DNA of 64,000 bases from Denitromonas halophila (GTDB lineage Bacteria; Pseudomonadota; Gammaproteobacteria; Burkholderiales; Rhodocyclaceae): the NCBI RefSeq assembly GCF_007625155.1, contig NZ_VMNK01000014.1:1-64000 (forward strand), in the 5' to 3' direction. The notes below the pieces were generated by a model. That model worked only from the letters and a program-made list of their open reading frames with translations, was not told the origin of the DNA and did not search any database. The position numbers and the translations under genes are program-made. Positions 1 to 64,000 of the stretch are shown in pieces (positions within the stretch are counted from its first letter, which is position 1; the number at the start of each line of letters is the position of its first letter).

Positions 1-423
1 CCCGTGCGTCGCCCTAGCTTCTCCGATCAGCGCCTGAAGTTCCGTTATTACACACAGCAAATCGCGCCGCGTTGGTTTCTTAGTGATGTGCACTTCTAAC
101 TCCACATTGCAGCGCGACGGCTTCGCCGCGCCTGAATTCAGCCGTTCATCATACGTAAGTAGACAATAATCCAGCGCATCTTTATCATATTCACACCACA
201 TATCATCACCAGGTCTTGTTCCACTGGCGTACTTTCCAAACGCGATAGATAATTGATATGCGGTTGGGGGATGTTTGCTGGTTTTGATCATCCACACCTG
301 ATCATGCTTGTCATACCCATCAAATGCTTCATTGGTAAGCCCAAGTTCATGAAGAATAACAAGCCGGTCATGGCGCGACCCGCTTACAGTTTTCGCCTCT
401 TGTTGTTTCGTGGTTTCGTTCAT
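1..423 (-). CDS. Hypothetical phage early protein, C-terminus cut by window edge
   Basis: The frame is open from an ATG at 423 to the window edge (141 codons, no stop seen). A GGAG lies 5-14 bases upstream of the ATG. The product is hydrophilic, starts MNETTKQQEAKTVSG, and has an aromatic middle part (GYDKHDQVWMIK) and an acidic stretch around GDDMWCEYDKDALDY. No family is recognised. It is the most distal visible gene of the leftward early operon, 47 bases after the small membrane protein gene. Codon usage is more AT-rich than in the late genes, as often seen in phage early accessory genes. Confidence 0.6.
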   Translation of the reverse strand, partial: MNETTKQQEAKTVSGSRHDRLVILHELGLTNEAFDGYDKHDQVWMIKTSKHPPTAYQLSIAFGKYASGTRPGDDMWCEYDKDALDYCLLTYDERLNSGAAKPSRCNVELEVHITKKPTRRDLLCVITELQALIGEARATHG

Positions 424-470
424 CTCCAATGTCTCCAGTGTTCCAGCCTCGCGGGCCGCATACCTAATCG

Positions 471-692
471 TTATGCACCTTTCACCACCGCAGAGAAAGG
501 AGCGTATTCGTACAGGGTCGCCCATAGCCACATCAAGACACCACCGGCAGCCAGCACTGCTACCCGATGTTTCCACGTATTATGGACGCCACCGATGTTG
601 TATTCACCCATCCACATGAAAACAGCGCCCGCCCATGACAGCGAGATGATTGAAAGAACAATTGCTGCTGTTATAAATCCAATCCATTCCAT
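471..692 (-). CDS. Small two-helix membrane protein
   Basis: Encodes 73 residues with two hydrophobic segments, about residues 4-28 (IGFITAAIVLSIISLSWAGAVF) and 44-61 (VAVLAAGGVLMWLWATLY), so an inner-membrane hairpin is likely. The start has a good Shine-Dalgarno, GAGG six bases before the ATG. No family is recognised. Small membrane proteins in early prophage operons are often superinfection-exclusion or host-interaction factors, but nothing here proves that. The upstream reading frame (604-1047) overlaps it by 89 bases. Confidence 0.6.
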   Translation of the reverse strand: MEWIGFITAAIVLSIISLSWAGAVFMWMGEYNIGGVHNTWKHRVAVLAAGGVLMWLWATLYEYAPFSAVVKGA

Positions 693-1047
693 AAGTCACC
701 TCGGAGCATAACCAGGGCATCAAAAGGATGCCGGATAGGTCGCGGTTTAATTCAAATTCAGTGCTGGCACCTCTTATGCCAGCGTAAGGCGCTCCCCAAT
801 ACTGGCGCATCATGCTTTCCAATTTGTTTAGCGCATCTTCCATGTTGTCGCCCTCTACTAAAAACCGCCCTGGTGGTAGTTGCCACCCTGGCATCATGGC
901 AACCAGCTTGCCATCCTCCCATTGGGTGTGTATCCGCATAGGCATCAGCACCACATGCTCCACAATTCCGCTCCGTTTCATGCGTTCCCGTTCTAACTCT
1001 TTAATCGAGCGGATCCGCTGAAGCGGTCCGCTCATTGCTGGCGTCAC
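604..1047 (-). CDS. Hypothetical phage early protein
   Basis: A 147-codon frame whose GTG start overlaps the stop of the preceding gene (GTGA), which suggests translational coupling; an ATG five codons in (1035) is the alternative start. The first 110 residues look like a real soluble protein with a central HTQWEDGKLVAMMPGW segment and a short helix around EDALNKLESMMRQ. The last 29 codons overlap the membrane-protein gene in another frame and look less protein-like, so the gene may have been extended by loss of an earlier stop. No function is recognised. Confidence 0.5.
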   Translation of the reverse strand: MTPAMSGPLQRIRSIKELERERMKRSGIVEHVVLMPMRIHTQWEDGKLVAMMPGWQLPPGRFLVEGDNMEDALNKLESMMRQYWGAPYAGIRGASTEFELNRDLSGILLMPWLCSEVTYGMDWIYNSSNCSFNHLAVMGGRCFHVDG

Positions 1048-1304
1048 GCCGCCCGCGCCTTATCGATCGGTCCGGCGTGCTCTTTGATGTATCCCTTGCC
1101 AGCCATGAAATTGCCGTACGCCTTGGCGGTGAGCAGCCAGATGGCGAGGCCGATTTGTGGGCCGGTTTCGATGATGTTGCCGTCGCTGTCGATGACTGCG
1201 AGCGCAGCCGGTTTTCCGTCGCGGGTGGTGGCGGTGAGGCCGCCGTGGGCGGTGGCGGTTAGCGTGGCGTGTTGCAGTTCGGGGGGTGGCGTTGCGGTGA
1301 TCAT
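1044..1304 (-). CDS. Hypothetical phage early protein
   Basis: Encodes 86 residues from an ATG at 1304; a TTG at 1322 would add six residues, and neither start has a clear Shine-Dalgarno. The N-terminal half is Thr/Ala-rich (TLTATAHGGLTATTRDGKPAA), followed by VIDSDGNIIETGPQIGLAIWLL, a short hydrophobic stretch that could be a strand or an amphipathic helix. It is coupled to the next gene by a GTGA overlap. No family is recognised; its place in the operon makes it a phage accessory gene. Confidence 0.55.
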   Translation of the reverse strand: MITATPPPELQHATLTATAHGGLTATTRDGKPAALAVIDSDGNIIETGPQIGLAIWLLTAKAYGNFMAGKGYIKEHAGPIDKARAA

Positions 1305-1352
1305 AGGGACGTTATCCGACAAAAAGTGTTTGTTAATTAGAGTTGGGCGGCT

Positions 1353-1601
1353 TCATTCCAGCGAATCAACCCATGCCCGTAGCTCGTCTTTGCCATTGCA
1401 CTTCTTTGTCCGCTTGCTGGCCAGCTGAAGTTTGCCGGCAATAAAAAGCAGCGCCAGGCAGCCGGTTGCAAAAGTCCACCATGCGCTATCGCGGCTCACA
1501 TAAATGCACAAAAGCAAGAACCCGAAAGTGACGGCATCTTTCGCCCAGCTTTCAAAAACGGTTTCGGTCTTGTCGAGCACAATAAATTTTGGTTCGCTCA
1601 T
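1353..1601 (-). CDS. Small membrane protein
   Basis: Encodes 82 residues with two hydrophobic segments, about residues 24-36 (AVTFGFLLLCIYV) and 42-57 (WTFATGCLALLFIAG), and a basic C-terminal tail (KLQLASKRTKKCNGKDELR). A purine-rich AAGGA precedes the ATG at good spacing. An attC-like element lies directly upstream, which could mean the gene was acquired as a cassette. No family is recognised; an inner-membrane phage accessory protein is the simplest reading. Confidence 0.6.
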   Translation of the reverse strand: MSEPKFIVLDKTETVFESWAKDAVTFGFLLLCIYVSRDSAWWTFATGCLALLFIAGKLQLASKRTKKCNGKDELRAWVDSLE

Positions 1602-1619
1602 TTCTTTTCCTTTCCGGGC

Positions 1620-1690
1620 GTCAGCCGCCCAACAATTCAGTCAACGCGGACCTTCGCGCTACGCGCTCGGCCCGTTACTGCCAGCGTTCA
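1620..1690. repeat. attC-like (integron cassette recombination site-like) element
   Basis: On the + strand a GCCCAAC core, matching the RYYYAAC consensus, is followed at once by AATTCAGTCAACGCGG. A GC-rich region follows and then AGCGTTCAAAAC, where a GTTRRRY core would be expected. The translated peptide NNSVNADLRA resembles read-through of such sites in other proteobacterial chromosomes, as far as I recall. The second core is degenerate, so at most this is a relic. It sits upstream, in transcription sense, of the 1353-1601 membrane gene. Confidence 0.35.
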
Positions 1691-1791
1691 AAACCCACCC
1701 TTAAGGCCTTACGCCTCGCAGCGCAGGGCGGTGCCTGTTGTCTGCTTGGTGCCGCGTCCGCCAGCAGCTCGGCGGGGGTTTCCCGGGCCAC
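1675..1791 (-). CDS. Possible 38-residue small protein
   Basis: A short frame starting with GTG at 1791, three bases after an AGGGG that could act as ribosome binding site, and ending in TAA at 1675. The product has an acidic/hydrophobic start (ARETPAELLADAA) and a basic tail (AARRKALRVGFERW). It fills part of the otherwise empty 232-base gap between 1601 and 1834. The frame partly overlaps the attC-like element. There is no homology claim; it may be chance. Confidence 0.22.
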   Translation of the reverse strand: MARETPAELLADAAPSRQQAPPCAARRKALRVGFERWQ

Positions 1792-1833
1792 TTACCCCTG
1801 ACCCGCCCGCGCGGCGCGGGATGTTCGGGGGCG

Positions 1834-2067
1834 TTATTGGTGCGGGGCGATGCCTTTGGCGTTGCGCTCGATACGGCTGACAATGGCGGCGCTGCTGGCG
1901 GTGTTCTGGCTGGCCTCGGCGCTGGCAAGCTTGCGGCGCAGGCGGTGGATGTAGCCGTCGCGCTGGTGCAGTTCTTCTGCGGCGCGCAGGGCAACGGTGT
2001 GCCGGTCGCGCTCGGCGGCTTTCAGGCGGCGATTCAAAAAGATGAGTTTCAGTTTTGCGAGGCTCAT
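1834..2067 (-). CDS. Small coiled-coil phage protein
   Basis: Encodes 77 residues, highly charged and helical throughout (LNRRLKAAERDRHTVALRAA), consistent with a coiled coil over residues 10-55. It starts four bases after the stop of the winged-helix-like gene upstream, so it is probably co-translated with it. No catalytic motif is present and no family is recognised. It may be a small DNA- or protein-binding partner of the preceding gene. Confidence 0.55.
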   Translation of the reverse strand: MSLAKLKLIFLNRRLKAAERDRHTVALRAAEELHQRDGYIHRLRRKLASAEASQNTASSAAIVSRIERNAKGIAPHQ

Positions 2068-2070
2068 GGC

Positions 2071-2412
2071 TTACTCCGTGACGCGGTAGATGTTTGATCG
2101 GGTGCCGCCGATGTTGTCTTGGCGGATGGCGCGGATGCGATCGTGTTTGACGAGGCGCAGCACGGCGTGGCGCACTTCCCCCGGGGTGAGGTCGACGGCG
2201 TTGATGATCCGCCGCTGTGTTTCGGCGCCACCTCGGATGGCTTGAACAACGATGTCGTCGTGCTTTTTGCGGTGTTTTGCGGTGGGCGACTTGAGCGCGT
2301 GCCGCGCCACGGCGCTCACCTGGCGCTGGACGCGCTCTTGCTCTGCGGCGATGTAGTCGCGCATGCGCTGGAGTTGCAGCGGCATGGGCAGGGGTAGGGC
2401 GGTGTGTGTCAT
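2071..2412 (-). CDS. Predicted winged-helix/HTH phage protein
   Basis: Encodes 113 residues. Residues about 1-55 form a charged helix (MRDYIAAEQERVQRQVSAVA). The C-terminal part, KHDDIVVQAIRGGAETQRRI...LTPGEVRHAVLRLVKHDRIRAIR, has the pattern of a winged helix: a turn before a recognition-type helix, then a basic wing. This resembles replication or transcription accessory proteins of phages, but the family cannot be named. It lies mid-operon, two bases after the preceding stop. Confidence 0.6.
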   Translation of the reverse strand: MTHTALPLPMPLQLQRMRDYIAAEQERVQRQVSAVARHALKSPTAKHRKKHDDIVVQAIRGGAETQRRIINAVDLTPGEVRHAVLRLVKHDRIRAIRQDNIGGTRSNIYRVTE

Positions 2413-2414
2413 GG

Positions 2415-2618
2415 TCAGTCGATCGAAACGTTGATGGTGGCCGGTGCGCGGTTGACGATGCGCGCCGCGGTGTCGTCGTTGAGCATGAGCATGCGCAGCT
2501 CAAGCTCGGCCTGCGGTCGGGCGATGTGGCCGATGTGCAGCCGGCCGACGATGCGCTCGACGCGCTGGCGAATCGACCAGTTCATGCGCCGCTCGACGGG
2601 GTGAGGTGCGCGCATCAT
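2415..2618 (-). CDS. Hypothetical phage early protein
   Basis: Encodes 67 residues from an ATGATG whose second ATG carries the TGA of the upstream 34-residue gene, so the two are translationally coupled. The product is helical and Arg-rich in the first half (SIRQRVERIVGRLHIGHIAR), then acidic (AELELRMLMLNDD). No family is recognised. Longer upstream starts in this frame would overlap two better supported genes and were rejected. Confidence 0.55.
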   Translation of the reverse strand: MMRAPHPVERRMNWSIRQRVERIVGRLHIGHIARPQAELELRMLMLNDDTAARIVNRAPATINVSID

Positions 2619-2719
2619 TCGGCGTCGTCTCCCAGGCGGTTGAACCCGACCACGCGGGCGAGAATCCACAAGGCGCCGGAGTAGATGCCGGCCAGCAGCA
2701 AAAACAAGGTGAGGCTCAT
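2615..2719 (-). CDS. 34-residue single-pass membrane peptide
   Basis: A very short gene held in place by four-base ATGA overlaps at both ends, with 2716-3006 upstream and 2415-2618 downstream. That arrangement is strong evidence that it is translated. The product begins MSLTLFLLLAGIYSGALWIL, one hydrophobic helix, and ends with a polar tail (GFNRLGDDAE). Function is unknown. Size and topology fit small phage membrane peptides that modulate host membrane proteins, but that is only an analogy. Confidence 0.55.
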   Translation of the reverse strand: MSLTLFLLLAGIYSGALWILARVVGFNRLGDDAE

Positions 2720-3006
2720 AGGTAGGCCCTCGGGCGGATGGAAATGGTTTGACGGCAGGCGAAAGGCAGATCGCCATACGGCGACCAGGCCGCCTCGGTG
2801 CTGCCTGCCGGCATGGTGTCGGGAGCATCGAGCGCGCCGAGCTCGCCGGTAATGGCGGCAACCACGCCAATCGACACGCTGAACGGGTCGGCGTATTCGG
2901 GGCGGATGTCGGTCGGGCCCGTGACGAGCGTGCCGCCGACGCCCACCGGGGCGGCCAGACGGGCGCGGAACAGGCGCAGGGTTGCCGGTGATAGCGGGGC
3001 GTTCAT
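2716..3006 (-). CDS. Hypothetical phage early protein
   Basis: Encodes 96 residues, coupled by ATGA overlaps to genes on both sides. The sequence is rich in Gly, Pro and Asp with beta-like stretches (VGVGGTLVTGPTDIRPEYAD, FSVSIGVVAAITGELG). It ends with PYGDLPFACRQTISIRPRAYL. No family is recognised. As the second gene after the left promoter it should be made very early after induction. Confidence 0.6.
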   Translation of the reverse strand: MNAPLSPATLRLFRARLAAPVGVGGTLVTGPTDIRPEYADPFSVSIGVVAAITGELGALDAPDTMPAGSTEAAWSPYGDLPFACRQTISIRPRAYL

Positions 3007-3221
3007 GCCGCACCCCCGTTTTGCTCAACCCACACCCGGCCGCACTGCCGCGCCTCGCGCTGGTTGCGGGCGGCCTGCACCTTGCGGCGCAGCGCCAGCG
3101 AGGCGCGCAACACCGGGCTGCTGGCCACCGCGTCGGCGCTGATGCCGAGCGCGGGGTAGGCGCTGGCGTTGTAATCCAATGCCAACGGCGTGAAATCGGT
3201 TATTGTTGATGCGGGTGCCAT
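3003..3221 (-). CDS. First gene of the leftward early operon; basic protein
   Basis: Encodes 72 residues from the ATG at 3221, preceded by GAGGA at suitable spacing. A longer frame would start inside the operators and is rejected. The C-terminal half is strongly basic (LRASLALRRKVQAARNQREA), an arginine-rich helix that could bind RNA or DNA. Its position as first gene after the left promoter is that of lambda N, and there is a terminator downstream of the cro-like gene. An antitermination role is therefore conceivable, but no sequence similarity to N is claimed. It is coupled to the next gene by ATGA. Confidence 0.6.
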   Translation of the reverse strand: MAPASTITDFTPLALDYNASAYPALGISADAVASSPVLRASLALRRKVQAARNQREARQCGRVWVEQNGGAA

Positions 3222-3238
3222 GGTGGTGTCCTCGGTCT

Positions 3239-3278
3239 TGTAGCGATTCGCTGGACTCAAAGGTAGCAATTCGCTACC
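3239..3278. promoter_or_regulatory. Left operators (two 17-bp repressor sites)
   Basis: Two copies of the same dyad found around the repressor gene: 3262-3278 has perfect arms GGTAGC/GCTACC with centre AATTC, and 3239-3255 has TGTAGC-GATTC-GCTGGA. Centres are 23 bp apart. The better site covers the spacer and -10 of the leftward promoter, so repressor bound there would block the early left operon, as lambda CI does at OL. Confidence 0.75.
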
Positions 3279-3288
3279 GGCGCGTCAA
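3260..3288 (-). promoter_or_regulatory. Early leftward promoter (PL-like)
   Basis: On the minus strand TTGACG (3288-3283) and TACCTT (3265-3260) are separated by exactly 17 bp, a close sigma-70 match. An operator lies across the spacer and -10. The predicted transcript starts near 3253 and reads into the gene starting at 3221. Confidence 0.75.
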
Positions 3289-3309
3289 GCCTTTTTTGCG
3301 AGGATAAAA

Positions 3310-3711
3310 ATGGAATGCGTTAAGTGTGGGTATGTGCGCCAGCCCTGCGATTCGGCGCCAGACTATGAGTGCCCGTCGTGTGGGGTGGTGTATGCCAAGG
3401 CGATTGCGGCGCGCTCGGCGATCGCCGAGCCTGGCGAACAGGTGGCGCCAAAGCCGCCGTTAAAAGGCGCTGATCTTTGGGAGTGCGTGGATTGCGCTGG
3501 GCTTGTGAGCCACAAGGCGGTGGCGTGCCCGCATTGCGGTCGGCCGTTCGGCAGGGGGGTTCACCCCGTGTCGGTGGTCGACGTTGGCATGCCGTTTGTC
3601 AGCATGGTGGTGTTTTTGATCAAGTGGGCGCTGGCTGCGATACCGGCGGCCTTGATCATTGGTGTACTGTATGGCGCTGTGCTGATGTTGGTCGGGTCTG
3701 TCTTTCGTTAG
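3310..3711 (+). CDS. Double zinc-ribbon membrane protein
   Basis: Encodes 133 residues. The first zinc ribbon is CVKCGY...CPSCGV (residues about 3-25) and the second is CVDCAG...CPHCGR (about 58-78). A hydrophobic C-terminal region (MPFVSMVVFLIKWALAAIPA and AALIIGVLYGAVLMLVGSVF) spans the membrane twice. A GAGGA precedes the ATG. It is transcribed away from the left operators, on the opposite strand to the early operon. This architecture, cytoplasmic ribbons plus C-terminal helices, is common in small bacterial membrane proteins of unknown role. It may be a lysogeny-expressed accessory gene. Confidence 0.7.
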   Translation: MECVKCGYVRQPCDSAPDYECPSCGVVYAKAIAARSAIAEPGEQVAPKPPLKGADLWECVDCAGLVSHKAVACPHCGRPFGRGVHPVSVVDVGMPFVSMVVFLIKWALAAIPAALIIGVLYGAVLMLVGSVFR

Positions 3712-3737
3712 GGCGTGCTTTTGATGTGCGGCCAATC

Positions 3738-3766
3738 TTGCTGATGCTGCTCTGGCAAGATATAAA
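3738..3766 (+). promoter_or_regulatory. Predicted sigma-70 promoter
   Basis: TTGCTG (3738-3743) and TATAAA (3761-3766) are separated by 17 bp, upstream of the small gene at 3816. No operator overlaps it, so it could be active in the lysogen. Confidence 0.55.
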
Positions 3767-3815
3767 GGCACTTGGTGTTGGCCGTTTGTAATAGGCGCAA
3801 TCTACCGATCCGCCT

Positions 3816-4049
3816 ATGACTATCAGACGAGCGCCCTACAACCTTCAGCAAACGCACTCGCGCCGCACCGCCGACGCGCTCCGAGATCTGGCGAGGATGG
3901 CAGACGATGGGAAGGTTATAGGGGTTGCTGTTGGTGTGGTGATGGCCGACGGCGCACACAACGCGTTGCTGGCGGGGGTGTGCGAAAAAAACAGGGCGCT
4001 TGCCTATTTGCTGGCGGGCAAGCTTGGGAAGACTATATTGGAGGAATAG
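3816..4049 (+). CDS. Small hypothetical protein, possibly expressed in the lysogen
   Basis: Encodes 77 residues: a basic N-terminus (TIRRAPYNLQQTHSRRTADA), a helix (LRDLARMADDG) and a Gly/Val-rich segment (KVIGVAVGVVMADGAHNALL). The first ATG is used; there is no clear Shine-Dalgarno. It has its own predicted promoter and is followed by a stem-loop and a terminator, forming an isolated unit beside the repressor gene. No family is recognised. The position is typical of lysogenic conversion or exclusion genes in lambdoid phages, but this is only context. Confidence 0.55.
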   Translation: MTIRRAPYNLQQTHSRRTADALRDLARMADDGKVIGVAVGVVMADGAHNALLAGVCEKNRALAYLLAGKLGKTILEE

Positions 4050-4068
4050 CGGGCCGCATTTGCAGTGC

Positions 4069-4108
4069 GGTCGGCCGCTTGAGGGATCCGGCCCTTTAAG
4101 AGCCGACC
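4069..4108 (+). ncRNA. Stem-loop element, candidate small RNA or 3' UTR structure
   Basis: A perfect 7-bp stem, GGTCGGC (4069-4075) with GCCGACC (4102-4108), encloses a second helix GAGGG/CCCTT (4081-4085 with 4092-4096). A rho-independent terminator follows 30 bases later. The block could be the 3' UTR of the 3816 gene or a separate short RNA. No RNA family is recognised. Confidence 0.35.
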
Positions 4109-4137
4109 AGGTGTGTCGTTAAACCGTGAGTACGAAG

Positions 4138-4166
4138 CCGGGGATTATGCCCCGGTATTTTTTTTT
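4138..4166 (+). terminator. Rho-independent terminator
   Basis: CCGGGG-ATTATG-CCCCGG followed by TATTTTTTTTT on the + strand. It ends the 3816 transcript. The stop codon of the convergent repressor gene (TAA, 4147-4145) lies inside the hairpin loop. Confidence 0.8.
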
Positions 4167-4684
4167 GTGCTCGTGCTCGCGGTCACGCTTTTGGCATCAA
4201 TGCTGAAAAACGCACCAGAGTCGCCGCTGGCGTTGGCTTGTTGCTGCGCGATCAGTGCGTCGGCGATCTTGTTTTGCGCGGAGACCGTGTTGGTGGCCAG
4301 CGTGATCGGGTCGATGCCGGCCTGTTTTGCCATCGCAATCACAGCCTCTTGGAGCACTTTGGCGCAAGCCAGCGCGGGTGCTCTGGTGTGATATGCCGCC
4401 CCCGGCTCGTTTGCCTGTGTCGCCGCCGCGTTGGCTGGTGGGGCGCTATAGCCGTGCTGTGAGTCCATCCAGCCGGCCGGCTTGTTGCAGGCCTTCTCAA
4501 GTCGCCGTGCCATTGCCGATCCGACGGCGCGCGGCTTCTTGTCCTTTTTGCCCATCCAGCCGCTCTGAATCTGGCTCAGATATTTTGGGTTCGCGTCAGC
4601 CTTCTCGGCGAGCGCGTCAATAGACCCGCCGGCCTCCTCGAGCAGCGTTTGCAGGTTGGCCCTGCGGATGGCGTCAATGTCCAT
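4145..4684 (-). CDS. Prophage repressor (HTH, CI-like, no peptidase domain)
   Basis: Encodes 179 residues with an XRE-type HTH near the N-terminus (LQTLLEEAGGSIDALAEKAD, then NPKYLSQIQSG as recognition helix). A helical C-terminal half follows (ALACAKVLQEAVIAMAKQAG). No S24/LexA-type serine protease motif is visible, so classical RecA-stimulated self-cleavage is not expected. Control by an antirepressor or another mechanism is inferred. It is transcribed away from three shared operators that separate it from the cro-like gene. The start codon is five bases or less from the predicted transcription start, so the mRNA is probably leaderless. Its role as lysogeny repressor rests on the HTH and the operator layout. 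Confidence 0.8.
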   Translation of the reverse strand: MDIDAIRRANLQTLLEEAGGSIDALAEKADANPKYLSQIQSGWMGKKDKKPRAVGSAMARRLEKACNKPAGWMDSQHGYSAPPANAAATQANEPGAAYHTRAPALACAKVLQEAVIAMAKQAGIDPITLATNTVSAQNKIADALIAQQQANASGDSGAFFSIDAKSVTASTSTKKNTGA

Positions 4685-4691
4685 AGCGCGA

Positions 4692-4720
4692 AGGGTAGCG
4701 ACTAGCTACCGCGCTTTGAA
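4692..4720 (-). promoter_or_regulatory. Repressor maintenance promoter (PRM-like)
   Basis: On the minus strand TTCAAA (4720-4715) and TACCCT (4697-4692) are 17 bp apart, with the ATG at 4684. Transcription should start within a few bases of the start codon. The -10 overlaps the outermost operator (4694-4710), so a full complement of repressor could shut the promoter off. Confidence 0.55.
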
Positions 4721-4766
4721 CTAGCGACTCGCTGATTTGTTGCAAAGATGGTAGCGATTCGCTACT
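4694..4766. promoter_or_regulatory. Right operators (three 17-bp repressor/Cro sites)
   Basis: Three dyads: 4694-4710 (GGTAGC-GACTA-GCTACC), 4720-4736 (ACTAGC-GACTC-GCTGAT) and 4750-4766 (GGTAGC-GATTC-GCTACT). Centres are 26 and 30 bp apart. The first overlaps the leftward -10 and the third overlaps the rightward spacer and -10, the same logic as lambda OR3-OR2-OR1. Confidence 0.8.
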
Positions 4767-4768
4767 AT
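4740..4768 (+). promoter_or_regulatory. Early rightward promoter (PR-like)
   Basis: TTGCAA (4740-4745) and TACTAT (4763-4768) are exactly 17 bp apart. The predicted start, about 4775, coincides with the ATG of the cro-like gene. An operator covers the spacer and -10. Confidence 0.7.
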
Positions 4769-4774
4769 CGCCGC

Positions 4775-4978
4775 ATGAACCTGTCAGACCTCTATAAATC
4801 GGAAGGCATTGCGGCGCTTGGCCGCCTCGCAGATGCGACTCAATCGAGTCGTAAATATCTGTATCAGTGCGCCACGACAAGCCGCCGCCCGAGCCCCGAT
4901 CTGGCCGTAAAACTAATTGCGGCCGATCCGCGCCTGACGCTCGACGATCTCTACGCGGCATCAAAGCAGGCCGTGTGA
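4775..4978 (+). CDS. Cro/YdaS-like HTH regulator
   Basis: Encodes 67 residues forming a compact HTH: GIAALGRLADATQSSRKYLY matches the helix-turn-helix of Cro/YdaS-type antirepressors, followed by PSPDLAVKLIAADPRLTLDD. Upstream in-frame codons lie inside the operator, so the ATG at 4775 is chosen; it sits at the predicted transcription start. It is divergent from the repressor gene and would compete for the same operators to commit the phage to lytic growth. A strong terminator follows within 60 bases. Confidence 0.8.
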   Translation: MNLSDLYKSEGIAALGRLADATQSSRKYLYQCATTSRRPSPDLAVKLIAADPRLTLDDLYAASKQAV

Positions 4979-5035
4979 TGTTGTCGTGTTCAACCATTCT
5001 TCAGTCTCCTCGTGTCGCCCTTGTGGGCGGCTTTG

Positions 5036-5070
5036 TGCCGGGCCGGCCTCGCTGGCCCGGCATTCTTTTT
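5036..5070 (+). terminator. Rho-independent terminator (tR1 position)
   Basis: A perfect 9-bp stem, TGCCGGGCC (5036-5044) with GGCCCGGCA (5054-5062), is followed by TTCTTTTT. It lies between the cro-like and CII-like genes, the place of lambda tR1, so downstream early genes would need antitermination or leaky read-through. Confidence 0.8.
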
Positions 5071-5110
5071 GCCATGGGGACAGCTTCTTTTTTTTCGCCA
5101 AAACAGAACA

Positions 5111-5145
5111 GGAAAGTGCCGGAAATTGTTTTTCCGGCACTTTCC
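5111..5145. repeat. Perfect 15-bp inverted repeat, 5-base loop
   Basis: GGAAAGTGCCGGAAA (5111-5125) and its exact complement (5131-5145) enclose TTGTT, 20 bases before the CII-like start codon. No T-tract follows on the + strand, so it is not a usual terminator. It could be a regulator binding site or an mRNA hairpin affecting the downstream gene. Confidence 0.7.
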
Positions 5146-5165
5146 GATAGCGAGGGGAAACGTTG

Positions 5166-5525
5166 ATGAATCAGATGTCTATTGATTTTGAGCCTGGGCT
5201 GGCCGAGCGGTACGACCGGGCCATGGATTGTGTGCGGGCGTCGGTGTATTCAAATGACAAGCCGCTCAAGGCGATCGCGTCCGACATGGACATCAGTCAG
5301 TCGGAGCTATCGCGCAAGCTGGCCGAGAACCCCAACGATACGCGGCACTTCTCGGTCGATGACCTCGAGCGCTATATGGACGCCACCGGCGACACCCGGC
5401 CCGTTCAGTACCTGGCCGAGAAGTACCTGGCCGACAAGTCAATGCGCCAGCAGGCCGCGCTTCACGAACTGGCCAAGCGCCTGCCCGATCTCGTCGCGCT
5501 GATGAAGAGCGCGGGGGTGAAGTGA
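5166..5525 (+). CDS. CII-like phage regulatory protein
   Basis: Encodes 119 residues, start ATG at 5166 (a TTG one codon earlier is ignored) with AGGGG upstream. The pattern KPLKAIASDMDISQSELSRK is an HTH, and a C-terminal helix follows (MRQQAALHELAKRLPDLVAL). Size, position after cro and a terminator, and HTH type match CII-like activators that in lambdoid phages switch on repressor synthesis. Which promoter it would act on here is not evident. The stop overlaps the next start (TGATG). Confidence 0.65.
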   Translation: MNQMSIDFEPGLAERYDRAMDCVRASVYSNDKPLKAIASDMDISQSELSRKLAENPNDTRHFSVDDLERYMDATGDTRPVQYLAEKYLADKSMRQQAALHELAKRLPDLVALMKSAGVK

Positions 5526-5698
5526 TGTACAGCAGACTCGACCTATCAATCATGGCGTCGACCGCGCTGATTGCCCGTGACAACCACGACGCTCGCTTTG
5601 TCCGTCTTGTTTATCGTCTGTCGCAAAGGACCGGACTTTCAACATTGGAGTGTGTCCTGCGCATTGAGGCGATGGCCGAGGGGCGTGACCATGGCTGA
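5525..5698 (+). CDS. Hypothetical phage protein, 57 residues
   Basis: A short frame whose ATG overlaps the stop of the CII-like gene (TGATG) and whose end overlaps the next gene by eight bases, which supports real translation. The product is helical and basic (ALIARDNHDARFVRLVYRLS) with a C-terminal IEAMAEGRDHG. No family is recognised. It lies in the early right operon between regulator and replication genes. Confidence 0.5.
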   Translation: MYSRLDLSIMASTALIARDNHDARFVRLVYRLSQRTGLSTLECVLRIEAMAEGRDHG

Positions 5699-5876
5699 CG
5701 TAATCGACCAAGCCAACGACCGCGCCGCCCGCGACCTGCTGCTCGCTCAACAGCAGCGCCGACCCGAAGGCCCGCAAGCCTGCGGCACCTGCCACAACTG
5801 TGGTGAGCCCGTGGCCTCCAGGCTGCGCTGGTGCGACGCGCAGTGCCGCGACGATTGGGAGCGCGACCATGTTTAA
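5691..5876 (+). CDS. Small zinc-ribbon phage protein
   Basis: Encodes 61 residues: a helical N-terminus (VIDQANDRAARDLLLAQQQR), then one zinc-binding module CHNCGEPVASRLRWCDAQCR followed by DDWERD. The four cysteines in CxxC...CxxxC arrangement with the RWCDxxCRDDWE ending are seen in many small phage proteins of the DUF2116/DksA-like zinc-finger type; the exact family is uncertain. It may bind DNA or RNA polymerase. It overlaps the previous gene by eight bases. Confidence 0.65.
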   Translation: MADVIDQANDRAARDLLLAQQQRRPEGPQACGTCHNCGEPVASRLRWCDAQCRDDWERDHV

Positions 5877-6033
5877 CCCCGCCCCCCTTGGCTTTGGCAT
5901 CGCGGTAGCCTGCGATTCAGTTCAATCCTTCAATGCACCGACTGAATCCAGTCGCGGGTCCTCCCGCAACACCCCCCTCGAGGGTAATTCGAACCCCGCG
6001 AAACGTGTAGTTAGTGGCGGCTGGAGTTACTGA
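5869..6033 (+). CDS. Possible small protein before the primase gene
   Basis: A 54-codon frame starting eight bases inside the zinc-ribbon gene and ending four bases before the primase ATG. It is polar and Ser/Asn-rich (SSRGSSRNTPLEGNSNPAKR) and shows no motif. The tight fit between two genes is the only support; it may instead be a spacer. Confidence 0.3.
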   Translation: MFNPAPLGFGIAVACDSVQSFNAPTESSRGSSRNTPLEGNSNPAKRVVSGGWSY

Positions 6034-6037
6034 AGGC

Positions 6038-8536
6038 ATGGCGATCAATTACGATTCCGTGCTGAATCAGCTGCGCGGCCACGGCCTACTTGTTGATGCG
6101 TTTGAGGCGGACGGAAAAACCCATCGCTGCAAGATAGAAGGCTCGCGCGACAAGCCGGGATGGTATCTGCTGCGCGAGATCACGCTCGAGCGGGGCGACA
6201 AGGCAATCGTCGGTGCGTTCGGCGTTTGGCGCGGGACGGACAACGGATCGACCAAGGTCGACATGAAGTTGCCCGACCTGACGCCAGAGCAGAAAAAGGC
6301 GATCCGCGACCAGATGCGCGCCGACCAGAAGCGGGTCGAGGCGCAGCGGGCAGGGGAAGCTGCCCGTGCATCCAAGCGCGCCCGGGCGATGTGGTCAAAG
6401 CTTTCAGACCACGGCGAATGTGACTACCTGCCGCGCAAGGGTGTTGCTGGCCATGGCGTTCGCTACACGCCGACCGGTGCAATGGCTGTACCGATGATGG
6501 ACAACGCCGGCCAGGTTTGGGGGTTGCAGTTCATCCTCGGCGGAAAGTCGCACGCCAATCGGATCCAGCGCATCGGACGCGACAAGGAATATTGGCCAAA
6601 GGGCCACATCAAGCGCGGCCACTACCACCTTATCGGCCTGCCGATCTGGCTGTGCCTGGTGGCCGAAGGCTACGCCACCGCCGCCAGCCTGCATGAAGCC
6701 ACCGGCCTGCCGGTGGCGGTGGCGTTCGACGCCGGCAACATCGGCCCGGTGGTCGAGCAGTTGCGCGACCGTTTCCGCAGCGTCAAGTTCATCGTGTGCG
6801 CGGATGACGACCAGTTTGGCGGATGCCAATTCCGCGACGCCGCCGGCAAGCGCTGCAACCACCCCATCGACCTGTCCGACAACTCGCCAACCTGCCCGAG
6901 TTGCGGCAACGAGCACAAGGTGGGTAACGCCGGCACCACCTCCGCCGCCACCGCCGCCATGGCCTGCGCCGATCGCGTGCAGTGGATCAAACCCAAGTTC
7001 GCCGACCCCGACGCCCGCCGCGCCGCCTTCTTCGACAACGGCGGCAAGCTTTCAGATTTCAACGACCTCCATGCAACAGACGGCCTCGCCGCGGTACGCG
7101 ACCAAGTCGAAGCCGCGCTCCGTCAGTTCGGATGGGCGCCGCCGGCCCGCACGCCGCGGGCAATCGAAACCGAGGGGGGCGGGGATTCATCCGGCCGCCG
7201 CGGCGCCGTCTCCATGCTCGGGCTGGATGACATCGTTGATCGCTTCATTCACATCGACGACAACACCGGCGATTTTGTTTTCGACACCTGGACCAAGTGC
7301 GTCGTTAAGCGCACAAAGGTGGTCGCCATGCTGCCCCCGCGCATCCGGTGGGATCACGTCAAAGATCACCCCGTCTGGAACACACGGGCCGTCTATATCG
7401 ACCAAATCGGATTCGACCCCGCCGGCGAAGACGCCAACATTCTCTGCAACCGCTGGGACGGCTGGCCCACCAAGCCAGCCGAAGGCAGTTGCGAGCGCCT
7501 GCTCGAGCTGCTTGGCTACCTGTGCAGCGCCGAGCAAAACGGCGCCGAGGTCTATGAGTGGGTGCTGCGCTGGCTCGCCTACCCCATCCAGCACCCGGGC
7601 GCCAAGCTGCACAGCGCCATCGTCGTGCACGGCCCGCAAGGCACCGGCAAAAGCCGCTTCTTTGAAAGCTACGCCCGCATCTACGGCGACTACTCGCTCG
7701 TGCTCAACCAGGGCGCCATCGAAGACAAGTTCAACGCCGACTGGACCGAGCGCAAGCTGTTCATCGTCGCTGATGAGATCGTCGCCCGCTCCGACATGTA
7801 CCACCTCAAGAACCAACTCAAAGGGTTCATCACGGGCGAGTGGGTGCGGGTCAATCCAAAAAACGTGGCCGCGCACCGCGAGCGCAACCACATGAACCTC
7901 GTTTTTCTATCCAACGAAAAACAGCCCGTCGTGCTCGAAAACGACGACCGCCGCCACCTCGTCATCTGGACCCCGCCCGCGCTCAGCCGCGACTACTTCG
8001 ACGAGATCGACGCCGAGATCAACGCCGGCGGCATCGCCGCGCTGCACTCCTACCTGTTGCAGATCCCGCTCGGCGACTTCAAACCCTGGACGCGCCCACC
8101 CATGACGCGCTCAAAGCAGCAGCTCATCGACATCAACCGCGAATCCGTCGATCGCTTCCTGTCCGACTGGCAATCTGGCGACATCGACGGCCTGCCGTTC
8201 TGCCCCTGCGGCTCGTCCGACCTGTACGCCGCCTACCTCCAATGGTGCCGACGCGAGGGCGTCAAAGTCCCGCGCGAGTCAAACCAGTTCGGCGGGCACC
8301 TCGACAAGCTCCAAGGCTGGCAAAAAGGCCACCGCGACCGCTACACCACCTGCCACTACGACGGCGGCACCAAGCGCCAGCGCATGGTCATCCCGCCAGA
8401 CGAAGCCATGCGCACACCCCCCTGGAACGCCAAAGGGCCAGACGGCTACGCCAAGCCGCTCAACAAATCACAAACCCAGTGGCTCACCGACAGCTATTTC
8501 GCCTTCAATGTCGCCGTAACAGGGGGCCAGCCATGA
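6038..8536 (+). CDS. Phage primase-helicase (Toprim plus SF3-type ATPase)
   Basis: Encodes 832 residues from the ATG at 6038. The N-terminal half is a primase with a Toprim core: E210 in LVAEGYATAAS and D256-D258 in FIVCADDD. A zinc-ribbon insertion (C263, C273, C286, C289) directly follows the DDD motif. The C-terminal half is a DUF5906/D5-like helicase with Walker A GPQGTGKS (532-539) and Walker B LFIVADEI (D579). It should synthesise primers and unwind DNA at the phage origin, much as P4 alpha does. A heptamer array beginning six bases after its stop codon is the likely origin. Confidence 0.9.
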   Translation: MAINYDSVLNQLRGHGLLVDAFEADGKTHRCKIEGSRDKPGWYLLREITLERGDKAIVGAFGVWRGTDNGSTKVDMKLPDLTPEQKKAIRDQMRADQKRVEAQRAGEAARASKRARAMWSKLSDHGECDYLPRKGVAGHGVRYTPTGAMAVPMMDNAGQVWGLQFILGGKSHANRIQRIGRDKEYWPKGHIKRGHYHLIGLPIWLCLVAEGYATAASLHEATGLPVAVAFDAGNIGPVVEQLRDRFRSVKFIVCADDDQFGGCQFRDAAGKRCNHPIDLSDNSPTCPSCGNEHKVGNAGTTSAATAAMACADRVQWIKPKFADPDARRAAFFDNGGKLSDFNDLHATDGLAAVRDQVEAALRQFGWAPPARTPRAIETEGGGDSSGRRGAVSMLGLDDIVDRFIHIDDNTGDFVFDTWTKCVVKRTKVVAMLPPRIRWDHVKDHPVWNTRAVYIDQIGFDPAGEDANILCNRWDGWPTKPAEGSCERLLELLGYLCSAEQNGAEVYEWVLRWLAYPIQHPGAKLHSAIVVHGPQGTGKSRFFESYARIYGDYSLVLNQGAIEDKFNADWTERKLFIVADEIVARSDMYHLKNQLKGFITGEWVRVNPKNVAAHRERNHMNLVFLSNEKQPVVLENDDRRHLVIWTPPALSRDYFDEIDAEINAGGIAALHSYLLQIPLGDFKPWTRPPMTRSKQQLIDINRESVDRFLSDWQSGDIDGLPFCPCGSSDLYAAYLQWCRREGVKVPRESNQFGGHLDKLQGWQKGHRDRYTTCHYDGGTKRQRMVIPPDEAMRTPPWNAKGPDGYAKPLNKSQTQWLTDSYFAFNVAVTGGQP

Positions 8537-8541
8537 CCACC

Positions 8542-8766
8542 GCACGGGCTACCGCACGGGCTACCGCACGGGCAAACGGCCCGCAACCCCGCATAGCGCA
8601 CGGGGCGCACGGGCCGCACGGGCTACCCGCGCACGTACACGTATACACACACACGCATCCACACCACAAAAACACCTCTCCCGTGTACGTGAAACCTACC
8701 CGTGCGCCCCGTGCGCCCCGTGCGCTATGCGGCATGCAGGCGCAACAGGCGTGCGCTACCCCGTGC
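8542..8766. repeat. Heptamer array with large inverted repeat (candidate replication origin)
   Basis: Six GCACGGG copies (from 8542, 8554, 8566, 8598, 8607, 8616) and four CCCGTGC copies (from 8699, 8708, 8717, 8760). The first three are spaced 12 bp. Arms 8591-8622 and 8699-8730 are reverse complements with one mismatch in 32. A second pair nests inside: CACGTACAC (8632-8640) and GTGTACGTG (8683-8691). An A/C-rich loop with an ACACAC run lies between. A reading frame crosses the region but gives low-complexity peptide, so 8537-8829 is treated as non-coding. Confidence 0.65.
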
Positions 8767-8829
8767 GCCCACGTGCGCTCGCCTTCGCGCGCGCCTTTTC
8801 TCACACACCCCATTCATGGAAAAAAAGTG

Positions 8830-9132
8830 ATGGAAGAAAAAGCCCCCGCCTTCGAGCCGCTAAACATGGTCTGCGACGCCACCAACGCCCGCCAGTTCAA
8901 CGCCGCGGTGCGTCAGCACCTCCCAGAGTTCCACGATCTCGCCAAAGCCTTCCACGCCCGCGGCCTCATCCCCGGTCTGCGCGGTGCCCGCATCACCGAC
9001 ATCGCCACCGCCAAAGCTGAGCGCGCCGCCACCGCCCAATACCGCGCCGTCCCCGTCGTCAGCAACGCCAGCGTCGCCGAAGGGCTCAAGCGCTGGTACG
9101 CCGACGCCAAGCGCGCAACAGGGGGGCGATGA
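8830..9132 (+). CDS. Hypothetical phage protein next to candidate origin
   Basis: Encodes 100 residues from the ATG at 8830, preceded by GGAAAAAAAG. The frame is open far upstream, but the part before 8830 is a repetitive peptide from the heptamer array, so the shorter start is preferred. The product is helical (ARQFNAAVRQHLPEFHDLAK, then TAKAERAATAQYRAV). No family is recognised. It ends in an ATGA overlap with the next gene. Confidence 0.6.
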   Translation: MEEKAPAFEPLNMVCDATNARQFNAAVRQHLPEFHDLAKAFHARGLIPGLRGARITDIATAKAERAATAQYRAVPVVSNASVAEGLKRWYADAKRATGGR

Positions 9133-9365
9133 TCATGGAACTGAATCTCACCGCAGCCCACCTGGCGGGGTTTGTCTGCATGGTCTGGATCGGCGCCCAC
9201 TTCATCGGCGGCGCCAGGCTTGTGAGGTGGTGCTTGTGGGCGGGCATGTGGCAACTTACGACCGTCGTCATGCCTGCACATGTCGACATACCCGCGTGCG
9301 TTGCCCTGTTCGCGCTTTGCGAATACGCATTCGCAAAACTCACAGGGGGTCGCCGCCATGGCTGA
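9129..9365 (+). CDS. Small membrane protein
   Basis: Encodes 78 residues, mostly hydrophobic, with two to three predicted membrane segments (HLAGFVCMVWIGAHFIGGA; LVRWCLWAGMWQLTTVVM; PACVALFALCEYAFAKL). It overlaps the previous stop by ATGA; an ATG two codons later (9135) is an equally possible start. No family is recognised. It lies between replication and packaging modules, far from the lysis cassette, so a holin role is not favoured. Confidence 0.6.
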   Translation: MIMELNLTAAHLAGFVCMVWIGAHFIGGARLVRWCLWAGMWQLTTVVMPAHVDIPACVALFALCEYAFAKLTGGRRHG

Positions 9366-10203
9366 AATCATCAGCGTCACCGCCGACATCACCGCCGTCA
9401 CAAAACACCTCAACCTAACCCAGCGCAGCGTCGGCATTGCCACCCAGCGCGCCATTCTCAAAACCGGCCACAAAGGATCGGCAGCAATCCGGGCTGAAAT
9501 GTCGCGGGTATTCAAAAGCCCCACGCGATTCACCCTCAACTCATTCAAGGTTGTCAAAAGCAGAAAAGAGATCGCAGCCACAATCGAGCTCAAGGGGGTG
9601 CAGGGCATCCCGACCGATCGGCACGACTACCTAGACCCGCAGATACACGGCGGCCCCCGCCGCACCACGCCGTTCGAATACAAGATGCGCGCCATCGGCG
9701 CACTCCCTGCCGACCGCTTCATTGTGCCCGGCGCAGCCTGCCCGCTCGACGCCTACGGCAACATTCCGCGCGGCATGGTGCAGCAAGTGCTCTCGTACTT
9801 TGGTGCGGCCTCATACAAAGGCGTCGGCTTCGACGCCAACACCACCGACAAGTCGCGCAAAAAAATCGAGAAGAAACTCGGTAAACGCCTATTCGGGTTT
9901 GCCGGCGTGCGCGGGCAACTGCTCATCTATCGCGGCGGCGCCGACCGCGTTGCACGATCCCGCGCAGGCAAAGACGGCAGCGCCGTGCAATTCACCAGCC
10001 GGCTACCGCACCCCGGCATCTGGATACGCGCCGAGTTGTTCGGCGGCGACGCAATCCGCCCCCTGTTCATGTTCGTAAAGCAGCCGCGCTACAAAGCCCG
10101 CCTCGACTTCTACGGCGTTGCCCGCCGCACCGTCGAGCAGGAATTCCCCGGCGAGTTCAAGGCGGCCATCCAGATCGAACTCGACCGGATCGCAAACAAA
10201 TGA
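9358..10203 (+). CDS. Phage virion protein, possibly minor tail protein Z-like
   Basis: Encodes 281 residues from the ATG at 9358, with GGGGG upstream. The N-terminus (TQRAILKTGHKGSAAIRAEM) and the C-terminal helix (ARRTVEQEFPGEFKAAIQIE) loosely resemble lambda-type minor tail protein Z, whose two ends flank a variable basic middle. The middle here is rich in basic and beta residues (KSRKKIEKKLGKRLFGFAGV). The place before the terminase is unusual for a tail gene, so the name is tentative. It overlaps terS by ATGA. Confidence 0.45.
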   Translation: MAEIISVTADITAVTKHLNLTQRSVGIATQRAILKTGHKGSAAIRAEMSRVFKSPTRFTLNSFKVVKSRKEIAATIELKGVQGIPTDRHDYLDPQIHGGPRRTTPFEYKMRAIGALPADRFIVPGAACPLDAYGNIPRGMVQQVLSYFGAASYKGVGFDANTTDKSRKKIEKKLGKRLFGFAGVRGQLLIYRGGADRVARSRAGKDGSAVQFTSRLPHPGIWIRAELFGGDAIRPLFMFVKQPRYKARLDFYGVARRTVEQEFPGEFKAAIQIELDRIANK

Positions 10204-10733
10204 CCGAAACCTGCACCCGCAAAGAATTCGCCGCCCGTATGGGCTGGCGATCGGCCGGCCAGGTTAGCAACCTGATCCGCGACGGACTCATCAAACTCAC
10301 CGACGACGGCAAGCTTGTGTGCGTGGCTGAATCCATCGCCGCCATCGAAGCCGCCCGCGACCCATCAAAACAAGGCGTCCGCGACCGCCACGCCGCAGCG
10401 CGCGGCGAAGGCGGGCAGGGCGCCGCGCCGGAAGATCGCGCCGACTACCACGCCGCCCGAGCCAAAAAAGAGCATTACGCCAGCCTCACCGCCGAAGCCG
10501 ACTACCGCGCCCGCATCGGCCAACTCATGGAATCGGCCGACGTGCACGCCACCGTCGCCGATGCCATGGTCACCCTGCGCGGCGCGCTAGAAACCCTGCC
10601 CGACGTGCTCGCCCCGCAGGTGGCAGCCATGACCGACGAGCAAGCCTGCCGCACCACGATGGCAGATCACATCGAAACCGCGCTGGCTGAATGCGCCAGG
10701 CGGTTCGAAAAACTGAAAGGAGAGGGGTTGTGA
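10200..10733 (+). CDS. Terminase small subunit (Nu1-like)
   Basis: Encodes 177 residues. The N-terminal winged-helix HTH (CTRKEFAARMGWRSAGQVSN) would bind the packaging site. A central charged helix follows (DYHAARAKKEHYASLTAEAD), then a C-terminal helical region (MVTLRGALETLPDVLAPQVA) typical of Nu1-type subunits that contact the large subunit. It overlaps genes at both ends (ATGA and TGATG). The large subunit follows one small gene later. The combination with a GpA-type large subunit suggests cos-type packaging, though no cos site was identified. Confidence 0.85.
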   Translation: MTETCTRKEFAARMGWRSAGQVSNLIRDGLIKLTDDGKLVCVAESIAAIEAARDPSKQGVRDRHAAARGEGGQGAAPEDRADYHAARAKKEHYASLTAEADYRARIGQLMESADVHATVADAMVTLRGALETLPDVLAPQVAAMTDEQACRTTMADHIETALAECARRFEKLKGEGL

Positions 10734-10948
10734 TGGCGTCTGATTACGCGGAAAGCGTTGAAAACATGAAGGCTTGCATGCTTAAAGGGACCGAGTCTGA
10801 GTGCGAGCAGGCTATAGGCTTGTTGCGTTGTTTGGCCCAAGATGCCGGCGCGCAAACGAAGACTGGTCGGCGCCTCGCCGACATGGCGAGAAAAGCAGAG
10901 CAAATCGGAGTAGAGCGTTTTGGTATCAACTTCGGCCTACCGTTCTGA
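10733..10948 (+). CDS. Hypothetical protein between the terminase genes
   Basis: Encodes 71 residues; the ATG overlaps the terS stop (TGATG). The product is helical with several cysteines (ENMKACMLKG, SECEQAIGLLRCLAQ) and ends QIGVERFGINFGLPF. No family is recognised. It lies in the packaging operon between TerS and TerL and may be an inserted accessory gene; it overlaps nothing essential. Confidence 0.55.
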   Translation: MASDYAESVENMKACMLKGTESECEQAIGLLRCLAQDAGAQTKTGRRLADMARKAEQIGVERFGINFGLPF

Positions 10949-10949
10949 T

Positions 10950-12866
10950 ATGACCACCCCCGCCACCACCCTCTACGCCACCGCCGCCCGCGCCATTGCG
11001 CCGCGCAAGCCGCTCACTGTTTCCGAGTGGGCCGACAAGCACCGCGTGCTATCGGCCAAGGGCAGCGCAGAGGCCGGGCGGTGGCGAACCGATCGAAACC
11101 CCCCGCTGCGCGAGCCGATGGACTGCATGAGCGCGCGCAGCCCGGTGCGCGAGGCCGCGCTAATGTTCCCGATCCAGTTCGGCAAGACAGAGGTCGAGGC
11201 CAACGCCCTTGGCTACACCATGTGCGAAGTCGGCGGCCCGATCATGGTCTGCCTGCCCGGCGAAGTGTCCATGAACAAGTGGGTCAATCAAAAGCTAGGC
11301 CCAATGCTCGAAACATCCCCCGCCGTGCGCGCCATGCTCAGCAGCACCAAAAGCCGCGACAGCGCGAACCAGCGAGAATTCAAGGATTTCGCCGGCGGCC
11401 AACTTTACCTCGAGCATGCCGGCAGCCCGTCGCGCCTAAAATCCACCAGCGTGCGCACTTTGCTGGTCGACGAAGAAGACGAGTTCGCCGCAAACCTCAC
11501 CACCGGCGACGACCCCGGCGACCTGCTCGACGGACGCACCAGCGCGTTCCCAGCCACCAGTCGTCGCATGTACATCAGCACCCCGACCATCGAAGGCCAC
11601 AGCCGCATCGCCGCCCGCTACGCCGCCAGCGACCGCCGCCGCTACCACATTGCCTGCCCCCACTGCGACCACGAGCAGCACCTCCAGTGGTCCGGCCTGC
11701 ACTGGCGAAAGAACACCGCCGGCGAAGTTGCCGCCGCCTGGTACGTTTGCAACGATTGCGGAGCCCTTATCGACGAGCACCACAAAACCGACATGATCCG
11801 CCGAGGCCGCTGGGTGCCAGAAAACCCAGGCGCCCGCGTGCGCGGCTACCACATCAACTGCCTCTACTACCAGATCGGCCTCGGCCCGCGCTGGGCAGAA
11901 CTCGCACAGAAGTGGCTTGACGCCCAGGGCGACCCCGCCAAGCTCAAAACCTTCATCAACGATCGCCTCGCCGAAACTTTCGACGACCCCGCCCTGCGCG
12001 CCGTCAAGCACAACCTCATCGCCGATCGCGCCGAGCCCTACCGCCTGCGCACCGCGCCGGCCGGCGTGCTCGTGCTAACCGCCGGGGTGGATACCCAAGA
12101 CGACCGCCTCGAAGTGCAAATTGTTGGTTGGGGCCGCGGCATGCGCCGTTGGGTGCTCGACTACGCCGTACTCCCCGGCGACCCCGCCGGCGACGACGTA
12201 TGGATTGCCCTCACCGAACTGCTCAACCGCCCCATACAGCACGAATCTGGCGCGCTGCTCAGCGTGCAAGCCACCTGCATCGACGCCGGCGGCCACCGCA
12301 CCGAGCACGTCTACCACTGGGTGCGCCAACGCAAAGTGCGCCGCCCGACCGCCACCTTTGGCGCCAAGCACAACAACGCCCCTGTGCTCAGCAAAGGCAC
12401 GCTCGTCGACGTCACCTGGCGCGGCCAAACCGACAAGCGCGGCCTGCGCATCCATCACGTCGGCACCGTTGGCATCAAACACCACTTCTACAGCCTGCTC
12501 AGCAAAGACGCCGACCTAGACACAATCGACCGTCAATGCCATTTCTCCGACGACCTGCCGCCCGAGTATTTCGCCGGCCTGGTCAGCGAACGCTACAACC
12601 CCAGCAAAAACCGATTCGACAAACCCCGCGGCGCCCGCAACGAGCCGCTCGACACCATCACCTACGCCTACGCCGCCACCCACCACCCCGAGCTGCGCCT
12701 GCACCGATACACCAACGCCGATTGGGACCGCCTCGAGCGCGCCCTAACGGCCGCGACGCAAAACACCACGCCGGACGCAACACCAACCACAGAGGCGCCA
12801 CAAGAGCAGCCCGCCACCCAAATTCCAACCCGCCGCCGAGGACGCCGGGTCTATGGAGCGCGATAG
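10950..12866 (+). CDS. Terminase large subunit (GpA family)
   Basis: Encodes 638 residues from the ATG at 10950. The N-terminal part has the GpA-type ATPase: the P-loop-like MFPIQFGKTEVEANALGY and Walker B LLVDEEDEF. A zinc-ribbon-like pair CPHCDHEQH and CNDCGALIDE follows. The C-terminal nuclease domain begins at LTAGVDTQDDRLEVQIVGWG with its first catalytic Asp. It translocates and cuts concatemeric DNA during head filling, with the Nu1-like subunit upstream. Length and order are normal for the family. Confidence 0.95.
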   Translation: MTTPATTLYATAARAIAPRKPLTVSEWADKHRVLSAKGSAEAGRWRTDRNPPLREPMDCMSARSPVREAALMFPIQFGKTEVEANALGYTMCEVGGPIMVCLPGEVSMNKWVNQKLGPMLETSPAVRAMLSSTKSRDSANQREFKDFAGGQLYLEHAGSPSRLKSTSVRTLLVDEEDEFAANLTTGDDPGDLLDGRTSAFPATSRRMYISTPTIEGHSRIAARYAASDRRRYHIACPHCDHEQHLQWSGLHWRKNTAGEVAAAWYVCNDCGALIDEHHKTDMIRRGRWVPENPGARVRGYHINCLYYQIGLGPRWAELAQKWLDAQGDPAKLKTFINDRLAETFDDPALRAVKHNLIADRAEPYRLRTAPAGVLVLTAGVDTQDDRLEVQIVGWGRGMRRWVLDYAVLPGDPAGDDVWIALTELLNRPIQHESGALLSVQATCIDAGGHRTEHVYHWVRQRKVRRPTATFGAKHNNAPVLSKGTLVDVTWRGQTDKRGLRIHHVGTVGIKHHFYSLLSKDADLDTIDRQCHFSDDLPPEYFAGLVSERYNPSKNRFDKPRGARNEPLDTITYAYAATHHPELRLHRYTNADWDRLERALTAATQNTTPDATPTTEAPQEQPATQIPTRRRGRRVYGAR

Positions 12867-13151
12867 ATGAAAGACAGAGAGCAAGACTTTGTTTCCCGAC
12901 TGGTGCAGATTGCCAGGCTCGTTACCCGAATGGACGACGACCAAGCCGCACTACTCGAAGACCAGATCAGGCAAGAGTACGGCGGCGACCGGCCCTATGT
13001 TGCCGCCACAAATCTAGAGGCCGCAGCGGCGAGAAACCGCGATATCGTGTCGCTTGTGCGCTCTGGTGCAATCACTGCCAGCGAGGCCGCGCGGCGGTTT
13101 AGCGTCAGTCGGGCGCATGTGTATCGGTTGCTGAGCGATTTCGGGCAATAA
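12867..13151 (+). CDS. Mor-like transcription activator
   Basis: Encodes 94 residues starting one base after the terL stop. The sequence LLEDQIRQEYGGDRPYVAAT followed by a C-terminal HTH (ITASEAARRFSVSRAHVYRL) has the layout of the Mor/C family of phage Mu activators: dimerisation beta hairpin, then HTH. These bind imperfect dyads near middle and late promoters. A 32-bp dyad lies three bases after its stop codon and again at 20357, making those candidate targets (inference). Confidence 0.7.
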   Translation: MKDREQDFVSRLVQIARLVTRMDDDQAALLEDQIRQEYGGDRPYVAATNLEAAAARNRDIVSLVRSGAITASEAARRFSVSRAHVYRLLSDFGQ

Positions 13152-13153
13152 CC

Positions 13154-13185
13154 GCCCTGTCACCTCTTCGCCTGAACATGAGACA
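13154..13185. repeat. 32-bp dyad repeat, copy 1
   Basis: Matches 20357-20388 in 31 of 32 positions. The core is an imperfect palindrome with arms about 13 bp around GCCT. It lies between the Mor-like gene and the 13232 gene, ending 46 bases before that start codon. A further perfect inverted repeat, GGTGTGA-CACA-TCACACC, follows at 13204-13221. Confidence 0.8.
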
Positions 13186-13231
13186 CGCCAATCTATAGCC
13201 TGCGGTGTGACACATCACACCCGGCGGGCGC

Positions 13232-13459
13232 ATGGCAGGTATCACACTCGCACAGGCACAAGCGCAGCTTGACCTATACATCCAAGCCGAGGCGGACATC
13301 CTCACGCTTGGGCAAAGCACGCGCCTTGGCGACCGCCAGCGCGGCCGCGCCGATCTGGCCGAGGTGCGCGCCGGCATCAAAGAGTGGCGCACGACTGTCA
13401 CCACCCTGAGCACTAACCGCCGTGGCCCGCGCCTGATGCGCGTCACGCCGATGGGCTAG
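13232..13459 (+). CDS. DUF6148-type head-tail joining protein (gpW position)
   Basis: Encodes 75 residues beginning MAGITLAQAQAQLDLYIQAE and continuing with DRQRGRADLAEVRAGIKEWR, the helix-turn pattern of the small DUF6148 family found between terminase and portal genes in many siphoviruses. In lambda this place is held by gpW, which plugs the connector before tail joining. The product is wholly helical with a short basic tail. The portal gene starts two bases after its stop. Confidence 0.7.
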   Translation: MAGITLAQAQAQLDLYIQAEADILTLGQSTRLGDRQRGRADLAEVRAGIKEWRTTVTTLSTNRRGPRLMRVTPMG

Positions 13460-13461
13460 CC

Positions 13462-15057
13462 ATGTCGCGCCGCCCGCAAACCTTCGGTCTCGCGCAAGCC
13501 ACGCAAGGCAACTGGCTCGACCGCGCCATTTCAAGCGTCTCGCCGCAGTGGGGCGCCAAGCGCATGCACGCACGCATGAGCATGTCGGTCGCTGGTAGCT
13601 ATCACGGCGCAGACCGATCGCGTCGAGCCATGGCGGGGTGGGGCGCCCGCGTGCTCGACGCCGACGCCGCCACCATGCCGGGCCTCGACGCACTGCGCGC
13701 CGCGTCAAGTTCGCTGATCCAGAATTCGCCCATCGCCTCCGGCGCCATCGCCACCAATGTTCTCAACGTCGTCGGCACCGGCCTTGCGCTGAATAGCCGC
13801 ATTCACGCCGCCGTGCTCGGCATGACCGACGATGCCGCAAAGGCGTGGCAGGACACCACCGAGCGAGAATTCAAGCTGTTTGCCGAGTCGCGCGACATTG
13901 ACGCCGGCCGAAAACTCAACTTCTACCGCCTGCAATCGCTGGCCTTTCGCAGCACGCTTGAGGTTGGCGACACCCTCGTATTGACGCCGAGCATTGCCCG
14001 GCCTGGCCGCCCATATCGGCTGTGCGTGCAACTTGTCGAAGGGCATCGGGTATGCAACCCAGCCAACCAGCGCGACCGCGCCGGGCTTGTCGGTGGCGTT
14101 GAGATTGGCGCTTATGGCGAGGCCATCGCCTACCAAGTGGCCGCACGCCACCCCGGCAGTCGGTTCTATGGCGCCGCAAACACCTGGGCGCGAGTGCCTG
14201 CCACGTCGGCCAACGGCCGCCGCAATGCTTGGCTGATGGGCGACCCAAAGCGCATCGGGCAAACCCGCACGCCGCCGTGGCTGTCCGAGGTGATCGAGCC
14301 GCTCAAGCAGCTCGAACGATACACCGAGGCCGAGCTAATGGCCGCCGTCATCAGCGGCATGTTCACCGTGTTCATCAAGTCCGAACCCGGTACCGGCCCC
14401 GACGACATGCTGCCCGGCGCCGCATCAGCCGATGATGGCGGATGGAATGGCCAACTTGGCAACGGCACCGCTGTCGGCCTGGCCGAAGGCGAGAGCATTG
14501 AAACCGCCAACCCCGGCCGCCCGAATTCGCAGTTCGACCCGTTCGTACAGTCCATCATTCACCAGATCGGCGCGGTGTTGCAGATCCCGCACGAGGTGCT
14601 GATCAAGAAATACCAGAGCAGCTACAGCGCCAGCAAGGCGGCCATGCTCGACGCCTGGCGCTTTTTCCGCGAGCGCCGCGCGTGGCTGGTGGGCGAATTC
14701 TGCCAGCCCATCTTTGAGATGTGGTTAGACGAAGCCGTGGCCTCTGGCCGCATCTCGGCCCCCGGCTATTTCTCCGACCCGGTGCGCCGCATGGCCTATC
14801 GTGGCGCGGAATGGGTTGGCGACGGCATGGGCACCATCGACCCGCTTAAAGACGTCAACGCAGCCAAAGGCCGCATCGACATCGGCATCAGCACCGTCGC
14901 CGCCGAAAGCCTGCTGCACGATGGCCAGAGCTGGGAAGACAAGCACCGCCAACGCGTCAGAGAACACGCCGCCCGCAAAGAGGCCGGGCTGATCGTCGAA
15001 AAAGAACCCGCCCCCACCGCCCCGCAGCCCGTCGACGAGGCCGGCAATGGCGATTGA
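13462..15057 (+). CDS. Portal protein (lambda gpB family)
   Basis: Encodes 531 residues of the phage_portal_2 type. Typical features include a basic N-terminus, LIQNSPIASGAIATNVLNVV, VEGHRVCNP, MAAVISGMFTVFIKSE and the long helix around IPHEVLIKKYQSSYSASKAA. Twelve copies should form the DNA entry vertex, binding terminase and later the connector. The C-terminal tail is Pro/Ala-rich and acidic. The next gene starts 11 bases inside its 3' end. In lambda the protease follows; here a lysis and tail-spike cassette is interposed. Confidence 0.92.
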   Translation: MSRRPQTFGLAQATQGNWLDRAISSVSPQWGAKRMHARMSMSVAGSYHGADRSRRAMAGWGARVLDADAATMPGLDALRAASSSLIQNSPIASGAIATNVLNVVGTGLALNSRIHAAVLGMTDDAAKAWQDTTEREFKLFAESRDIDAGRKLNFYRLQSLAFRSTLEVGDTLVLTPSIARPGRPYRLCVQLVEGHRVCNPANQRDRAGLVGGVEIGAYGEAIAYQVAARHPGSRFYGAANTWARVPATSANGRRNAWLMGDPKRIGQTRTPPWLSEVIEPLKQLERYTEAELMAAVISGMFTVFIKSEPGTGPDDMLPGAASADDGGWNGQLGNGTAVGLAEGESIETANPGRPNSQFDPFVQSIIHQIGAVLQIPHEVLIKKYQSSYSASKAAMLDAWRFFRERRAWLVGEFCQPIFEMWLDEAVASGRISAPGYFSDPVRRMAYRGAEWVGDGMGTIDPLKDVNAAKGRIDIGISTVAAESLLHDGQSWEDKHRQRVREHAARKEAGLIVEKEPAPTAPQPVDEAGNGD

Positions 15058-16177
15058 CGCCACCACCCCGACCATCACCCCGGCGCTGCTGGTCGCCGCT
15101 GTCGGCTGCACGCGTTCTGCGGCTGACACCTACTGCGCGCCGCTGGCCGCCACCGCGCGCCGCTACGCCATCGACACCCCGGCCAGGCTCGCCGCCTTCC
15201 TGGCGCAGATCGGCCACGAGTCAGGCAGTTTTCGATACGCCAGCGAACTATGGGGGCCGACCGACGCCCAGCGCCGCTACGAAGGCCGCGCCGAGCTCGG
15301 CAACATAGAACCCGGCGACGGCTCGCGCTTCCGTGGTCGCGGGCTGATCCAGATCACCGGGCGGCACAACTACACCCAACTCGCCACCAGCCTCGGCATT
15401 GATTGCGTCGCACAGCCCGAACTGCTCGAAACGCCACGATTCGCCGCCCTGTGTGCCGGCTGGTACTGGCACACCCACAACCTCAACGCGCTCGCCGATG
15501 CAGGTCAGTTTGACACCATCACCCGCCGCATCAATGGCGGCACCAACGGCGCGGCCGACCGCAACGCCCGCCACGCTCGCGCACTTGCCGCGCTCAAGCA
15601 GCAACCCGCGCCAGTGGTCGAGGCCACCCCGACGCCTGTTACGGAGATCGAACCCATGCCCGCATTTGCCCTCGCCGCGCTGCCGGCGCTCATCCAGGCA
15701 GCACCCGACCTGATCCGCATTTTTGGCGGAAAGAAATCCGAGCAAAACGCCCAAGCCGCCGAGGTGGTCGCCAAGATCGCCATGGAAGCAACCAGCGAAA
15801 ACACCGCAGAAGGCGCCGCCCGAGCCATCGCAGAAAACCCGCAAGACGCCGACGCGTTCCGCGCTGGGGTGCGAATGCAAATGGGAGACCTGCTCATGCT
15901 AATCGAGGCCGACGAAAAAAGCCGCACCGCCGCCATGGATCGCAACGCCCAACTCATGGCCACAGACCCGCGCTGGCTCTACATCATCGGCGGTATCGCC
16001 GTGCTGGTAGTTGTCGCAAGCTACATCCTAGCCGGCATCGTCATTACCGGCGAAGGCTTTTCGAACGAAGTCAAAGCCATGGTAATCACCGGCGTCGTGA
16101 TTGGCTCGATCGGAACGGTGCTTGCCTTTTTGTTCGGCTCCAGCCACGGCAGCCGCGTCAAGGATTCGCGGCAGTGA
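15047..16177 (+). CDS. GH19 endolysin fused to a holin-like membrane domain
   Basis: Encodes 376 residues. Residues about 1-185 form a GH19 chitinase/lysozyme-type muramidase: probable catalytic E58 in AQIGHESGSF, E67, and FRGRGLIQITGRHNY. A Pro/Thr linker (residues about 188-202) leads to a domain resembling 3-TM holins: helix LPALIQAAPDLIRIFGGKK, a long polar helix, and membrane segments around YIIGGIAVLVVVASYILAG and VITGVVIGSIGTVLAFLFG. An internal ATG at 15656 with GGAG nine bases upstream could make the holin-like part alone. Endolysin and holin are normally separate genes. Confidence 0.85.
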   Translation: MAIDATTPTITPALLVAAVGCTRSAADTYCAPLAATARRYAIDTPARLAAFLAQIGHESGSFRYASELWGPTDAQRRYEGRAELGNIEPGDGSRFRGRGLIQITGRHNYTQLATSLGIDCVAQPELLETPRFAALCAGWYWHTHNLNALADAGQFDTITRRINGGTNGAADRNARHARALAALKQQPAPVVEATPTPVTEIEPMPAFALAALPALIQAAPDLIRIFGGKKSEQNAQAAEVVAKIAMEATSENTAEGAARAIAENPQDADAFRAGVRMQMGDLLMLIEADEKSRTAAMDRNAQLMATDPRWLYIIGGIAVLVVVASYILAGIVITGEGFSNEVKAMVITGVVIGSIGTVLAFLFGSSHGSRVKDSRQ

Positions 16178-16434
16178 TTAAGGCCGAATGGCTCGACCAT
16201 ATCTCCATGGCCGCCGTCGTGGCAAACACCTCGCCGCTCGTGCAAGAGGTCGCCAAAGCCGCCGTCATCGGCGCGCTAAGCGCCGGCCTGGTGCTGTACA
16301 TCTCAGACGCAAAACAAGAAAACGAGCTAAAGCACATCAGCACCGCGCTGCTAGAAATCAAACAGCGGCTGCAGCGCATGGAGCAAGACATCTACCGCCC
16401 CCGCTGGCAAGCCACCCCGGAGCAGCATAAATGA
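16174..16434 (+). CDS. Small membrane protein with coiled coil, lysis module
   Basis: Encodes 86 residues from a GTG overlapping the endolysin-holin stop (GTGA). One hydrophobic helix (AAVIGALSAGLVLYISDA) is followed by a charged coiled coil (QENELKHISTALLEIKQRLQ). Topology and place are compatible with an inner-membrane spanin or a second holin/antiholin, but no family signature is certain. It is coupled by ATGA to the next short gene, like Rz/Rz1-type pairs. Confidence 0.6.
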   Translation: MIKAEWLDHISMAAVVANTSPLVQEVAKAAVIGALSAGLVLYISDAKQENELKHISTALLEIKQRLQRMEQDIYRPRWQATPEQHK

Positions 16435-16580
16435 CCCCGCTCTGGTGGTGCTCGTTGTGGATGGGCGCGTGCAGCACCGCGCAAGCCGGCCTGTTGCGGA
16501 TGTGGCACCCGGTCATTCTGCGCACTCAGCGCAGCCCGTTTGTAAAACTCGCCGTCGAGACACGACGGCTGAAACCGTAA
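16431..16580 (+). CDS. 49-residue protein, possible o-spanin-like lysis protein
   Basis: A short frame coupled by ATGA to the preceding coiled-coil membrane protein. The N-terminus MTPLWWCSLWMGACSTAQAG is hydrophobic and contains MGAC, close to a lipobox, which would suit a small outer-membrane lipoprotein; the rest is basic (ILRTQRSPFVKLAVETRRLK). The following gene has its own Shine-Dalgarno. A spanin role is a guess from context; it could also be an unrelated membrane peptide. Confidence 0.45.
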   Translation: MTPLWWCSLWMGACSTAQAGLLRMWHPVILRTQRSPFVKLAVETRRLKP

Positions 16581-16592
16581 GGAGCCTCAACC

Positions 16593-17006
16593 ATGGGCGC
16601 ACTCACCAACTACGCCGAAGACGAAACCATCAAGCACATTTTCCGCACCGGCTCATTCACCAAGCCGTCCGGGTTGCATGTCGGCCTGTTCACCGCAGCC
16701 CCCGGCGAGGCAGGCGGCGGCACCGAGGTAACCGGCGGCAGCTACGCGCGCGTCGCTTCGGCACCGAGCGATGCGAATTGGGCCGCTACAGTCGGCGGCA
16801 ACGGCACCACCAGCAACGCGGGCGCACTCACCTTTCCTGCGCCGTCGGCGAACTGGGGCAGCGTCACGCACTGGGGTATCTTCGACGCGGCCACCGGCGG
16901 CAATCTGCTCGTGTATGCCGCACTGACCACCCCGAAGACCATCAACAACGGCGACGCCGCACCGAGCTTTGGTGTGGGCGCGCTGACGTTCCAGATCGAC
17001 AACTGA
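16593..17006 (+). CDS. Phage tail fibre-associated structural protein
   Basis: Encodes 137 residues with AGGAG before the ATG. It belongs to a widespread group of small phage proteins with the patterns LHVGLFTAAPGEAGGGTEV, GGSYARV and WGSVTHWGIFDAATGGNLL, usually annotated as tail fibre or virion proteins. The sequence is beta-rich and lacks catalytic motifs. It directly precedes the esterase-type tail spike, so it may be a fibre adaptor or capping domain. The family is recognised from memory of such sequences; exact function is unknown. Confidence 0.6.
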   Translation: MGALTNYAEDETIKHIFRTGSFTKPSGLHVGLFTAAPGEAGGGTEVTGGSYARVASAPSDANWAATVGGNGTTSNAGALTFPAPSANWGSVTHWGIFDAATGGNLLVYAALTTPKTINNGDAAPSFGVGALTFQIDN

Positions 17007-17016
17007 GCGCGCCGCA

Positions 17017-19263
17017 ATGACATGGTCCGCACCAGTAATCGGCGCCCCTACTAACGGAGGTAGCGGCGGCGGTGATCTAACGCTGTTCGAGCCGGCCGGG
17101 TCGCAAGCCAATGACCTGCTGATTGCGGAAATCTCGCACCCTGGGCCGGGCGCGTTTACGGCGCCTGCCGGCTGGGCGCAACTCAATGGCGTGATCGGCG
17201 CCAATACTGCGCAGGCGTCACTCAGTTGGTGGTGGATCAAGCGAGGCGCCAGTGCGCCTGGGCTGCTATTTACTCGCACTGGCGGGTCAAGCGCAACAGG
17301 TCACGTCCTGCGCTACCGACCGTCGACGGGCGATTTTACGTTCTCAGACTCGGTTGCGGTTGCCAGCAACACCGTATCCACGACGCACACTCTGCCGACC
17401 GGTCTGACCACGCCAGTGGCCGGTGCGCTGGTGATCGGCGCGCACGCACTTGCCGCCGCGCGCGCCACAGTCTCGTTTGCGGCCACTGACCCATCCGGCG
17501 CATCTGGCGCGACTGACCTCGCGACCGACCCGACGGCCGGACAATGGATCGAGCGACTGGACTACCAACGATCGGCAGCACTGTCATACGCCATGGCAGA
17601 GGCCGATGCAATTCGCGCATCGGCCGGATCAACGGGCGATATGGTTGTCACGCTGAATATCAGTGCCGCCGCAGCACTTGGCATGGCGGTGTTTTACGAA
17701 GGATCTGGCGGTAGTGGCGACACCATCACGCTCGATGAGCAGCCTGTGCGCGTTTATGAGGGCTCCAGCGGAAGCTCGGTGGTTACAGTAGGCGGCTCGC
17801 ATACTGGCGCGACGGATACGCTCGAAGTGCGGATCAGAGACGTGCTGTTGAATGTCATCGTCGACTGGCAAACGCTTCAGGCATCGTCCGCCGCGGGTGC
17901 GTTCTCGGGCCCGGTCACAGTGCCGAAGGGCGGACTCTACTTCGCTGACGTGCGTAAAGCGAATGACGTTACAACTACTGATTCTCAAGCTGTTCTGTGG
18001 GGCGTGGGCTATGTGATCGGCGGCTTCGGCCAGTCTCACATGGGCAACCTGATCACGCTGGGCACCGGCACGCCGGACAGCCGCGCCTTTATTCATAACG
18101 GCTCTGCGTGGGCGGCCATCCCGTCGACGGGAGAAGGTCAAAACGCGCTCGCGACGCAGCTTGTTGCGTATGCAGATGCCCCCGTTGCGCTGATCCTCAC
18201 GGGGCTCGGCGGCACTGCGCTTGCGTCCTGGTGGTCGGCCGGAAAGACCACGAACTACACAGACTGGGAAGCAAAAGTCACTGCGGCCGGGCAAGGTCTA
18301 TCTGGCTTCATCTGGTTCCAAGGCGACGCAGACGCTGTAGGGGCGACGGCTCGGGCAACGTACAAGTCCGGCATGGACGCGATGTTTGCGCAACTTCGTT
18401 CGGACTACGGCGCCTCACTACCCATCGCAATCGGTGTGCTCGGCGGCAAGTCTGGCGGCACTGATGCGCCGTGGGAGGCGATTCGAGACGCGCACATCGA
18501 GGCGACGACCGAGGCCAACAACTACGCGGCAATCACGCTTGACGCGGAGCACCAAGTTGATGGCCAGCACTTCACGGCAGCCGGCTCGGCAGTCATCGGA
18601 CAGCGGATCGCAAGGGCGCTGGCGCATGGTCTGGGCGATGTTGCGACATCTGGCGGGCCAACGATCTCTGGCGCGTCACTTGTCAATACCACGACTGTTG
18701 ATGTGACGCTGACAGCGGCGGGCGGTACAGACATCGCCCCGGCGACCGGTATTACGGGATTTCAGGTGCTCGACGACGGTACGCCCGTCACGATCAGCAG
18801 TGCAGTGCGTCAAGCCGCGTCCACCGTGCGGCTGGCGCTTGCGTCGCCCATTGCCGGCACGCCGACTGTGCGCTACGGCTATGGCGCGTTCCCGGACATG
18901 TCTGGTGCTGTGCTGGACAACTCCACGCTGCCGTTACCCATGCAATCGACGGATGCCGACGTAGCGGTGGCCGTTGTTGTGCGAGATGTTGTGTTGAGCA
19001 TAATCGACCGGGTCGGCGGTGCGCCAGCGGCCAGCGTTACGGGATTGCGATGGGCGTTTTTCGATCAACCGCTGCCTGAAAACTTCACGACCCCGACCGC
19101 TGTCGGGACGGGGGCCAGCACGGACGGCAGCGGAAACATCACGCTGTCAGTTGTCGGCACGGCGCTGACAGATGGGCAGATCGGGTTCCTGGTCCTGTCT
19201 GACACAGACGGCACGCTGGCCGACTGCGCCAGCTTCGCGGCGCCCGTCCAGGTGAGCGGCTGA
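17017..19263 (+). CDS. Tail spike/fibre with SGNH (sialate O-acetylesterase-type) domain
   Basis: Encodes 748 residues. The N-terminal third is beta-rich and Gly/Ser/Thr-rich, probably virion-attached. The middle holds an SGNH/SASA-type esterase: nucleophile S340 in GGFGQSHMG, a Gly block LTGLGGTALASW, Q435-G436-D437 in FIWFQGDADA, and D515-x-x-H518 in VDGQHFTAAG. The C-terminal part resembles Ig-like repeats (SGASLVNTTTVDVTLTAAGG). Such domains deacetylate surface polysaccharides during adsorption. It is encoded in the lysis cassette instead of the tail operon. Confidence 0.8.
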   Translation: MTWSAPVIGAPTNGGSGGGDLTLFEPAGSQANDLLIAEISHPGPGAFTAPAGWAQLNGVIGANTAQASLSWWWIKRGASAPGLLFTRTGGSSATGHVLRYRPSTGDFTFSDSVAVASNTVSTTHTLPTGLTTPVAGALVIGAHALAAARATVSFAATDPSGASGATDLATDPTAGQWIERLDYQRSAALSYAMAEADAIRASAGSTGDMVVTLNISAAAALGMAVFYEGSGGSGDTITLDEQPVRVYEGSSGSSVVTVGGSHTGATDTLEVRIRDVLLNVIVDWQTLQASSAAGAFSGPVTVPKGGLYFADVRKANDVTTTDSQAVLWGVGYVIGGFGQSHMGNLITLGTGTPDSRAFIHNGSAWAAIPSTGEGQNALATQLVAYADAPVALILTGLGGTALASWWSAGKTTNYTDWEAKVTAAGQGLSGFIWFQGDADAVGATARATYKSGMDAMFAQLRSDYGASLPIAIGVLGGKSGGTDAPWEAIRDAHIEATTEANNYAAITLDAEHQVDGQHFTAAGSAVIGQRIARALAHGLGDVATSGGPTISGASLVNTTTVDVTLTAAGGTDIAPATGITGFQVLDDGTPVTISSAVRQAASTVRLALASPIAGTPTVRYGYGAFPDMSGAVLDNSTLPLPMQSTDADVAVAVVVRDVVLSIIDRVGGAPAASVTGLRWAFFDQPLPENFTTPTAVGTGASTDGSGNITLSVVGTALTDGQIGFLVLSDTDGTLADCASFAAPVQVSG

Positions 19264-19264
19264 C

Positions 19265-20041
19265 ATGGCGGCCGTCTGGGGGTTGCACCGCAGTTCTGGC
19301 AGCGGCGTGCTGGCGTTGCAGCGCACGCCATTGTCGGCAGGAGGCGTCAGTCTCGCCGGCGCCGCTCTCTCCGTCGCCACCGCGGCCGGCGCCATCACAA
19401 CAGGCATCAACCTAACCGGTGCGGCGGTAACTGCGAGCGTGGCCGGTGGCGCACTGACGACTGAAATACGCCTGGATGGTGCGGCGCTTGGCTCGGCTAT
19501 GGCCTCGGCTGCGCTTTCAGCAGGCAGCGGGCTTGAGGGCGCTGCGGCGGCGGTGGCGTCGGCCTCTGGCAACGTCACGGTGGCCATCCGCCTCAACGGC
19601 GCGGCCGTTGCCGAGGCGCTGGCGATGGCCGGACTGACGACTGCGCCGCAAGGTTTGGCGGGGTCGGCGGCCGGTCAGGCTGGGGCGGCGGCGTCGCTGG
19701 ATACTGCCATTGATCTAGTCGGCTCGGCATCAGCGCAAGCCGTTGGAGCAGGCGGCCTTGGCGTGCCAATCATTTTGGCTGGCGCTGGCGCCAGCGTTTC
19801 ATCCGCGACCGGAGAGCTAACGATTGCTCTGGCGCTAGACGGAGCGTCCGCGTCAATCGCTGCTGCATCTGCGTCGCTTACCGCAAAAATCAGTTTGTCT
19901 GGCGATGCGCTTGCGCAAGCTGCGGCGGCGGGCTCGTTTGTTGCATCCGCGCCACGCGCGATGCCGCCTGCGCGGTTGCGGGTCGTGCCGTCGCCGTTGC
20001 GTCGGATTTCTGCAACCTCTAAACACTGGATGGCAGCATGA
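19265..20041 (+). CDS. Ala/Gly-rich 20-residue tandem repeat protein
   Basis: Encodes 258 residues. From about residue 28 to 228 it is ten tandem units of about 20 residues with the pattern IxLxGAAxAxAxAxGxLTTA, for example INLTGAAVTASVAGGALTTE and IDLVGSASAQAVGAGGLGVP. The last 30 residues are basic (PPARLRVVPSPLRRISATSK). The alternating pattern suggests a beta-solenoid or an extended fibre. Similar repeat proteins occur beside phage fibre genes. The gene starts one base after the spike stop and overlaps the next by ATGA. Confidence 0.65.
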   Translation: MAAVWGLHRSSGSGVLALQRTPLSAGGVSLAGAALSVATAAGAITTGINLTGAAVTASVAGGALTTEIRLDGAALGSAMASAALSAGSGLEGAAAAVASASGNVTVAIRLNGAAVAEALAMAGLTTAPQGLAGSAAGQAGAAASLDTAIDLVGSASAQAVGAGGLGVPIILAGAGASVSSATGELTIALALDGASASIAAASASLTAKISLSGDALAQAAAAGSFVASAPRAMPPARLRVVPSPLRRISATSKHWMAA

Positions 20042-20355
20042 GCGCACCCGCGATTGTTTTTGATGCAGACGGCGCATATTGGGAAAAAGACCCCGGCGCG
20101 TCTCTGGATGTCGGCTTTGATTGGTCTGAGTGGTTGGCCTCAGCGCAAGCCACCGCGCTTGACTCAAGCGTTTGGGCCGCCGAGCCTGGCATCAGTATTT
20201 CTGCCCCGCAGGACGCGGACGGCGTAACCTCGGTGCTTGTGTCTGGCGGCACGATTGCCAGCGGAAAATATACCGACTACGAACTGACTAACACCATCGC
20301 CGCTGGTTCTCTGGTCGATGTTCGGCGTATGCGTGTGCGCGTCAAGAAAACATGA
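20038..20355 (+). CDS. Fibre-tail adaptor-like phage protein
   Basis: Encodes 105 residues with the pattern KDPGASLDVGFDWSEWLA...SSVWAA...VSGGTIASGKYTDYELTNTI...RRMRVRV, typical of small Ig-like phage proteins annotated as fibre-tail adaptor or structural proteins. It is coupled by ATGA to the repeat protein, so spike, repeat protein and adaptor appear to form one host-recognition unit. Copy 2 of the 32-bp dyad begins one base after its stop codon. Confidence 0.65.
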   Translation: MSAPAIVFDADGAYWEKDPGASLDVGFDWSEWLASAQATALDSSVWAAEPGISISAPQDADGVTSVLVSGGTIASGKYTDYELTNTIAAGSLVDVRRMRVRVKKT

Positions 20356-20356
20356 T

Positions 20357-20388
20357 GCCCTGTCACATCTTCGCCTGAACATGAGACA
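20357..20388. repeat. 32-bp dyad repeat, copy 2
   Basis: Matches 13154-13185 in 31 of 32 positions and is the more symmetrical copy: CTGTCACATCTTC and GAACATGAGACAG flank GCCT with two mismatched pairs. It ends 46 bases before the GTG at 20435, the same distance as copy 1 to its gene. Confidence 0.8.
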
Positions 20389-20434
20389 GCACAACTGAAA
20401 AAATGGCACCCATCGCAAACCGCATGGGTTGCCC

Positions 20435-21835
20435 GTGACACAAAACGCCGTACCCTTCCCGCACCTGGCCGCGCGTATTTTCAATACGCCGCTGATGATC
20501 CACCCGCAAAAGCTGGATGCGATCATTGCCGGTCTCGGGCCGCGCCTGCTCGGGCTTGACGACGCGCCCGCGATGGCCGCAGCCGGCTTGGCCGCTGGCA
20601 TGCAGTTGCCGGCCGACATGTTCAGCACGCGGCGCGGCGCCCGGTCAGAAGATCGCGGCTATCAGGTTGTTGATGGCGTGGCCGTGCTCAACGTCAATGG
20701 CGCGCTCGTGCATCGCAGCCGCATGACCGCCGATAGCAGCTTCCTGCTCGGTTACAACTCGTTGTCGATGGACGTCGAAGACGCCATGGCCAATGCCGAC
20801 GTGCATGCCGTGCTGCTGTCGTTCGACTCCCCCGGTGGCGAAGTCAATGGCGCATTCGAGTGGGCCGAGCGCATGGCCGCACTGCGCGGCAAAAAACCGA
20901 TGGTCGCCATTGCAGACAGCCTGGCCGCTTCGGCCGGCTATCTCGGCGCATGCGCGGCCGACTCGGTTGCCATTGCCAGCACCGGCTACGTCGGATCGAT
21001 TGGCGTCGTCATGCGGCATGTCGACATGTCGCGCGCGCTGGCGAATAGCGGCGTCAGTGTGGAATACATCTATGCCGGCGCTCACAAGGTCGATGGCAAT
21101 CCGCACGCGCCGCTGCCCGAAGCCGTCCGCGCCGACTACCAAGCCGAGATCAACAGCCTTTACGAGATGTTCGTCGATGCCGTGGCAGCCAATCGCCGCA
21201 TGAGCACCGCCGCCGTGCGCGCCACCGAGGCCGCCGTGTATCGCGGTGCCGCCGCCGTCAAGGCCGGGCTGGCCGACCGCGTGGCAACCGCAGATCAAAT
21301 CATTGCCGAGCTGGCCGCCAAGCGTCCGACTCGGGCCTATGGGCTTCCCGCCCGCAACGCTCTAAAGACAGGAGGCCAAGCTATGTCTGAGCAAATCAAC
21401 GGCGTGGAGCTGACGGCGGAAACCGCCTTTGCACAAGCCGACCTTGACACCGCACGCGCCGAGGGTGAAGCCGCCGGCCGCGCTGCCGGTGCCGCAGCCG
21501 AGCGCGAACGCATTCAGTCGGTTGAGGCGCAGTGTGTGCCCGGCCACGAAAAGCTGATCGCGTCGCTGAAATTCGACGGCATCACCAGCGGCCCCGAGGC
21601 CGCCGTGCAAGTGCTCGCCGCCGAGCGCAAATTGCGCGCCGACGCCTACACCAACATGCACGCCGAGGCCCCCGCCCCGGTGCCGCACGCCGAAGCCCCC
21701 GACCACGCCGCCGCCCAGGTCATTGACCCGCGTGCGCTGGCCGCTGCTGCCGCCTCCCGCGTCGCCAGCGAAAAAGCCGCAGGCCGAAACATCACCGTGG
21801 CACAAGCCATGCAACTGCTGAAAAAGGAGGCCTGA
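20435..21835 (+). CDS. S49-type head maturation protease with C-terminal scaffold
   Basis: Encodes 466 residues from GTG 20435, chosen because the 32-bp dyad lies at the same distance as before the 13232 start; an ATG at 20495 is the alternative. Residues about 65-285 form the S49/SppA-like protease of lambda gpC type: SFDSPGGEVNGAFEWAERM and the nucleophile S166 in SLAASAGYLGACAADSV. The C-terminal third is the Ala/Glu-rich scaffold, also made from an internal start. It directs procapsid assembly and then processes scaffold and connector proteins. Confidence 0.92.
   Translation: MTQNAVPFPHLAARIFNTPLMIHPQKLDAIIAGLGPRLLGLDDAPAMAAAGLAAGMQLPADMFSTRRGARSEDRGYQVVDGVAVLNVNGALVHRSRMTADSSFLLGYNSLSMDVEDAMANADVHAVLLSFDSPGGEVNGAFEWAERMAALRGKKPMVAIADSLAASAGYLGACAADSVAIASTGYVGSIGVVMRHVDMSRALANSGVSVEYIYAGAHKVDGNPHAPLPEAVRADYQAEINSLYEMFVDAVAANRRMSTAAVRATEAAVYRGAAAVKAGLADRVATADQIIAELAAKRPTRAYGLPARNALKTGGQAMSEQINGVELTAETAFAQADLDTARAEGEAAGRAAGAAAERERIQSVEAQCVPGHEKLIASLKFDGITSGPEAAVQVLAAERKLRADAYTNMHAEAPAPVPHAEAPDHAAAQVIDPRALAAAAASRVASEKAAGRNITVAQAMQLLKKEA
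21383..21835 (+). CDS. Nested capsid scaffold protein (Nu3-like)
   Basis: In-frame ATG at 21383 with a perfect AGGAGG seven bases upstream, inside the protease gene. The product of 150 residues is helical (TAFAQADLDTARAEGEAAGR, AGAAAERERIQSVEAQ) and ends ITVAQAMQLLKKEA. This is the lambda C/Nu3 arrangement, in which the shorter product is the main scaffold. The ribosome binding site is better than that of the full gene, so this form may be the more abundant. Confidence 0.8.
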   Translation: MSEQINGVELTAETAFAQADLDTARAEGEAAGRAAGAAAERERIQSVEAQCVPGHEKLIASLKFDGITSGPEAAVQVLAAERKLRADAYTNMHAEAPAPVPHAEAPDHAAAQVIDPRALAAAAASRVASEKAAGRNITVAQAMQLLKKEA

Positions 21836-21836
21836 C

Positions 21837-22199
21837 ATGGGCAACCCCGTACTGATCAAGGCGCTGGTGGCAGAGGCCGCCGTGTTGCCGTACCGCGTCG
21901 TCAAGTTTGGCTCCGCTGACGGTTACGCCGTCCAGGCTGCCGCCGCTACCGATACCAGCGTTGGACTGGCCGACAACCTCGGCCAAGCCGATGCGGGCGA
22001 CACCGTCGACGTCATCGTCAACGGAGTAGGCGAGGCCGAAGCCGGCGCCGCCGTGACCCGAGGCGCACGCCTCACGTCCGACGCATCGGGCCGCGTGGTT
22101 GCCGCCGCGTCTGGCAACGCCGTCATCGGCGTGGCCATGGCATCCGCCACCGCCGCCGGCGACATCATCCCGGTCAACGTCGCACCGAGCATGTACTGA
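21837..22199 (+). CDS. Capsid decoration (cement) protein
   Basis: Encodes 120 residues beginning one base after the protease stop. The small beta-rich protein (VVKFGSADGYAVQAAAATDT, GVAMASATAAGDIIPV) matches the DUF2190/gpD-type decoration proteins encoded between scaffold and capsid genes in lambda-like phages. It should bind the expanded shell and stabilise it. The family call rests on pattern and position. Confidence 0.75.
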   Translation: MGNPVLIKALVAEAAVLPYRVVKFGSADGYAVQAAAATDTSVGLADNLGQADAGDTVDVIVNGVGEAEAGAAVTRGARLTSDASGRVVAAASGNAVIGVAMASATAAGDIIPVNVAPSMY

Positions 22200-22227
22200 T
22201 CGCCGAGCGCATAGGAGATAAACGCAA

Positions 22228-23172
22228 ATGGCTACTCAATCCCCCATCCCGGTCAATCCGCAACTGACCGCCGTCGCGCTCGCGTATCGCAATCAGAACC
22301 TGATTCAGGATTTGGTGCTGCCGCGTGTCGATGCCCACGATGAATTTTTCTGGCACAAACACCAGAAGGACGCCGCATTCTCGGTGCCCGACACCAAGCT
22401 TGGCCGCAAGAGCGAAGCGAACGAAGTCGAATTCACCGCCACCCGCATGGACGATTCCACTCAGGATTATGGCCTGAAGGACAAGGTGCCGCTGTCGGAC
22501 ATGCGCAAAGCCGAAGGCACCAATATTGACCCGCTGGCCACCGCCACCGAAAACCTGACCCGGCTTGTAACGCTCGACCGCGAGCGCCGCGTGGCCGGCA
22601 TGGTGTTCAACGCCGCCAACTACGCCACCGGTAACAAGGTCGTTCTGTCCGGCACCAGCCAATGGAGCGACTACAGCAACAGCAACCCGCTGAGCGCGAT
22701 CCTGACAAAAATGGACGGCATGATCATGCGCCCCAACGCGCTGACCATCGGCCAGGCCGTCTGGACCATCCTGCGCCAGCACCCGAAAATCGTAGAGGCC
22801 GTCAAAGGCACCGGCGCCGGGTCCGACGCGCAAGGCATGATCAGCCGCGAACAGCTCGCCGCGTTGCTCGAAATCGACAACATCTATGTTGGCCAGGCGT
22901 TCATCAACGGCGCGAAAAAAGGCCAGGCCATGACGCTCTCCCGCACCTGGGGCAAGCACTGCGCGCTGATCTATCAAGAGCCGGTCAGCAGCACTGCCAA
23001 CGCAACCACCTTCGGCTTCACGGCCCAGTCCGGCGACGGCCTGCGCGTGCGCAGCTGGTTTGACGAGAAAGTCGGGTCTGACGGTGCCGAGGTTGTGCAG
23101 GTGGTCGATACGGTGAAAGAAGTCATCACCGCAGACGACCTCGGCTACTTCTTCGAAAACGCGGTTGCGTAA
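22228..23172 (+). CDS. Major capsid protein (HK97 fold, lambda gpE type)
   Basis: Encodes 314 residues with AGGAG before the ATG. Typical features are the N-terminal arm (PQLTAVALAYRNQNLIQDLV, LPRVDAHDEFFW), LTRLVTLDRERRVAGMVFNA and the C-terminal RVRSWFDEKVGSDGAEVVQV. There is no long delta domain, which agrees with a separate scaffold gene. It lies in the gpC-gpD-gpE order. Confidence 0.9.
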   Translation: MATQSPIPVNPQLTAVALAYRNQNLIQDLVLPRVDAHDEFFWHKHQKDAAFSVPDTKLGRKSEANEVEFTATRMDDSTQDYGLKDKVPLSDMRKAEGTNIDPLATATENLTRLVTLDRERRVAGMVFNAANYATGNKVVLSGTSQWSDYSNSNPLSAILTKMDGMIMRPNALTIGQAVWTILRQHPKIVEAVKGTGAGSDAQGMISREQLAALLEIDNIYVGQAFINGAKKGQAMTLSRTWGKHCALIYQEPVSSTANATTFGFTAQSGDGLRVRSWFDEKVGSDGAEVVQVVDTVKEVITADDLGYFFENAVA

Positions 23173-23182
23173 AGGGGCGGTC

Positions 23183-23380
23183 ATGGCCAAGGCAAAACAC
23201 GAAGCCACATGCCAGATCGAGCACGACGGCAAGCCGTATGCCGAGGGCGACACGATCCCCTTGACAGACGAGCAGGCCGCCGCGCTGATCGCGTGCGGCG
23301 CCGTCGTTGTTGCTGGCAAAGCCGACGCGAAAGCCCCGGCCGAGCCTGCGCCCGAAGCCGACGCCGAGCAGGCCGAGTAA
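23183..23380 (+). CDS. Small head-completion region protein (DUF7210-like)
   Basis: Encodes 65 residues from the ATG at 23183. The N-terminal half is a small beta fold (CQIEHDGKPYAEGDTIPLTD, EQAAALIACGAVV) and the C-terminus is a low-complexity Ala/Pro/Glu tail. Such small proteins after the capsid gene are common (DUF7210 type). Its stop overlaps the next ATG (TAATG). Function is unknown. Confidence 0.6.
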   Translation: MAKAKHEATCQIEHDGKPYAEGDTIPLTDEQAAALIACGAVVVAGKADAKAPAEPAPEADAEQAE

Positions 23381-23664
23381 TGGACAGCGCCGCCAAAGAC
23401 CTCGCCGCGCTCTATGAGGATTTTGGCTCCACCGTGAGCCGGTCCAATGGAGCGCCCGACTTCCTCGCCATGATCTCGGTCGAGGACGACACGGTTTTTG
23501 GCAGCGCTACCGCTACCGACCGGCAGTTGCGCTACCTCAGCAGCACCACGCTAGACGCTGGCGAAACGCTGGTGATTGACGGCGTGACCTACAAGACCAC
23601 CAAAAAACCGCCAGCGCGTCTTCTCGACGGGCTGGAGTCGGTGGTTGAACTGGTGCTTGTATGA
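23380..23664 (+). CDS. Head-tail joining protein (gpFII-like position)
   Basis: Encodes 94 residues. The beta-rich core TTLDAGETLVIDGVTYKTTK with an N-terminal LYEDFGSTVSRS fits small head-tail attachment proteins of the FII type. It lies after the capsid gene and before the tail terminator, as in lambda. It starts at TAATG overlap and ends in ATGA overlap with the next gene. Confidence 0.65.
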   Translation: MDSAAKDLAALYEDFGSTVSRSNGAPDFLAMISVEDDTVFGSATATDRQLRYLSSTTLDAGETLVIDGVTYKTTKKPPARLLDGLESVVELVLV

Positions 23665-24083
23665 GCGTCGGCATTCTCGCGCTCAACACCCTGGTAGATG
23701 CGCGCATTCGTGCCGTGCTGCCGGCGGGTATCGAGATGGTCACCGGCTACAGCTACGAAGACCTGACCGACAGCGCGCCGGCCATCCTCGCGCGGATCGT
23801 TCCGCAAGGCGTGTATCCGGCCGAGCAGAGCGGGCGCACCGCCGCGCTGGTGGCGCAATACACGCTGTTCGTCGAGTTCGACCAGGAGCGCCTGAGCACT
23901 GCCGACGAGTCCGCCGGCTACCAGTTTTTTGACGACGCACTGGCGCAGATCGCCGGCTGGGCCTACGCGCCCGGGCGCTTCGCGCAGTTCATCCATTCGC
24001 CCACCCCCATGGCCTACGACGGGCGCATCTGGCGGGTCGAGTTTTCGTTTTCCGTCCCGGTGTTTGTCACCGGAAACACGTAA
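23661..24083 (+). CDS. Tail terminator protein (gpU-like)
   Basis: Encodes 140 residues with the pattern of minor tail proteins that cap the tube: LVDARIRAVLPAGIEM, ARIVPQGVYPAEQSGRTAAL, YTLFVEFDQERLSTADE and WRVEFSFSVPVF. It immediately precedes the tail tube gene, the usual place. It should terminate tube growth and join the head. Confidence 0.7.
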   Translation: MSVGILALNTLVDARIRAVLPAGIEMVTGYSYEDLTDSAPAILARIVPQGVYPAEQSGRTAALVAQYTLFVEFDQERLSTADESAGYQFFDDALAQIAGWAYAPGRFAQFIHSPTPMAYDGRIWRVEFSFSVPVFVTGNT

Positions 24084-24094
24084 AGGAGCACGAC

Positions 24095-24841
24095 ATGGCC
24101 GCATTCAAAGGCGCCGGGATCGTCTATATCGCACCGTACGCCAGCGCGGCGACGTTTTCCGCCCGCAATTTCCGCGACACCGGCAACAACTCGGTGGTGC
24201 AAGACGCATTTACCGAAGACAAGCAAGAGCAAACCAACTACCGCACCCCCGCGGGCGGCGTGTATGCGTCGATTTCGCGCATCAGCGGTTTTACCCTGCA
24301 AATCGACATGCACGATTTCACCGCCGACAACCTCGCGCTCGCGCTGTGGGGCACCTCGGCGGCCGATCTGACCACTGCCGTGACCGACGAGGCGCACACA
24401 CTGCACGCGGGGGGGGTGGTCGTGCTCGACCGCATCTGTGACGACACGCAAACAGTTGTCATCACGGCCGGCGCCACCACCGTGTTGAGCGCCGACTACA
24501 CCGTCAGTGGCTCCGCCATCACGTTTGCCAGCACGCTCACGACTGGCGGGGTGTCTGACGGCGACGCCATCCTGATCGACTACACCGCCAAGGCCGAAAA
24601 CATCATCCAGGCCCTGACCGACTCATCGCCGACCGTGAGCGTGTTTTTCGACGGCGTCAATGCCGTCGATAGCAAAAAGATGCAGCGCCGCTATTACAAG
24701 GTCAAGGTCGGGGCTCCGGCCGGCGTGGATTCGATCAGCGAATCCTTCGCCACCCTGTCGCTGCCCTGCACAGTCGAGGCCGACACCACGGTCGTTGGCA
24801 CCGGCTTGTCGCAGTACGTGGCCATCCGTCAGGAGCAATAA
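24095..24841 (+). CDS. Major tail tube protein
   Basis: Encodes 248 residues with GGAG before the ATG. It is beta-rich, with FKGAGIVYIAPYASAATFSA, SISRISGFTLQIDMHDF and a C-terminal SISESFATLSLPCTVEADTT. An inserted Ig-like part (VVITAGATTVLSADYTVSGS) is common in tail tube proteins. Position between terminator and chaperone genes is diagnostic. Confidence 0.85.
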   Translation: MAAFKGAGIVYIAPYASAATFSARNFRDTGNNSVVQDAFTEDKQEQTNYRTPAGGVYASISRISGFTLQIDMHDFTADNLALALWGTSAADLTTAVTDEAHTLHAGGVVVLDRICDDTQTVVITAGATTVLSADYTVSGSAITFASTLTTGGVSDGDAILIDYTAKAENIIQALTDSSPTVSVFFDGVNAVDSKKMQRRYYKVKVGAPAGVDSISESFATLSLPCTVEADTTVVGTGLSQYVAIRQEQ

Positions 24842-24844
24842 GCC

Positions 24845-25207
24845 ATGGCCGCCACCATCCCCGTCCAACTCGGCACGCTAACCGTCAATGTGCGCACGCT
24901 CACTGTGCGCGAGGTCTATGACTGGCAGGCGGGTATCGAGGCCAAGTTGAGCGGGGCGGTGGCGTGCAATCCGGTGTATGACCTCGCGCTAGACGATTGC
25001 GGGATAGATGACCTCGCCATGATGAGCGACGCCACTGCCGATCAGTTGGCAGAGTACACGCACATCGAGCTGGCCGATGTCGTGCGCGCCGCGCGAGATC
25101 TGAACCCCCCTTTTTTTCGCGTGCGGGCATGGATGGCCGATCAGATCATCGGCCGGCAGGCGCTGGCACTGGCAGCAGCGCGCGAGACACCGCCCGCGCA
25201 GCCCTGA
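24845..25207 (+). CDS. Tail assembly chaperone (gpG-like)
   Basis: Encodes 120 residues: TIPVQLGTLTVNVRTLTVRE, VYDWQAGIEAK, and a helical C-terminus (QIIGRQALALAAARE). It precedes the tape measure, where lambda G/GT lies. The run CCCCCCTTTTTTT at residues 87-91 contains a slippery T-TTT-TTT heptamer, allowing a longer -1 product. The chaperone coats the tape measure protein before tube assembly. Confidence 0.8.
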   Translation: MAATIPVQLGTLTVNVRTLTVREVYDWQAGIEAKLSGAVACNPVYDLALDDCGIDDLAMMSDATADQLAEYTHIELADVVRAARDLNPPFFRVRAWMADQIIGRQALALAAARETPPAQP

Positions 25208-25296
25208 TCGTGATCACCGCCGGCCACCCCGGCGCGTGGGATTACCCCTGGCCGGTGTTTGAAATGGCGTGCGAGATGCTAAATGGCAAGCCCTGA
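24845..25296 (+). CDS. Predicted -1 frameshift product of the tail chaperone (gpGT-like)
   Basis: Slippage of -1 at 25111-25117 (T-TTT-TTT, zero-frame codons CCT TTT TTT) enters an open frame of 59 codons ending TGA at 25294, giving about 150 residues. The extension ends with GHPGAWDYPWPVFEMACEML, resembling short T domains of other siphoviruses. It overlaps the tape measure start. The frame has no better independent start, which supports frameshifting. Confidence 0.65.
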
Positions 25297-27442
25297 AACA
25301 AAAATCCGCATCACCGGCGACCCCAAGGGTGCGCTAACCGCCATTGATAAAGTCAAGGGCGGGCTAACCGGCCTGAGCGCCACCGCCGCGCGTCTGCCGG
25401 GCTTCACCGCGCTCGGCGCCGCCGTGGCCGGCATCTTTTCCGTGAGCGCCATCGATGGCATTGCCGACACCGCCGATGCCATGGCGAAGATGGGCCGCCG
25501 CGTCGGCCTAACAACAGAAGAACTTGGCGAGTACAAATACGCATTGAACCTGTCCGGCGTGAGCGTGGAAGAGTTCGCCATCGCGATGGACAAGCTAAAC
25601 ACCAGCATGATCGATGCCGCCAACGGCGTAGCGGCTCCGGCTGAGGCTTTCAGCAAGTTCGGCGTGGCGGTGCAGAACGAAGACAAGACGTTACGCAAGG
25701 GCAGGGAAGTTCTCGACGACTTGATGCAGGGGTTTATCAATGCCGGCGAGGGCGCAGAGCGGCTTGATGGCGTACGCGAAATTCTCGGCAAGAGTGGCAC
25801 AAAACTAGCTAGCTTCCTGTCGCTCGGCAAAGACGGCATGGAGGCGATGCGCAAAGAGTTTCAGCTGTTCGGCGAGGTGATTACCGACGATCTAGCAGAA
25901 GCGTCAGAGCGTTTTAACGACAACATGTCCCGCCTGAGCGGGTCAATGAATCAGCTAAAAGTGTCGCTTGGCAATAGCGTCATCCCTGCGTTGGCGAGAC
26001 TGTCTGACGAACTGGTTGATGCGCAACGCGCGGGGCTTGGGTTTTTCGAGACGCTTGAGGTACGCGCCTCTGTGAGCGCTGGGAAGCTAGGCAAAGACAT
26101 GGAAGACATCACGGCGGAATCTGAGAAGCTAAAGAAAAAGCTGGCAGAGCTTGAGCCGCTCCGCGCCGGCGCGCTGTCGAGCGACAACCCGCTCGTCAAG
26201 TCTGGGCTGTTGCGCGACATTGAGGAGGAGGTCGCCTCAACTCAGCGACAAATCGCATACTACGAGCTGCGAAAAAAGGCGCTTGCCGAAGCCGACGCCG
26301 CAGACGACGCGAGCGCGAAAAAGCGCACACAGCTTTTCGAACGCCTATCAGCCGCACACGACCGGCTTGCAGACGCCGAAACCGCCGCCCGAAAAAAGGC
26401 GACGACCGAGCAGATCAAAGACGCCGAAAAACTACGCGACGCCCTGCAAAAAGCATGGCAAGGGTCCGTCGATGGCGCTCGCAAGGCCGGCGAAGAAGCC
26501 ACCGCGCTGCTCAAGCAGGCAGCCGAAGCCCGCGCAGACTACCAGTCAAAAGCCAACGCCCGCCGCTCGCAAGACATGTCGCCAGAGGATCAGCAGGCCG
26601 AAGCCGTTTCGACGGCAAGCAAGGCTACTGACGACGCCAGTTTTTACGCCGCCGCCGCACAAGTGGCAGCGATTGACGGCCGCGCCAAAGCCGCCGCAGA
26701 GTACGCAGAGCGCGCAAAAAAGTTGATTGAGGAAGCCAGCGCCGCGACCGAAAGCATTCAGGACAACGAAACCGCCGCGAAGAATTTCGAGCGCATCGGA
26801 GAAGCCGCCGAGGCGTTGAAGAAAGCCGAGGCGGGGCTAAAGCAAGGCGAGGCGAACCAGCTCACCGAGCAGGCACAGGCGCAGCAGCAGCAGATAGCGA
26901 GCGTCGCCGCACAACTGGCCGAGCTTCAAAAATCGGTCGCTGGCGTTGAGATCAATCTCGGCGTCGAGAAGGCCAAGCGCGAGGTCGCTGAAATCGAGGC
27001 GGCCATCAAGCGGCTTGCGCAAGAGGCCGAGAAGGTCAAGATCAATGTAGGCAGCGGCAATCTGTCCGCAGCCCCGTTCCAGGGCAACGGCGCATCCGGC
27101 GGTTTCGCGTCTGGAGGCTTCACCGGCTACGGCGGCAAATACGCCCCGGCCGGCATCGTCCATCGCGGGGAATACGTATTCCCGCAAGAGGCGGTTAAGC
27201 GGCTCGGCATCAACTACCTGGCCGATCTGCACAAGCGTGGCCTGCGCGGCTACGCGTCTGGCGGCCTGGTGAGCAATCTGCGCGTACCCAACATCAGCGC
27301 ACCGACACAAGCCGCCGGCAAAACGCCGGTCGTGCTCGACTTCGGCGCACTCGGACGCTACAGCGCCGCCGCCGCCGGGGCCGAGGTGGAAGGCATCGAG
27401 CGCGCACTTCGCAGGGCGAAACTCAAGGGGGGCCGCCGATGA
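25283..27442 (+). CDS. Tape measure protein
   Basis: Encodes 719 residues, the longest tail gene. The N-terminus (KIRITGDPKGALTAIDKVKG) and the central LTTEELGEYKYALNLSGVSV are typical of TMPs. Long helical repeats fill residues 250-590, including coiled coil (AAIKRLAQEAEKVKINVG). The C-terminus has the usual GFASGGFTGYGGKYAPAG and IVHRGEYVFPQEAVKRLG motif. Its length sets tail length; by the usual relation of 1.5 Angstrom per residue this is a tail of roughly 110 nm. Confidence 0.92.
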   Translation: MASPETKIRITGDPKGALTAIDKVKGGLTGLSATAARLPGFTALGAAVAGIFSVSAIDGIADTADAMAKMGRRVGLTTEELGEYKYALNLSGVSVEEFAIAMDKLNTSMIDAANGVAAPAEAFSKFGVAVQNEDKTLRKGREVLDDLMQGFINAGEGAERLDGVREILGKSGTKLASFLSLGKDGMEAMRKEFQLFGEVITDDLAEASERFNDNMSRLSGSMNQLKVSLGNSVIPALARLSDELVDAQRAGLGFFETLEVRASVSAGKLGKDMEDITAESEKLKKKLAELEPLRAGALSSDNPLVKSGLLRDIEEEVASTQRQIAYYELRKKALAEADAADDASAKKRTQLFERLSAAHDRLADAETAARKKATTEQIKDAEKLRDALQKAWQGSVDGARKAGEEATALLKQAAEARADYQSKANARRSQDMSPEDQQAEAVSTASKATDDASFYAAAAQVAAIDGRAKAAAEYAERAKKLIEEASAATESIQDNETAAKNFERIGEAAEALKKAEAGLKQGEANQLTEQAQAQQQQIASVAAQLAELQKSVAGVEINLGVEKAKREVAEIEAAIKRLAQEAEKVKINVGSGNLSAAPFQGNGASGGFASGGFTGYGGKYAPAGIVHRGEYVFPQEAVKRLGINYLADLHKRGLRGYASGGLVSNLRVPNISAPTQAAGKTPVVLDFGALGRYSAAAAGAEVEGIERALRRAKLKGGRR

Positions 27443-27969
27443 GCGACGCCGGCAAATCATTCGAGCTAGGCGGCATCGTCGTGCCGTTCCGCGCCGCGTT
27501 GGGCTATGAGCAGCAGATCGAGCCGATTGGCGCGAGCAGCCTGCGCCGCACCATCAACGGCAGCGCCATCAAACAAACCGCGTGGGCCGGCAAGCTTCGC
27601 GTCACGCTGTCTGGCGACGGCTGGTCGCCGCTCGGGCTGGACGATCTGGATTACGCGTTGCCGATGACGCTCAAGTGTCACATGCCGATCGCGCGCCGCT
27701 CGCAGTCGCCGGCCATCACCCTGCCAACCACCCGCCGCTCCGATGCCGGTTACGCCCCGTTTGCCCGCGCCAGTCTGGCCGGTGGCGCAGAGGTTGAAAC
27801 CGCTGTGTCTCTGGTGGGCGACGTGGCCACATGCACCGCCGTGGGCGGCGCCATCAGCTACGCGGTTTGGTACTGGCCGCAGCTGGTCGGGTTTGCCGAG
27901 CCGCCCACCACTACAGGCAGCGCCGGCCCCGGTGAATTCGGCTGGCAGATTGTTTTCGAGGAATCCTGA
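27439..27969 (+). CDS. Distal/minor tail protein
   Basis: Encodes 176 residues, overlapping the tape measure stop by ATGA. The sequence is beta-rich (FELGGIVVPFRAALGYEQQI, GKLRVTLSGDGWSPLGLDDL, LKCHMPIARRSQSPA). It lies just after the tape measure, where the tail-tip proteins are encoded in lambda-like phages (M/L region). The precise counterpart cannot be named. Confidence 0.55.
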   Translation: MSDAGKSFELGGIVVPFRAALGYEQQIEPIGASSLRRTINGSAIKQTAWAGKLRVTLSGDGWSPLGLDDLDYALPMTLKCHMPIARRSQSPAITLPTTRRSDAGYAPFARASLAGGAEVETAVSLVGDVATCTAVGGAISYAVWYWPQLVGFAEPPTTTGSAGPGEFGWQIVFEES

Positions 27970-28886
27970 TGAAACTTTTTGACCGCGTGCAGATGCGCAC
28001 CGACACCAACCCGAGCACGTCGGCGCTGACTAATTTGGTTGTCACTGATGGCTATGTGGCCATGTCCGATGCAGGGGTGTCGGTGGTGACCTACTGCATT
28101 GTTGGCGAGACCTCCGGCGAGTGGGAGGTCGGCCAGGGTACGCGCGTCGGCCTGACCGGCATGTCGCGCGACTTTGTGTTGTCTCGGCATGACTACGCCG
28201 TCGGCGACACCAGTGTTCCAAAGGTTGATTTTTCAGAGCCGGTAACGGTGTCGGTGGTCGCCCCGGCCGTGTGTCTGCCTGCGCATCGTCCGCGCGTCGA
28301 GATGCCGCCCTATGCCGAGTCGCTCGGATCTCTGGCGATTGGTAGCGGCGCCGCGTGTTACGAAGAAAACGCGGTGGCTGTCGGCGCAGAAAGCGCAGCC
28401 CATGGCCGGGCGTCGCTGGCCGTGCTTGGGCAAACCCTCTACCGAAACTCTATGGCCATTGGCGAGGCATCGACTGACGCGCCGGTCGGCTGCTCGGTTG
28501 ATGTGCGCGCGAACACCGACAAGTGCATGCGCGTCGAGTGGCTGGGGGAAGCGTGGATCGGTGGCGCCACATCGGGCGAATTGTACGATGTGAACAACTC
28601 ACAGCCGGCCCCGGACGTGGGTACGTGGGCGCTTGACATGACGGTTGCCGGCCACCGCAGCGACGGCGCGCGATTTGTGCGCCAGTATCGCGGGGCCATC
28701 GTGCGATACAGCGGGACATCAACGCTCTACGACCTCACGCCAACCGATATTTCAATTGCCGGCGGCATTGCGTTGTCGGTCAGTGTGGCCATGTCCGGCG
28801 CGCTGCTGGTGGTGTCTGTCACCGGCGAGTCTGGATTCAATTGGGCGATCGCCGCCCGCGCGCAGATGCTGATGGTCCGCCTCTGA
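27969..28886 (+). CDS. Tail-tip structural protein with YadA-head-like repeats
   Basis: Encodes 305 residues, coupled by TGATG. The middle part carries left-handed beta-roll-type repeats, SLGSLAIGSGAACYEENAVA and VGAESAAHGRASLAV, similar to the head repeats of trimeric autotransporters and some phage fibres. The surrounding parts are beta-rich. A trimeric tip or fibre component is plausible. No enzymatic motif was seen. Confidence 0.55.
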   Translation: MKLFDRVQMRTDTNPSTSALTNLVVTDGYVAMSDAGVSVVTYCIVGETSGEWEVGQGTRVGLTGMSRDFVLSRHDYAVGDTSVPKVDFSEPVTVSVVAPAVCLPAHRPRVEMPPYAESLGSLAIGSGAACYEENAVAVGAESAAHGRASLAVLGQTLYRNSMAIGEASTDAPVGCSVDVRANTDKCMRVEWLGEAWIGGATSGELYDVNNSQPAPDVGTWALDMTVAGHRSDGARFVRQYRGAIVRYSGTSTLYDLTPTDISIAGGIALSVSVAMSGALLVVSVTGESGFNWAIAARAQMLMVRL

Positions 28887-28887
28887 T

Positions 28888-30816
28888 ATGAGCATTTCCG
28901 GCGCCCCGATCTCGTCTGCACCGCTGGCCGCGTCGGCCGGTGCATTCACGCCATCCGGCACGGTAAAGAGCTGGCCGCTGGTGGTGACGGTATCGGCCGG
29001 CCCGGTCGAACAGGTTTGGCCGCTGTCGGTCACGGTAGCCATGCCGCCGCAAACAACCTGGCCGCTGCGCGTGACAGTGGCCAACGCATCCCCCGCGCAG
29101 AACTGGCCGCTGTCGGTCACGGTATTCACCCCCGGCGCATCGCCTGCACGCTGGCGCCCTGTCGTTACCCTTGGCGGGGTTGATGTATCTGCGCGCCTGG
29201 TGGGTGAGATCGAGGTTCAGGCTGGCGAAGGGGAGTCGCGTATTGCGGCATTTTCGATGCTGCCCGCGTCCGGCGTGGTGGTTCCTGTCGATTGGGTTGG
29301 CCGGGTGGTGACCATCGACTTTGCTCAAGCCGACACGGCAGGCAACGCCATCAACGTGCAGCGCATCTTCACCGGCGTGGTGGATGTGCCTGAGTACGAC
29401 ATCAACACAGGCGGGGCAAACTTTGAATGCACCGACCAGCGGCAGGAGGTGTTGGCCAGCACGGCGCGCACATGGTTTGATACCCACATCGGCGGCTACT
29501 ACAGCGCTGCCGTGGCGGGCGAGCCTGCCGACAATCTGCAATACGCCGAGGCGCGACTTGCCAGCGTGCCAATGGCGCTTGACCTGGACGCATGGCAGCG
29601 CCCGCGCGTGACGCCGTGGAACATCTCAACGCCATACGCCAGCCTGACCGCCGACGACATCCTCGACGGCACGCTGTCTGCCAGCCTGCCGAGCCGGGCC
29701 GATCTGCGCAACGTGGTCGAAACCGCGTTTGAGTACCGCTTCCCCAGGCTCCGAAGCCGCACCATCATGGCCGGGTGGAGCCTGGCCGGCGACTACCGCG
29801 CCAAGGAAGACCTGCCGACAAAGGCCATGGTCGAGCAAGCGCTTGACGGGATGTCAGGCTGGCAGCGCATGGGCAACGTCGGATATCAAGAGCCGCCGCA
29901 CGGGTCGCAGACGTTTGGCGGTGGCATCTACTACATGGCGCCCGAGGTGGCGAATCAGCTTTGCATCAGCTTCCAGTCGCGCCACATGACGCGATGGGTG
30001 CAGACCGTGACCGAGCGCTACACCCTGCGCGTCACCAACGCCGCCAGCGTGTCAGCCATTGGAGAGGCGCTGGATACCAGCGTGGGCGCCGTGCTTGGGG
30101 TCGATTACGATAGCAGTCAATGGCTGTCTGATTACTCGACGCTCCCCGCGCTAACCCGCCTGAGCGCTGGCGATGAATCATTTGACGTGGGCCACGCCGG
30201 CATCAGCGACCGCGCCGAGGCCGCCGCCGGAATTGAAGCGCTGGTGGCGCAATCGCAGGTCAATGTACTGGCGTCGCACCGGGATGGCCGGGTGCGGTTT
30301 TCCGTACCGCTGCGCGCCGACTATGACCTGACGCACCGGATAGCCATTGACGCCACGCTGGCCGATGGCAGACGCCTGCAAGCCGCAGGCAAGGCCGTGC
30401 AGATCGCCCACCGGATGGACATCGACACCGGAGAGGCCACCACCGAAGCCGCAGTAGCCATCAGCGGTCATGCCGCCGTTGGGCTGCAACCCTACGACCC
30501 GCCCGCCGCGCCGACAGCCCTGACCGACCCAACAGCAGCACCGACGCCTGCCGCATATGGCATCCAGGCCGGCACGTATTCCGGCCGGCGGGTGGGCGCG
30601 GCCGTGCATAACCCCGACACCATGATCGGATTCAGTACCAACAACGGCGCCGATGACAGCACCGGAAACTATGACGCATTCGGCGAGCTGTACCCGGTGC
30701 AGTTCTCGGTCGGAGACCCCGACATCGAGGCCGAAGCCCGCGACCCGCTAGAGCTGGCGGCGTCGCTTGAATTCGCGGTGGATGTACCGCAAGACCCATT
30801 CGAGGTGAGCGCATGA
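28888..30816 (+). CDS. Tail-tip hub-like protein with N-terminal WPLxVTV repeats
   Basis: Encodes 642 residues. Residues about 28-83 hold four tandem units of about 15 residues of the form WPLxVTV (WPLVVTV, WPLSVTV, WPLRVTV, WPLSVTV). From about residue 90 the sequence resembles tail hub proteins (VVTLGGVDVSARLVGEIEVQ, IFTGVVDVPEYDIN, FECTDQRQEVLAST). The C-terminal part includes GIQAGTYSGRRVGAAVHNPD. The hub role is inferred from size and place after the tape measure. Confidence 0.6.
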   Translation: MSISGAPISSAPLAASAGAFTPSGTVKSWPLVVTVSAGPVEQVWPLSVTVAMPPQTTWPLRVTVANASPAQNWPLSVTVFTPGASPARWRPVVTLGGVDVSARLVGEIEVQAGEGESRIAAFSMLPASGVVVPVDWVGRVVTIDFAQADTAGNAINVQRIFTGVVDVPEYDINTGGANFECTDQRQEVLASTARTWFDTHIGGYYSAAVAGEPADNLQYAEARLASVPMALDLDAWQRPRVTPWNISTPYASLTADDILDGTLSASLPSRADLRNVVETAFEYRFPRLRSRTIMAGWSLAGDYRAKEDLPTKAMVEQALDGMSGWQRMGNVGYQEPPHGSQTFGGGIYYMAPEVANQLCISFQSRHMTRWVQTVTERYTLRVTNAASVSAIGEALDTSVGAVLGVDYDSSQWLSDYSTLPALTRLSAGDESFDVGHAGISDRAEAAAGIEALVAQSQVNVLASHRDGRVRFSVPLRADYDLTHRIAIDATLADGRRLQAAGKAVQIAHRMDIDTGEATTEAAVAISGHAAVGLQPYDPPAAPTALTDPTAAPTPAAYGIQAGTYSGRRVGAAVHNPDTMIGFSTNNGADDSTGNYDAFGELYPVQFSVGDPDIEAEARDPLELAASLEFAVDVPQDPFEVSA

Positions 30817-31232
30817 GCACGACATTTGACATCTACGCAAACGCAGGTTTGACCACCGCATTGACCGCCGGCATTCCGTTTGCCCAGGTGGCCAGCGGGT
30901 CGGCCACTGACGTGCTGGTGTATTTCGGCAGCCAGACGCCGGGCAAGACCCTGCAAGCGGCAAGCAGCCCCGGCTTTGACCAGATCACCCTGACGCCTGA
31001 CGACGTGTCATCCGGCAGCGGGGTCGAGACCAGCATGATCCGGCTCGCCAGCACCGCGCTGGGCCTCGACAGCGCCACCCCGGGCGCGGCGATCAACCTC
31101 GGCGTGACGCTCACCTCGGGCGACACCAACGCGATCCCGGTGTGGATCAGGGTGGATGCCGGCGCGCTGGCCGTGAGTGGCACGCCCTACACCGACGGGC
31201 TGGTAAAACTTAATCCGGTGATTGAGACATGA
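30813..31232 (+). CDS. Phage tail structural protein
   Basis: Encodes 139 residues: TTFDIYANAGLTTALTAGIP, TDVLVYFGSQTPGKTLQAAS and a C-terminal beta part. It overlaps neighbours by ATGA at both ends. The pattern of a small beta sandwich in the tail operon suggests a fibre-associated or baseplate protein. No named family. Confidence 0.55.
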   Translation: MSTTFDIYANAGLTTALTAGIPFAQVASGSATDVLVYFGSQTPGKTLQAASSPGFDQITLTPDDVSSGSGVETSMIRLASTALGLDSATPGAAINLGVTLTSGDTNAIPVWIRVDAGALAVSGTPYTDGLVKLNPVIET

Positions 31233-31519
31233 GCATCAAACAGTCGATCAGCGCACTAGCCGACCAGCCGACCGCCACGCCGAGCTTTGCCCCGGCGCCG
31301 GTCGTTGGCGCGCGGCCAGGCGGTGTATCGGTGGGGCGGCAGCAAGCCAGCACGGTGGGCGGTGGGGCCGGGTTTGATGAGGCAGACTACGCACAGCGCG
31401 AATACTGGACGACGGTTAATCGCATGAGTACGGACGGGCTTTTCACCATCCAGGAAAAACCGCTCAAGTCGATCCTGCTGGTGTCCGGTGGTCGCGCCAC
31501 CTTCAAAGAGCCGGTGTAA
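31229..31519 (+). CDS. Hypothetical tail operon protein
   Basis: Encodes 96 residues, coupled by ATGA to the previous gene and by TAATG to the next. The N-terminal half is Pro/Gly/Ala-rich and probably disordered. The C-terminal half, WTTVNRMSTDGLFTIQEKPL and KSILLVSGGRATFKEPV, is more structured. No family is recognised. Confidence 0.5.
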   Translation: MSIKQSISALADQPTATPSFAPAPVVGARPGGVSVGRQQASTVGGGAGFDEADYAQREYWTTVNRMSTDGLFTIQEKPLKSILLVSGGRATFKEPV

Positions 31520-33276
31520 TGCGTGAAGGCGTCGAAAACCTCCCAGCCGAAACAGACCGATTCGGTCTGCGCTATCACGGTCCGGTGGTTGAAGGCGTCG
31601 TTACCCTGCCATCCGGCCACACCGCAGGCAGCATCCAGGCATACGTGAGCACTATCGCCGTGAGCGGCAAGCCCGGACCCTATGGGCAGGTGCATTTCGA
31701 CAACGCGGCCGACGTGTACCTCAAAAACTACGCCGTGTTGAGCCTCGACGAAGTGCTCTACAACACCAGCATCATGGGCAAGACGCTCGGCAAAGAGGCT
31801 GTGCCATTCGTTGCGCCGTCTGGGCGGGTGTGGATATTGTCCGCCACCGGCAACTGGCGATGCGACGACGCCAGCTTTGCCGGCACCGCAAAGCGCTTTG
31901 GTGTGTTCGGCAAAAACGTCGCAAACAACGCGCACACCGTCACCATCACCAACCCAGCGCTCGGCAACACCGACCTGTCGGCCTGCACCCTGAGACTGAC
32001 CGACGCCACCCGCGACGGGTCTAAGCGCATCTATCGCGCAGAGGCCGGCGGCATCGCCATCGCATGGCTCGAGCTAACACTCAGCGAGCCCACTCCGACC
32101 ACCATCGGCGCGTCATTTGCCATCGTGCGCGACGTGGCCACCACCAGGGGGGCATTCACCTCGCAGCCAACCACGTATAGCGCGCCAGACGATCAGTGGG
32201 ACGTGTCTATCGGTGTGTACAACACAAAAACAATTGATACGCCGACGCGAATAGTGTGGGAATTCACGCCCGCCCCGCCAAATTACATACAAACGCCGAC
32301 CGCCGGCACGATTACCCTGCTGACTTTTTACCGCATCACAGGGCATGTGTTTTCGATGACCTACGCCGATAACGGCGCGCTGATTGATGGCACGATGGAC
32401 GTTCAGACGAAAAGATCAGGGTCGTCAACCATCGCAATCAATGTCACGTCATCCGGCACATGCACCGTCGATCAGACGTATGACGGATCGACATGGAGCG
32501 AGACGGTATCAGGGACGGTCGAGGTGGAGGTGGGCGCTACGCTGTCGAGCAATATTACGGCAGAGTCTCGCGTCACGCTCAACCGGGGCGGCTCTTCCGT
32601 TGGCTCAATCGTGTATTCGGTCGATGGCGTCATGACGGATGTCCGGTCTGAGAAAGAGGTAGGCGGCGCCGGACCGATGTACGTATCTACGCCAGGCAAT
32701 GGCCTATCCCCGCTGCTACACGTCGTCAATACGACCAGCCAGGCCACGACGGAGGGCTACGAATTCAAGGCAGACGGCGCGACCGTCAAAACCTACCCCC
32801 GTCCTCCAATCAATTTCAATCAGTCCGACACAAAATCAAACATCCCGCTGGCGTCCAATGCAATCGGCCATATATTTCCGGCCGCCAACACCTACCCATC
32901 CGCAGACGGAGCCCCGCCGCCGGATAACGCGCTATTTGCACAAATTGGCGTTAGCACCATCGTACTGACGGGGGATGGATACAAATACCCGTATCTATTC
33001 AGCCGCATCATGCGGCGCAGTAATTCGGTGTTGTCAGTCCCAGGCGCTATGATCACGTCGGCAACATCTGGTGGTGGTGGCACCGTTACGATGGAGAGCG
33101 CGTGGGACTCTCATCTGCTCGGGCGAAACGGCATCCTCGACCCGACCAGACCCACCGTCGCCGCCTCATATGGCGGGGGTGAAGTCACGTGGGACCTGCC
33201 CACGGTATCAGAGCAGCCCGTGACCGGCGAGTGGGTTCGCGGTGCGACGGCGACTCAAAACGTCGGGTTTGTCTAG
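31519..33276 (+). CDS. Large tail/virion protein of unknown role
   Basis: Encodes 585 residues, beta-rich and Thr/Ser/Gly-rich throughout. Features include DVYLKNYAVLSLDEVLYN, GRVWILSATGNWRCDDASF (a possible beta propeller-like stretch) and TFYRITGHVFSMTYADNGAL. It is the last large gene of the tail operon, where receptor-binding or central fibre proteins are often encoded. Its stop overlaps the next GTG start. No catalytic motif was seen. Confidence 0.55.
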   Translation: MREGVENLPAETDRFGLRYHGPVVEGVVTLPSGHTAGSIQAYVSTIAVSGKPGPYGQVHFDNAADVYLKNYAVLSLDEVLYNTSIMGKTLGKEAVPFVAPSGRVWILSATGNWRCDDASFAGTAKRFGVFGKNVANNAHTVTITNPALGNTDLSACTLRLTDATRDGSKRIYRAEAGGIAIAWLELTLSEPTPTTIGASFAIVRDVATTRGAFTSQPTTYSAPDDQWDVSIGVYNTKTIDTPTRIVWEFTPAPPNYIQTPTAGTITLLTFYRITGHVFSMTYADNGALIDGTMDVQTKRSGSSTIAINVTSSGTCTVDQTYDGSTWSETVSGTVEVEVGATLSSNITAESRVTLNRGGSSVGSIVYSVDGVMTDVRSEKEVGGAGPMYVSTPGNGLSPLLHVVNTTSQATTEGYEFKADGATVKTYPRPPINFNQSDTKSNIPLASNAIGHIFPAANTYPSADGAPPPDNALFAQIGVSTIVLTGDGYKYPYLFSRIMRRSNSVLSVPGAMITSATSGGGGTVTMESAWDSHLLGRNGILDPTRPTVAASYGGGEVTWDLPTVSEQPVTGEWVRGATATQNVGFV

Positions 33277-33707
33277 TGATATTCTCCGCCGCGCTGCTCG
33301 TGCTGCTCGTGCTGCTCGGCATCGTCTGGCGATACAGCGGCAACCGTAGCAATTGCCTCAACGTTGCCGCCATCGCCTGGTTACGCCGCCGCGCCCGCAT
33401 CTGGTTTGCCATCCGACGCAGCCACGGCAAGCGCGGGCGCATCCCGCACGCGGCGGCCATTGCCGAGTCCGGCCCGCTCAAGTTTCACGCCATGCCCGAC
33501 GGCACCTGGCACGCCACGCCAGACGGCAGCACGCTCTACGTGCTCGAGTACGCCCCGCCGGACGGCCAGCGCAAAGACTCGGTCATGCAGGCCGGGGCAT
33601 TCCCGCTGCTGTTTGACGGCCTCTACTACCTGCGCCGGTATCGGCTGGATGCTGACGGCGTGGGCAACACGTTTGACGCGGCGGTGGATAGCCTGCTGAC
33701 GGGCTGA
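33276..33707 (+). CDS. Membrane-anchored protein at the end of the tail operon
   Basis: Encodes 143 residues from a GTG overlapping the previous stop (TAGTG). The N-terminus is one hydrophobic helix (IFSAALLVLLVLLGIVW), followed by a basic segment (AWLRRRARIWFAIRRSHGKR) and a soluble domain (GTWHATPDGSTLYVLEYAPP, AFPLLFDGLYYLRRYRLDAD). It is convergent with the integrase gene, six bases apart. It could be a lysogenic conversion or exclusion factor, but this is unproven. Confidence 0.6.
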   Translation: MIFSAALLVLLVLLGIVWRYSGNRSNCLNVAAIAWLRRRARIWFAIRRSHGKRGRIPHAAAIAESGPLKFHAMPDGTWHATPDGSTLYVLEYAPPDGQRKDSVMQAGAFPLLFDGLYYLRRYRLDADGVGNTFDAAVDSLLTG

Positions 33708-33713
33708 TCCGGA

Positions 33714-35321
33714 TCACAACTGCGCGTCGCTCTGCGCCCGCCACGCCCCCGACCGCCGATCCACAATCAACGCCCTCGACCCGCCGCCCTTGGCCACCAG
33801 CACCAGGCCGATGGTGTTGCGGTCTGCCGAGGTGAATCCGCGCGCATACACCGCAATCCGCTCAAAGGTGTCGGCCACCAGTTGCCGCACCGTCTGCCGT
33901 GCTGGCTCGTCCATGGCCAGCGCCGCCTCGGCCAGCGCCGCCCAAGACGCCGCGGCGGGTGCATCTACCCCGGCCGCGTGCGCCAGCTCGCGCTCGGTGG
34001 CGGTCGCCTCGGTGGTGAGCGTGGCCAGCTGCGATTCAAGGTCGCGCGCTTTGCGGGCAAACGCGATGGGCGCCGGGCCGTCGTCGGCCAGCATCGCGTC
34101 TGTCACTCGCTCGATCTGTTTTTCTACCTCGGCAATCTGCGCCCGGGTGGTGGCAAGCGCCGCGCGCAAGCCCTGGGCCGGGTCGCTGCCCGCCATCAGC
34201 GCCGTGAGGTTGATCTGGTCAGAGCAGTAGGTGAGAATGGCGCGCTCCACTGGCACCACCGAGCAACTGCCCGGCACATCGCAGCCCGCGCCGTGCGAGT
34301 GCCCGTTGCAGATCAGCCGGCGGTGGCCGTCCTGCGGCGTGCCGTCTGCCTTGCGTGGCCGCGTCATCAGGTTTTGCGCTGCCACCGCCGAGCCGCAGTA
34401 ACCGCAAAACGTGATGCCCATGCCGGTGACCATGGCCGTGATCTCGCCCCGCCCGCGCCGCCGCTTTCGCTGGCCAACCAGGTGCTGCAGCTCGTCAAAC
34501 TCGGCCGGCGTCAGCAGGGCAGGGTAATACCCCGCCAGCGCGTACGCCTCGCCGTCAACCTCGATCCGCTTGACCCCCATCAGCGCCGGCACGCGCAGCG
34601 TTTTGTACAGGGCAGGCGCCCCGATCGGCCCGCCCGTGATCGACACCCCGCGCGCCGTCATCTCCCGCGCAATCCGCACCGCCCCATTGCCTTGCCGAAA
34701 CAACCCGATCGCCATCCGGATTGCCTCGGCGCGCTCCGGTATCAGCTCAAACGCCGACCCCGTCCAGCGCACCCATGCCGGGTCCGACCCGTTGCGCACC
34801 GCCCCGCGATACGTCCCGGCCAGCCACCCCTCACACTGCCGCCGAATCGCCGCCCGCACCCGCTTGCTCTTCGTGTCGCTCTCCTCATGCGCGCGGATCA
34901 TCACCAACAGCGAATACACCAAGTCCATCGGCTGCGCCTTCAGCGACTCCCGGTTGTACTCCCGCCCGTCTGATGCCGTCACCACCGTGATCCCAGCGTT
35001 GATGATCTGCGCCAACTGCGCCTGCGCCTGGATCGGCTCGGCCCGCGACAACCGGTCAAGCCCCTCCACAATCAACACCGACCCCGCCGCGATGTGCCCA
35101 TCATCCACCGCCGCCAAAAACACCCCCAGCGCCCCGCGCGACACGTGCCGCTGGTGGTAAGCGCTCAGCCCCTCGTCGCGCATCGACAGCGCATCATCCA
35201 GCACCAGACCCCGCTCAGCCGCCCACCGCCGCGCGTACTCAGCCTGCCGCGCCGAGCTATCACCCGACGACTGGCGCGGGTCAGAAAACCGCAGGTAGCT
35301 ATATACTCTCGGCTGGCTCAT
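33714..35321 (-). CDS. Large serine integrase
   Basis: Encodes 535 residues. The N-terminal catalytic domain has YLRFSDPRQ with nucleophile S13 and GLDRLSR. A recombinase domain follows ([20 protein letters not shown]), then a zinc ribbon (FCGYCGSA ... [17 protein letters not shown]) and a coiled coil ([20 protein letters not shown]). It would integrate phage DNA at the rimO start; excision would need a directionality factor, and none was identified. Its ATG overlaps the rimO ATG on the opposite strand within the palindrome CATG at 35319-35322. Confidence 0.93.
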
Positions 35322-36666
35322 GGCTCGATCTAAAATGAAGAAAAAACACAGTATAGGTGTAGTATCACTCGGGTGCCCGAAGGCGACCGTTGATTCCGAG
35401 CATATCCTTACCCGTTTGCGGGCGGAAGGGTATGAGGTTTCCGGGTCCTACGACGATGCGGAACTTGTTGTTGTCAATACCTGTGGCTTTATTGATGCGG
35501 CGGTCGCCGAGTCGCTCGATGCTATCGGTGAGGCCTTGGCAGAAAACGGCCGTGTTGTCGTGACAGGCTGTCTCGGCGCCAAGGCCGACGTGATTCTCGA
35601 CGCTCACCCACAGGTGCTGGCGGTCACGGGCCCGCATGCGACAAACGAGGTGATGCAGGCGATCCATGCGCACGTGCCCAAGCCGCATGACCCGTTTCTG
35701 GATCTCGTGCCGCCACAGGGTGTCCGGCTGACCCCGAGGCACTACGCTTACCTGAAAATTTCAGAAGGCTGCAACCACCGGTGCACCTTCTGCATCATTC
35801 CATCGATGCGCGGCGACCTTGTCAGCCGCCCGATTGGCGACGTGTTACGCGAGGCTGAAAAACTGGCCGAGGCCGGGGTCAAGGAGTTGCTGGTAATTTC
35901 TCAGGACACCAGTGCCTATGGTGTCGATGTGAAGTACCGCACCGGATTCTGGGGCGGCAAGCCGGTCAAGACCCGCTTGCTTGAACTGGCCAACGCGTTG
36001 GGTGAGCTTGGTATCTGGGTGCGGATGCACTATGTGTATCCATATCCGAGCGTGGATGACCTGATTCCGCTGATGGCCGAAGGCAAGATCCTGCCTTATC
36101 TCGATGTGCCGTTTCAGCATGCGAGCCCGCGGATTTTGAAAGCCATGCGTCGCCCGGCCAGTGCCGAGAACGTGTTGGAGCGGGTCCGTAAGTGGCGCAG
36201 CATCTGTCCGGATCTCACGATCCGCTCAACCTTCATCACCGGTTTCCCCGGCGAGACCGAGGCAGACTTTGAAGAGTTGCTTCGCTTCCTCGAAATGGCC
36301 GATCTGGACAGGGTAGGGGCCTTTGCCTACTCGCCGGTGGAGGGGGCGGCCGCAAATGCACTGGGAGAACCTGTGCCCGAAGCCGTCCGCGAGTCTCGTC
36401 GTGCGCGCTTGATGGCCTTCCAGGAAGACATCAGCACGCAGCGTCTTGAAGCCAAGATCGGTCGAGAGATGACGGTGCTGGTGGATGATGTTGATGACGA
36501 TGGCGCCGTGGCGCGATCGCCTGGCGACGCGCCCGATATCGATGGTTTGGTTTACATTCCGGGAGCCGACCACCTCGAGGTTGGTGATTTTGTTCAGGTG
36601 CGCATTACCGATTGTGACGTCCACGATCTTTACGCCGACCTGTTACAGGACGACGCTCGCAGCTAA
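35320..36666 (+). CDS. rimO: Ribosomal protein S12 methylthiotransferase RimO
   Basis: Encodes 448 residues. Three N-terminal cluster cysteines C19 ([13 protein letters not shown]), C55 (VVVNTCGFI) and C84 (VVVTGCLGA), a radical SAM CxxxCxxC motif (C151, C155, C158 in [10 protein letters not shown]) and a C-terminal TRAM domain are all present. It adds a methylthio group to the conserved Asp of ribosomal protein S12. The start at 35320 lies on the prophage junction and overlaps the integrase start. An ATG at 35335 is the alternative, so the first few residues may be phage-derived. Confidence 0.95.
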
Positions 36667-36705
36667 AGTCCGCTGGCGTCGCCATTCGCTCAAAAAGGGC
36701 TCGCC

Positions 36706-37650
36706 ATGCATGATCTGGAACAACCCCGCGGTTTGAGCGACGGCCCCAGGCTGGGGTTGGCGCTCGGAAGTGGGGCGGCCCGTGGCTGGGCGCATATCGG
36801 TGTTATTCGCGCACTCAAGCGCGAAGGAATTCACCCGGACATCATTAGTGGATGTTCCATTGGCGCCTTTGTTGGTGCCGCGGAGGCGACGGGCGAGTTC
36901 GAAAAACTGGCGACCTGGGTTGAGCGGCTGACATGGCAGTCGGTGGTGTCGCTTCTTGATGTCAGCCTCAAGGGTGGGCTGATCAAAGGCGACCGCCTCA
37001 TCGACTATTTCGAGCGCGAGATCGCGACGCTCGACTTCGACGAATTGCAGCTCCCCTTTGGCTGTGTTGCAACAGAACTCCAGACGGGCCGGGAAATTTG
37101 GCTGAAGGAGGGCAGTGTTGCCCGCGCTGTGCGCGCTTCCATTGCCTTGCCCGGGCTGTTCACGCCAGTTGTCGAAAAAGACCGAGTGCTGGTTGATGGG
37201 GGTTTGGTGAATCCGGTGCCGGTGTCGCTGTGCCGCGCCATGGGCGCCGACATCGTGATTGCGGTCGATCTGGGGTCCGACATCGTCGGACGGGCGAAGC
37301 GTCGCCTCCCGCACGGAAAGAAACCTGCTGTTGAGCCCAGTGCCGAGCGAAGCTGGGCGGAGCGTCTGCTCGACCGCTTTGGTTTGAACGGGAAGGACAG
37401 CGAAGATGACGAGCTCTCCATGCTGGATGTGCTCAATACCAGCATCAATATCATGCAGGTCCGGATTGCTCGCAGTCGTTTGGCAGGTGAGCCGGCTGAC
37501 GTCTTGATTGCGCCGCGTGTCGGGCAGGTGGGTCCGATGGACTACCATCGAGCCAAAGAAACCATTGCGGAAGGCGAGGCAGCGGTTGCGCGGATGATGC
37601 CGGCAATCCGATATGCCTTGGGTCACGAAGGAGGTGGGCATGATGCATGA
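36706..37650 (+). CDS. Patatin-like phospholipase (RssA/NTE family)
   Basis: Encodes 314 residues with oxyanion loop GSGAARGWAHIGV, nucleophile S51 in SGCSIGAF and D164 in VDGGLVNPVP, the Ser-Asp dyad of patatin hydrolases. It probably hydrolyses acyl esters of phospholipids at the membrane. No signal peptide is seen. The next gene begins 11 bases before its stop, so they form an operon, possibly with rimO upstream. Confidence 0.9.
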   Translation: MHDLEQPRGLSDGPRLGLALGSGAARGWAHIGVIRALKREGIHPDIISGCSIGAFVGAAEATGEFEKLATWVERLTWQSVVSLLDVSLKGGLIKGDRLIDYFEREIATLDFDELQLPFGCVATELQTGREIWLKEGSVARAVRASIALPGLFTPVVEKDRVLVDGGLVNPVPVSLCRAMGADIVIAVDLGSDIVGRAKRRLPHGKKPAVEPSAERSWAERLLDRFGLNGKDSEDDELSMLDVLNTSINIMQVRIARSRLAGEPADVLIAPRVGQVGPMDYHRAKETIAEGEAAVARMMPAIRYALGHEGGGHDA

Positions 37651-39061
37651 AGCCTTGCTGGGGCGCTTGGTGGTGTGTGTTGGTGAGTCTTATGTCCTCA
37701 CCAGTCCTGACGATCAGGCCCCCTATATGACTGACTGGCGCGGGCGGTATCACGGTTCCGCGTATGCGGTGGTGCGTCCATCGGATGTCGCGCAAGTGTC
37801 CAGTGTGATGCGCCTTTGCCATGAACTCGGTGTTGGCGTGGTCCCCCAAGGGGGGAACACCGGCTTGTGTGGTGGGGCAACGCCGCGCGAGGACGACGCC
37901 GTCATCGTTCTGGCGCTGGATCGATTGAAGGCGGTACGGGCTATCGATCCCGTCGACAACACGATGCTGGTCGAGGCGGGTTGCACGCTGGCCCAGATTC
38001 AGCTGGCCGCTGAGGGCGCAGACCGCCTGTTTCCGCTATCGCTTGCGTCAGAGGGGAGCTGCCAGATTGGTGGCAACATCGCCACCAATGCTGGCGGCGT
38101 GCATGTCGTTAGATACGGAAACACCCGCCAACAAGTGCTTGGTCTGGAGGTGGTTCTGCCTGACGGTACGGTCTGGAATGGTTTGCGTTCGCTGCTCAAG
38201 GACAACACCGGATACGACCTCAAGCAGTTGTTTATCGGCTCGGAGGGCACGCTGGGGGTGATTACCGCCGCGACTTTGCGTTTGATGGCGCGGCCGAAAC
38301 AGCGCGCAGTGGCGTGGTTGGCCGTGACTGACCCCCAGGCAGCACTGGCGCTCCTGGGGGCCGCGAGAGATCGCCTCGGTGAGCGGGTGTCGGCATTTGA
38401 ATTGATCAGCCAGAACGCGCTCGATGTCGTTTTGCGCCACATCCCGGGTGCGCGCTTGCCGCTGGCGAAGAACCCGCCATGGTCGGTCTTGCTCGAGGTC
38501 TCCGACGTCGCGGCGGATACTCGACTTGATGAGTCGCTGGAGGCGCTTGCCGCCGATGCGTTTGAGTCCGGTCAGGTGAGTGATGCGGCGATTGCTGCGT
38601 CGGTTGCCCAGTGTGAGGCCTTGTGGGCGCTCCGGGAGAATATTTCCGAGGCGCAGCGCATCGAGGGCTTAAGCATCAAGCACGATGTGTCATTGCCCGT
38701 CAGTGCGATTCCTGCTTTTCTCGAATCGGCCGAGCGGGCATTGGACGCCGACTATCCGGCCGCGCGCATCGTGGCTTTTGGCCATATGGGTGATGGAAAC
38801 TTGCACTACAACATTTCCTCAGTCGATGCGGCGCAAAACGCCGCCTTGATTGCGCAAACGGAAGCGGTGAATCGTTGTGTGCATGACATTGTTGCCGGTT
38901 TTGATGGCTCGATTTCCGCTGAGCATGGTATTGGTCAGCTCAAGCGCGAGGAAATGGTGCGTTATAAATCGACTGTCGAACTGGCTTTGATGCGCCGTAT
39001 CAAGGAGGCAATTGATCCGCGCGGCTTGATGAATCCGGGCAAGGTGCTGCCCGATTTGTGA
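37640..39061 (+). CDS. FAD-linked 2-hydroxyacid dehydrogenase (GlcD/D2HGDH type)
   Basis: Encodes 473 residues from ATG 37640 with GGAGG five bases before it. The FAD-binding domain includes VVPQGGNTGLCGGATPREDD and SEGSCQIGGNIATNAGGVHV. The C-terminal substrate domain ends with FGHMGDGNLHYNIS and GSISAEHGIGQLKREEM, typical of D-lactate or D-2-hydroxyglutarate dehydrogenases. Substrate cannot be decided from sequence. It overlaps the patatin-like gene by 11 bases. Confidence 0.9.
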   Translation: MMHEALLGRLVVCVGESYVLTSPDDQAPYMTDWRGRYHGSAYAVVRPSDVAQVSSVMRLCHELGVGVVPQGGNTGLCGGATPREDDAVIVLALDRLKAVRAIDPVDNTMLVEAGCTLAQIQLAAEGADRLFPLSLASEGSCQIGGNIATNAGGVHVVRYGNTRQQVLGLEVVLPDGTVWNGLRSLLKDNTGYDLKQLFIGSEGTLGVITAATLRLMARPKQRAVAWLAVTDPQAALALLGAARDRLGERVSAFELISQNALDVVLRHIPGARLPLAKNPPWSVLLEVSDVAADTRLDESLEALAADAFESGQVSDAAIAASVAQCEALWALRENISEAQRIEGLSIKHDVSLPVSAIPAFLESAERALDADYPAARIVAFGHMGDGNLHYNISSVDAAQNAALIAQTEAVNRCVHDIVAGFDGSISAEHGIGQLKREEMVRYKSTVELALMRRIKEAIDPRGLMNPGKVLPDL

Positions 39062-39089
39062 GGCTTCTGAAAGTCGCGTCAAAAAAGGG

Positions 39090-39118
39090 TTTACAGCTTT
39101 TAAATGGCCACCTATAAT
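39090..39118 (+). promoter_or_regulatory. tRNA operon promoter 1
   Basis: TTTACA (39090-39095) and TATAAT (39113-39118) with a 17-bp spacer, followed by a GC-rich discriminator GCGCGC typical of stable RNA promoters under stringent control. Confidence 0.85.
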
Positions 39119-39130
39119 GCGCGCTCTTTC

Positions 39131-39206
<76 letters not shown>

Positions 39207-39214
39207 AAGAACAG

Positions 39215-39290
39215 GTCCCTATCGTCTAGAGGCCTAGGACACCGCCCTTTCACGGCGGCGACCGGGGTTCGAATCCCCGTAGGGACGCCA
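39215..39290 (+). tRNA. tRNA-Glu(TTC), copy 1
   Basis: 76 bases with CCA. Acceptor GTCCCTA/TAGGGAC; anticodon TTC in CCGCCCTTTCACGGCGG; T-loop GGGGTTCGAATCCCC. Eight bases after tRNA-Ala. Confidence 0.97.
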
Positions 39291-39298
39291 AGTTGCAA

Positions 39299-39328
39299 AA
39301 AGGCTGCCAGAGAAGTTTGGCAGCCTTT
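39299..39328 (+). other. Hairpin between tRNA-Glu and tRNA-Asp (also 39714-39737)
   Basis: AAAGGCTGCCA (39299-39309) pairs perfectly with TGGCAGCCTTT (39318-39328); the sequence after is GATTT. The same hairpin with slightly shorter arms is present in the second copy at 39714-39737. It may be a leaky terminator or an RNase processing site that sets the ratio of tRNA-Asp to the first two tRNAs. Confidence 0.6.
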
Positions 39329-39367
39329 GATTTGGCCGGTGGCACCGGCCAAGACACCGAAAGGTGT

Positions 39368-39444
39368 GGAGTGGTAGTTCAGTTGGTTAGAATACCGGCC
39401 TGTCACGCCGGGGGTCGCGGGTTCGAGTCCCGTCCACTCCGCCA
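39368..39444 (+). tRNA. tRNA-Asp(GTC), copy 1
   Basis: 77 bases with CCA. Acceptor GGAGTGG/CCACTCC; anticodon GTC in CCGGCCTGTCACGCCGG. No T-run terminator follows before the second promoter. Confidence 0.97.
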
Positions 39445-39498
39445 GATTTAATGCAGTTGTTTAGACGACAACTGCAATGAGCAACAGGTGAAAGTTGC

Positions 39499-39527
39499 TT
39501 GATTGGGAGTCGTAAGCAGGCTAGAAT
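39499..39527 (+). promoter_or_regulatory. tRNA operon promoter 2
   Basis: TTGATT (39499-39504) and TAGAAT (39522-39527), spacer 17 bp, upstream of the second Ala-Glu-Asp set. The sequence CGCTCTTTC after it is shared with the first copy. Confidence 0.7.
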
Positions 39528-39540
39528 GTCACGCTCTTTC

Positions 39541-39616
<76 letters not shown>

Positions 39617-39626
39617 AAGAAACAAG

Positions 39627-39702
39627 GTCCCTATCGTCTAGAGGCCTAGGACACCGCCCTTTCACGGCGGCGACCGGGGTTCGAATCCCCGTAGGGACGC
39701 CA
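39627..39702 (+). tRNA. tRNA-Glu(TTC), copy 2
   Basis: Identical to 39215-39290; the spacer from tRNA-Ala is two bases longer than in copy 1. Confidence 0.97.
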
Positions 39703-39779
39703 AGTTGTACGGAGGCTGCCAGAGAAGTTTGGCAGCCTTTGATTTGGCCGGTGGCACCGGTCAAGACACCGAAAGGTGT

Positions 39780-39856
39780 GGAGTGGTAGTTCAGTTGGTT
39801 AGAATACCGGCCTGTCACGCCGGGGGTCGCGGGTTCGAGTCCCGTCCACTCCGCCA
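39780..39856 (+). tRNA. tRNA-Asp(GTC), copy 2
   Basis: Identical to 39368-39444. Followed within ten bases by a strong terminator. Confidence 0.97.
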
Positions 39857-39865
39857 GAAATATCG

Positions 39866-39896
39866 AAAAGCGGGCGCGCAAGCGCCCGCTTTTTTT
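39866..39896 (+). terminator. Terminator of the tRNA cluster
   Basis: GCGGGCGC-GCAA-GCGCCCGC stem-loop (39870-39889), flanked by AAAA and followed by seven T. Confidence 0.9.
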
Positions 39897-40576
39897 GTTT
39901 TGCCGGGACCTTCCTGCTTTTTCTGGAGGCGGTTTTCACCCGTCGCCTGCTCTGGACGACCTCACACTGATTTTTTGCCATCCGTCAGTTTTCGCCCCTG
40001 CACTTCAACTCGAAGGCTTACCTACGCTGTGACTGGCGCGAGCCAGTGCTGCGCTCGATAGTGCGTAAAGTCACATCACGGATTGTGGTACCACGGCTGT
40101 GTTTTTTGGAGACACACGAGGACCGTGACGCCGAACTCGTCCTTCGATCCCGCTCTACTGTTTTGTTTCGCTCGTGACTTTTTACACCAAACGGACGGAC
40201 ACCTGAAACCTGTCGATTGACGAACGATTTTGTCATATTTTTCGACTACTGCTGGGTCGATGCGCCGTGCTTCAGTCAGAATGTACCGGGCTTTCAAATC
40301 AATAGGTTATCAATGGCTGTGCGCGGGAGGGGTAGATGTCAGAGGCGTCAGATGAATATTTTCAGACGTTCGTGCGTATAGCCTTAAAGGAACCATCTGG
40401 ACGTTGCTGCGATGCTATCGGCACTTGAGGCGGGCAGGCTGATGGTCTATTCGTTCAATTACGCCAAGCTGAATCGACGGATAGAGGGGGTCACAATGCT
40501 GTTGCCGAATAGTTCCGCCACAAGTACAGTTCGCGCCTCAAGCAGGATCGTATCGTTTGCACTTGAAGGTGAGCCT
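39897..40576. other. 680-base gap without a recognised gene
   Basis: Between the tRNA terminator and the peroxiredoxin start. Short frames exist on both strands (longest 73 codons on the minus strand, 40297-40076, MKARYILTEARRIDPAVVEK at its start) but none has convincing support. Base composition is lower in GC than the flanks. Nothing else is recognised. Confidence 0.5.
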
Positions 40577-41089
40577 ATGTTGCGCAGCGGAGATAACGCG
40601 CCCCTTTTCTCGTTGCCGGATGCCGATATGGAAAACTTCGACATGGCGTCCGTTCGCGGCAACCGCCATGTCGTTCTGTTTTTCTATCCCCGTGACAACA
40701 CCCCCAGTTGTACGCTTCAGGCCGCTGATTTCAGCGACCATGAAGATGTTTTCAATCGGCTCGATTGCATCGTTGTGGGCGTCAGCCCCGACGATTGCTT
40801 GACGCATGCAGAGTTTCGCGATGAGCATGGCTTGTCGATCCGGTTGCTGGCCGATACTGAAGCGGAAGCATGCAAGCTGTTCGGGGTTTGGCGCGAGAAA
40901 GTGGTCGATGGCGTGAAACGAATGGGTGTGTTACGTTCGACTTTTATTATCGACAAGGCCGGTCAGATTCGGCATGCACTGTATGACGTCGCGCCCCGCG
41001 GCCATGTTGCTGAAGTACTCGCTCTTGTCAGGGAACTGGAACCGGAAAAAGCTAATGCAAATCGCAAAAAACACCGTCGTAACGCTTAA
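40577..41089 (+). CDS. Peroxiredoxin (BCP/AhpC-TSA family)
   Basis: Encodes 170 residues from the ATG at 40577 with GAAGGTGAG upstream; longer upstream starts give no recognisable domain. Peroxidatic C45 lies in FYPRDNTPSCTLQAADF, followed by VVGVSPDDCLTHAEF and STFIIDKAGQIRHALYDV. It reduces hydroperoxides in the cytoplasm. BCP proteins usually have PGCT at the active site; here it is PSCT. slyD starts 35 bases before its stop. Confidence 0.88.
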   Translation: MLRSGDNAPLFSLPDADMENFDMASVRGNRHVVLFFYPRDNTPSCTLQAADFSDHEDVFNRLDCIVVGVSPDDCLTHAEFRDEHGLSIRLLADTEAEACKLFGVWREKVVDGVKRMGVLRSTFIIDKAGQIRHALYDVAPRGHVAEVLALVRELEPEKANANRKKHRRNA

Positions 41090-41534
41090 ATACACTGTCC
41101 ACGATCCTGACGGAAACGTGGTCGATGATGGCCAGCATCCGCTGGTCTACCTGCACGGAGGCTACGACGGGATCTTTTCGCCGATCGAAGAGGCTCTGCA
41201 GGGCAAGAGCACCGGCGAAAACTTGAAAATGAAGCTTCAGCCTGACGATGCGTTTGGCGAGTACGACGAAAACATGGTGATGATGGAAGATCGCACCCTG
41301 TTTCCGGACAACATCGAAGTGGGCATGAGCTTCGAACGCGTGACCGAAGATGGCGAAGACGAGATCCTCTACCGGATCACCGATATCGCCGATGGCAAGG
41401 TCGTGGTCGACGGCAACCATCCGCTGGCTGGCGTTGCCCTGTTATTCGATATCATGATCGCAGAAGTGCGTGCCGCAACGGCTGAAGAAATCTCCCATGG
41501 TCATGTCCATGGCGCCGGTGGTCACCACCACTGA
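41055..41534 (+). CDS. slyD: FKBP-type peptidyl-prolyl isomerase, SlyD-like
   Basis: Encodes 159 residues: an FKBP half (TVVTLKYTVHDPDGNVVDDG), an inserted IF domain (MKLQPDDAFGEYDENMVMME) and FKBP return (GNHPLAGVALLFDIMIAEVR). A short His-rich tail (HGHVHGAGGHHH) could bind nickel. It catalyses proline isomerisation and acts as a chaperone. It overlaps the peroxiredoxin gene by 35 bases and ends with its own terminator. Confidence 0.92.
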   Translation: MQIAKNTVVTLKYTVHDPDGNVVDDGQHPLVYLHGGYDGIFSPIEEALQGKSTGENLKMKLQPDDAFGEYDENMVMMEDRTLFPDNIEVGMSFERVTEDGEDEILYRITDIADGKVVVDGNHPLAGVALLFDIMIAEVRAATAEEISHGHVHGAGGHHH

Positions 41535-41553
41535 CCGGATTCAAACGCACCTC

Positions 41554-41588
41554 AAACGGGCCGCCAGATTGCGGCCCGTTTTGATTTC
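41554..41588 (+). terminator. Rho-independent terminator after slyD
   Basis: AAACGGGCCGC (41554-41564) pairs perfectly with GCGGCCCGTTT (41571-41581); followed by TGATTT. Confidence 0.75.
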
Positions 41589-41687
41589 TGGCGCGTTCGC
41601 AGTAGATTCTCGTAGCGGGCCTTCCATCGTCCTGTGGGCATTGCCCCGCCACTTTGCTGAACTCAAACGGGTTTGTGTGACCACTTC

Positions 41688-43706
41688 ATGACTGTGTCCG
41701 AGCATGCTGAACTGCTGAGCGTTGAAGCCCTTTCTGTCGAAATCGATACCGGGCAGCGCGTGCGTCCCGTCGATGCTTTGAATCTGTTGATCGCGCCCGG
41801 CCAGACGGTGGCGCTGCTCGGTGAGTCAGGCTGCGGAAAGTCCATGACTGCACTGGCGCTGATGCGACTGTTGCCGGCGGGTGGGCGCATTGCCGGCGGC
41901 GCGGTGCGCTATCACGGCAATGATGTGCTGTCCTTGCCAGAAGCGCGTATGCGGCAGGTGCGTGGGGGTGGCATGGCGATGATCTTTCAGGAGCCATCGA
42001 CCAGCCTGAACCCGGTGATGACCGTGTATCACCAGATTGAAGAGGTCCTTAGTCGCCATCGCGGCCTGAGCGGTGCGTTAGCGCGCGCCGAGGCGACGCG
42101 TTTGCTGTCGGCGGTTGGCATCCCGGACGCTGAACGCCGACTGGATGAGTATCCATTTCAGTTCTCCGGCGGCATGAAGCAGCGCGCCATGATCGCGATG
42201 GCGCTTGCCGGGAATCCGGATTTGCTGATCGCCGACGAGCCGACGACCGCACTGGATGTCACCTTGCAGTCGCAGGTGCTCGACGTATTGGCCGAGCTGC
42301 AGCGCTCGCGACGGATGGGCATGTTGCTGATTACGCACGACCTGGGCGTGGTGGCGCGCATGGCACATTCGGTGGCGGTTATGTATGCGGGCGAACTGAT
42401 CGAGACCGGTGCGCGGAACGCCTTCTTCGGCGCGCCGCTTCACCCCTATTCACGAAAGCTGTTTGCCGCCTTGCCAACACCGGCGGGGCGCTTGCGGCCG
42501 CTCGAAACGCTGGCTGGGATGGTGCCGCGGCTCGATCAAACTTTTGCGGGCTGCCGATTTGCGCCGCGTTGCCCATCGGCAATGGCGCATTGCGCCGAGC
42601 GCCGTCCCGCTTGGTATGACGTTGAGGGCCGGCAGGTGCGGTGTCATTTGTACGATCCGGCACTGCCGGCACAAGCCGTGCCCCCGCCTCAGGTGCGCGA
42701 CGATGCGCTCGGTGCGACGCGTGTGGCTGCCGAGCCATTGCTGGAGGTGTCTGATCTTAAGGTGCATTTCCCCGTACGCAAAGGAGTTCTGAAGCGCATC
42801 ACGGGGCAGGTCAAAGCCGTCGATGGCATCAGCCTCACGCTCACGCCAGGAAAAACGCTGGCGCTCGTGGGCGAATCCGGTTGCGGCAAGACCACCGCCG
42901 GCAAGGCGCTGATGCAGCTTGTACGGCCCACGGCGGGCTCCGTGAAGTTGTCAGGGGTGGAGCAGACGGGGCGACGTGGCGGTGCGTTGCAGGATTTGCG
43001 TCGTCAGGTTCAGATGGTTTTTCAGGATCCGTTCGCTTCGCTGAATCCGCGCATGCGCATCGGCGACATCCTGGAAGAGGGCATGGCCGCCCTAAAGACG
43101 GCAGGAAATGCGCAGGAACGATCCCGCCGCGTGGATGCTTTGCTCGCTCGGGTGGGCCTTGATTCGGCGATGCGCGACCGTTATCCGCACGCTTTCTCCG
43201 GCGGTCAGCGGCAACGCATTGCCTTGGCGCGGGCGCTGGCAGTGTCGCCCAAGGTGATTGTCTGCGACGAGCCGACCAGTGCACTGGACGTTTCGGTGCA
43301 AGCCCAGATTCTGAATCTGATGCGGGATGTTCAGCGCAGCGAGCAGTTGGCGTATCTGTTCATTACGCACAACATCGCCGTGGTGGATTATCTGGCGGAC
43401 GAGGTCGCGGTGATGTATCTGGGACGGATCGTGGAGCAGGGGGATCGCGAGCAAGTCTTGCGTCAGCCGCGTCATCCCTACACTCGCACCTTGCTTGACG
43501 CCGTGCTCAGCGCGACGCCATCGGACGCGCATGCGGCGGTGTCTCAGGTCGAGATTTCCTTGCCTTCACCGCTGAATCCGCCCACCGGCTGCCACTTTCA
43601 TCCGCGTTGCGCCAAGGCCGATGATCGATGCCGGTCGGACTACCCGGAGGTGACTCGGTTTGATGGTGGCGGGTATGTTCGTTGTCACTACCCTGCGGTG
43701 AATTAA
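41688..43706 (+). CDS. Double ABC ATPase, oligopeptide/YejF-type importer
   Basis: Encodes 672 residues with two full cassettes. The first has Walker A GESGCGKSMT, signature FSGGMKQR and Walker B LLIADEPTTALD. The second has GESGCGKTTA, FSGGQRQR and VIVCDEPTSALD. Each ends with the oligopeptide_HPY element (CRFAPRCPSA, CHFHPRCAKA), which points to DppDF/YejF-type peptide uptake. No permease genes are adjacent, so partners must be encoded elsewhere. The ATG at 41688 is chosen over a GTG at 41673. Confidence 0.92.
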   Translation: MTVSEHAELLSVEALSVEIDTGQRVRPVDALNLLIAPGQTVALLGESGCGKSMTALALMRLLPAGGRIAGGAVRYHGNDVLSLPEARMRQVRGGGMAMIFQEPSTSLNPVMTVYHQIEEVLSRHRGLSGALARAEATRLLSAVGIPDAERRLDEYPFQFSGGMKQRAMIAMALAGNPDLLIADEPTTALDVTLQSQVLDVLAELQRSRRMGMLLITHDLGVVARMAHSVAVMYAGELIETGARNAFFGAPLHPYSRKLFAALPTPAGRLRPLETLAGMVPRLDQTFAGCRFAPRCPSAMAHCAERRPAWYDVEGRQVRCHLYDPALPAQAVPPPQVRDDALGATRVAAEPLLEVSDLKVHFPVRKGVLKRITGQVKAVDGISLTLTPGKTLALVGESGCGKTTAGKALMQLVRPTAGSVKLSGVEQTGRRGGALQDLRRQVQMVFQDPFASLNPRMRIGDILEEGMAALKTAGNAQERSRRVDALLARVGLDSAMRDRYPHAFSGGQRQRIALARALAVSPKVIVCDEPTSALDVSVQAQILNLMRDVQRSEQLAYLFITHNIAVVDYLADEVAVMYLGRIVEQGDREQVLRQPRHPYTRTLLDAVLSATPSDAHAAVSQVEISLPSPLNPPTGCHFHPRCAKADDRCRSDYPEVTRFDGGGYVRCHYPAVN

Positions 43707-43712
43707 GCGGGG

Positions 43713-44957
43713 CTAACGTCGTTTTTTGTTGCGGCGCTTCGATTTTTTCTTTTTCGGCGCCTGAGTGCTGATTTCTTTGGCACTGGGCAAGTCGGGGATC
43801 AGGTTGGTCAGCGGCATGACCGATTGCACGTCGGCGCCTGCCGGCACCAGCAACACGGTGCCCGACTTGAGATTGAACGGCGAGGTCAGCCCGTTGACCT
43901 GAAGCAGTTCGGTGAGCGTCAGCCCGAACTTGCCAGCGACGCTTTCCACACTCTCCGAGTTGCCCAAGCGATAGGTTTGCCAGCGTGGTCCCGCGCCGGC
44001 GAGTTTTGACTGGAAGAGGTCAACCCGATCGGCCGGCAGGATCAATTGTTGTCGCCCTTCCGGAATGACCGGGCGCCGAAAAGCCGGGTTCAGCGCAACG
44101 AGTTCTTCGAGGGGGAGCTGCGCGAACGCGGCGGCCATGGCCAGATCGATGCCGGGCGGGCTTTCCACAGTCTCGAAGTACAAGCGGTTCGGCACATGCG
44201 GCAATTCGATATTGAACAGCTCAGGGCGGGCGATGATGTTCTTCAAGGCCAGCAGCTTGGGTACATAGCGACGGGTCTCGTCGGGCAGCTTGAGGTAGGC
44301 CAGCTCCGTCGGCAAGCCGGCGGCTTCGTTCTTCTTGCGCGCACGTGCTACCGCGCCTTCTCCCCAGTTGTAGGAGGCGAGAGCGAGATGCCAGTCGCCG
44401 TGCATGTCATAGATGCGTTCGAGGTAGTCGAGGGCGGCCTCGGTGGAGGCGACGATGTCGCGCCGTTCATCGACCCATTCGTTTTGATCGAGTTTGAAGT
44501 AACGGCCGGTGGATGGAATGAACTGCCATAGCCCGGCGGCGCGCGAACTCGACAAGGCCATGGGGTTGAAACCGCTTTCGACCATGGGCAATAACGCCAA
44601 CTCGGTTGGCAGACCGCGGCGCTCAAGGGCGTCGACAATGTGGTAAAGGTAGCGGTAGCTGCGCTCGAACAGGCTGCGCAGCGCATTGGGGTGGCTCAGG
44701 TAGCGAATCTGCTGCGTGGCGACTTCCTCGCTATCGAGGTCGGGCATGGCAAAGCCGCGCCGGATGCGGTCCCACAAGTCGGCGGCCTGATGCGTCAGGT
44801 CGACGGTAATGATCGGCTCGTCGTTTGCGGTGAGGTCGAGCACCTGCGGCTGAACGATGGATAACCCTTGCCCTGCGGCGTCTGGCGAGAGCGTCTGCGC
44901 GCCGAGGGGAGGGCCGACCAGCGCCAAGGCAAGAAAGAGACGGACAATGCCAGTCAT
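43713..44957 (-). CDS. mltD: Membrane-bound lytic murein transglycosylase D
   Basis: Encodes 414 residues from the ATG at 44957, with a signal peptide (IVRLFLALALVGPPLGAQTL). The SLT catalytic domain has the glutamate in ALLPMVESGFNPMALSSSRA, then GLWQFIPSTGRYF and ALASYNWGEGAVARAR. A LysM repeat follows (YRLGNSESVESVAGKFGLTL), and the tail is strongly basic (KKKKSKRRNKKRR). It cleaves peptidoglycan glycan strands in the periplasm. It converges on the ABC ATPase gene. Confidence 0.93.
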   Translation of the reverse strand: MTGIVRLFLALALVGPPLGAQTLSPDAAGQGLSIVQPQVLDLTANDEPIITVDLTHQAADLWDRIRRGFAMPDLDSEEVATQQIRYLSHPNALRSLFERSYRYLYHIVDALERRGLPTELALLPMVESGFNPMALSSSRAAGLWQFIPSTGRYFKLDQNEWVDERRDIVASTEAALDYLERIYDMHGDWHLALASYNWGEGAVARARKKNEAAGLPTELAYLKLPDETRRYVPKLLALKNIIARPELFNIELPHVPNRLYFETVESPPGIDLAMAAAFAQLPLEELVALNPAFRRPVIPEGRQQLILPADRVDLFQSKLAGAGPRWQTYRLGNSESVESVAGKFGLTLTELLQVNGLTSPFNLKSGTVLLVPAGADVQSVMPLTNLIPDLPSAKEISTQAPKKKKSKRRNKKRR

Positions 44958-45107
44958 CGGATTCCGCAGGGTTAAAAGGCCTCGCATTGTAGAGACCCGT
45001 GAATAAAGGCGTCAAACCGGGAGAAGGCCTCGTTTTTGACGCGATTTTGCGACTTTGGTGATAGAGATCGGTGCAATAATACCCCTGTCTATAGCCCGGC
45101 CTTTCTT

Positions 45108-46073
45108 ATGAAAGTTCTTCTGATAGAAGACACTGTGACCAGCGCCACCATCGTGACCGCTCAGCTTGCCAAGCTGGGGCTGGAGTCGGTGCATGCGCGC
45201 GATGGTGAAGCGGGGCTTGAAATATTCAAGCAATCCCGACCCGATCTGATTCTGCTCGATGTCATCATGCCCGGCCTTGATGGATTCGAGGTTGCGCGGC
45301 GGATTCGCTTGCTCGAAAAAGACGGTGACTGGACGCCGATCATTTTTCTTACGGCACGCACCAGCGACAAAGATCTGGAGCGTGGCATTGAGGCGGGTGG
45401 TGACGACTATCTGGTCAAGCCGGTATCTGAAGTCGTGTTGGCGGCCAAGGTTCGGGCGATGCAACGATTGGCGCAGATGCGGCTGTCGCTGTTGGTGCTG
45501 ACGCGCCGTCTGGATGACGCCAACCGCGAGTTGAAGCGGCTGACCTCGGTCGATGGCCTGACGGGTATCGCAAACCGTCGGTGCTTTGATGAGTCGATCG
45601 CGCGTGAGTGGCAGCGCTCACGGCGTAATCGCCTGCCCCTGTCGATCCTGATGCTGGATGTCGATTTCTTCAAACAGTACAACGATCGCTACGGTCACCA
45701 GGCGGGCGATGAGTGTCTCAAAGTCGTCGCAACATGCTTTCAGTCTGAACTGAAGCGCCCCGCCGACATGGTGGCGCGTTTCGGTGGCGAAGAATTTGTG
45801 GTGATTCTGCCCGAGACCAACGTGGTGGGGGCCCGGCGAGTGGCCGAAGCGATGCGCAACGCGCTGGTCTCCTTGAAGCTGCCGCACGACAGATCGTCGG
45901 TATCCGATTACGTGACCACAAGCGTGGGTGTCACGACTGTCTATCCGTCACCCGATGACGCGGCGACGATCGCCGACATGCTCGATGCTGCCGACAAGGC
46001 GCTCTATCTGGCTAAACGCGCCGGGCGTAATCAGGTGGCCGTGGCAAATCAATCGGAAGGCGCGGCAGTCTGA
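45108..46073 (+). CDS. PleD-like response regulator with GGDEF domain
   Basis: Encodes 321 residues from the ATG at 45108. The N-terminal receiver has VLLIEDT, phospho-acceptor in LILLDVIMPGLDGFEV and the Lys in DDYLVKPVSE. The C-terminal GGDEF domain has the active sequence RFGGEEFVV and DGLTGIANRRCFDESI. It should make cyclic di-GMP on phosphorylation. No partner kinase is adjacent. It is divergent from mltD and converges on gloB. Confidence 0.93.
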   Translation: MKVLLIEDTVTSATIVTAQLAKLGLESVHARDGEAGLEIFKQSRPDLILLDVIMPGLDGFEVARRIRLLEKDGDWTPIIFLTARTSDKDLERGIEAGGDDYLVKPVSEVVLAAKVRAMQRLAQMRLSLLVLTRRLDDANRELKRLTSVDGLTGIANRRCFDESIAREWQRSRRNRLPLSILMLDVDFFKQYNDRYGHQAGDECLKVVATCFQSELKRPADMVARFGGEEFVVILPETNVVGARRVAEAMRNALVSLKLPHDRSSVSDYVTTSVGVTTVYPSPDDAATIADMLDAADKALYLAKRAGRNQVAVANQSEGAAV

Positions 46074-46076
46074 TCC

Positions 46077-46835
46077 TCAGAACGTGTTTTTCCATTCGCG
46101 CAGCGCGGTGAAGGTGGTCAGCGCAGTGTCGACCGGCTGATGTCTTTGATTGGCCAGCGTGGACCGGATGGATGGGCTGAGCGGTCGCAGGAAGGGGTTG
46201 ATTGCTCTTTCGCGAGCAATGGTGCTGGGCAGCGTGGGCAGCCCCTTGAGTCGCCGATCGGTGCATTCAGCCAGCCACAGATCCCGCGTCAGGTTGTCCG
46301 GTTCGGCCGCTTGTGCGAAAGCAAGATTGGCAAGCGTGTATTCATGAGTGCAGTACACCTGCGTGTCGTCCGGTAGCGCTGCCAGCTTGTTCAGCGAGTT
46401 GAACAGTTGCGCGGGCGTTCCTTCGAATATCCGCCCGCAACCGGCACTGAACAACGTGTCACCGCAAAACAGCACGCCCGGCGCGTAATACGCAATATGG
46501 CCGCGGGTGTGCCCGGGGACGTCGAGTACTCGCAGCGTCAGTGCAAGTTCCGGTATCGCGAGTTCATTGGGCTCGCGCACCGTGTGGGTGACGCCCTCGA
46601 TGGTCTCGGTGGCCGGACCATAGACCGGACACTGCGGCGCGAGAGCCGCCAGGCCGCCGACATGATCGGCGTGGTGGTGAGTAATCAACACGGCAGCCAG
46701 CGTCAGATCGTGTTGCGCGATAAAATCCTGCACTGGCGCAGCGTCGCCGGGGTCGACCACAAGCGCGTTGCGGTCGTCGTGCATCAGCCAAATATAGTTA
46801 TCTTTGAACGCGGGTAAGGGAACAATCTGTCTCAT
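46077..46835 (-). CDS. gloB: Hydroxyacylglutathione hydrolase (glyoxalase II)
   Basis: Encodes 252 residues from ATG 46835 with AGGAGG upstream. The metal motif THHHADHVGG, the later DVPGHTRGHIAYY, LFCGDTLFSAGCGRIFEG and YCTHEYTLANL, and the C-terminal helical domain are all of the GloB type. It hydrolyses S-lactoylglutathione to D-lactate and glutathione. Its start codon overlaps that of the divergent methyltransferase gene (CATG). Confidence 0.95.
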   Translation of the reverse strand: MRQIVPLPAFKDNYIWLMHDDRNALVVDPGDAAPVQDFIAQHDLTLAAVLITHHHADHVGGLAALAPQCPVYGPATETIEGVTHTVREPNELAIPELALTLRVLDVPGHTRGHIAYYAPGVLFCGDTLFSAGCGRIFEGTPAQLFNSLNKLAALPDDTQVYCTHEYTLANLAFAQAAEPDNLTRDLWLAECTDRRLKGLPTLPSTIARERAINPFLRPLSPSIRSTLANQRHQPVDTALTTFTALREWKNTF

Positions 46836-47622
46836 GACGCCTCCTGATACCTCCTCGCTAAACCTACGCCAGCCAGCGGATCTGGCCGATTGGTTACAGA
46901 CGCCCATGGGGCGGTATGTGACGGCGTGGGAGGAAAAGCAATTTGATGCCATGGTAGCGGATCTGTTCGGTTACCACGCGGTGCAGGTCGGGCTGACGCA
47001 GATCGATTTCCTGCGGAATAACCGTATCCCGTCCCGTACGTTGTGCGATTTCACGACGGACGGTCGGCTGGTGGATGTTTTGGCCAGTGCAGAGGCACTG
47101 CCTTTTGAATCTGGCAGTGTCGATCTGGTGCTCTTGCCTCACGCGCTGGAATTTGCGGAACACCCGCACCAGGTGCTGCGGGAAGTGGAGCGCATTCTGG
47201 TGCCAGAGGGCCAACTGATCGTGGCCGGCTTCAATCCGTACAGCCTGTGGGGCGCACGTCGGCTGGCACAACGGCGTGCCGGTGCGTTTCCATGGCAAGG
47301 GCAATATCTGTCAGTGCGGCGGCTCAAGGATTGGCTGCAATTGCTGAGCTTCGATACCCGCGCGGGGGGCTTTGGTTGCTACGCCCCGCCCATGCGTCAG
47401 CAGCGCTGGCTCGACCGATTCAACTTTATGGACGCGGCGGGTGAGCGCTGGTGGCCGGTGTGCGGTGGTGTTTACCTGCTGCAGGCGGTCAAGCGGGTGC
47501 ACAGCATGCGGCTGATTCAGCCCAAATGGCGCACGCGCAGCGCCCGTCGTAAATCGCTCGCCCCGGTCGCTTCGCCCGGGCAGCGGGTGGCAAGAATTCA
47601 CAGGAAACAGAATGACGATTGA
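46834..47622 (+). CDS. SAM-dependent methyltransferase (class I)
   Basis: Encodes 262 residues from the ATG at 46834, sharing CATG with the gloB start. The methyltransferase_11-like part includes [40 protein letters not shown] and [20 protein letters not shown]. The N-terminal glycine motif is weak. The substrate is unknown. The order gloB-methyltransferase-rnhA-dnaQ is common in betaproteobacteria, as far as I recall. rnhA starts 11 bases before its stop. Confidence 0.85.
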
Positions 47623-48064
47623 AGTCGATATTTTTACCGATGGCGCCTGCAGCGGTAACCCCGGCCCGGGCGGCTGGGGCGCTATCCTGCGCTGGGGTAC
47701 GCAAGAAAAGACCTTGTTTGGCGGCGAAGCGAATACCACCAATAACCGCATGGAGCTGCTAGCCGTCATTCGCGCGCTCGAAGAACTCAAACGGCCCGTG
47801 AAGGCGCGGGTGCACACCGACAGCCAATATGTTCAGAAAGGCATTTCGGAGTGGATTCACGGCTGGAAGGCCCGCGGCTGGAAGACGGCGAGCAAGGCGC
47901 CCGTAAAGAATGAAGATCTGTGGCGTGCGCTTGATGCCGTGCAAAGCAGCCATCAGGTGGAGTGGGTGTGGGTCAAGGGGCATGCCGGGCATGTCGAGAA
48001 TGAGCGGGCGGATGGCCTGGCGCGTCAGGGCGTGGAGTCGATTCGCGCCCGCCGGGCGTCTTGA
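47612..48064 (+). CDS. rnhA: Ribonuclease HI
   Basis: Encodes 150 residues. Catalytic D10 ([17 protein letters not shown]), E48 (NNRMELLAV), D70 (VHTDSQYV) and the C-terminal His/Asp ([13 protein letters not shown]) are all present, with E. coli-like numbering. It degrades RNA of RNA-DNA hybrids. The start overlaps the methyltransferase end by 11 bases, and dnaQ follows after 11 bases, so the three are likely one operon. Confidence 0.97.
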
Positions 48065-48075
48065 GGAAGGCGGAT

Positions 48076-48801
48076 ATGCGACAGATTGTGCTGGATACGG
48101 AAACGACGGGTCTGGAATGGCGTAGTGGCGACCGGGTGATTGAAATCGGCTGCGTCGAACTGGTGAATCGCAAGCTCACCGGGCGTCACTACCATGTGTA
48201 CATCAACCCCGAGCGCGATAGTGATCCGGGTGCCATCGAGGTGCACGGCATCACCAACGAGTTTCTCGCCGACAAGCCAAAATTCAGGGATGTGGCGGCT
48301 GAATTCGAAGATTTTGTTCGCGGTGGCGAGCTGATCATTCACAACGCAAACTTCGACGTCGGCTTTCTCGACAACGAGCTGACGCTGATCAACCGGCCGC
48401 GGCTCGGCGGCATCTGCGCCGGGGTGATCGATACGCTGAAGATGGCCAAGGAGCTCAACCCGGGCAAGCGGGCCACACTCGACGCCTTGTGCGAACGCTT
48501 CGACGTGGACAACGCCCGACGGACGCTGCACGGCGCCTTGCTGGATGCGGAGTTGCTGGCCGAGGTCTATCTGGCGATGACGCGCGGGCAGGAGAGTCTG
48601 ATCATCGGCCTCGACGAAGCGCCCACCGCAGCGATGACCGAAGAGCATGCGGCTTCGCTGGCTGACCGTCCGCCGCTGACCGTGTTGCGCGCCAGCGAGG
48701 ACGAACTGGCTGAGCATGCAGCGGTTTTGGCCGACATCGCCAAGGCGACCAAGGGCGGCTGTCTGTGGCTGCCAAGCGAGACTCCGGCGGCCGCGGATTG
48801 A
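48076..48801 (+). CDS. dnaQ: DNA polymerase III epsilon subunit
   Basis: Encodes 241 residues from ATG 48076 with AGGAAGG upstream. ExoI D7/E9 in VLDTETTGLEW, ExoII HNANFDVGFLDNEL and ExoIII HGALLDAELLAEVYLAM give the DEDDh proofreading exonuclease. The C-terminal part is the helical tail that contacts the polymerase subunit. Adjacent to rnhA, as in many proteobacteria. Confidence 0.96.
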   Translation: MRQIVLDTETTGLEWRSGDRVIEIGCVELVNRKLTGRHYHVYINPERDSDPGAIEVHGITNEFLADKPKFRDVAAEFEDFVRGGELIIHNANFDVGFLDNELTLINRPRLGGICAGVIDTLKMAKELNPGKRATLDALCERFDVDNARRTLHGALLDAELLAEVYLAMTRGQESLIIGLDEAPTAAMTEEHAASLADRPPLTVLRASEDELAEHAAVLADIAKATKGGCLWLPSETPAAAD

Positions 48802-48825
48802 GCATCTGGTGTGGCGAGTACTCGG

Positions 48826-49578
48826 CTAGAGCCGCAGCCACTCGCCGCTATCGGCTTTGGCACCGAGCAGGCGATTGACGGTGGGGCGCAAGTCCAGGCC
48901 GGTCGCTGTTTGCACCGCGATCGCTCGTTCGCGTAGTTCGGCAGCGTCGAGTTCAATCGGGTGGCCGACGGCGCCAAAGGCAATCATGTTGCCGTGGTCG
49001 GCCGAGTTGAAAGCCAGCGAGCGCTGGTCGAATGCATACTCCAGGCGAGCCATGGTGCCCTCGTAGCGGCGCCCACGGTTGAACAGATTGGCCGAGAGCA
49101 GGCCGTCGTCGGTCAGGTGCTCGCGCAGGCAGCGATAGAATTCAATCGAATTGAGCGGCCCCTGGCGCACGTCGTGGTCGTAGGCGTCGAGCAGAATCAG
49201 ATCCCAGCGCGCATCGGTTTGCGCCATGAACACCAGACCATCTTGCAGATGCACTTGCAAGCGATCATCGTCGGCCGGAAAACGAAAATACTGCCGGGCG
49301 ATGGCCAGCACACGCGGTTCGATTTCGACCACGGTGTGAATCGCGTCGGGCAGTTGCCGGTGAATGAACTTGGCGAGTGAGCCCGCGCCCAGGCCGATCG
49401 ACAGCACGCGGCGCGGCCAGGGGGCTTCGCGCATCAGCAGGCCGGCCATCATTTCGCGGGTGTAGGGCAGCTCCAGCGTATGCGGGCTGCGCAAGCGCAT
49501 GGCCCCTTGGACCCACTCGGTACCAAAATGGAGAAAACGTACGCCCGCTTCTTCGCGGATATCAATGGGATTTTCCAT
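48826..49578 (-). CDS. Spermidine synthase-like protein
   Basis: Encodes 250 residues: motif I RRVLSIGLGAGSLAKFIHRQ, VVEIEPRVLAIARQYF and LILLDAYDHDVRQGPL place it in the polyamine aminopropyltransferase/SpeE-like fold. It is shorter than true SpeE and lacks a clear N-terminal putrescine-binding part, so it may act on another substrate. It converges on dnaQ. The next gene upstream on the strand ends five bases before its start. Confidence 0.82.
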   Translation of the reverse strand: MENPIDIREEAGVRFLHFGTEWVQGAMRLRSPHTLELPYTREMMAGLLMREAPWPRRVLSIGLGAGSLAKFIHRQLPDAIHTVVEIEPRVLAIARQYFRFPADDDRLQVHLQDGLVFMAQTDARWDLILLDAYDHDVRQGPLNSIEFYRCLREHLTDDGLLSANLFNRGRRYEGTMARLEYAFDQRSLAFNSADHGNMIAFGAVGHPIELDAAELRERAIAVQTATGLDLRPTVNRLLGAKADSGEWLRL

Positions 49579-49582
49579 TGGT

Positions 49583-49855
49583 TCAGAATCCAGTCCGGGG
49601 AAAGAGCGGCGCGTCGGCGTCGCCTATTAATGATTGCAGGTGTTGGTAGCCGATGAAGCTTCGCAGGAAGTACAGCCCCTTGAGGCGCTGGCAGGCGCGG
49701 GCTTCGGGTGAGTTGGCCGCGAAGCTCAGCGGCACGTGCAGGCTGTCGAAAATATGGTCATCCGTGTCGGTCAGATGACAGACCGCCTTCAGTTGACTGA
49801 TCTGCACGTCGATCGCTTTCAATTCGCCGACGCCATTCAGATGCATTCGGCTCAT
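49583..49855 (-). CDS. Hypothetical protein
   Basis: Encodes 90 residues from the ATG at 49855, coupled by ATGA to the metallophosphoesterase gene. The sequence has MHLNGVGELKAIDVQISQLK and a C-terminal RLKGLYFLRSFIGYQHLQSL. No family is recognised. The position between two conserved genes and the tight coupling suggest it is translated. Confidence 0.55.
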   Translation of the reverse strand: MSRMHLNGVGELKAIDVQISQLKAVCHLTDTDDHIFDSLHVPLSFAANSPEARACQRLKGLYFLRSFIGYQHLQSLIGDADAPLFPRTGF

Positions 49856-50793
49856 GGCGCTGTCGGCGGTGGCGCCCACGGGTGGGATGTGATGCGTGCC
49901 GCACCGGGTGTATCAGCAATGTGCACTTCAACCCAACCCATGAAGGGGGCGCCGTAGGTCTCGATGCGGGTGAAGTGTGCGACGCGCTGGCCGGCCGGAT
50001 CGTTGAGCGGGTGGTCGATCTTGTGGTTGTGGCTGTCGCCGTGAATCAGGATGACCTGGCGATCGGTGGCCTGCACGTGTGCTCGAAGCCGGTCCACAAA
50101 GTCGACAAAGCCGCGTTTTGGTTTGCCAGCGGCATAGGCTTTGAAGTGTGGATCGCCTTGCAGGGTGAGGACGATCAGGCGCGCATCGATTTGCGCCGCG
50201 CGGGCGAAGGCAGCGGCCATCCAGTCGATATTGGCGGCGTGGCGCTGGCGGTATTCTTCTCCCGGCGTGTCGGCCTTGCCGAAATTGTTATTGCTGCCGG
50301 TGACGTTGAGCGTGGCAAAGACAACGCCGCCATGTTCCCAGCACAGGTTCTCGGGGTAGGGTGCGGCCTTGTTCGCATCGCTTTGACGAAGCACCGGCAT
50401 CGGCGGTTTGCCCAAGGATCTGGCGTCGGCAAAGAAGACGCCACGCAGGAAATTCAGCCGTTCGAGCGGATCGTAGCCACCGTTGCTGGCGCGATGACAG
50501 TCCGTCCATTCGTTGTCGCCGGGGGTGTAGATCAATGGCGCCGAAACCGCATCGAACAGCGTGCGTCGGTCGTGATACATCGCGTCGTCACAGCGCTGGC
50601 TGCCACTCTTGATGTCGCCGGCGTGGATGATGAAAGCCGGTTTGCGCTCGCCGATCTGCGTCAGCATGGCAGGCAGCAACTGGCGCTCGGCGTCGGTATA
50701 GGGCGTGTCACCAATGATCGCGAAATGCCATTCAGCGGCCGTGGCGAGCGATGCGCTTGCAGCCAGAACCAAGGCGATGAAAAAGCGGCGCAT
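49852..50793 (-). CDS. Exported metallophosphoesterase
   Basis: Encodes 313 residues with a signal peptide (MRRFFIALVLAASASLATA). Calcineurin-type metal motifs are visible: FAIIGDTPY, IIHAGDIKSGS, YTPGDNEWTDC, and LIHGDSHNHKI. Its substrate is unknown; export suggests a periplasmic phosphoesterase. It lies directly after mutS on the same strand, two bases from its stop. Confidence 0.85.
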   Translation of the reverse strand: MRRFFIALVLAASASLATAAEWHFAIIGDTPYTDAERQLLPAMLTQIGERKPAFIIHAGDIKSGSQRCDDAMYHDRRTLFDAVSAPLIYTPGDNEWTDCHRASNGGYDPLERLNFLRGVFFADARSLGKPPMPVLRQSDANKAAPYPENLCWEHGGVVFATLNVTGSNNNFGKADTPGEEYRQRHAANIDWMAAAFARAAQIDARLIVLTLQGDPHFKAYAAGKPKRGFVDFVDRLRAHVQATDRQVILIHGDSHNHKIDHPLNDPAGQRVAHFTRIETYGAPFMGWVEVHIADTPGAARITSHPWAPPPTAP

Positions 50794-50795
50794 GC

Positions 50796-53384
50796 TCAGC
50801 TGACCAGGCGTTTGAGTGCGTAGAGTTGCTCAAGCGCTTCGCGCGGGCTCATGGCGTCCGGATCGAGGTTCGCCAGCGCGCCGATCGCCGGGTGTGAGGG
50901 CGCGTCGGGTTCGTCGGCGGGCAGGGCGGCGAACAGGTCGGGCTGGCTGCTGCTGCCGACCGATTGGTTCTCCAGTACGCGCAGGCGGCGCCGGGCATCG
51001 CGCACCACGGCGGGCGGAATGCCTGCCAGCGCGGCCACTTCAATCCCGTAGCTCTGGCTGGCCGGGCCGTCTTCGACCGCGTGCATGAAGACAATGCGGT
51101 GGCCGTGTTCGACCGCATCCAGATGCACGTTGGCGCATTCCGGGTAGTCGACGTTGACGCGGGTGAGCTCGAAATAGTGGGTGGCGAACAAGGTCAGGCT
51201 GCGGTTCTTTTCGAGCAATTGGCGGGCAATGGCAAAGGCCAGCGCCAGGCCGTCGAAGGTCGAGGTGCCGCGGCCGATCTCGTCCATCAGCACCAGGCTG
51301 TGCTCGGTGGCGCCATGCAGGATGGCGGCGGCTTCGGTCATCTCGACCATGAAGGTCGAACGGCCGGAGGCGAGGTCGTCCGAGGCGCCAATGCGGGTGA
51401 AGATGGCGTCGATCGGGCCGATGCGGGCGTGCTGAGCCGGCACGAAGCTGCCGATATGCGCCATCAGGGTGATCAGCGCGACCTGCCGCATGAAGGTCGA
51501 CTTACCGCCCATGTTGGGGCCGGTGATCATCAACATGCGCCGCGTGGGCGAGAGCGAACAGCGGTTGGCGATGAAGGCTTCGACCTGGCGCTCGACCACC
51601 GGGTGGCGGCTGTCGACAAGTTCCAGCCCGGGCTGGTCGGAGAGCACCGGGCAGCAGTAATCGTAACGCCGTGCCGACTCGGCCAGCGCGGCGAGTGCGT
51701 CGAGCGTGGCAATGGCGCGGGCGACCCGCTGGAGTTCGGGGATGTCACCCGCCAGCGTATCGAGAATCGTCTCGTAGAGCGCCTTTTCGCGCGCCTGGGC
51801 GCGGTCCTGCGCCGACAAGGCCTTGTCTTCAAAGGCCTTGAGTTCGGGCGTGATGTAGCGCTCGGCATTCTTCAGTGTCTGGCGACGGCGGTAGTCGTCC
51901 GGCACCTTGTCGCCATGCACGCGGCCGATCTCGATGTAGAAGCCATGCACCCGGTTGTACTCGACCTTGAGCGTCGAGATGCCGGTGCGCTCGCGTTCGC
52001 GCACCTCCATCTCGATCAGGAACTGGCCGCAGTTGTTCTGGATGCCGCGCAGCTCGTCGAGGTCGGCGTCATAGCCGTCGGCAATCACACCGCCGTCGCG
52101 CAAGGCGGTCGAGGGTTCGGGGGTGATGGCACGGCTGAGCAGCTCGGCCGCCGCCGTTGGCGGGGCGAGTTGCTCAGCCAGCGCGGCCAGCACCGGGGCT
52201 TCGATCTCGGTAAGCGAGGCGCACAGCGTCGGCAGGCGCGCGAGGGTGTCGCGCAGGGCCGACAGATCACGCGGGCGGGCGGAACGCAGCGCGATGCGGG
52301 CGGTGATCCGCTCCACATCGGCCACGCCCTTGAGTGCGCTTCGCACATTGGCGCCGGGGCCGCTGCCGGCATCGCCGAGCAACTCGGCCACGGCGGCATG
52401 GCGGGCGGTGACGGCGGCGCGGTCGCGCAGCGGGTGGTGAATGGCGTGGCGCAGCCAGCGCGAGCCCATGCTGGTGACGCAGGTGTCGAGGCAGGACAGC
52501 AGCGTGGGCGAAGCCTCGCCACGCAGGGTTTCGGTCAGTTCGAGGTTGCGGCGGGTGGCGGCGTCGAGGCGGATGTATTCGGACTCGTGCTCGACCCGAA
52601 TGCCGGTGACGTGCCGCAGGCTTTGCTGTTGGGTGCCACTGGCGTATTCATACAGCGCTGCGGCGGCGGCCAGCGCCACGGGCAGGTCGTCGGCACCATA
52701 GCCGGACAGATCGCGGGTGCCCAGATGCGCGGTGAGCAGTCGTGCGCCGTTGGCGCCATCGAACTGCCAGTCCGGCATTTTTTGCAAGGCCGGGGCGAGC
52801 GACTCGATCAGCGGCAGGCGCAGGGCGTCAGAGATCAGCACCTCGGCGGGGCGCAGGCGTTCGAACTGGGTTTGCAGTTGCTCTGGCGCGCACTCGAGCA
52901 GGCGCAGGTCACCATTGGCGAGGTTGAGCCAGGCCAGACCCAGGGTGCCGCGATGCACATGGGCGCACAGCAGCAGCGCATCGCGCCGGTCGTCCATCAA
53001 GGCCGCATCGGTGACCGTGCCGGGGGTGACGATGCGCGCCACGGCGCGCTCCATCGGGCCCTTGGTGGTGGCCGGGTCGCCGACCTGCTCGGCGATGACG
53101 ATCGACTCGCCCATCTTGACCAGCCGCGCCAGGTATTGCTCGACCGCGTGGTAGGGCACGCCCGCCATCTTGATTGGCTCGCCGGCCGACTTGCCGCGGG
53201 TGGTCAGGGTGATGTCGAGCAGACGGGCGGCTTTCTCGGCATCTTCAAAAAACAGCTCGTAGAAATCGCCCATCCGGTAAAACAGCAGCAGCGCCGGGTA
53301 CTGCGCTTTGAGCGCGAGGTACTGCTGCATCATGGGGGTGTGCCCCTCCGCCGAGCGGAGCGCGGTGTTCATGGGCGCAGACAC
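50796..53384 (-). CDS. mutS: DNA mismatch repair protein MutS
   Basis: Encodes 862 residues. The mismatch-binding motif is in [17 protein letters not shown]. Connector and lever domains follow, then the ATPase: Walker [15 protein letters not shown], Walker [17 protein letters not shown] and [10 protein letters not shown]. The C-terminal end ([12 protein letters not shown]) is the tetramerisation tail. An ATG four codons in (53372) is an alternative start. It recognises base mismatches and recruits MutL. Confidence 0.97.
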
Positions 53385-53386
53385 CC

Positions 53387-54193
53387 TCAGGCAGTCATGC
53401 CAACAGGGCGGTGGGCCTGAATGATGGGCAGCATCTGGACGAAGACCTTGGGCGTGGCGGCGATGATATTGCCGGTGTTGAGGTAGTCCGATTCGCCGGA
53501 TAGATCGCTGACCAGGCCGCCGGCCTCTTGCACCAGCAGGGCGCCCGCGGCGATGTCCCAGATCGACAGACCCATTTCCCAGAAACCATCAACACGACCC
53601 GAGGCAACATAGGCCAGATCGAGAGATGCCGCGCCAGGGCGGCGGATGCCGGCCGTTTTCTGGCACAGCTCGCGGAACATGCCGAGATAGGCGTCGATAT
53701 TGTCGAGCTCGCGGAACGGGAAGCCGGTAGCGAGCAGCGAGTCGGCCAGCTTGGTACGGCGCGACACGCGGATACGGCGCTCATTCAGATAGGCACCACG
53801 GCCTTTCGAGGCGGTGAACAACTCGTTGCGCACCGGATCGTAAACCACCGCCTGCTCGACCACGCCTTCGCGCGCCAGGGCGATCGAAATCGCGTACTGC
53901 GGAAAGCCGTGAATGAAGTTGGTGGTGCCGTCGAGCGGGTCGATGATCCACTGGTATTCGCTGTCGGCATTGCCGGCGGCCTGGCCGGATTCTTCTGCTA
54001 AGATCCCATGCCCCGGGTAGGCGTCGAGCAGCACTTCGATAATGGCGGCTTCCGCGGCGCGATCGACCTCGGTAACGAAATCGTTGGCGGCTTTGGTCTC
54101 GACACGAATACGGTCGATATCACTGGCGGCGCGGTTGATGGTCGTGCCCGCGCGGCGAGCGGCCTTGACGGCGATGGTGAGGATGGGATGCAT
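53387..54193 (-). CDS. suhB: Inositol-1-monophosphatase SuhB
   Basis: Encodes 268 residues from the ATG at 54193. Metal-binding motifs are [20 protein letters not shown] and the C-terminal [18 protein letters not shown]. SuhB hydrolyses inositol phosphates and in enterobacteria also takes part in rRNA antitermination complexes. mutS follows two bases after its stop. It is divergent from trmJ. Confidence 0.95.
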
Positions 54194-54253
54194 TACAGTC
54201 CGTTGAACAGGCATGTGCCCGTTCGCAAAAATTGAAAAACCACAAATTCTAGT

Positions 54254-54982
54254 ATGAATGAAGCCAGTCTGCTTGACCGTGTGCGTATTGTGCTCACACG
54301 CACCAGCCATCCCGGCAATATCGGCGGGGCGGCACGCGCAATGAAAACCATGGGCTTGTCCCGCCTTGTGCTGGTCAGCCCCCATGTTTTTCCGAGCGAG
54401 ATTGCCACCGCGCGCGCCTCGGGTGCCAACGATGTGCTGGAGAACGCTCAGATCGTCGGCTCACTCGAAGAAGCCTTGTCGGGCACGGTGTTCAGCGCCG
54501 CCATGACGGCGCGGCGTCGAGAACTGTCCTTGCCCATGCAGTGGTCGCGCGAGGCGGTCGGCACGGTCACCCGTTACGCGGCGCAAGGCGATGTGGCCCT
54601 GGTGTTTGGCAACGAATCCAGCGGGATGACCAATGAAGAACTGGCTTTGTGCCACCTGCCGGTGATGATCCCGGCCAATGCCGAGTACAGCTCGCTCAAT
54701 CTGGCCGCTGCGGTGCAGATCCTGTGCTACGAGATGCGGATGGCCTGCCTGGTGCGTCCCGAGGCGCCGGATGGTGCTGGCGTGTCCGCAGAGTTCGGTG
54801 AGGTGGAAGGCTTTTACGGCCACCTGGAGCAGGCAATGATCGAGAGCGGATTCCACGATCCGGCCAATCCACGAAAGCTGATGCCGCGACTGCGTCGCTT
54901 GTTTGGCCGGGTGCGGCTGGAGAAGGAAGAGGTGGGAATTCTGCGCGGCATCCTCAGTGCGCTTCAGCGTAAAGTCGATTAA
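54254..54982 (+). CDS. trmJ: tRNA (cytidine/uridine-32-2'-O) methyltransferase TrmJ
   Basis: Encodes 242 residues of the SPOUT class: motif 1 [20 protein letters not shown], motif 2 [20 protein letters not shown] and motif 3 [16 protein letters not shown] form the knotted SAM site. It methylates position 32 of several tRNAs. The C-terminal extension ([17 protein letters not shown]) is typical. A GGCGC/GCGCC hairpin with a short T-run lies between it and cysE. Confidence 0.94.
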
Positions 54983-55051
54983 AATAGTCGGACTTTTTTG
55001 GGCGCTCGCGAAGGTGGGCGCCTTTCGTTTGCCAAATCTTTGGAGGGGCGC

Positions 55052-55807
55052 ATGTTCAGTCGCTTGCGGGAAGATATCAACAGTGTCATGAGCCGTGACC
55101 CCGCGTCACGCTCTGCGCTCGAGGTGCTGACCTGTTATCCCGGCGTGCATGCTCTGATGTTCCATCGTCTCGCTCACGCAGCGTGGACCCGAAAGCTCTA
55201 CTGGCTTGGCCGCTTTGTCAGCCATATCAGCCGTTGGCTCACCGGTATCGAGATTCATCCGGGCGCGGTGATCGGTCGGCGTGTGTTCATTGATCACGGT
55301 ATGGGTGTGGTGATTGGCGAAACGGCGGAGCTCGGCGACGATTGCACTATTTATCAAGGCGTCACGCTGGGCGGCACCTCGCTGTATCGCGGTGCCAAGC
55401 GGCATCCGACGCTCGGCAAAGGCGTGGTGATTGGCGCGGGCGCACAAGTGCTCGGCGGTTTTACCGTGGGCGACGGCGCCAAGGTGGGCTCCAATGCGGT
55501 GGTGGTCAAGCCGGTGCCCGAAGGCGCGACCGCGGTCGGCAACCCGGCGCGGATTATCGACCGTGAGCGCGACGACGCGCGTGAGCAGAAGGCCGAAGCC
55601 ATGGGCTTTTCGGCCTACGGTGTGACTCGCGATATGGACGATCCGATGGCTAAAGCAATTCATGGCCTGCTTGATCATGCGGTCGAAACCGATCGGCGTC
55701 TGGCGCTCATGATTCAGCGACTTGAAGCGGCGGGCGTATCTGTGAACGGCGACGGTGAATCGGCTGACAGCTTCGACGCGGAACGCCTCGGAAAAATGGT
55801 GGATTAG
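55052..55807 (+). CDS. cysE: Serine O-acetyltransferase
   Basis: Encodes 251 residues from ATG 55052 with GGAGGGG upstream. The hexapeptide left-handed beta helix is clear ([51 protein letters not shown]). It makes O-acetylserine for cysteine synthesis. Its place just before the isc operon links cysteine supply and Fe-S assembly. The C-terminal tail after the helix is long for the family. Confidence 0.93.
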
Positions 55808-55817
55808 GCGGAGGGTA

Positions 55818-55870
55818 ATAGTTGATCGAAGTAGTCGGGTACTGTATTGTCGACTAGATAATTCAGGTAT
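55818..55870 (+). promoter_or_regulatory. Two tandem IscR type 1-like boxes
   Basis: 55818-55842 and 55846-55870 each match the E. coli type 1 IscR consensus (ATASYYGACTRWWW then YAGTCRRSTAT) at about 21 of 25 positions. A promoter TTGATC-17-TATTGT (55822-55850) lies among them. [2Fe-2S]-IscR would repress the operon here. Confidence 0.65.
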
Positions 55871-55891
55871 TCGAGCTGCGAGGGCATTGCA

Positions 55892-56380
55892 ATGAGACTC
55901 ACGACCAAAGGCCGGTTCGCCGTGACCGCAATGATCGACTTGGCGCTGCGCCAGGATGGAGGGCCGGTAACGCTGGCAGGCATCGCTGAGCGACAAAGTA
56001 TTTCGTTGTCTTATCTCGAGCAGCTTTTTGGCAAATTGCGTCGCCACAATCTGGTGTCCAGCGTGCGTGGCCCTGGTGGCGGGTATTGCCTCGCCAAGCC
56101 GATGGCGGAATTGACGGTGGCGAACATCATTGTCGCCGTCGATGAGCCCCTGGATGCGACGCAGTGCGGCGGCAAGCAAAATTGCCACGATGAACACCGC
56201 TGCATGACCCACGACCTGTGGACCAACCTCAATCGCCGCATGTTCGATTACCTCGATTCGGTCAGCCTGCAGTGTCTGGTGACCGCGCATCAGGCGCGGG
56301 AAGCGGCCAATCGCAGTGAAGAGAAAGTGATGGTGCTCAAGCGTCCCCGGGTGAGCGACAGCGAATCGGCATCGATCTGA
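55892..56380 (+). CDS. iscR: Fe-S cluster regulator IscR
   Basis: Encodes 162 residues of the Rrf2 family. An N-terminal winged helix (LAGIAERQSISLSYLEQLFG, VRGPGGGYCLAK) is followed by cluster ligands C92, C98 and C104 in CGGKQNCHDEHRC, the same positions as in E. coli. It represses its own operon when loaded with [2Fe-2S]. The first cysteine desulfurase gene starts 11 bases later. Confidence 0.96.
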   Translation: MRLTTKGRFAVTAMIDLALRQDGGPVTLAGIAERQSISLSYLEQLFGKLRRHNLVSSVRGPGGGYCLAKPMAELTVANIIVAVDEPLDATQCGGKQNCHDEHRCMTHDLWTNLNRRMFDYLDSVSLQCLVTAHQAREAANRSEEKVMVLKRPRVSDSESASI

Positions 56381-56391
56381 GTTTGCAGACC

Positions 56392-57540
56392 ATGTTTGCC
56401 CCGGTGTACTTCGATCACAACGCGACCACGCCGCTTGATCCGCAGGTGCGCGAAGCCATGTTGCCGTATCTTGGCCAGCGCTTCGGCAACGCGTCGAGTC
56501 GTCATGAATACGGTCGCCATGCGCGCGCAGCGATCGACACCGCGCGTGCGCAAGTGGCCGCGGCGCTGTGTGCGCATCCGACAGAGGTGATCTTCACCAG
56601 TGGCGGATCAGAGGCGAACAATCTGTTCCTCAAGGGCGCGGCCGCCATGCTCAAGCCGGGCCGCGTGGCCGTGAGCGCGATCGAGCATCCGTGCGTGAGG
56701 GAATCGGCGCGTCGGTTGGTGAAGCAGGGCTGGGTGTTTGATGAAATGGGTGTCGATGCGCAAGGCGTGATCGACATGACCGATTTCACCGAAAAGCTGT
56801 CGGCGCGTCCGCAGTTGGTGTCGGTCATGCTGGCGAACAACGAAACCGGCGTGCTTCAGGATATTGCGTCCCTGGCCGCGATGGCGAAGGCGCGGGGTGC
56901 GCGTTTTCATACCGACGCCGTGCAGGCGCTGGGTAAGGTGGCGGTCGATTTTCGGGCGCTGGGCGTGAATGCGCTGACCGTGTCGGCCCACAAGATTTAT
57001 GGCCCGATCGGCGTCGGTGCGCTGGTTGTCGACAAGCGCGTTGAGCTCGCGCCGTTGATCGATGGCGGCGGTCAGGAGCGTGGATTACGCTCCGGAACAG
57101 AAAACCTTGCTGCAATTGTGGGTTTTGGTCTGGCCTGTGAACTGGCAGAATCACGCCGCGTAGCTGACGCAACGCACGCGGCACAGCTCAAGGCCGCACT
57201 TGAACAAGGGCTTGGCAGCCTGGGCGCAACGGTGTTTTCCGCGGATGCGACGCGTTTGTCGGGCACCAGCTTTTTTGCTTTTTCAGGTGTCGATGGCGAG
57301 ACGCTGGTCGGGAAGCTGGACCGGGCGGGGTTTGCGTGCGCGAGCGGTTCGGCGTGCTCCAGCGCAAATCCGGAGCCGTCGAAAACCTTGCTGGCGATGG
57401 GGGTGGCGCCCGAGATGGCGCGTGGCGCGATTCGCGTCAGCGTGGGCCGGGCGACAACACCGGACGAGGTGAGCCGCTTTGTTGGCGCCTTGTCGAATGA
57501 ATTGAATACCTTGCGTGGCCTGACGGCCATGGCGAGCTGA
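56392..57540 (+). CDS. Cysteine desulfurase, NifS-like paralogue of IscS
   Basis: Encodes 382 residues from ATG 56392. The PLP fold with [20 protein letters not shown], lysine in [10 protein letters not shown] and active-site cysteine in [16 protein letters not shown] are intact. It is clearly related to the IscS encoded next but diverged. An extra desulfurase between iscR and iscS occurs in several betaproteobacteria, as far as I recall. Its specific role is unknown. Confidence 0.9.
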
Positions 57541-57587
57541 CTGAACAGAAAACGAGTGGGCTGCGATGGCCCGGACGGAGAGAGTGC

Positions 57588-58799
57588 ATGTTGAAGTTCC
57601 CGATTTATCTCGATTATTCGGCGACCACGCCGATCGACCCGCGTGTGGTCGAGGCGATGATCCCGTATCTGAGCGAGCATTTTGGCAACCCCGCGAGCCG
57701 CTCCCACGCCTACGGCTGGGAAGCCGAAAAGGCGGTCGAACTGGCGCGTGCCGATGTGGCGGCGCTGGTCAATGCCGATCCGAAGGAAATCGTGTGGACC
57801 TCCGGCGCAACGGAATCCGACAACCTGGCGATCAAGGGTTCGGCCCAGTTCTACCAGAGCAAGGGCAAGCACATCATCACGCTCAAGACCGAGCACAAAG
57901 CTGTGCTGGACACCTGCCGCGAGCTGGAGCGCCAGGGCTTTGAGGTGACCTATCTGGACGTGCAGGAAGACGGTCTGCTGAATCTCGATGCCTTCCGCGC
58001 CGCGCTGCGTGACGACACCACCGTGGTGTCGGTGATGATGGTCAATAACGAAGTGGGCGTGGTTCAGCCCATCGAAGAGATTGGCGAGATCTGCCGCGAA
58101 CGCGGCATCATCTTCCATGTGGACGCGGCTCAGGCCACAGGCAAGGTCGACATCGATCTGCAGAAGCTGAAGGTTGATCTGATGTCGTTTTCGGCGCACA
58201 AGACCTACGGCCCGAAAGGCATCGGTGCACTGTATGTGCGTCGCAAGCCCCGGGTGCGCCTGATCGCGCAGATGCACGGTGGCGGTCATGAGCGCGGCAT
58301 GCGCTCGGGCACGCTGGCAACGCACCAGATCGTCGGCATGGGCGTGGCTTTTCGCCTGGCACGCGAAGAAATGGCGACCGAGAACGAGCGTATCGGTCTG
58401 CTGCGCGACAAACTCATGAACGGCCTGACCGACATCGAGGCCACCTACGTAAACGGCGATATCGCCAAGCGTGTGCCACACAACCTGAACATTTCCTTTG
58501 CTTATGTGGAAGGCGAGTCGCTGATCATGGCGATCAAGGATGTAGCGGTGTCGAGCGGTTCGGCCTGTACCTCGGCCAGCCTGGAGCCCTCGTACGTGCT
58601 GCGCGCGCTGGGTCGGAACGATGAGCTGGCGCACAGTTCGATCCGTTTCTCGATCGGGCGTTTCACAACAGAAGAAGAAGTGGATTTCACCATTGACCTG
58701 TTGCATCGGAAGATCAGCAAACTGCGTGAATTGTCGCCCCTGTGGGAGATGGTGCAGGAAGGGGTGGATCTGAATACCGTGCAGTGGGCGGCCCACTGA
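57588..58799 (+). CDS. iscS: Cysteine desulfurase IscS
   Basis: Encodes 403 residues: [23 protein letters not shown] lysine in [20 protein letters not shown], and active-site cysteine in [20 protein letters not shown]. The C-terminus ([20 protein letters not shown]) is that of IscS proper. It supplies sulfur to IscU and other acceptors. iscU follows after 19 bases. Confidence 0.97.
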
Positions 58800-58818
58800 G
58801 CTGACAGGAGAATAGAAC

Positions 58819-59211
58819 ATGGCTTATAGCGAAAAAGTGCTGGATCACTACGAAAACCCCCGCAACGTCGGCGCCTTTGCCAAGGACGAAGCTGGCGTGG
58901 GCACCGGCATGGTCGGCGCGCCGGCCTGTGGCGACGTGATGAAGCTGCAGATCAAGGTCAATGGCCAAGGCGTGATTGAAGACGCGAAGTTCAAGACCTA
59001 TGGCTGTGGCTCGGCGATCGCGTCCAGCTCGCTGGTGACTGAATGGGTCAAGGGCAAGTCCCTCGACGAGGCGCTGGATATCAAGAACACGGCAATTGCC
59101 GAAGAGCTGGCACTGCCGCCGGTCAAAATTCACTGCTCAATCCTGGCGGAAGATGCGATCAAGGCCGCGGTGGCGGACTATCGCAAGCACCAGGAAGCTA
59201 AAGGCGAATAA
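58819..59211 (+). CDS. iscU: Fe-S scaffold protein IscU
   Basis: Encodes 130 residues with C37 ([12 protein letters not shown]), the second Cys in [13 protein letters not shown] and the third in [14 protein letters not shown], preceded by the HscA-recognition LPPVK. Clusters are built here with IscS sulfur and passed on with HscA/HscB. Confidence 0.97.
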
Positions 59212-59222
59212 GGAGTCGGTCG

Positions 59223-59546
59223 ATGGCAATCACTCTGTCTGAGCGCGCAGCGGATCATGTGGCGCGCTTTATCGAAAAACGTGGCAAGGGCGTTGGTATC
59301 CGCCTGGGCGTCAAAACCTCGGGTTGTTCCGGCATGGCGTACAAGCTCGAATTCGCCGACGAGGCCGCGCCTGAAGACATCATTTTCGAATGTCGCGGGG
59401 TGAAGGTGCTGGTCGACCCGAAGAGCCTGCCGTACATGGACGGCACCGAGCTCGACTTCGTGCGCGAAGGTCTCAATGAGGGGTTCAAGTTCAAGAATCC
59501 CAACGTCAAGGACGAGTGTGGGTGCGGCGAGAGCTTTAATGTCTGA
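59223..59546 (+). CDS. iscA: Fe-S carrier protein IscA
   Basis: Encodes 107 residues: C35 in [15 protein letters not shown] and the CGCG pair (C99, C101) near the C-terminus, the A-type carrier ligand set. It receives clusters from IscU and delivers them to apo-proteins. Located between iscU and hscB as usual. Confidence 0.97.
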
Positions 59547-59568
59547 TTTTTGCTGAGGCGTCTGATTT

Positions 59569-60099
59569 ATGGATCTTCAGCAAGACTATTTCTCGCTGTT
59601 TGGTTTGCCGCAAGGCTTCGATATCGACAAGGACCGCCTGGAGCAGGCGTATCGTGACTGCCAGGCACAGGTGCATCCTGATCGCCACGCCCACCGCTCG
59701 GACGCTGAAAAGCGCGTTTCGATGCAGTGGGCGACACACGTCAACGAAGCCTATCGAACGCTGCGCAAGCCGCTGCTGCGCGCGCGCTACATGTTGTCGC
59801 TGCGCGGCGTAGACGCCGGTATCGAAACCAATACCGCGATGGCGCCCGCCTTCCTGATGGAGCAGATGGAATGGCGCGAGGGCGTTGAAGAAGCCCGCGA
59901 GGGCGGCGATGTGAGCGACCTCGAACACATGCGCCAGCGTCTCGACCTGCATGAGCGTGAGCTTCATCAGAATTTATCGGGCCAACTCGCCGAGGATGTG
60001 ACCGATGGCGAACTCGCGGCCGATACCGTACGCCGTCTGATGTTCATCGAAAAACTCCAGATAGAAATCGACGATGCGCTCGAAGCGCTGGAAGACTGA
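59569..60099 (+). CDS. hscB: Co-chaperone HscB
   Basis: Encodes 176 residues: an N-terminal J-domain with [14 protein letters not shown] and a C-terminal helical domain ([20 protein letters not shown]) that binds IscU. Stimulates the HscA ATPase. Its stop overlaps the hscA start by one base. Confidence 0.95.
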
Positions 60100-61967
60100 T
60101 GGCTTTGCTACAACTGCAAGAACCCGGCGAATCGACCGCACCGCATGAGCATCGTCTCGCGGTCGGCATCGACCTGGGCACGACCAATTCGCTGGTCGCC
60201 TCGGTGCGAAACGGGATCTCCGTCTGCTTGAATGACGCCGAAGGTCGCTCGATGCTGCCCTCGGTGGTGCATTACCCGCGCGACGGCACGACGCTGGTGG
60301 GGCGCGGCGCACAGGCGTTTCAGGTGGATGACCCGCGCAACACGCTGGTGTCGGTCAAGCGATTTATGGGCCGTGGCGTCAAGGACGTGACCCATATCGA
60401 GTCGATGCCTTACGACTTTGTCGACACCGAAGGCATGCTGCGCTTCCGCACGGCCGCTGGCGTCAAAACGCCGGTCGAAGTCTCCGCCGAGATTCTGAAG
60501 CACCTGCGCGAGCGCGCCGAAGCCAGCCTGGGTGGTTCGCTGGTGGGGGCCGTGATTACCGTGCCGGCGTATTTCGACGACGCCCAGCGTCAGGCGACCA
60601 AAGATGCCGCGCGGCTCGCCGGTCTGAATGTGCTTCGGCTGCTCAACGAGCCCACTGCCGCGGCGGTGGCCTACGGTCTTGAGAACGCCTCGGAAGGCGT
60701 TTACGCCATCTACGATCTGGGCGGTGGCACCTTCGATATTTCGATTCTCAAGCTCTCGCGTGGCGTCTTCGAGGTCATGGCGACCAATGGCGACGCCTCG
60801 TTGGGCGGCGATGATTTTGACCACCGCGTGTTCTGCTGGATTCTTGATCAATCGGGTGTTGCGCCGGTGTCGGACAGCGATGCGCGTCGTCTCCAGGCGC
60901 TGGCTCGCCGTGCCAAGGAGCGCTTGAGCACCGAAGAAGAAGCGCAGGTTCGAGTGACACTGAGTACCGGAGATGAGGTCGATCTGACGCTCACACGCGA
61001 GACCTTTGTCGAGATGACCCGCACGCTGGTCAATAAAACCCTGGCCCCGGTGCGCAAGGCCTTGCGCGATGCAGATCTGTCGGTGGATGAGATCAAGGGC
61101 GTGGTGATGGTTGGCGGGGCGACCCGCATGTTGCATCTGCAGCAGGCCGTGGGCGAGTTCTTTGGCCAGTCGCCGCTGACCAATCTCGACCCCGACAAAG
61201 TGGTCGCGCTTGGTGCGGCCATGCAGGCCAACGTGCTGGCGGGCAATCGTACCGCCGACGATGACTGGCTGCTGCTCGACGTGATTCCGCTGTCGCTCGG
61301 GATTGAAACCATGGGCGGCCTGGTCGAGAAGATCGTTCCGCGCAATTCGACCATCCCGATTGCCAAGGCGCAGGAATTCACCACCTTCAAGGACGGCCAG
61401 ACCGCCATGGCCATTCATGTGGTGCAGGGCGAACGGGAGCTGGTGTCAAACTGCCGGTCACTGGCGCGGTTCGAGTTGCGCGGCATTCCCCCCATGACGG
61501 CCGGTGCAGCACGCATTCGAGTGAGCTATCAGGTGGATGCCGATGGCTTGCTGGCCGTGACGGCCCGTGAGATGTCCTCCGGTGTCGAGGCGCAGGTGGT
61601 GGTCAAGCCCTCCTACGGTCTGGCTGACGACGAGATTGCGGACATGCTCAAGGCCGGTTTTGACAACGCCGGTGAAGACGCCAAGGCGCGCGCGGTGCGT
61701 GAGCTACAGGTGGAAGGTGAGCGCCTGCTCGAAGCCGTGCAACAAGCCTTGCTGGCCGACGGTGTCTTGCTCGACGCCGAGGAGCGCGCAGGCGTCGACG
61801 CGGCCATGGTGGCGTTGCGCCAGGCGGTCGCCGAGACCGATGCCAAGGCACTGCGCAAGGCGCTTGATGGTTTGAGCCGACAGACCGACGCATTCGCGGC
61901 GCGACGCATGGACAAAAGTATTCGGACGGCGCTGGCCGGCCACAAGATCAATGAACTGAAGGTTTGA
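60099..61967 (+). CDS. hscA: Hsp70-type chaperone HscA
   Basis: Encodes 622 residues: nucleotide-binding domain with [55 protein letters not shown] and [10 protein letters not shown], then a substrate domain ([18 protein letters not shown] type). It releases the cluster from IscU with HscB. Confidence 0.97.
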
Positions 61968-61968
61968 A

Positions 61969-62313
61969 ATGACGCAGATAGTCGTGTTGCCGCATGTGGA
62001 GTTGTGCCCGGAAGGGGCGGTGCTGGAGGCCAGTCCGGGGACGTCAATCTGTGACAGTCTGCTCGCCAATGGTATCTCTATCGAGCACGCCTGTGAAAAG
62101 AGCTGTGCATGCACAACTTGTCACGTCATTGTGCGCGAGGGCTATGCTTCGCTCGAGGGTGCGGAAGAGCTCGAAGACGATCTGCTCGATCGTGCCTGGG
62201 GCTTGGAGCCGACCTCGCGGTTGTCCTGTCAGGCACTCGTTCGAGACACGCCGCTGACGGTCGAGATTCCGAAATACACCATTAATATGGTCAGCGAGGG
62301 CAAACACGGATGA
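61969..62313 (+). CDS. fdx: ISC-type 2Fe-2S ferredoxin
   Basis: Encodes 114 residues with ligands in IEHACEKSCACTTCHVIV and the last Cys in SRLSCQALV, the adrenodoxin-type pattern. It supplies electrons for cluster assembly. iscX overlaps its end by ATGA. Confidence 0.96.
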   Translation: MTQIVVLPHVELCPEGAVLEASPGTSICDSLLANGISIEHACEKSCACTTCHVIVREGYASLEGAEELEDDLLDRAWGLEPTSRLSCQALVRDTPLTVEIPKYTINMVSEGKHG

Positions 62314-62504
62314 AGTGGACCGAAGTCGAAGAGATTGCCATTCAGCTGTCGGACGCCCACCCCGAGGTGGACCCGACCAAGGTGAATTTTGTCGATCTGA
62401 TGAACTGGGTGCTTGCGCTGCCCGAGTTCAATGACGATCCGGCTCGCTGTGGCGAACGGATTCTCGAAGGCATTCAGCAGGCCTGGATCGACGAGCTCGC
62501 CTGA
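62310..62504 (+). CDS. iscX: Fe-S assembly protein IscX
   Basis: Encodes 64 residues (MKWTEVEEIAIQLSDAHPEV, DLMNWVLALPEFND), the small acidic IscX that binds IscS and iron. It is the last gene of the isc operon and is coupled to fdx by ATGA. Confidence 0.95.
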   Translation: MKWTEVEEIAIQLSDAHPEVDPTKVNFVDLMNWVLALPEFNDDPARCGERILEGIQQAWIDELA

Positions 62505-62523
62505 GCGCGACCTCGATACCCGA

Positions 62524-62982
62524 TCAGGCGCCGGTGCCGGGTGCAGGCTCTGAGGACTCGTTCAGCGACAGCCAATAGACGCCGAGCTGGCCCACCGCCT
62601 GGATGAAGCGTTCGAAGTCGACCGGCTTCCGGATGTAGCTGTTCGCACCCAAGCGATACGCTTCGGTGATGTCCTGTTGTTCTTTTGACGTGGTGAGTAC
62701 GACCACCGGCAAGAGCGCCGTCGCCTCGTTGGCGCGAATTCGGCGCAGCACTTCCAGGCCGTCGATACGCGGCAATTTCAGGTCGAGCAGAATGACTGCC
62801 GGCATCGGGTTGTTCTTGCGCCCTTCGTGGCTACCCGTGCCAAAGAGGTAGTCGAGTGCCTCGACCCCATCGCGCGCGACCACGACCGGGTTGGGGATCT
62901 TGTTTTTGCTGAAGGCCCGCAAGGTAAGAGCTTCATCGTCCGGGTTGTCCTCAACGAGAAGAATAGGGCGCTCGGTAGGCAT
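62524..62982 (-). CDS. Single-domain response regulator (Rcp1-like)
   Basis: Encodes 152 residues from the ATG at 62982. Receiver motifs are ILLVEDNPDDEALTLRAF, phospho-acceptor Asp in VILLDLKLPRIDGLEVLRRI, VVVLTTSKEQQDI and the Lys in SYIRKPVDFERF. No output domain is present. Rcp1-like regulators are typically paired with PAS or phytochrome-type kinases, and the histidine kinase gene lies directly upstream, 26 bases away. It probably receives phosphate from it. Confidence 0.9.
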   Translation of the reverse strand: MPTERPILLVEDNPDDEALTLRAFSKNKIPNPVVVARDGVEALDYLFGTGSHEGRKNNPMPAVILLDLKLPRIDGLEVLRRIRANEATALLPVVVLTTSKEQQDITEAYRLGANSYIRKPVDFERFIQAVGQLGVYWLSLNESSEPAPGTGA

Positions 62983-63008
62983 GCATACTCCTGAACTCGG
63001 CAGGGGAA

Positions 63009-64000
63009 TCAGCCGAGGGTAAAGAAAAAGGTGGCGCCGCGACCGACCTGGGCGTCGGCCCAGACGCGGCCGCCGTGGCGATGGATGATCCGGCTGACGG
63101 TGGCCAGTCCAATGCCGGTGCCCGGATAATCCGATTCGCGATGCAGGCGCTGAAAAGCGCAAAACAGTTTACTGGCATAGCGCATGTCAAAACCTGCGCC
63201 GTTATCCTTGGCAAAATACACCGTCTCGCCATCTTGCTGCAAGCAACCGATTTCCAGTCTTGCGGACGGGTTCTGGCTCGTGAATTTCCATGCGTTACGA
63301 ATAAGATTGCTCATGGCGATACGAAGCAGGCTGCGGTCACCATGCACCGGAAGCTCATCTGGCACGCTGAGTGAGACGCTACGCTCTGGCTGCTCCTGTC
63401 GAAGCTCCGCTTCGATGTCGTGGACAAGTGTTGCCAGGTTGAAATCTGACCGGCGCATCTCGTCGCGTGTCACACGCGAGAGTTTGAGCAGATCGTCGAT
63501 GAGCTGCTGCATGCGATGAGTGGCGCTGCGAATGCGCTGCAGGTAGCCCAGCGCGTTCGGGTCGAGCTGCGGTCGATAGTCCTCTTCGAGCATGCGCGAG
63601 AAACCGTCGATGCCCCGTAGCGGCGCGCTCAGATCGTGGGATACCGAATAGCTGAAGGATTCGAGTTCCTGGTTGGCGACGGTCAGCTCGGCAGTGCGCT
63701 CGCGTACGCGTGTTTCAAGTGCCGTATTGAGCGCCTGAACTTCACGTTCGGCAGCCAGCCGTTTGCTGATGTCGACGCCAACACCGACCAGATGGCTCAC
63801 CCCTTGCAGCTCAACCCGAATGATCGTGAATACGTAGGGAATGCCCGCGTCGTCCGTTGCACTCAAGCGCGCGTCAATGGTGGCGTGCTCGGTGCGCAGG
63901 GCTTGCATCAAGGCGCTCTGAAAGTTGAGGCGATCATCCGGGTGGAACAGGCTTCGGATGATGAGGTGTTCCATCTGCTCGGCGGGGGTGCCGGTCACGT
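63009..64000 (-). CDS. PAS-domain sensor histidine kinase, N-terminus outside window
   Basis: At least 330 residues are inside the window. A PAS/PAC part (IIRVELQGVSHLVGVGVDIS) and a coiled coil (EVQALNTALETRVRERTAEL) lead to the HisKA helix with SFSYSVSHDLSAPLRGIDGF (phospho-His). The HATPase domain follows with N box LIRNAWKF, DNGAGFDM and GTGIGLATVSRI. The start is beyond position 64,000. It lies upstream of the Rcp1-like regulator and probably forms a two-component pair with it. Confidence 0.92.
   Translation of the reverse strand, partial: VTGTPAEQMEHLIIRSLFHPDDRLNFQSALMQALRTEHATIDARLSATDDAGIPYVFTIIRVELQGVSHLVGVGVDISKRLAAEREVQALNTALETRVRERTAELTVANQELESFSYSVSHDLSAPLRGIDGFSRMLEEDYRPQLDPNALGYLQRIRSATHRMQQLIDDLLKLSRVTRDEMRRSDFNLATLVHDIEAELRQEQPERSVSLSVPDELPVHGDRSLLRIAMSNLIRNAWKFTSQNPSARLEIGCLQQDGETVYFAKDNGAGFDMRYASKLFCAFQRLHRESDYPGTGIGLATVSRIIHRHGGRVWADAQVGRGATFFFTLG

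What the first reader, a model, noticed from the sequence alone, without database searches (positions are those of the whole stretch)
8542..8766. Ten-copy heptamer array in a large inverted repeat next to the primase-helicase: candidate origin
Six GCACGGG and four CCCGTGC heptamers occur within 225 bp. The array contains 32-bp arms with one mismatch and a nested 9-bp pair around an A/C-rich loop. In satellite phage P4 the alpha primase-helicase binds short repeats at its origin; an analogous system is likely here, with unusually GC-rich iterons and hairpin-forming potential.
Basis: partly seen in the sequence, partly recalled or inferred. Interest (0 to 1): 0.7.

Follow-up and report, generated by a model that had tools for sequence, protein, structure and literature searches.

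The report
Phage replication origin with changeable repeats
Just behind its primase-helicase gene this prophage carries a symmetric set of short repeats that is very probably its replication origin; related phages keep the layout but use different repeat words, which follow the predicted DNA-reading end of the enzyme.

Summary
The array is real: 6 CGCACGGG and 4 inverted copies directly 3' of the primase-helicase gene. Among 106 non-redundant loci (the window's included) the same place holds a comparable array: mean symmetric 6-mer score 10.1, 2,120 shuffles at most 6, 102 of 106 above every other window of their locus. Layout is conserved: direct repeats, a purine/pyrimidine-alternating centre, inverted repeats. 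The word is not: 33 clusters among 96 loci. Word similarity tracks the primase's C-terminal domain (rho 0.35) and not its first 380 residues (rho about 0). In a second family one word is shared by proteins with unlike primase halves but 70-81% identical C-termini. The layout resembles the PICI origin; I read it as a PICI-type origin in full-length temperate phages. Unexpectedly, the array lies in a stop-free frame entered from a codon overlapping the primase stop (75 of 106 loci, against 18 and 10 for the other frames), often with a ribosome-binding site, without codon-position constraint: the origin appears to be translated. No wet-lab evidence; linkage explains part of the covariation.

The parts
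6038..8536 (+). Primase-helicase (832 aa from ATG 6038; 840 aa from GTG 6014): Toprim, then DUF5906/VapE-like helicase domain, then C-terminal domain
8114..8533 (+). Primase residues 701-840, variable C-terminal domain that co-varies with the repeat word
8279..8392 (+). Residues 756-793: predicted recognition helix (756-765) and wing strands (770-777, 786-793)
   Evidence: AlphaFold2 models; covariation peak 761-800
8521..8526 (+). AGGGGG, SD-like site for the frame that enters the array
8533..9132 (+). Stop-free frame (199 codons) starting at ATG 8533 that overlaps the primase stop (ATGA), crossing the whole array and continuing into ORF 8830-9132
8541..8572 (+). Left outer block: 3 iterons CGCACGGG, spacing 12
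8597..8622 (+). Left inner block: 3 iterons, spacing 9
8628..8658 (.). 31-nt run of alternating purine/pyrimidine in the centre between the half-arrays
   Evidence: family-wide
8699..8724 (-). Right inner block: 3 inverted iterons, spacing 9
8760..8777 (-). Right outer block: 1 perfect and one 1-mismatch inverted iteron (weaker than in many relatives)
10200..10733 (+). Terminase small subunit (control gene; 1.4 kb downstream of the array here, nearer in most relatives)

Best explanation
The array is the cis-acting replication origin of this prophage. The primase-helicase made from the gene just upstream binds the roughly 9-bp iterons through its C-terminal winged-helix-like domain; the two inverted half-arrays load SF3 helicase rings in opposite directions around the central segment, the rings open the DNA, and the Toprim primase domain starts host-polymerase replication in both directions. 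Shown here: position, conserved layout, changing words, covariation of word with C-terminal domain. Inferred: binding, ring loading, melting, bidirectional start. Each phage lineage has its own word, so related phages, and satellites with such origins, should mostly not fire one another's origin (inference). The array is also crossed by an open frame coupled to the primase stop, so ribosomes probably run through it; I infer that this protects the operon from Rho-dependent termination and couples translation to the next gene.
For: Null test: 106 non-redundant loci mean 10.1 (range 5-14); 2,120 shuffles at most 6; 2,751 other 300-bp windows at most 9. Layout: mean 5.5 forward and 5.3 inverted copies, spacings mostly 9 and 12, central gap median 83 bp (96 loci). 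Covariation in 85 full-length proteins: rho -0.016 (residues 1-200), 0.025 (201-380), 0.288 (381-510), 0.266 (511-700), 0.353 (701-840; 0 of 2,000 permutations); peak 0.357 at 761-800 although mean identity there is 0.26. Partial rho for the primase C-terminus given the TerS HTH 0.315, reverse 0.111 (83 loci). Natural chimeras: 53 pAN-type loci and 23 loci that match pAN only from about residue 362-382 on share at least 6 TGTGTYGGG copies each (76 of 76) and 70-81% identical C-termini (72 sampled pairs); Pfam finds PriCT-2 and Toprim in pAN and L163, Prim-Pol in L221 and L233. Structure: pLDDT 90.8; top Foldseek hits NrS-1 primase C-terminal region, then SaPI5 PriRep1, poxvirus E5/D5 and ASFV PrimPol. 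The PICI origin region of EcCICFT073 shows a similar four-block dyad (9 of 11 TCTACC copies fit).
Against: No replication, binding or marker-frequency data. C-terminal domain and array are neighbours, so part of the covariation is linkage: residues 381-700 and the TerS HTH also correlate, and where TerS is within 450 nt (51 loci) TerS HTH (0.271) equals the primase C-terminus (0.274). The strongest single residue-to-base couplings lie outside the C-terminal domain (residues 416, 587, 621). Four of 106 loci (L006, L111, L128, L140) do not beat their own background. More distant relatives BPP-1 and RHph_X2_30 have no such array after the primase. In the pAN family the last block is direct, not inverted. 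Foldseek of the isolated C-terminal domain gave no hit at E <= 0.001. The window's centre is 53% GC and its spacers 66-67% GC, so there is no AT-rich melting region between the blocks.
Confidence: 0.85

Rival explanations
1. The array is a packaging (cos/pac) site bound by the small terminase, whose gene follows it in most relatives, as R sites of cosB are bound by TerS in lambda.
For: A TerS-like match lies within 3.6 kb downstream in 95 of 96 loci, median offset 316 nt; TerS HTH similarity correlates with word similarity (rho 0.209, 0 of 1,000 permutations; 0.271 in the near subset, equal to the primase C-terminus).
Against: Partial correlation over all 83 loci favours the primase C-terminus (0.315 against 0.111). 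Pairs exist with similar TerS and different words (L120/L162: TerS 0.75, word similarity 0.08) and with different TerS and the same word (L021/L120: TerS 0.29, word 0.96). Arrays also follow the primase where TerS is not adjacent: 2.9 kb away in H4907, and in pAN of the P27 family at the record's start, about 2.4 kb from the primase stop if the record ends are joined.
Confidence: 0.06
2. The array is a coding repeat: codons of a small repetitive protein read from ATG 8533, not a DNA element.
For: Stop-free frame in 75 of 106 loci; SD-like site in 37 of 59 open loci with ATG/GTG/TTG against 7.4 expected; S1 gp2 is annotated there.
Against: Repeats are inverted in the second half, so one frame encodes unrelated peptides; GC at codon positions is flat (0.56/0.55/0.55 against 0.60/0.40/0.78 in the primase); pairwise substitutions in the pAN group are flat (1413/1699/1577 against 2113/848/10425 in the primase; counts not independent).
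Confidence: 0.03
3. The array is an operator, partition or copy-control site bound by the primase-helicase or a small phage protein, with the true origin elsewhere.
For: Iterons can serve control as well as initiation (general knowledge); P4 has both crr, directly 3' of alpha, and a separate ori (record annotation).
Against: PICI regions with a similar layout were tested for plasmid maintenance and are described as functional origins (PMC6092414, passages). In 102 of 106 loci no other 300-bp window scores as high; loci hold at most 12.6 kb (S1 22.4 kb), so a distant site is not excluded.
Confidence: 0.1
4. The inverted repeat acts as an RNA hairpin (terminator, attenuator or structured RNA).
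For: 34-nt arms, 97% complementary; after masking iterons the longest left/right inverted repeat is still above shuffle on average over 96 loci (7.39 against 5.43).
Against: No Rfam match at gathering threshold in the array; outside iterons the window keeps only 5 bp of perfect pairing; the frame across the array is kept free of stops in most loci.
Confidence: 0.03

Closest known systems
PICI/SaPI pri-rep-ori origins (e.g. EcCICFT073; SaPI Rep)
   Same: Iteron sets immediately 3' of the initiator gene, flanking a centre; in EcCICFT073 TCTACC lies F16,25 / F93,104,113 / R144,155 / R223,232 after the primase gene, with two copies off this pattern (F177, R71); SaPI Rep recognises its origin through its C-terminal domain (PMC7581432, passages); structural match to SaPI5 PriRep1.
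   Different: Here in phages with their own terminase and portal genes; centre of about 83 bp is purine/pyrimidine-alternating and not AT-rich on average; array crossed by a coupled open frame, which in EcCICFT073 soon meets a stop (by eye). [quoted passage not shown]
Satellite phage P4 alpha protein with ori and crr
   Same: Primase-helicase that binds origin repeats through a winged-helix domain (PMC4234260, passages); crr iterons lie directly 3' of alpha in both orientations (record annotation).
   Different: crr is two 120-bp direct copies, with a separate ori about 4.5 kb away and a terminator annotated after alpha; no single dyad with four blocks.
Lambda ori in gene O
   Same: Iteron origin inside translated DNA (PMC7466680, passages).
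   Different: There the frame is the initiator's own coding sequence; here it is a separate frame with no detectable protein-level constraint.
pRN1 plasmid stem-loop origin 3' of orf904
   Same: Essential element 3' of a primase-helicase gene, low sequence but conserved structural layout (PMC4234260, passages).
   Different: No iterons reported there; BPP-1, which that paper calls nearly identical to the phage BIP-1 it analysed, has no iteron array here.

Membership tests
PICI-type pri-rep-ori origin | Origin immediately 3' of the replication initiator gene | tested here: met
   first iteron starts 5 nt after the primase stop; arrays right after the stop in relatives
PICI-type pri-rep-ori origin | Two sets of iterons flanking a melting region | tested here: met
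   two sets around a centre in 96 loci and in EcCICFT073; that the centre melts is untested
PICI-type pri-rep-ori origin | Central region AT-rich | tested here: not met
   mean GC of 15-nt bins from 90 to 180 is 0.57-0.63 over 106 loci; lowest bin 0.45 at 195-210, in the right arm; window centre 0.53; Mcat1 centre is AT-rich by eye
PICI-type pri-rep-ori origin | Initiator C-terminal domain determines iteron specificity | tested here: inconclusive
   covariation and natural chimeras support it, linkage is a confounder; no binding assay
PICI (the mobile element itself) | Satellite without a full set of virion genes | tested here: not met
   own TerS, TerL, portal and endolysin
P4 alpha/ori system | Toprim primase, helicase and C-terminal DNA-binding domain in one protein | tested here: met
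   winged-helix assignment of the last domain rests on model topology, Foldseek not significant
P4 alpha/ori system | Separate ori and duplicated 120-bp crr | tested here: not met
   single array after the primase, no 120-bp duplication in 8400-8900; P4 layout
cos site (lambda cosB) | Terminase small subunit binds the repeats | tested here: inconclusive
   weaker covariation than primase overall, equal in the near subset; TerS not adjacent in H4907 and pAN
Replication origin | Supports autonomous replication in cis | not testable with these tools
   needs plasmid or marker-frequency experiment

The most novel reading that the evidence does not exclude
A widespread phage origin type in which geometry is fixed but the word is free: lineages keep re-pairing a hypervariable C-terminal reading domain with a new 9-bp word, giving dozens of mutually private origins. 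In most members the origin is threaded by ribosomes through an open frame kept free of stops yet under no detectable protein-level selection, i.e. a translated origin whose peptide does not matter.
Probability: 0.5. Interest if true: 0.8.

Novelty: new variant of a known kind. Interest (0 to 1): 0.63.

Why it matters
[quoted passage not shown] Private words would explain how related phages and satellites coexist without firing each other's origin. An origin kept translatable without protein constraint, if confirmed, links phage operon translation to replication control.

Tried and rejected
Rfam at gathering threshold and a DNA search of the array in named phages (12 records, best E 0.3) gave nothing. 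tblastn of the primase in named phages matched 542 records, of which 2 (both S1) cover 80% or more; in plasmids 4,049 records, none covering 80%, the 20 listed covering 39-43%. BPP-1 and RHph_X2_30 have no array after the primase, so the pRN1 paper's phage stem-loop is not this element. Position-by-residue mutual information: recognition helix and wing have the highest mean z (4.7 and 4.1), but the strongest single pairs lie at residues 416, 587 and 621, so clade structure dominates; suggestive only. The AT-rich centre expected from PICIs is absent. Foldseek of the isolated C-terminal domain gave no significant hit; several weak ones are winged-helix proteins (my reading of the titles). A profile search of solved structures gave NrS-1 primase (E 2.7e-24) and only weakly SaPI5's protein (0.032). 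Paper searches showed no description of this array in phages in the listings I saw; the library holds only open-licence papers. Passages read: PMC6092414, PMC7581432, PMC4234260, PMC7466680, PMC2647930, PMC7924643; other papers seen as listings only.

Rows dropped: of 78 loci are cut before the primase end (L053, L055, L078) and 5 are duplicates. Of 80 loci, I took 37 (contigs new to me, picked by eye); one was too short (L151) and one a duplicate (L142). With S1 this makes 106. Of 80 loci, 4 are cut (L187, L201, L208, L218). The covariation used 96 of 106 loci (word score 7 or more) and 85 of these 96 (full-length); word clusters depend on the threshold (5, 22, 33 and 42 at 0.6, 0.7, 0.75 and 0.8).

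Full report
WHAT IS THERE. The finding is confirmed. Six CGCACGGG copies (8541-8622) and four inverted copies (8699-8767), with a fifth at one mismatch (8770-8777), begin 5 nt after the stop of the primase-helicase gene. Between the halves lies a centre with a 31-nt run of strictly alternating purine and pyrimidine (8628-8658). The gene encodes a Toprim domain and a DUF5906/VapE-like helicase domain and ends in a further C-terminal domain; it best matches the primase family phrog_2249. Downstream are TerS (10200-10733), GpA-type TerL (10920-12866), portal and endolysin, so this is a phage with its own packaging genes, not a satellite.

RELATIVES. Relatives of the primase were fetched from viral and genome contigs. 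In 73 non-duplicate loci looked at first (S1, H4907 and pAN included) the best 6-mer after the primase stop occurs 5 to 15 times. On an enlarged set of 106 non-redundant loci, one of them the window's own, the symmetric 6-mer score averages 10.1 (5-14); 2,120 dinucleotide shuffles reach at most 6 and 2,751 other 300-bp windows of the same loci at most 9; 102 of 106 loci exceed all their own other windows, and L006, L111, L128 and L140 do not.

LAYOUT FIXED, WORD FREE. In the 96 loci with a clear word (score 7 or more) there are on average 5.5 forward and 5.3 inverted copies, spacings mostly 9 and 12, and a central gap of median 83 bp. The centre alternates purine and pyrimidine: longest run 17.7 on average against 6.9 after shuffling and 7.0 in either arm, 106 loci. 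The word itself differs: single linkage at similarity above 0.75 gives 33 clusters (22 at 0.7, 42 at 0.8), for example GCGCACGGG, AACCACGCC, GGTTACGCA, TGTTCAGGG, TGTCACGCC, TTGCAGGGG. The window's core CGCACGGG occurs three or more times forward in 7 of the 105 other loci: L005, L010, L042, L067, L069, L094, L098.

WHO READS THE WORD. Over 85 full-length primases, word similarity is unrelated to identity in residues 1-200 (rho -0.016; 1,392 of 2,000 permutations reach it) and 201-380 (0.025; 380 of 2,000), and related to 381-510 (0.288), 511-700 (0.266) and 701-840 (0.353), each with 0 of 2,000. The sliding peak is 761-800 (0.357; partial 0.230) where mean identity is only 0.26. Because this domain is next to the array, linkage must contribute. 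As a control on the other side, TerS gives 0.174 and its HTH 0.209 in 83 loci; in the 51 loci with TerS within 450 nt the TerS HTH reaches 0.271, as much as the primase C-terminus at 0.274. Partial correlations over the 83 separate them: primase C-terminus given TerS HTH 0.315, TerS HTH given primase C-terminus 0.111. L007 and L120 are 81% identical over the first 380 residues, have different words, and are 32% identical at 741-820. At the level of single residues clade structure dominates: helix and wing have the highest mean coupling (z 4.7 and 4.1) but the strongest pairs are at residues 416, 587 and 621.

NATURAL CHIMERAS. Relatives of the pAN protein (76 of 80 usable) fall into two sets: 53 loci (L163-L219) that match pAN from its N-terminal half on where the contig is long enough, and 23 (L220-L242) that match only from about residue 362-382 on although their frame continues upstream in the 11 of 23 inspected. 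Pfam finds PriCT-2 and Toprim in pAN itself and in L163, and Prim-Pol in L221 and L233; the other members were not scanned. The C-terminal 145 residues are 70-81% identical between the sets (72 sampled pairs), and all 76 carry at least six TGTGTYGGG copies. So the word stays with the C-terminal half when the primase half is exchanged. pAN's terminase small subunit is of the P27 family at the start of the record; the array is near the record's end, with lysis and HNH genes between if the ends are joined, which speaks against a packaging site. In this family the last block is direct rather than inverted.

STRUCTURE. AlphaFold2 of residues 441-840 has mean pLDDT 90.8; of the last 145 residues, 89.3. 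Both show helix 756-765 followed by strands 770-777 and 786-793, a winged-helix-like order, at the covariation peak. The C-terminal domain alone has no match at E <= 0.001.

KNOWN SYSTEMS. PICI origins lie immediately 3' of rep with two iteron sets flanking an AT-rich region; [quoted passage not shown] SaPI Rep reads its origin through its C-terminal domain (PMC7581432, passages). The same word search on the EcCICFT073 region gave a similar four-block dyad, 9 of 11 TCTACC copies in pattern. P4 crr also lies directly 3' of alpha. The present element therefore works like a PICI-type origin; it differs by host element, centre composition and the feature below.

THE TRANSLATED FRAME. The frame entered by a codon overlapping the primase stop is open through 250 nt in 75 of 106 loci, against 10 and 18 for the other two forward frames and 14, 7 and 6 on the minus strand. 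The overlapping codon is ATG in 58, CTG in 22, GTG in 10, TTG in 2 and a non-start in 14; openness over 240 nt is 59 of 70 with ATG/GTG/TTG and 16 of 36 otherwise. SD-like sites precede it in 37 of 59 open loci with ATG/GTG/TTG (7.4 expected), 8 of 16 other open loci (2.1 expected) and 5 of 31 non-open loci (4.2 expected). Of 62 loci whose frame ends 220-345 nt after the primase stop, 33 end on an (A/G)TGA overlap with the next start; background 25%. All 76 pAN-family loci have ATGA; 74 have the first stop at 326-341 nt, one has none in the stretch read and one stops at 149. Yet GC by codon position is flat and so are pairwise substitutions by codon position. Hence translation is probably real and the peptide probably irrelevant. 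In the window the frame is 8533-9132 with AGGGGG at 8521-8526; 31 of 106 loci lack the open frame, so it is not essential to the type. Polarity protection and coupling to the next gene are my inference.

LIMITS. Everything is comparative; word calling uses exact 6-mers; host and induction state are unknown; loci hold at most 12.6 kb (S1 22.4 kb), so a second, distant origin is not excluded. The window starts at the contig's first base, so the prophage's left end may be missing.

Noticed in passing
window 39131-39856: A tRNA-Ala/Glu/Asp cluster occurs twice in tandem, about 410 bp apart.
   Followed up: no
L085 2454-2804: Stenotrophomonas phage S1 gp2 'hypothetical protein' is the open frame across its origin-like array.
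   Followed up: partly
L247 4826-5150: Moraxella phage Mcat1 has a weaker related array (TGTGCAGGG-like, symmetric score 6) with a centre that is AT-rich by eye instead of purine/pyrimidine-alternating.
   Followed up: partly
L244 1-1378: Bordetella phage BPP-1 has no such array 3' of its primase; a convergent gene follows.
   Followed up: yes
window 9129-10203: Chain of ATGA overlaps continues downstream (9129/9132 and 10200/10203), and ORF 9280-10203 matches a 'minor tail protein' family although it lies between primase and terminase.
   Followed up: no
G000:C28:62112-62819: A distant second homologue of primase residues 459-693 (28% identity) elsewhere in the same genome.
   Followed up: no
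L249 4291-4590: P4 crr iterons lie directly 3' of alpha in mixed orientation, the same relative place as these arrays.
   Followed up: partly
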